Shown here piece after piece: positions 1-11,919 of a stretch of 11,919 nucleotides of DNA (position 1 is its first letter; every line of letters starts with the position of its first letter). The position numbers were made by a program, and so were the translations under genes. Location: the NCBI GenBank assembly GCA_007123655.1, contig SKKR01000362.1:1-11919 (forward strand), given 5' to 3'. The notes beneath the pieces were generated by a model. It worked only from the letters and a program-made list of their open reading frames with translations. It did no database searches and had not been told where the DNA came from. The stretch is from Thermomicrobiaceae bacterium. Lineage in GTDB: Bacteria > Chloroflexota > Chloroflexia > Thermomicrobiales > Thermomicrobiaceae.

Positions 1-114
1 GATGTCACGAGCATCGGCGATAAACGCGTCCATGCTGTAGTTATCGCTGGTGATCACAATATGATGTTCCTTTCCGGCCTGTCTCCCCGGCCGCTCACTT
101 AGCCATCGATGCAT
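1..114 (-). CDS. Possible 5' fragment of an unidentified gene running off the left edge
   Basis: On the minus strand an open frame from an ATG at 114-112 runs to the window edge and encodes 38 residues, including the stretch HHIVITSDNYSMDAFIADAR. Alternating hydrophobic residues followed by a short acidic turn and helix resemble part of an alpha/beta fold, but I cannot name a family. There is no clear Shine-Dalgarno sequence before the ATG. The plus strand is also open from position 1 to a TAG at 100-102 (ending FLSGLSPRPLT), so this could equally be the 3' end of a plus-strand gene. Third-position GC is slightly higher in the minus reading. Strand and function are unresolved. Confidence 0.25.
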   Translation of the reverse strand, partial: MHRWLSERPGRQAGKEHHIVITSDNYSMDAFIADARDI

Positions 115-209
115 GATTGCCCGACCGGGTCCGCCTCTACGGTATTATTTTTGGGGAGAGCTGGCAACGTATCGATCGTGCGAGCAGCGGAGTCGGAACC
201 TCGTCCGCC

Positions 210-689
210 GTGACAGCGAATCGCCGCAAATTTGACCCCAACGTGAACTACTACGAGGTGCTGGATGTGCCCTACTCGGCCAGCCGGTCCGAGATTATCC
301 GGGCGTACCGGCATTTGATGCGCCACGCTCATCCGGACCGGCATGCCAATCAGCAGGACCGGTTCAAAGCCGAGGAACGGGCCAAGGAATTGAATGCGGC
401 CTATGCGGTGCTGAGCCGCCCGGATGTTCGCCGGGAGTACGATCAGGCGATCAGAAAGCAGGCCGTGTCCGACGCGATATTTCAACGGTACACGGGGAAC
501 GTGCCGGGTCATCAGGCCGGGCACCGGGAACGGCCGCCCATGGATCCTGAGCTTCGCCGTGCCCAGCGCCGGGCGAACCGGTCCGCGTTTGTCCAGGTGA
601 TGATGTTCGCCATGCTGTTCGCCGGAACGGTCATCGTCCTGATCATCGTCGCCAGTTTGCTGATTCAGGGTCTCGAGTGGCTGTTCTGA
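210..689 (+). CDS. Membrane-anchored J-domain (DnaJ-like) co-chaperone
   Basis: J-domain proteins stimulate the ATPase of Hsp70 (DnaK) and deliver it to a substrate or site. Numbered from the GTG at 210, residues 13-81 form a J domain starting NYYEVLDVPYSAS, with the Hsp70-contacting HPD motif at 41-43 and the usual ending EYDQA near 77-80. A basic linker (residues 83-125) follows, then one strongly hydrophobic segment at about 127-153 near the C-terminus. There is no G/F-rich region and no zinc-binding CxxCxGxG repeat, so this is a type III J protein of about 159 residues, probably tail-anchored with the J domain in the cytosol. The frame is open back to a TTG at 117, but the added residues do not look like J-domain sequence; GTG 210 has only weak ribosome-binding sites (GGAG at 189-192), so the start is uncertain. 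The next gene, 106 nt downstream, also encodes a membrane-anchored protein. Confidence 0.85.
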   Translation: MTANRRKFDPNVNYYEVLDVPYSASRSEIIRAYRHLMRHAHPDRHANQQDRFKAEERAKELNAAYAVLSRPDVRREYDQAIRKQAVSDAIFQRYTGNVPGHQAGHRERPPMDPELRRAQRRANRSAFVQVMMFAMLFAGTVIVLIIVASLLIQGLEWLF

Positions 690-795
690 TCCGATCCCGG
701 GAAGGAAGCAGGCAGGCCGATTTTCCCGACAGTACCAATGATTACCGCGTGTTAGGATACGCTCGGAATAGTTTTTCGTTCCTGAAGAAAGGCTG

Positions 796-1569
796 ATGCG
801 CCCCATGGCGGATCAAGAACAGACGCGAGGACGGCGGGAGCGGCGCGGCCGCCGGCGACAGCAGCGAGAAGCACACGAGGCCCAGCGCCGGAAGCGCTAC
901 ATGATCGGCGGCGGAGTCATTGCCGCCGTCCTGCTGGTAGTAGTTGCGTTGACTGTTATCGAGCTGATCGGCAACGACGATGACGACGTTGACGCCTTCC
1001 CGGCTGTGGTCGCGTCGGAAGCCGGCCACGAAGGGATCCCCAGCGAGCCATACTTTCTGGGAGACCCGGACGCGCCGGTCCATCTCATCGAATGGAGCGA
1101 TTACCAGTGACCGGGCTGCGGATTCTTCGCCCGTGAGGCGAAACCACAGCTGGTTTCCGACTACATCGAAGAAGGACTGGTCTACCTGGAGTATCGCGAT
1201 TTTGCCCATCTCGGTGAAGAAACCATTCGGGCCGCAGAGGGTGCCGCCTGCGCGGGCGACCAGGATGCCTACTGGGATTTCAACGAAACGCTTTATCAGA
1301 ACCAGCATACGCCGCCGATGAACGACGGCGGGTACGCGGACAGCCGGCTCATTCAGATAGCGGACGAGCTCGGTCTGGACGTCGATGCGTTCGAGTCCTG
1401 CCTGGATGACGGCGAGTATCGCGACCAGGTGGAAGCGAGCACCGCTGAGGCGCAGGATACCGGGATCTCCAGCACTCCGGAGTTCCAGATTAACGGACGC
1501 ATCGTGCAGTGGGATGGCTACGAGGCGCTCGCGGCCGAGATCGAGGCCGAACTGGACGGCGCGGATTAG
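796..1569 (+). CDS. DsbA/thioredoxin-fold oxidoreductase, probable selenoprotein (UGA at 1108-1110 read as Sec)
   Basis: The gene encodes a 257-residue thiol oxidoreductase of the DsbA / Thioredoxin_4 type if the in-frame TGA at 1108-1110 is decoded as selenocysteine. From ATG 796: an arginine-rich cytosolic N-terminus (residues 11-34), one transmembrane helix (about 36-58), an acidic linker, then the thioredoxin fold facing outward. Residues 98-110 read IEWSDYQ-U-PGCGF, where relatives have a CPxC active site, so the centre is Sec105-Pro-Gly-Cys108. Downstream are RDFAHLGEE, the AAEGAACAGDQDAYW helix typical of the family, and the cis-proline loop STPEFQINGR. Coding character is unchanged on both sides of the TGA. 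Without readthrough the upstream piece is a 104-residue stub lacking the fold, and the downstream piece has no start until ATG 1318. ATG 805 is an alternative start; AAAGG lies at 788-792. Likely role: disulfide exchange outside the membrane. A nonsense mutation is less likely (see findings). Confidence 0.85.
1108..1153 (+). promoter_or_regulatory. Candidate bacterial SECIS element directly after the Sec UGA
   Basis: The mRNA just after the UGA can fold into two stacked stems. The lower stem pairs 1111-1118 (CCGGGCUG) with 1147-1153 (CAGCUGG): seven pairs including one G-U, with G1113 bulged. An asymmetric internal loop (1119-1125 and 1143-1146) leads to a perfect six-pair upper stem, UUCGCC at 1126-1131 with GGCGAA at 1137-1142, closed by the apical loop CGUGA (1132-1136). 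The loop begins 21 nt after the UGA and its second base is G, followed by U. As known from E. coli fdhF and surveys of bacterial selenoprotein genes, SelB binds such an element inside the coding region, with the loop roughly 16-37 nt from the UGA and a G in its first two positions. The pairing was found by eye; no free energy was computed. Confidence 0.7.
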
Positions 1570-1593
1570 GCGCGACGACCTTTCGCGGCTCGC

Positions 1594-2709
1594 TCAGAGA
1601 TCCCACCACTGAGACTGAACGCGCCGCGCCGCATCCACTGCCGCTTCCTGGTGCGGTCGCTGCTCGCGGGTCGCGGCGTCGAGTTCACTGTCCCCGAGAA
1701 ACGGTTCCGGGACGTCCGTTTGCAGCCCGGTCATGCCTTCGATGACCGCCAGTGTGCAGAACGGCACATACATGGCGGAGTACCCGCCTTCCTGCACCGC
1801 CACGAGCCTGCCCTGGCAGACCTCGTCCGCCAGCGCGGTGAGACGCTCGGCCATCTGGCGGAAACCGGATGCCGTGACCATCATGTGCCCCAGCGGATCC
1901 ATCATGCTCGGATCCTGCCCAGCAGAGATGAACAGTAACTCCGGCCGAAACTGGCGGGCAATCGGTTCCACGACACGCTCCAGCGCGGCCAGATAGGCGT
2001 AATTGCCGGAACCGGGTGGTAGCGGGATATTCACCGTCCTCCCCTCGGCGCTCGCACCACCGGTATGTTCAACGTAACCCCAGCCGGCCGGATACCAGTC
2101 ATCCTGATGCAGAGATACGAACAGGACGTCCGGATCGTTCCAGAAGGCGAACTGCGTACCGTTACCGTGGTGCACGTCCCAGTCAACGATCATCACCCGG
2201 TTGAGGCCGTGGACCTTGCGGGCATGGTGGGCCGCGATCGCCACATTGTTGAAGACGCAGAAACCCATACCCTGGTTCGGCATGGCGTGGTGTCCGGGCG
2301 GACGGAGCAGCCCGTAGGCATTGCGGAATTCCCCGCCGAGAACGCGATCAGTCAGCACGATCGCCCCGCCGGCGGCGAGCAGCGCCGCTTCCCAGGATCC
2401 GGATGCAATCGGTGTCTCGGTGTCCAGCAAGCCTCCTCCGCGCTCCGCGGTCACCCTGACCTGCTCGCTGTAGTCGCGGTCATGGACGTAGCCGATCTCC
2501 TCGGCGGTTGCCAGTCTGGGCTCGATGGACGTCAGATGCTCCATGATCCCCGATCCGTCGATAAGCTGCGCGGTTCTCCGGGTGATGCGGGAATTGGAGG
2601 GATGCGGCTCGGGCTCCAGGACGTCTCCGTTTGGCATGATCAGCTCGTAGTTCCCCGTTTCGTGCCGCAGGAAGCGGCTGTCGTAGATGTATGCAGTCGG
2701 TCCGGGCAT
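1594..2709 (-). CDS. Histone deacetylase / acetylpolyamine amidohydrolase family hydrolase (class II-like)
   Basis: This 371-residue zinc amidohydrolase belongs to the family that removes acetyl groups from acetyl-lysine or acetyl-polyamines (HDAC, AcuC, AphA). Numbered from the ATG at 2709: RPPGHHA at 136-142 holds the paired active-site histidines (140-141); GFCVFNNVAIAAHHA follows; VDWDVHHGNGTQ carries zinc ligands Asp178 and His180; SAGQDPSMMDPLG carries the third ligand, Asp266; and EGGYS places the catalytic tyrosine at 310. All metal and catalytic residues are therefore present. RPPGHHA and the EGGY form resemble class II enzymes and bacterial acetylpolyamine hydrolases. An upstream ATG at 2775 is in frame, but its extra 22 residues look non-coding, and ATG 2709 has GAGAGGA nine bases before it. 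The gene diverges from the luciferase-like gene and converges on the DsbA-like gene. The natural substrate cannot be told from sequence. Confidence 0.9.
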   Translation of the reverse strand: MPGPTAYIYDSRFLRHETGNYELIMPNGDVLEPEPHPSNSRITRRTAQLIDGSGIMEHLTSIEPRLATAEEIGYVHDRDYSEQVRVTAERGGGLLDTETPIASGSWEAALLAAGGAIVLTDRVLGGEFRNAYGLLRPPGHHAMPNQGMGFCVFNNVAIAAHHARKVHGLNRVMIVDWDVHHGNGTQFAFWNDPDVLFVSLHQDDWYPAGWGYVEHTGGASAEGRTVNIPLPPGSGNYAYLAALERVVEPIARQFRPELLFISAGQDPSMMDPLGHMMVTASGFRQMAERLTALADEVCQGRLVAVQEGGYSAMYVPFCTLAVIEGMTGLQTDVPEPFLGDSELDAATREQRPHQEAAVDAARRVQSQWWDL

Positions 2710-2744
2710 TCCGCGCCGTCCTCTCGTGCTAGTGTTGAGCTGCC

Positions 2745-2795
2745 GGGTTGTTCGCGCTATGGTCGATGAAAACAACCCGCTGTCAAGCGGTTGTT
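2745..2795 (-). promoter_or_regulatory. Promoter of the deacetylase-family gene with overlapping operator-like repeats
   Basis: On the minus strand a perfect TTGACA (2786-2781) is a consensus -35 for the deacetylase-family gene. It sits exactly in the centre of an inverted repeat: AACAACCCGC at 2771-2780 and GCGGTTGTT at 2787-2795 on the plus strand. A third copy of the GGTTGTT half-site lies at 2746-2752 (followed by CGCG), just beyond the expected -10. The best -10 is poor (CATAGC, 2761-2756, 19-nt spacer), which would suit a promoter needing an activator. Half-sites over the -35 and near the -10 point to a dimeric regulator, but no regulator gene is in the window. Confidence 0.5.
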
Positions 2796-2800
2796 ACGCG

Positions 2801-2815
2801 TCATGATAGTCATGA
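2801..2815. repeat. Paired TCATGA palindromes between divergent genes
   Basis: TCATGA occurs at 2801-2806 and again at 2810-2815, separated by TAG. Each hexamer is self-complementary, so the pair is both a direct and an inverted repeat. It lies 43-57 nt before the start of the luciferase-like gene, where an operator could sit. No function is established. Confidence 0.35.
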
Positions 2816-2857
2816 TTTCGTCTGGCTGGTACTCACGGCTCATCTGGAGGGACGAAG

Positions 2858-3799
2858 ATGGAGCTTCCTCGAATTGGACTCGATATTCCCGATCGATCTT
2901 CCGCGGCGACGTCAGTCGACTGCGTCATTCGTGCCGAGACGCGCGGTGTTCCCATGATCTGGACGACGGTTGGCGGCGTCCGGCCGGACGGAATGACGCT
3001 AATTTCGGCTGCGATGGCCCGGACAAGCACGATCAAGGTCGGCACGGCGATCGTCCCGACTTACCCACGACACCCGGGCGTGCTCTACACCCAGGCTGTC
3101 TCCCATTATCAACTGGCGCCGGGGAGGTTTCGCCTGGGGATCGGTCCCAGTCACCAGTCCAGCATGAGCGACGCGTTCGGACTGGACATGGGGAAGCCGC
3201 TCGATCACCTGCGGGAGTACGTAACCGTGCTGCGGTCGCTGCTCGAGACCGGCGAGAGCACGTTTTCCGGCGATTACTTCAACGTCAGGATCTCCGGCGG
3301 CGCGAAAGCGCCGATGCCGCTGTACATTTCGGCGCTGCGAAAGAACGCGTTCCGGCTCGCCGGAGAAGTCGCCGATGGTGCGATCTCCTGGCTCTGCCCC
3401 GTCCACTACCTCACCGAGACGGCGATCCCTTCCATGCGGGAAGGCGCCAAAGAAGCGGGGCGGGAGATGCCGCGGATGATCGCCCACGTCCCCGTTGCGC
3501 TCTCGGACAACCTCGACCGGGTCCGGGAAGCTGCTGGGCCGACCGTCCGCCGGTACGCCCGCCTGCCGTTCTACGCCCGCATGTTCAACGATGCCGGATA
3601 TCCCGTCGGTGACGACGGAGCGGTCACCGACGATCTGCTCGATCACCTTGTCGTCAACGGAGATGCCGCGACCGTCAAGTCACGGTTGAGCGAGATCCTG
3701 GAGTCGGACATCGATGAACTGCTGGTCATGCTGATTCCGACTGACGATCCTGCCGGGGAAGAAGAAGCGCTCTCAAAGATCATCGCGGAGCTTGCCTGA
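2858..3799 (+). CDS. Luciferase-like (LLM class) flavin/F420-dependent oxidoreductase
   Basis: The 313-residue product has the layout of bacterial luciferase-family TIM-barrel oxidoreductases, which use FMN or coenzyme F420. Visible family segments include MARTSTIKVGTAIVPTYPRH (the strand and turn near the cofactor), PGRFRLGIGPSHQ, LDHLREYVTVLRSLL, the FSGDYFNV strand, PMPLYISALRKNAFRLAGEVADGAISWL (the typical C-terminal cofactor-side segment) and a C-terminal region ending IDELLVMLIPT. The length suits F420-dependent members of actinobacteria and Chloroflexota, but cofactor and substrate cannot be fixed by eye. A strong ribosome-binding site, GGAGGG at about 2847-2852, precedes the ATG by a suitable gap. 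The gene diverges from the deacetylase-family gene and ends two bases before the stop of the convergent MFS gene. Confidence 0.9.
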   Translation: MELPRIGLDIPDRSSAATSVDCVIRAETRGVPMIWTTVGGVRPDGMTLISAAMARTSTIKVGTAIVPTYPRHPGVLYTQAVSHYQLAPGRFRLGIGPSHQSSMSDAFGLDMGKPLDHLREYVTVLRSLLETGESTFSGDYFNVRISGGAKAPMPLYISALRKNAFRLAGEVADGAISWLCPVHYLTETAIPSMREGAKEAGREMPRMIAHVPVALSDNLDRVREAAGPTVRRYARLPFYARMFNDAGYPVGDDGAVTDDLLDHLVVNGDAATVKSRLSEILESDIDELLVMLIPTDDPAGEEEALSKIIAELA

Positions 3800-3801
3800 G
3801 T

Positions 3802-5133
3802 TCAGGACGACTGGCTTTCCCGCTCTGAGGGGTGCCTGAGATCGAACTCCGGCGCCTCCTGGCTCTGACGGTAGGTATAAGTGTCTCCACCAACCGTTGA
3901 GACCGGCGCGATGCCGCCGTACCGGTCCGGAGCGCTGCGATCGTAGAGAATCCCGCCGATAACTCCGGTTGAAACGAGCGCGATCGTTGCAGGCCAGATG
4001 ATCCAGGGGATCGCAGAGCTGAGCATGAACCCCGCCGCGAGCGAGGAGAATCCCCAGGCGGTGCCCCAGGCAACGCTGTTGACTGCCAGGTAACGGCCTC
4101 GTAGCTTCTCCGGCGCGAGATCGACGACGATCACCGCGCTGGTCGGCATGAACAGCATCTCGCCAATCACGAACACGCATACCGCCAGGACCGGAAGAAT
4201 CGCCAGCCACGGTGAAAGGCCAATCATCGCGTAGGCGACCATCCAGGTGACACCCGCCAGCGAAAGGGTGATGCCCCGCTGCCAGACGCCGATCCGTGAT
4301 GCGACCGGCATCTGGAAAATGACCAGTATGACGGTCTTGAATGCGAAGAGCCCGCCGATGAAACTCTCGCTGATTCCGGCCTCCGAGCGCAGGTATGGTG
4401 GCATGCCCACCTGGAGTTGCATGAACCCGGCGACCAGAATGAAGATGATCAACTGGCTGGCAAGAAATCGCTTGTCAGCCAAGACCGACCACCAGCCGGA
4501 CGGTTCGGCGAAACCGTGAAACGTGCTGTCCGGCTCCGGCGCTCGCTCCGGAGACCGGATCAGGAACGTCACCATCAGTGACGCGATGACGCAGCCCACG
4601 GCGCTGATGATGAACATCGTGCGGTACTCCGCCACTCCCCCGCCTGAAACGATCAGACCCCCGACCAGCCCGCCAGTTCCGATTCCGATGGCGTTCGTTA
4701 CCCGCAGCAGGGCGAACATCCGGGATGCCTGACGCATGTGGATCAGCGAGGTCGCCAGTCCGTCCGCGGCCGGCCAGAACAGCTGTGCGGCAAGTCCGTA
4801 GAGACCCATGACCAGGAAGAGCATCCAGACGGAATCCACCAAGGGCAGAGCGAAGGTCATCACGCCGAGCCCGACGATCGTGCCGATCAGCACGGGGCGG
4901 GTGCCAATCCGGTCGATAAGTCCGGCCATGAGCAGCGTAAAGATGACGCCGGCGATGGCGTTGACCATGATTCCGGCACCGGCGACGGACTCGCCGAGAC
5001 CGCGCACCTGTCCAAAGTAGATAATGAGGAAGGGAACAGTCATACCCCGCGCGGTGAAGAGGACGACCATCGCCGCGGCGAGGACCCAGATCGGACGTGG
5101 CAGTGGTTCCTGTGCAGCCGAGACAACCGACAC
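3802..5133 (-). CDS. Major facilitator superfamily (MFS) transporter
   Basis: This 443-residue integral membrane protein has about twelve hydrophobic segments in two halves joined by a hydrophilic loop around residues 195-215 (RSPERAPEPDSTFHGFAEP), as in MFS permeases. The loop between helices 2 and 3 carries motif A as GLIDRIGTRP (71-80), and a degenerate counterpart, LAPEKLRGRYLAV, lies in the second half. MFS members move drugs, sugars or metabolites with or against a proton gradient; the overall look is of a drug-efflux-type exporter, but the substrate is not deducible. The start is GTG 5133-5131 with AGAGGG eight bases upstream. The C-terminal tail of about 40 residues is hydrophilic. 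The gene ends two bases from the luciferase-like gene in a tail-to-tail arrangement. Confidence 0.92.
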   Translation of the reverse strand: MSVVSAAQEPLPRPIWVLAAAMVVLFTARGMTVPFLIIYFGQVRGLGESVAGAGIMVNAIAGVIFTLLMAGLIDRIGTRPVLIGTIVGLGVMTFALPLVDSVWMLFLVMGLYGLAAQLFWPAADGLATSLIHMRQASRMFALLRVTNAIGIGTGGLVGGLIVSGGGVAEYRTMFIISAVGCVIASLMVTFLIRSPERAPEPDSTFHGFAEPSGWWSVLADKRFLASQLIIFILVAGFMQLQVGMPPYLRSEAGISESFIGGLFAFKTVILVIFQMPVASRIGVWQRGITLSLAGVTWMVAYAMIGLSPWLAILPVLAVCVFVIGEMLFMPTSAVIVVDLAPEKLRGRYLAVNSVAWGTAWGFSSLAAGFMLSSAIPWIIWPATIALVSTGVIGGILYDRSAPDRYGGIAPVSTVGGDTYTYRQSQEAPEFDLRHPSERESQSS

Positions 5134-5267
5134 GAATCACGCCCTCTGGTCAGATTGATCGAAAACGGCAGTGCCGGCCTGATGTCCGGGTGGCCGACCC
5201 GTTCGGTACTTTACTTGATTCACCACCGTGGGGGAACAACGGCGCACGCTCAGTTTGTCCGGGGAAT

Positions 5268-5297
5268 TTGATACCGAACTGACACGATTGTTATTAG
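5268..5297 (+). promoter_or_regulatory. Possible sigma-70-type promoter for the PAP2-GDPD gene
   Basis: In the 258-nt gap between the divergent MFS and PAP2-GDPD genes, TTGATA (5268-5273; five of six matches to TTGACA) is followed after 18 nt by TATTAG (5292-5297; four of six matches to TATAAT). The local sequence is AT-rich against a GC-rich background, and the start codon lies about 95 nt downstream. I saw nothing else clear in this gap. Assigned by eye. Confidence 0.35.
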
Positions 5298-5391
5298 CTA
5301 TGTACAGGGGTGTCACCGGCGGTCGCGCAGAATACTGCCAGGGTGACGAATCGATGGCGCCGGAATGCGTCTCCAGCGGGAAGTTTTCTCC

Positions 5392-7005
5392 ATGTCGCCC
5401 GGAATCCAGATCATTCAGGGATTCGCCACAGCGCTGAACCCGTTCGAGTGGTCCACGACAATGTACCTGGTTGTGATTGCGGTGCTTTTGCTCCTGCATC
5501 AGCTTGTGCCGCGTGGCGGCGCCTGGTTTGTGCGGCTCGGCCGGGAGATCCTGCTAATCGCCCCCGCGATCTTTGTCTACTTCGCTGTTCGGGGGTTAGT
5601 TGTCGCACGGGACGAGATCGCGTTCACCAACGCTGACTCGATCATCCGGTTCCAGACCCGGCTCGGGCTGTTTCACGAGCCAACATTACAGGCGTGGATT
5701 CTGGGGTCTGATTTCCTGGTGCGACTCGTCAACTGGATCTACATCTGGGGTCACTGGCCGGTCGTCGTGGGCACACTGGTCTGGTTGATCATCCGCAGAC
5801 CGGAAACGTTCAGTATCTACCGGAACGCGTTTCTGATCTCCGGCATCATCGCGATGTTCATCTTCGCAACGTACCCGGTTGCGCCTCCGCGGCTCGTGGG
5901 CGATCTGGATGTGGTCGATACCGTGACCGAGCAGTCCAATTCATACCGGGTGCTGCAGCCACCGGCACTGACGAATCCGTACGCTGCCATGCCGAGCCTC
6001 CACTTTGGCTGGAATCTGCTGATGGGGATCGCGTTGATTCGTGAGTCCCGGACTCGTCCTATGCGTCTGTTCGGATACGCCATGCCGGTCATGATGTTCA
6101 TTGGCATAGTCTTCACGGCGAATCACTACTTCGTGGATGGCGTGGTTGGTGGATTACTCGTTGCCGCCAGCCTGTGGATTTCCATCATCTTGTTACGGAC
6201 CAGGGGGTTCGATCTCTGGCCAGGCTGGTCTGTCAAGGTAACCAGCGATCCTCCCAACGCTGGCGGGGTTCCCAGTGCGGAGTACCCACCCGAGCAGACG
6301 CATCCGCTCCTGTCGATGGAAACGCCGGTGACGGTCGCGCATCGCGCCGGGAATGATCTGGCGCGTGCCCGCGCTGCGGCGGATGCCGGCGTTGACGTTA
6401 TCGAGGCGGACCTCTGGCTTCACCGTGGCCGTCTCGAAGTGCGTCATTCCAAGACGCTTGGACAATTGCCACTGCGATGGGATCGCTGGTGGATCAGATT
6501 CCGTCCGGAGCCGGATCTGGATCTCGAGACGCTGCTGAAATCGATCCCGGACGAGGTAGTTGTAATGCTGGACCTGAAGGGACGGGACCCGGAGCTACCT
6601 GCGCGGCTACTGGACGTTTCCCGCCGCGTCCGGCCGGGCAGGGGCGTCCTCGTCTGCTCGCAAACGTGGCCGCTGCTGGAGAAGCTCCGCGGTGAGCCGG
6701 ATGTTTCGCTGGTGTACTCGATTGGAAACGGGCGTCAACTTGCGAGGGCGCTGCCGATGCTGGAGCAGGCAGGTTACGACGCCGTTTCAATTCACAACGA
6801 ACTGCTGACGCCCGAGACGGTCAGAGAGCTCCGGGCCCGGGTTCCGGCGATCATTACCTGGCCGATCAACGACCGGAGCGCGTACCGGCGCGTACAGGAA
6901 CTTGGTGTGACCGGCGTGATCAGCGATTCGCTTGGCCTGCTCCGGGAGATTGAATCCGGGAAACCCGCGGGACGGGAAACCGAATCTCTGGCCGGGGTCA
7001 CATGA
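5392..7005 (+). CDS. Two-domain membrane protein: PAP2/AUR1-like phosphatase fused to a glycerophosphodiester phosphodiesterase (GDPD) domain
   Basis: The 537-residue product joins two lipid-headgroup enzymes. The N-terminal half (about 20-275) has several membrane helices and the PAP2_3/AUR1-like motifs: TYPVAPPR (160-167), PSLH (201-204) and NHYFVD, with catalytic His245 and Asp249. Such domains dephosphorylate lipid phosphates or transfer phospho-headgroups. After a proline-rich linker (about 285-308), residues 312-525 form a GDPD-type TIM barrel: VAHRAGND with the HR pair at 317-318, VIEADL with Glu338 and Asp340, His352 in EVRHSK, and VMLDLKG with Asp394 and Lys396. GDPDs split glycerophosphodiesters to glycerol-3-phosphate and an alcohol. 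The HD pair usual after the metal site reads HS here. The second domain would lie on one membrane face, side uncertain. ATG 5392 is preceded by GCGGGAAG; ATG 5365 is an alternative adding nine residues. The 3' end overlaps the convergent NUDIX gene by 8 nt. Confidence 0.88.
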   Translation: MSPGIQIIQGFATALNPFEWSTTMYLVVIAVLLLLHQLVPRGGAWFVRLGREILLIAPAIFVYFAVRGLVVARDEIAFTNADSIIRFQTRLGLFHEPTLQAWILGSDFLVRLVNWIYIWGHWPVVVGTLVWLIIRRPETFSIYRNAFLISGIIAMFIFATYPVAPPRLVGDLDVVDTVTEQSNSYRVLQPPALTNPYAAMPSLHFGWNLLMGIALIRESRTRPMRLFGYAMPVMMFIGIVFTANHYFVDGVVGGLLVAASLWISIILLRTRGFDLWPGWSVKVTSDPPNAGGVPSAEYPPEQTHPLLSMETPVTVAHRAGNDLARARAAADAGVDVIEADLWLHRGRLEVRHSKTLGQLPLRWDRWWIRFRPEPDLDLETLLKSIPDEVVVMLDLKGRDPELPARLLDVSRRVRPGRGVLVCSQTWPLLEKLRGEPDVSLVYSIGNGRQLARALPMLEQAGYDAVSIHNELLTPETVRELRARVPAIITWPINDRSAYRRVQELGVTGVISDSLGLLREIESGKPAGRETESLAGVT

Positions 7006-7495
7006 AGAGCTTCCAGGAGTCCGGGGTAGAGCCTGGCATCTGGTACTCGTAGTCCTGCCGGTGCTCGAGTAGCTCAGTGCCACCGTTGAACACTCGACTC
7101 GCCATGTACCAGACGAGATAGACGACATCGTCCCGCCGGCAGATCTCCTCGAAGGTCATAAACCTGGCATGCTCGATTTCCCGGCCGTCACCGTTCGGCT
7201 GACCCGACAGATAGTTCATCAGCCAGACCAGGTAGGTATCGGTTCCCCGTTCGGTGTACCGGGACCGCACGCCGATGATCCCTCTGGGTTCGGCTTCGAC
7301 ACCGGTTTCCTCTCTGACTTCCCGGATGACCGCATCATCCAGCGTTTCACCCGGATCGAGCAATCCGCCGGGCAGCATGTAACGTCCCTTGCTCGGTCCG
7401 TACGTCATGCGGACCACGAGCACTTCCTGATTGCGAACCACCAGCCCACCGACCCCGGTCGTGTTCCGGGGGGAATCGGACTGCCGCTGGCTCAT
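6998..7495 (-). CDS. NUDIX hydrolase
   Basis: This 165-residue protein hydrolyses a nucleoside diphosphate linked to another group (X). The NUDIX box is complete at residues 44-66: Gly44, Glu50, Arg58-Glu59, Glu62-Glu63 and Gly65 (GLLDPGE, then REVREETGV), giving the Mg2+-binding helix. The N-terminal strands (GVGGLVVRNQEVLVVRM) and the GRYMLPGG segment are typical. The last 40 residues (tyrosine- and tryptophan-rich, ending DSWKLFM) do not identify a subfamily. The start ATG overlaps the stop of nadC as ATGA (7495-7492), and GGGAGAGG precedes it inside nadC, so translation is probably coupled. Co-expression with nadC suggests, without proving, a role with NAD-related or other nucleotide substrates. 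Its 3' end overlaps the PAP2-GDPD gene. Confidence 0.92.
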   Translation of the reverse strand: MSQRQSDSPRNTTGVGGLVVRNQEVLVVRMTYGPSKGRYMLPGGLLDPGETLDDAVIREVREETGVEAEPRGIIGVRSRYTERGTDTYLVWLMNYLSGQPNGDGREIEHARFMTFEEICRRDDVVYLVWYMASRVFNGGTELLEHRQDYEYQMPGSTPDSWKLFM

Positions 7496-8370
7496 CGCGC
7501 CTCTCCCTGGCTGATATCGAACTGCAGGCTGATATCCATCGCCGGCGCCGAATGCGTCAGCGCGCCGACCGAGATCAGGTCGACTCCGGTCTCCGCCACC
7601 TCCCGGACAGACTCATACGTGATTCCCCCGGACGCTTCCAGCAACGCCCGGCCATCCGTGAGGCGCACGGCTTCCGCCATGGTGTGCCGGTCCATATTGT
7701 CCAGCATAATCACATCCGCGTTCGCGTCCAGTGCCTGGCTCAGTTCCTCCAGCGAGGTGACCTCAACCTCCACCTTGAGGGTGTGGGGGATGGTCGACCG
7801 CGCGGCTTCCACGGCGGAGCGGATCGGATTTTCTCCGCCGATCGCCGCCAGGTGATTGTCTTTGATCAGGACGCCGTCACTCAGTCCCACCCGGTGGTTG
7901 TGACCGCCGCCGTGGCGAATTGCGTCCTTCTCGAGCAGCCGCATGCCGGGAGTGGTCTTGCGCGTATCAATGATCCGTGCCCGGGTGCCGCGGACTGCCT
8001 CCACATACCGGGACGTAACTGTGGCGACCCCGCTCAGACGCTGCAGGAAGTTGAGTGCGACCCGCTCCGCGGTCAGCACGCCTCTGGCCGGCCCTTCAAC
8101 CACGGCAATCTCGTCTCCCTTGTGATAGGCGCCCCCGTCCGCCAGCCTGGCGGTCAACCGGATGTCCTGATCAACCTCGTCGAAGACTGCCGCGCAGACA
8201 TCGATGCCGGAGACAATGCCATCCGACTTGGCGCGAAAGACGCCCCGGGCGCGGGCGGACTCCGGAACAGTGGAACGAGTGGTGATGTCTCCCGTCCCGA
8301 TGTCCTCGGCGAGCGCCAGCCGGACGATCTCACGATGACTCTGCACAAAACCCCCGAATATCTCACACAT
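7492..8370 (-). CDS. nadC: Nicotinate-nucleotide pyrophosphorylase (quinolinate phosphoribosyltransferase)
   Basis: NadC converts quinolinate and PRPP to nicotinate mononucleotide, CO2 and pyrophosphate, the step that commits de novo NAD synthesis to the pyridine nucleotide. The 292-residue reading is of normal family length. Hallmarks are LALAEDIGTGDITT (18-31) at the N-terminus, LTAERVALNFLQRLSG (99-114), DTRKTTPGMR (135-144) and RHGGGHNHR (152-160), which bind substrate phosphates and carboxylates, LIKDNH (168-173), VEVEV, MLDN, and EASGGI near the C-terminus. The ATG at 8370 lacks a clear ribosome-binding site; GTG 8346-8344 (residue 9) follows GGGGG by four bases and may be the real start, giving 284 residues. 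The nadA and nadB partners are not in the window. It forms a two-gene unit with the NUDIX gene. Confidence 0.95.
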   Translation of the reverse strand: MCEIFGGFVQSHREIVRLALAEDIGTGDITTRSTVPESARARGVFRAKSDGIVSGIDVCAAVFDEVDQDIRLTARLADGGAYHKGDEIAVVEGPARGVLTAERVALNFLQRLSGVATVTSRYVEAVRGTRARIIDTRKTTPGMRLLEKDAIRHGGGHNHRVGLSDGVLIKDNHLAAIGGENPIRSAVEAARSTIPHTLKVEVEVTSLEELSQALDANADVIMLDNMDRHTMAEAVRLTDGRALLEASGGITYESVREVAETGVDLISVGALTHSAPAMDISLQFDISQGEAR

Positions 8371-8515
8371 TTGCGATTAACGGTGTTCAATGAATACGCG
8401 GACCGGACAGGTACGCTGGCCGGCGAGTTGCGCCATCCGCTAGAATTGAGGGTACTCCATCGGCGCCAAGGGTTCCACGCACGGCGTTCCACAGCCGGCC
8501 CGGGAAAGCAGGGCG

Positions 8516-8767
8516 ATGATGAATGTTGATGCCACGATCATCGGGATCGTACCGTTCCTTATCCAGGATCACCGGTACCTGACCATCTACTATGTGCATG
8601 ATGATGATCCGGAGAACGTGCTCCAGGCGAGGCTACCGGCCCAGGCGGTGTACGACCATCCGCACCCGAACGACCGCGTCTCGATTCACTACGTCCTCGG
8701 CGTGGTGACCCATATCGAGGAGCGCGAAGAGTCCAGCGCGACTGACGAAGCCCGAACCGCGGTCTAA
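8516..8767 (+). CDS. Small conserved-looking hypothetical protein (83 aa)
   Basis: The product starts MMNVDATIIGIVPFLIQDHR and is acidic, with alternating hydrophobic stretches (YLTIYYV, RVSIHYVLGVVTHIEE) that suggest a small all-beta fold; the last 15 residues are polar and probably disordered. No catalytic motif, cysteine pair, signal peptide or membrane segment is visible, and I recognise no family. GGGAAAGCAGGG precedes a tandem ATGATG (8516 or 8519). A possible -10, TAGAAT, lies at 8441-8446, but its -35 is poor. The gene sits divergent to nadC with a 145-nt gap, and its TAA stop overlaps the stop of the convergent MBL-fold gene. Codon usage resembles its neighbours, which supports a real gene. 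Confidence 0.6.
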   Translation: MMNVDATIIGIVPFLIQDHRYLTIYYVHDDDPENVLQARLPAQAVYDHPHPNDRVSIHYVLGVVTHIEEREESSATDEARTAV

Positions 8768-9399
8768 GAAACGCCGTTCTCGGAAACCTCCCGCATCCAG
8801 GCTCTTTCGTTGCCGATTTGCGCCGGAAGTCCGTGCCCGGGATACACGGTCACCTCATCGGGAAGCTCCAGCATCCGCCGGATAGACTCCTGCGTCTCGC
8901 CCCGGCTCGAGCCGGGTAAATCCACCCGACCGTAGCCCCCGGGAAACAGTGTGTCACCGCCAAATACGACCTGCTCATTCGGTTCGTACAGTGAAACTTG
9001 CCCCGGCGCGTGTCCGGGCGTCAGCATCACGGTGAAGCGGAGTGATCCGATCGCGATAACGTCCCCGTCATTGAGCCATTGATCCGGGCCAATGTCATCC
9101 GGCTGATACGAAGCCTGACCGCTCTGGATCACCTGTCTCAGTTGCATCATGGCATCTTCATGGATCGCAAGCGGCGCTCCGGACTCCGCCTTGACGCGAG
9201 CCGCATCCACCACGTGATCGAAATGGGCGTGGGTGAGCACGATAAGTTTGACCTCAAAACCGTCGTCTCGCACGGCGTCCATGATCCTGTCCGCAGAATC
9301 GGGTGGCGCGTCAATAATGATCGCCTCGTGCGACGACTCATCCCCAACGACAAACGCGTTCGTCTCTACCGGTCCGGCGACGATCGTCTTGATGTGCAT
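8764..9399 (-). CDS. MBL-fold metallo-hydrolase (glyoxalase II-like)
   Basis: This 211-residue cytosolic protein belongs to the metallo-beta-lactamase superfamily, in the branch that includes hydroxyacylglutathione hydrolase-like enzymes. From ATG 9399, the dinuclear metal site is complete: THAHFDH gives His57, His59, Asp61 and His62; TPGHAPG gives His130; FGGDTLF gives Asp149; YPGHG gives His189. GRVDLPGSS after the Asp motif is typical of the small glyoxalase II-like group. It lacks the long C-terminal domain of true glyoxalase II, so a thioester or other ester hydrolase is possible. The frame is open upstream to ATG 9522, but the extra 41 residues (rich in P, R and D) look non-coding, and MHIKTIVAGPVETNAFVV is a typical family N-terminus. 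GGAAGGGAG lies 12 bases before ATG 9399. Confidence 0.92.
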   Translation of the reverse strand: MHIKTIVAGPVETNAFVVGDESSHEAIIIDAPPDSADRIMDAVRDDGFEVKLIVLTHAHFDHVVDAARVKAESGAPLAIHEDAMMQLRQVIQSGQASYQPDDIGPDQWLNDGDVIAIGSLRFTVMLTPGHAPGQVSLYEPNEQVVFGGDTLFPGGYGRVDLPGSSRGETQESIRRMLELPDEVTVYPGHGLPAQIGNERAWMREVSENGVS

Positions 9400-9680
9400 T
9401 GTGATAACCGACTCCCTTCCAGCCTGATCCCGTTGGATCCGCACGGGGTCTGGCGCGGCATCTCCGTCGGACAATCTTACGCGGTTTTCAGGTTTACCGA
9501 GCGGTGCCAGGAACGGTGGCACGCGGATTGTGTACTCATATCGTAGACCTCACCCGGGTGGGTGACGGCGAAAACCAGATCCGCCTCGCGTCAACGAACC
9601 GTGGCACACAATTTGACTTGAGTGCTCGCGAAAGCGGTCTGGGTTTGCTTTTCGGTGAAGTCATTCAGTTAGGAGAATCT
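9400..9680. other. Divergent intergenic region with short inverted and repeated motifs
   Basis: This 281-nt gap separates the MBL-fold gene (-) from the small membrane protein gene (+), and no convincing gene is seen. It contains a hairpin-capable repeat, GTGCCA (9504-9509) with TGGCAC (9517-9522), and a second GTGGCAC at 9601-9607. It also holds TCACCC-GGGT-GGGTGA at 9550-9565, which includes the palindrome CACCCGGGTG. A TTGACT at 9613-9618 could be a -35, but no good -10 follows at 16-18 nt. Confidence 0.4.
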
Positions 9681-9827
9681 ATGCTCTGGACATTGCTCGT
9701 GATCCTGCTCATACTCTGGGCGCTTGGATTTATCGGCGGGATTGGAAGTCTGATTCACTTTCTGCTCGTCGTTGCGCTCATCGTACTGGTGCTGCAACTC
9801 GTGACCGGCGGCCGACGAGCCGTCTAG
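9681..9827 (+). CDS. Lmo0937/DUF5670-type small membrane protein
   Basis: This 48-residue protein begins MLWTLLVILLILWALGFIGG, continues GSLIHFLLVVALIVLVLQLV and ends GGRRAV. Two hydrophobic helices are separated by a Gly-rich turn with a conserved-looking SLIHFLL, and the tail is basic. Length, the MLWT start and the turn fit the Lmo0937 family of mini membrane proteins (DUF5670). In several bacteria these are found next to stress genes, but their molecular role is unknown. A very good ribosome-binding site (AGGAG, five bases before the ATG at 9681) makes this a confident gene despite its size. A hairpin terminator follows 30 nt after the stop. Two arginines at the end suggest the C-terminus faces the cytosol, by the positive-inside rule. 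Confidence 0.85.
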   Translation: MLWTLLVILLILWALGFIGGIGSLIHFLLVVALIVLVLQLVTGGRRAV

Positions 9828-9856
9828 CGCCAGCTCAAATCAAGCTTCCGTACTCC

Positions 9857-9885
9857 TGCGGCAGGGTGTTCACGCCCCTGCCGTA
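9857..9885 (+). terminator. Hairpin terminator after the small membrane protein gene
   Basis: CGGCAGGG (9859-9866) pairs perfectly with CCCTGCCG (9876-9883) around a nine-base loop. A G-U and a U-A pair (9857-9858 with 9884-9885) extend the stem to ten pairs. The downstream sequence is AT-rich (TCACATTTATG) but lacks a strict run of T, so termination may be partial. Confidence 0.6.
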
Positions 9886-9928
9886 TCACATTTATGTCCC
9901 TGACACGCGGGAATCTGGTAGTATCCGG

Positions 9929-9968
9929 GCGTCAGTCGCCCCGGCCCCGGTTGCGGGCGTTCTGACGC
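9929..9968 (+). promoter_or_regulatory. Long hairpin in the leader of the 3-oxoacyl-ACP synthase gene
   Basis: GCGTCAG (9929-9935) pairs perfectly with CTGACGC (9962-9968). Inside it, across a one- by two-base internal loop, CGCCC (9937-9941) pairs with GGGCG (9955-9959) around a GC-rich loop. Twelve pairs in total lie 63 nt before the start codon. A weak promoter may precede it (CTGACA at 9900-9905, TATCCG at 9922-9927, 16-nt spacer), which would place the hairpin at the very 5' end of the mRNA. It could stabilise the message, attenuate it, bind a protein as DNA, or act as a second terminator for the upstream gene; no T-run follows. Confidence 0.4.
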
Positions 9969-10031
9969 AATCGGTATTGCCGGCTGATTCCCGCCCGAAC
10001 GAACGGTTCTGGCGCTGGAAGGTGTAGGTCG

Positions 10032-11369
10032 ATGCTGTGCCCACGCTGCAAGGCATCCGTCAGGGATACGGATAACTACTGCCCGCGCTGCGGAAACGTG
10101 TTGAGGCACGATGCGGATCGCCGGGTCGTGGTAACCGGGGTCGGCGCCGTTTCCCCGCTCGGAAACACGGCGGAGGAAACCTGGCAAGGGTTCCGCGACG
10201 GAAAGTCCGGCATTACCCGAATCGAACGGTTTAATCCCTCCGAATTGACCGTCCAGATTGCCGGCGAAGTCCGCGATTTCGACATGGGCGGCATTGTCGA
10301 CCGCAAGACTGAGCGCGGCATGGCGCTGTTCTCCAAGTTCGGTGTCGCAGCGGCCGGGATGGCGATGCGGGACGCCTGTCTGGATCCGTCCACACTCGAT
10401 CCCGACCGGGCCGGCGTGGTGGTTGGAACCGGCGCGGGCGGCATGGCCACGATTCTGGAAACACAGGACGTTGCACAGCGGCGCGGGCTCATGCGGGTTT
10501 CGCCGCATTTCATGACGACGTTCCCTCACAACCTGCCCGCCTACCACATCCACCAGCTGTTCGGTTTCTATGGTCCCAGCCTGACTGTCTCGACGGCCTG
10601 CGCCACCGGCGCCCAGGCCATCGGTGAGGCGGCCCAGTTCATTCGTTCCGGTCAGGCGGATGTGATGATCGCCGGTGGCACCGAGCACTGTATTTTCCCG
10701 CTTTTCGTCGCGAGCTTTGCTGTGCAGAAAGCGGCGTCCACCATGAACGACACCCCGGAGAAAGCGAGCATGCCCTTTGACGCCAACCGGCATGGTTTCG
10801 TCCTCGGCGAAGGCGCGGCGATGGTTGTCCTCGAAACGCTGGAAAACGCCCGTAACCGGGGTGCGACCATCTTCTGCGAGGTCCTGGGCTACGGGGCCAG
10901 TGACGACGGCTATCACCCGATTGCCCCCGAACCGGAGGGTCGGGGAGCCGCCCACGCGATGAAGCTTGCTCTGCAGGAAGGTGGAATCGAGCCGGAGCAG
11001 GTTGACTACGTCAACGCGCACGCCGCGAGTACCCCGCTTGGCGACAAGGCAGAGACCATCGCGATCAAGACAGCTCTCGGAAAACGTGCCTACGAGATCC
11101 CGGTCAGTTCGGCGAAGTCAATGATCGGGCACATGATGGGCGCCGCAGGAGCAGTGGAAGCGATGGCGGCGATCCTGTCGATCCGGGATCAGGTGGTTCA
11201 CCCGACCATCAACTATGAGACGCCCGACCCGGAGTGCGATCTCGATTACGTTCCGAACACCGCGCGCGAGGCAGAGGTCAACATCGCACTGTCGAACTCG
11301 ATCGGGCTGGGCGGCCAGAACACCTGCCTGGCGTTCGGCAAAGTCGGGCTGTCGAAGCCGGTTGAGTAA
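10032..11369 (+). CDS. fabF: 3-oxoacyl-ACP synthase II (KAS II, FabF-like) with N-terminal zinc ribbon
   Basis: The 445-residue product condenses malonyl-ACP with acyl-ACP in fatty-acid elongation, or acts in a related polyketide-type step. The ketosynthase domain starts at RRVVVTGVGAVSPLG (about 30) and spans residues 30-440. The catalytic triad is Cys190 in VSTACATG, His330 in NAHAASTPLGD and His367 in IGHMMGAAG, with Lys362 in SAKSM; the usual NAHGTST reads NAHAAST. Fused in front are 25 residues with CPRC (3-6) and CPRCG (17-21), a complete four-cysteine zinc ribbon that ordinary FabF lacks. The frame is continuous, and ATG 10032 has GGAAGG nine bases upstream; a start at GTG 10101 would remove the ribbon but has no good ribosome-binding site. 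The downstream ureohydrolase gene follows after 40 nt. A missing acyl carrier protein or fabG neighbour means the pathway role is inferred. Confidence 0.93.
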   Translation: MLCPRCKASVRDTDNYCPRCGNVLRHDADRRVVVTGVGAVSPLGNTAEETWQGFRDGKSGITRIERFNPSELTVQIAGEVRDFDMGGIVDRKTERGMALFSKFGVAAAGMAMRDACLDPSTLDPDRAGVVVGTGAGGMATILETQDVAQRRGLMRVSPHFMTTFPHNLPAYHIHQLFGFYGPSLTVSTACATGAQAIGEAAQFIRSGQADVMIAGGTEHCIFPLFVASFAVQKAASTMNDTPEKASMPFDANRHGFVLGEGAAMVVLETLENARNRGATIFCEVLGYGASDDGYHPIAPEPEGRGAAHAMKLALQEGGIEPEQVDYVNAHAASTPLGDKAETIAIKTALGKRAYEIPVSSAKSMIGHMMGAAGAVEAMAAILSIRDQVVHPTINYETPDPECDLDYVPNTAREAEVNIALSNSIGLGGQNTCLAFGKVGLSKPVE

Positions 11370-11409
11370 CATCCAGCCGGGCTGCGAAGGCATGGAAGGT
11401 GACGTCTCA

Positions 11410-11919
11410 ATGCCGCGCTACCGGCCGCTGGATCCGCAGCAAACACCGCGCTACAGCGGAATACGGACGTTCTCCCGGTTGCCCCATGTTGAAGATCTCA
11501 GTGGTGTGGACGCCGCGATCGTCGGTGTGCCGTTCGACACCGCCACGACGTACGCGGCCGGAACCCGGTTCGGTCCCGCCTCGGTGCGCGAGATGTCTCT
11601 GATGCTGAAGACCTACAATCCCGCTCTCGGTGTTCAGGTCTATGATCACCTGTCTGTCGTCGATTACGGTGATCTGCCGACGGTCCCGGGATATATCGAG
11701 GACTCGTTCGACCGGATTGCCGGTGGCATGACCGAGGTGCTTGAGGCCGGGGTTGTCCCGATTGTCATCGGCGGCGATCATTCCATAACGTTGCCGCAGT
11801 TGCGCTCCATCGCGCGGCACCATGGTTCGGTGGGATTGCTCCAGTTCGATGCGCACCCCGACGTTCAGGAGAGCTACTTCGGCCAGAGGTACACGCACGG
11901 CACCCCGTTTCGCCGGGCA
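11410..11919 (+). CDS. speB: Agmatinase-family ureohydrolase (partial, cut by right edge)
   Basis: The first 170 codons are present, against about 300 in the full family. Ureohydrolases use a dinuclear Mn2+ site to release urea from agmatine, guanidinobutyrate, arginine or similar guanidines. Visible are AAIVGVPFDTATTYAAGTRFG (the family's N-terminal substrate loop), IGGDHSITLP with the first Mn ligand His, QFDAHPDV with Asp, His and Asp ligands, and YTHGTPFRRA just before the edge, typical of agmatinase-type members. ATG 11410 is chosen because GGAAGGTGA lies seven bases upstream; ATG 11392 is in frame but poorly placed for a ribosome-binding site. It probably shares a transcript with the 3-oxoacyl-ACP synthase gene. 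Agmatinase fits best; the exact guanidine substrate is unproven because the C-terminal specificity region is missing. Confidence 0.85.
   Translation, partial: MPRYRPLDPQQTPRYSGIRTFSRLPHVEDLSGVDAAIVGVPFDTATTYAAGTRFGPASVREMSLMLKTYNPALGVQVYDHLSVVDYGDLPTVPGYIEDSFDRIAGGMTEVLEAGVVPIVIGGDHSITLPQLRSIARHHGSVGLLQFDAHPDVQESYFGQRYTHGTPFRRA

Follow-up and report, generated by a model that had tools for sequence, protein, structure and literature searches.

The window, i.e. the whole stretch of 11,919 nucleotides that we analysed, carries at positions 796-1569 of its forward strand a gene predicted to encode a membrane-anchored DsbA-like (Thioredoxin_4) selenoprotein. The gene starts with ATG, ends with TAG and gives 257 aa if its in-frame TGA is taken as a residue. 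This TGA, at 1108-1110 (codon 105), is the only internal stop and lies within DYQ-U-PGC at the first position of the CxxC motif, where the translation, the homologous column and a downstream hairpin suggest that UGA is read as selenocysteine (U-P-G-C). An earlier sequence-only reading had claimed that a lone TGA interrupts an otherwise normal DsbA gene exactly at the first CxxC cysteine. Our analysis agrees, as the Pfam domain PF13462 (Thioredoxin_4) matches residues 86-250 across the TGA with 109.7 bits (cut-off 23.2); PF01323 also matches, with 46.3 bits (cut-off 25.6). A frameshift as the cause of the interrupted gene was considered and rejected, since there is a single TGA, the frame is intact and 796-1569 reads through, just as that reading had stated. 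It was also right that no start follows shortly after the TGA, the next in-frame ATG, GTG or TTG being at 1318, 70 codons on, and about the pieces of 104 aa and 83 aa into which the gene would be split.

The other features of the gene, all on the forward strand, fit an extracytoplasmic redox enzyme. A ribosome-binding-like AAGAAAGG, recognized by eye, occupies 785-792, three bases 5' of the ATG. The sequence shows a single hydrophobic membrane anchor at about residues 35-59 (898-972), with a helix at residues 13-59 in the structural model, and the anchor is preceded by an Arg/Lys-rich tail that is predicted to be cytoplasmic, a topology that we assume from the positive-inside rule. Inspection of residues 1-104 found no cysteine; a lipobox is therefore absent and a lipoprotein is ruled out. 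As first read, the anchor lies before the TGA, and the resolving cysteine and the cis-Pro loop come after it. The resolving Cys108 of UxxC (1117-1119), Cys152 (1249-1251), Cys202 (1399-1401) and Thr227-Pro228 (1474-1479), the cis-Pro loop of the DsbA/thioredoxin active site, are invariant in 24/24 aligned rows. The cis form of Pro228 is presumed from family membership, and Cys152 and Cys202 are candidates for a second disulfide. The protein has the UxxC at a helix start, the cis-Pro loop and a predicted DsbA fold, as in DsbA and Thioredoxin_4 oxidoreductases. Together with the membrane anchor, these features lead us to predict an extracytoplasmic thiol-disulfide oxidoreductase.

The upstream neighbour at 117-689, also on the forward strand, encodes a DnaJ-domain protein that lacks Cys and carries a hydrophobic segment at its C-terminal end, according to Pfam and the locus comparison. 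It precedes the putative Sec-DsbA in 3/3 congeneric loci and was not seen in the flanks of other homologues (up to 1.5 kb, often less). A scan of 600-1700 for promoters and terminators found nothing, and neither did Rfam and tRNA scans across the window.

The TGA codon is conserved within the genus and alternates with cysteine codons outside it. We searched 150 related genomes with the protein and found matches in 129. We examined 71 loci, namely the 30 best-scoring ones (L006-L035), 20 flagged with a stop inside, 19 without, and L120 and L121. In total, 72 rows span the active site. L121 contributes one row, its other row being dropped because it does not reach the column; L119, on a contig of the same length as that of L007 and probably identical to it, is outside the counts. 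L121 itself, from a Peregrinibacteria record, is a Cys relative matched in two pieces, the second of which spans the active site. The column aligned with the proposed Sec reads TGA in 23 rows, TGC or TGT in 49 and TAA or TAG in none, a split that does not give a prevalence because 20 of the loci were chosen for a reported stop within the match. The alternation expected by the sequence-only reading is thus seen. Among the 30 best loci, picked by score alone, 8 have TGA. In 15 of the 20 stop-flagged loci the stop is at the Sec column; L080, L083, L084, L085 and L098 have a stop just near the alignment ends and TGC or TGT at the column. The same is true of L013 from the best-scoring 30, where TGC stands at the column and the sole TGA is at the extreme end of the match; L093 has an additional TAA six codons ahead of its TGA.

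The two nearest orthologues, from the same genus and with 75% and 78% identity, both keep the TGA and have no other internal stop, so the further inactivating mutations that would have spoken against the sequence-only reading are not found there. We compared the three congeneric orthologues pairwise and observed pN of 0.08-0.12 vs pS of 0.59-0.65 after the TGA, and 0.16-0.19 vs 0.66-0.79 before it. The stretch after the 'stop' is therefore at least as constrained as the stretch before, and the codons 3' of the TGA are, judging by these rates, under purifying selection. In three of the genus genomes (G000, which is the host, G001 and G004) this gene is the only match to the protein, and in the host it is also the sole PF13462 match; G002 has no orthologue and G003 a weak match only (both 84-87% complete). 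On a tree made by a quick method, from an alignment stripped of the Sec column and of the codons in the hairpin, at least 9 Sec/Cys changes are needed; starred branches force 5 of these. Within one genus G005 has TGA at the column and G010 and G013 have TGC. The family has thus moved between Cys and Sec repeatedly, in no fewer than 5 forced changes. A single genome, G025, has three distinct DsbA-like genes with a UGA (L023, L079 and L081).

A genome that reads UGA throughout as an ordinary amino acid (Trp or Gly code) would equally show an in-frame TGA with the frame conserved on both sides, but it is very unlikely, to the point of being negligible, because TGA terminates 7/12 window ORFs, several of them just past a complete Pfam domain (e.g. 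QRPTase_C, Hist_deacetyl), and the homologous column holds Cys, not Trp or Gly; a tRNA-Sec with anticodon TCA is present besides, and the lack of internal stops in these ORFs, which come from a stop-to-stop list, is no evidence on this point. Pseudogene decay or a sequencing or assembly error, either of which could have interrupted a normal CxxC DsbA gene with a stop, is scarcely more credible. The source assembly is fragmented, with 594 contigs and 70.6% completeness. However, the TGA is found at the same codon in the two congeneric genomes at 75-78% identity, the synonymous sites are near saturation with low non-synonymous change after the TGA, the column has TGA and never TAA or TAG in 72 rows, and environmental relatives on other contigs begin past the same point.

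A bSECIS-like hairpin follows the UGA at a common place in most of the TGA rows. In the window the apical hairpin at 1126-1142 of the forward strand has a 6-bp stem UUCGCC/GGCGAA (1126-1131/1137-1142) and the loop CGUGA (1132-1136), with a spacing of 21 nt from the UGA. A longer form covers 1114-1151. The published bSECIS model has a loop of 3-9 nt, a stem of 4-16 bp, a spacing of 16-37 nt and an energy of at most -7.5, and also wants a G within the first two loop positions (PMC13188914). With 6 bp, 21 nt and -16 to -18 kcal/mol the window hairpin agrees with these constraints. By itself it is weak evidence: among 1000 synonymous recodings of the window peptide, 75 also fit the model and 35 reach the native energy, and plain fold z-scores of the region are -0.8 to -1.5. 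Hairpin energy alone was tried as a criterion and dropped, since a free downstream search gave strong hairpins in some Cys rows as well (L105, L034 and L080), and for this reason we adopted a test at a fixed position.

With the U of UGA counted as 1, the 5-nt loop lies at 25-29 in the TGA rows. GU at 26-27 occurs in 20/23 TGA rows vs 1/49 Cys rows, CGUG at 25-28 in 17/23 vs 0/49, and an uninterrupted stem of at least 5 pairs in 15/23 vs 0/49; the other loop positions of the 22 tried give no more than 3 such stem rows in either group. The pair 23-31 is C-G in 11 TGA rows and U-A in 11, and the pair 22-32 is G-C in 14, G-U in 5 and A-U in 4. With relatedness allowed for, there are 5 supported independent pairs, 3 for, 0 against and 2 equal (p 0.25), and 5/23 TGA rows are without the fixed-position hairpin in this scoring. 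The GU loop is present in L023 and L081, where the uninterrupted stem has just 3 pairs. L082, L092 and L094 have TGA and no hairpin at the common place; the free search offers others for them, with different spacing and -8.9 to -10.0. The case for the hairpin thus stands on the common position and the pair changes among these aligned rows. L082 and L094 represent another group of UGA-containing DsbA-like genes, whose active site is U-T-A-C and which probably uses another bSECIS form.

Part of the Sec-decoding machinery was found in the host assembly. The sequence-only reading had claimed a Sec-decoding system for the host, and this holds for tRNA-Sec (72.6 bits, anticodon TCA), for a full-length SelA over the cut-off (520.8 bits, contig C561) and for the 3' part of SelB (the last 377 residues, 60%) at the end of contig C434, which is 82% identical to a congener's SelB. 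It holds less well in that the SelB match is below the curated cut-off, because the gene is split by the contig end, and that SelD over the cut-off was not found in this 71%-complete assembly. SelD is present in 4/4 congeners, each with a TGA, and one TGA was found in the SelD of 18 of the 19 genomes with an over-cut-off match (21 searched). The UGA is within CAG-U-A(S/G)K in 7/7 loci translated (L130-L136), of 8 SelD loci, and UxxK is the motif listed for SelD (PMC13188914). The SelD of these relatives appears from its sequence to be itself a selenoprotein.

Across the 150 relatives, SelB was found in 112 and a match to the tRNA-Sec model over the cut-off also in 112, the latter count taking in 47-52-bit matches that may be other long-arm tRNAs. 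Of the 21 genomes with the 23 TGA rows, 16 have SelB over the cut-off (17 with split SelB) and 14 have tRNA-Sec above 55 bits, both counted by eye from the tables. G114 (92% complete) and G147 (72%) have TGA rows despite showing neither SelB over the cut-off nor tRNA-Sec above 55 bits.

Some other organisms are known to insert cysteine at Sec codons. The UGA could therefore be decoded as cysteine, or be left as a stop, e.g. in a switch to a short membrane peptide at scarce selenium, and partial termination is compatible with our data. We nevertheless consider this improbable, as the hairpin and the sel genes indicate Sec, and the three congeneric orthologues all keep TGA though relatives use Cys. 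Overall, we are highly confident that 796-1569 encodes a membrane-anchored extracytoplasmic oxidoreductase of the DsbA/BdbD type with the active site U-P-G-C, whose UGA would be decoded as Sec. Decoding of the UGA at 1108-1110 would be carried out by tRNA-Sec and SelB, with the hairpin at 1126-1142 guiding them.

The closest model among the NCBIfam families is NF041057, the Rcas_1661 family thioredoxin-like (seleno)lipoprotein (147.2 bits, E 5.9e-43, residues 86-251). The two share the UxxC motif and the Thioredoxin_4 domain. They differ in that NF041057 describes a (seleno)lipoprotein, whereas our protein is anchored by a membrane helix and lacks a lipobox Cys; its score also falls short of the 190 bits set as the family cut-off, as do those of the congeners (155.3 and 153.8). 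The protein is thus, by sequence, a relative of NF041057 outside its cut-off. BdbD of Bacillus subtilis (3eu3/3eu4) and TsdA/DsbA of Corynebacterium (4pwo, 7unn) have 24-27% identity to it in structural alignments. In these enzymes an active-site Cys presumably stands where our protein would have Sec.

Selenoproteins of the DsbA-like type are already in print, and we consider the novelty of the finding to be lower than first suggested. DsbA-like and DsbG-like UxxC selenoproteins were reported in 2005 in the Sargasso Sea set, with bSECIS elements predicted after the UGA (PMC1088965), in line with the statement of the sequence-only reading that such proteins were known. They were counted in the surveys of 2006 and 2016 (PMC1794560, PMC5029168), the former giving 3 selenoproteins in Chloroflexi, and are covered in reviews of 2022 and 2026 (PMC9312934, PMC13188914). 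The DsbG-like selenoprotein family is given as pfam13462 in the first review, and NF041057 is named in the second as the model of the DsbG-like UxxC family. The DsbA-like selenoproteins assigned to COG2761/PF01323 (PMC1088965, PMC1794560, PMC5029168) are the same enzyme type, with Sec for Cys in UxxC, whereas the stronger domain match here is PF13462. Neither the host genus nor a case free of a partner oxidase is named in the excerpts of these three papers. In the literature on Sphaerobacter and selenoproteins, the excerpted figure legend of PMC5330540 concerns AhpC, and PMC12013277 has no mention of DsbA, Dsb, Chloroflex, Thermomicrob or Sphaerobacter. We found no published report of a Sec-DsbA of this genus in the open-access literature, which is no proof of absence. 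The mechanism is the known one, and what is new is the lineage, the recurrent Sec/Cys exchange together with a common hairpin, and the lack of a recognised partner.

The partner oxidase VKOR is often directly beside the gene in other families of the order. Of the 30 best loci, 21 have it next to the homologue, i.e. 18/22 Cys genes vs 3/8 Sec genes (Fisher p 0.03, with kinship ignored and some flanks short). For many of the 39 loci that were stop-flagged (20) or not (19), the flanks are a few hundred bases and hardly cover the neighbours. We searched the five genus genomes (G000-G004; two about 98% complete, two 84-87% and the host 71%) and found VKOR in 0/5, both with the Pfam profile and with a second profile, built from VKORs of the neighbouring families and searched at E values up to 1, and none is beside the gene in L006-L008 or L119. 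DsbB was found in 0/5 genus genomes and in 0/21 genomes searched, and DsbD/CcdA in 0/5 and neither in G005 nor in G010. The Sec-DsbA is therefore without a recognised partner in the genus, as far as these assemblies cover it.

A strongly nucleophilic selenol would suit reduction. The protein might accordingly be a selenoprotein that acts as a reductase or peroxidase-like enzyme instead of a disulfide-forming DsbA, and the failure to find VKOR or DsbB in the genus is what such an enzyme would lead us to expect. We regard this as the most serious of the alternatives, though still unlikely on balance: DsbD/CcdA, the electron supplier, was likewise not found, and relatives of the same family, three UGA forms among them, adjoin VKOR, the DsbA oxidase.

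For the DsbA/BdbD-type enzyme that we favour, Sec105 would attack and Cys108 would resolve, by analogy with the family, and disulfides in exported proteins would be made, broken or rearranged through a selenenylsulfide cycle. We thus infer, as the sequence-only reading did, a selenium-dependent disulfide enzyme, which most likely would act as an oxidase or isomerase and be recycled independently of VKOR and DsbB, via small oxidants or an unrecognised partner. The DsbA of Clostridium, which we take to be a cysteine enzyme and from another phylum than the host, is a precedent for the former route. It is reported to be able to function without DsbB or VKOR and to be recycled by small thiol oxidants, namely glutathione disulfide or ergothioneine (PMC12453122), which makes partner-free recycling of the Sec-DsbA plausible. 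A new partner is equally possible.

We speculate further that the lone Sec-DsbA replaced a two-part DsbA-VKOR system in this genus, the membrane oxidase having been lost because, with selenium chemistry, oxygen, peroxide or a small disulfide could re-oxidise the enzyme directly. This proposal is a long shot. It agrees with the gene being the sole match in the three genomes that carry it and with VKOR, DsbB and DsbD/CcdA in 0/5 genomes, but three Sec forms elsewhere keep a VKOR beside them; the rows are also related and some flanks are short.

The relatives of this enzyme are widely truncated in the protein database. Of the first 15 matches listed (best 120 of 300), 11 are 142-145 aa long with 50-55% query coverage. 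The five of these that we inspected all begin after the UGA and are without the active site, and 5/11 carry the name 'protein-disulfide isomerase'. Such fragments arise because automatic annotation cuts the enzyme at its catalytic residue. The prediction that gene callers would split or shorten the gene is thereby confirmed, with the detail that the relatives use GTG or ATG starts and not the ATG found at 1318 in the window.

The switches between Cys and Sec, even inside one genus, offer naturally matched enzymes in which the contribution of selenium to a DsbA can be studied. With no known recycling partners found in the host's genus, partner-free oxidative folding by a selenoenzyme would be directly testable there.
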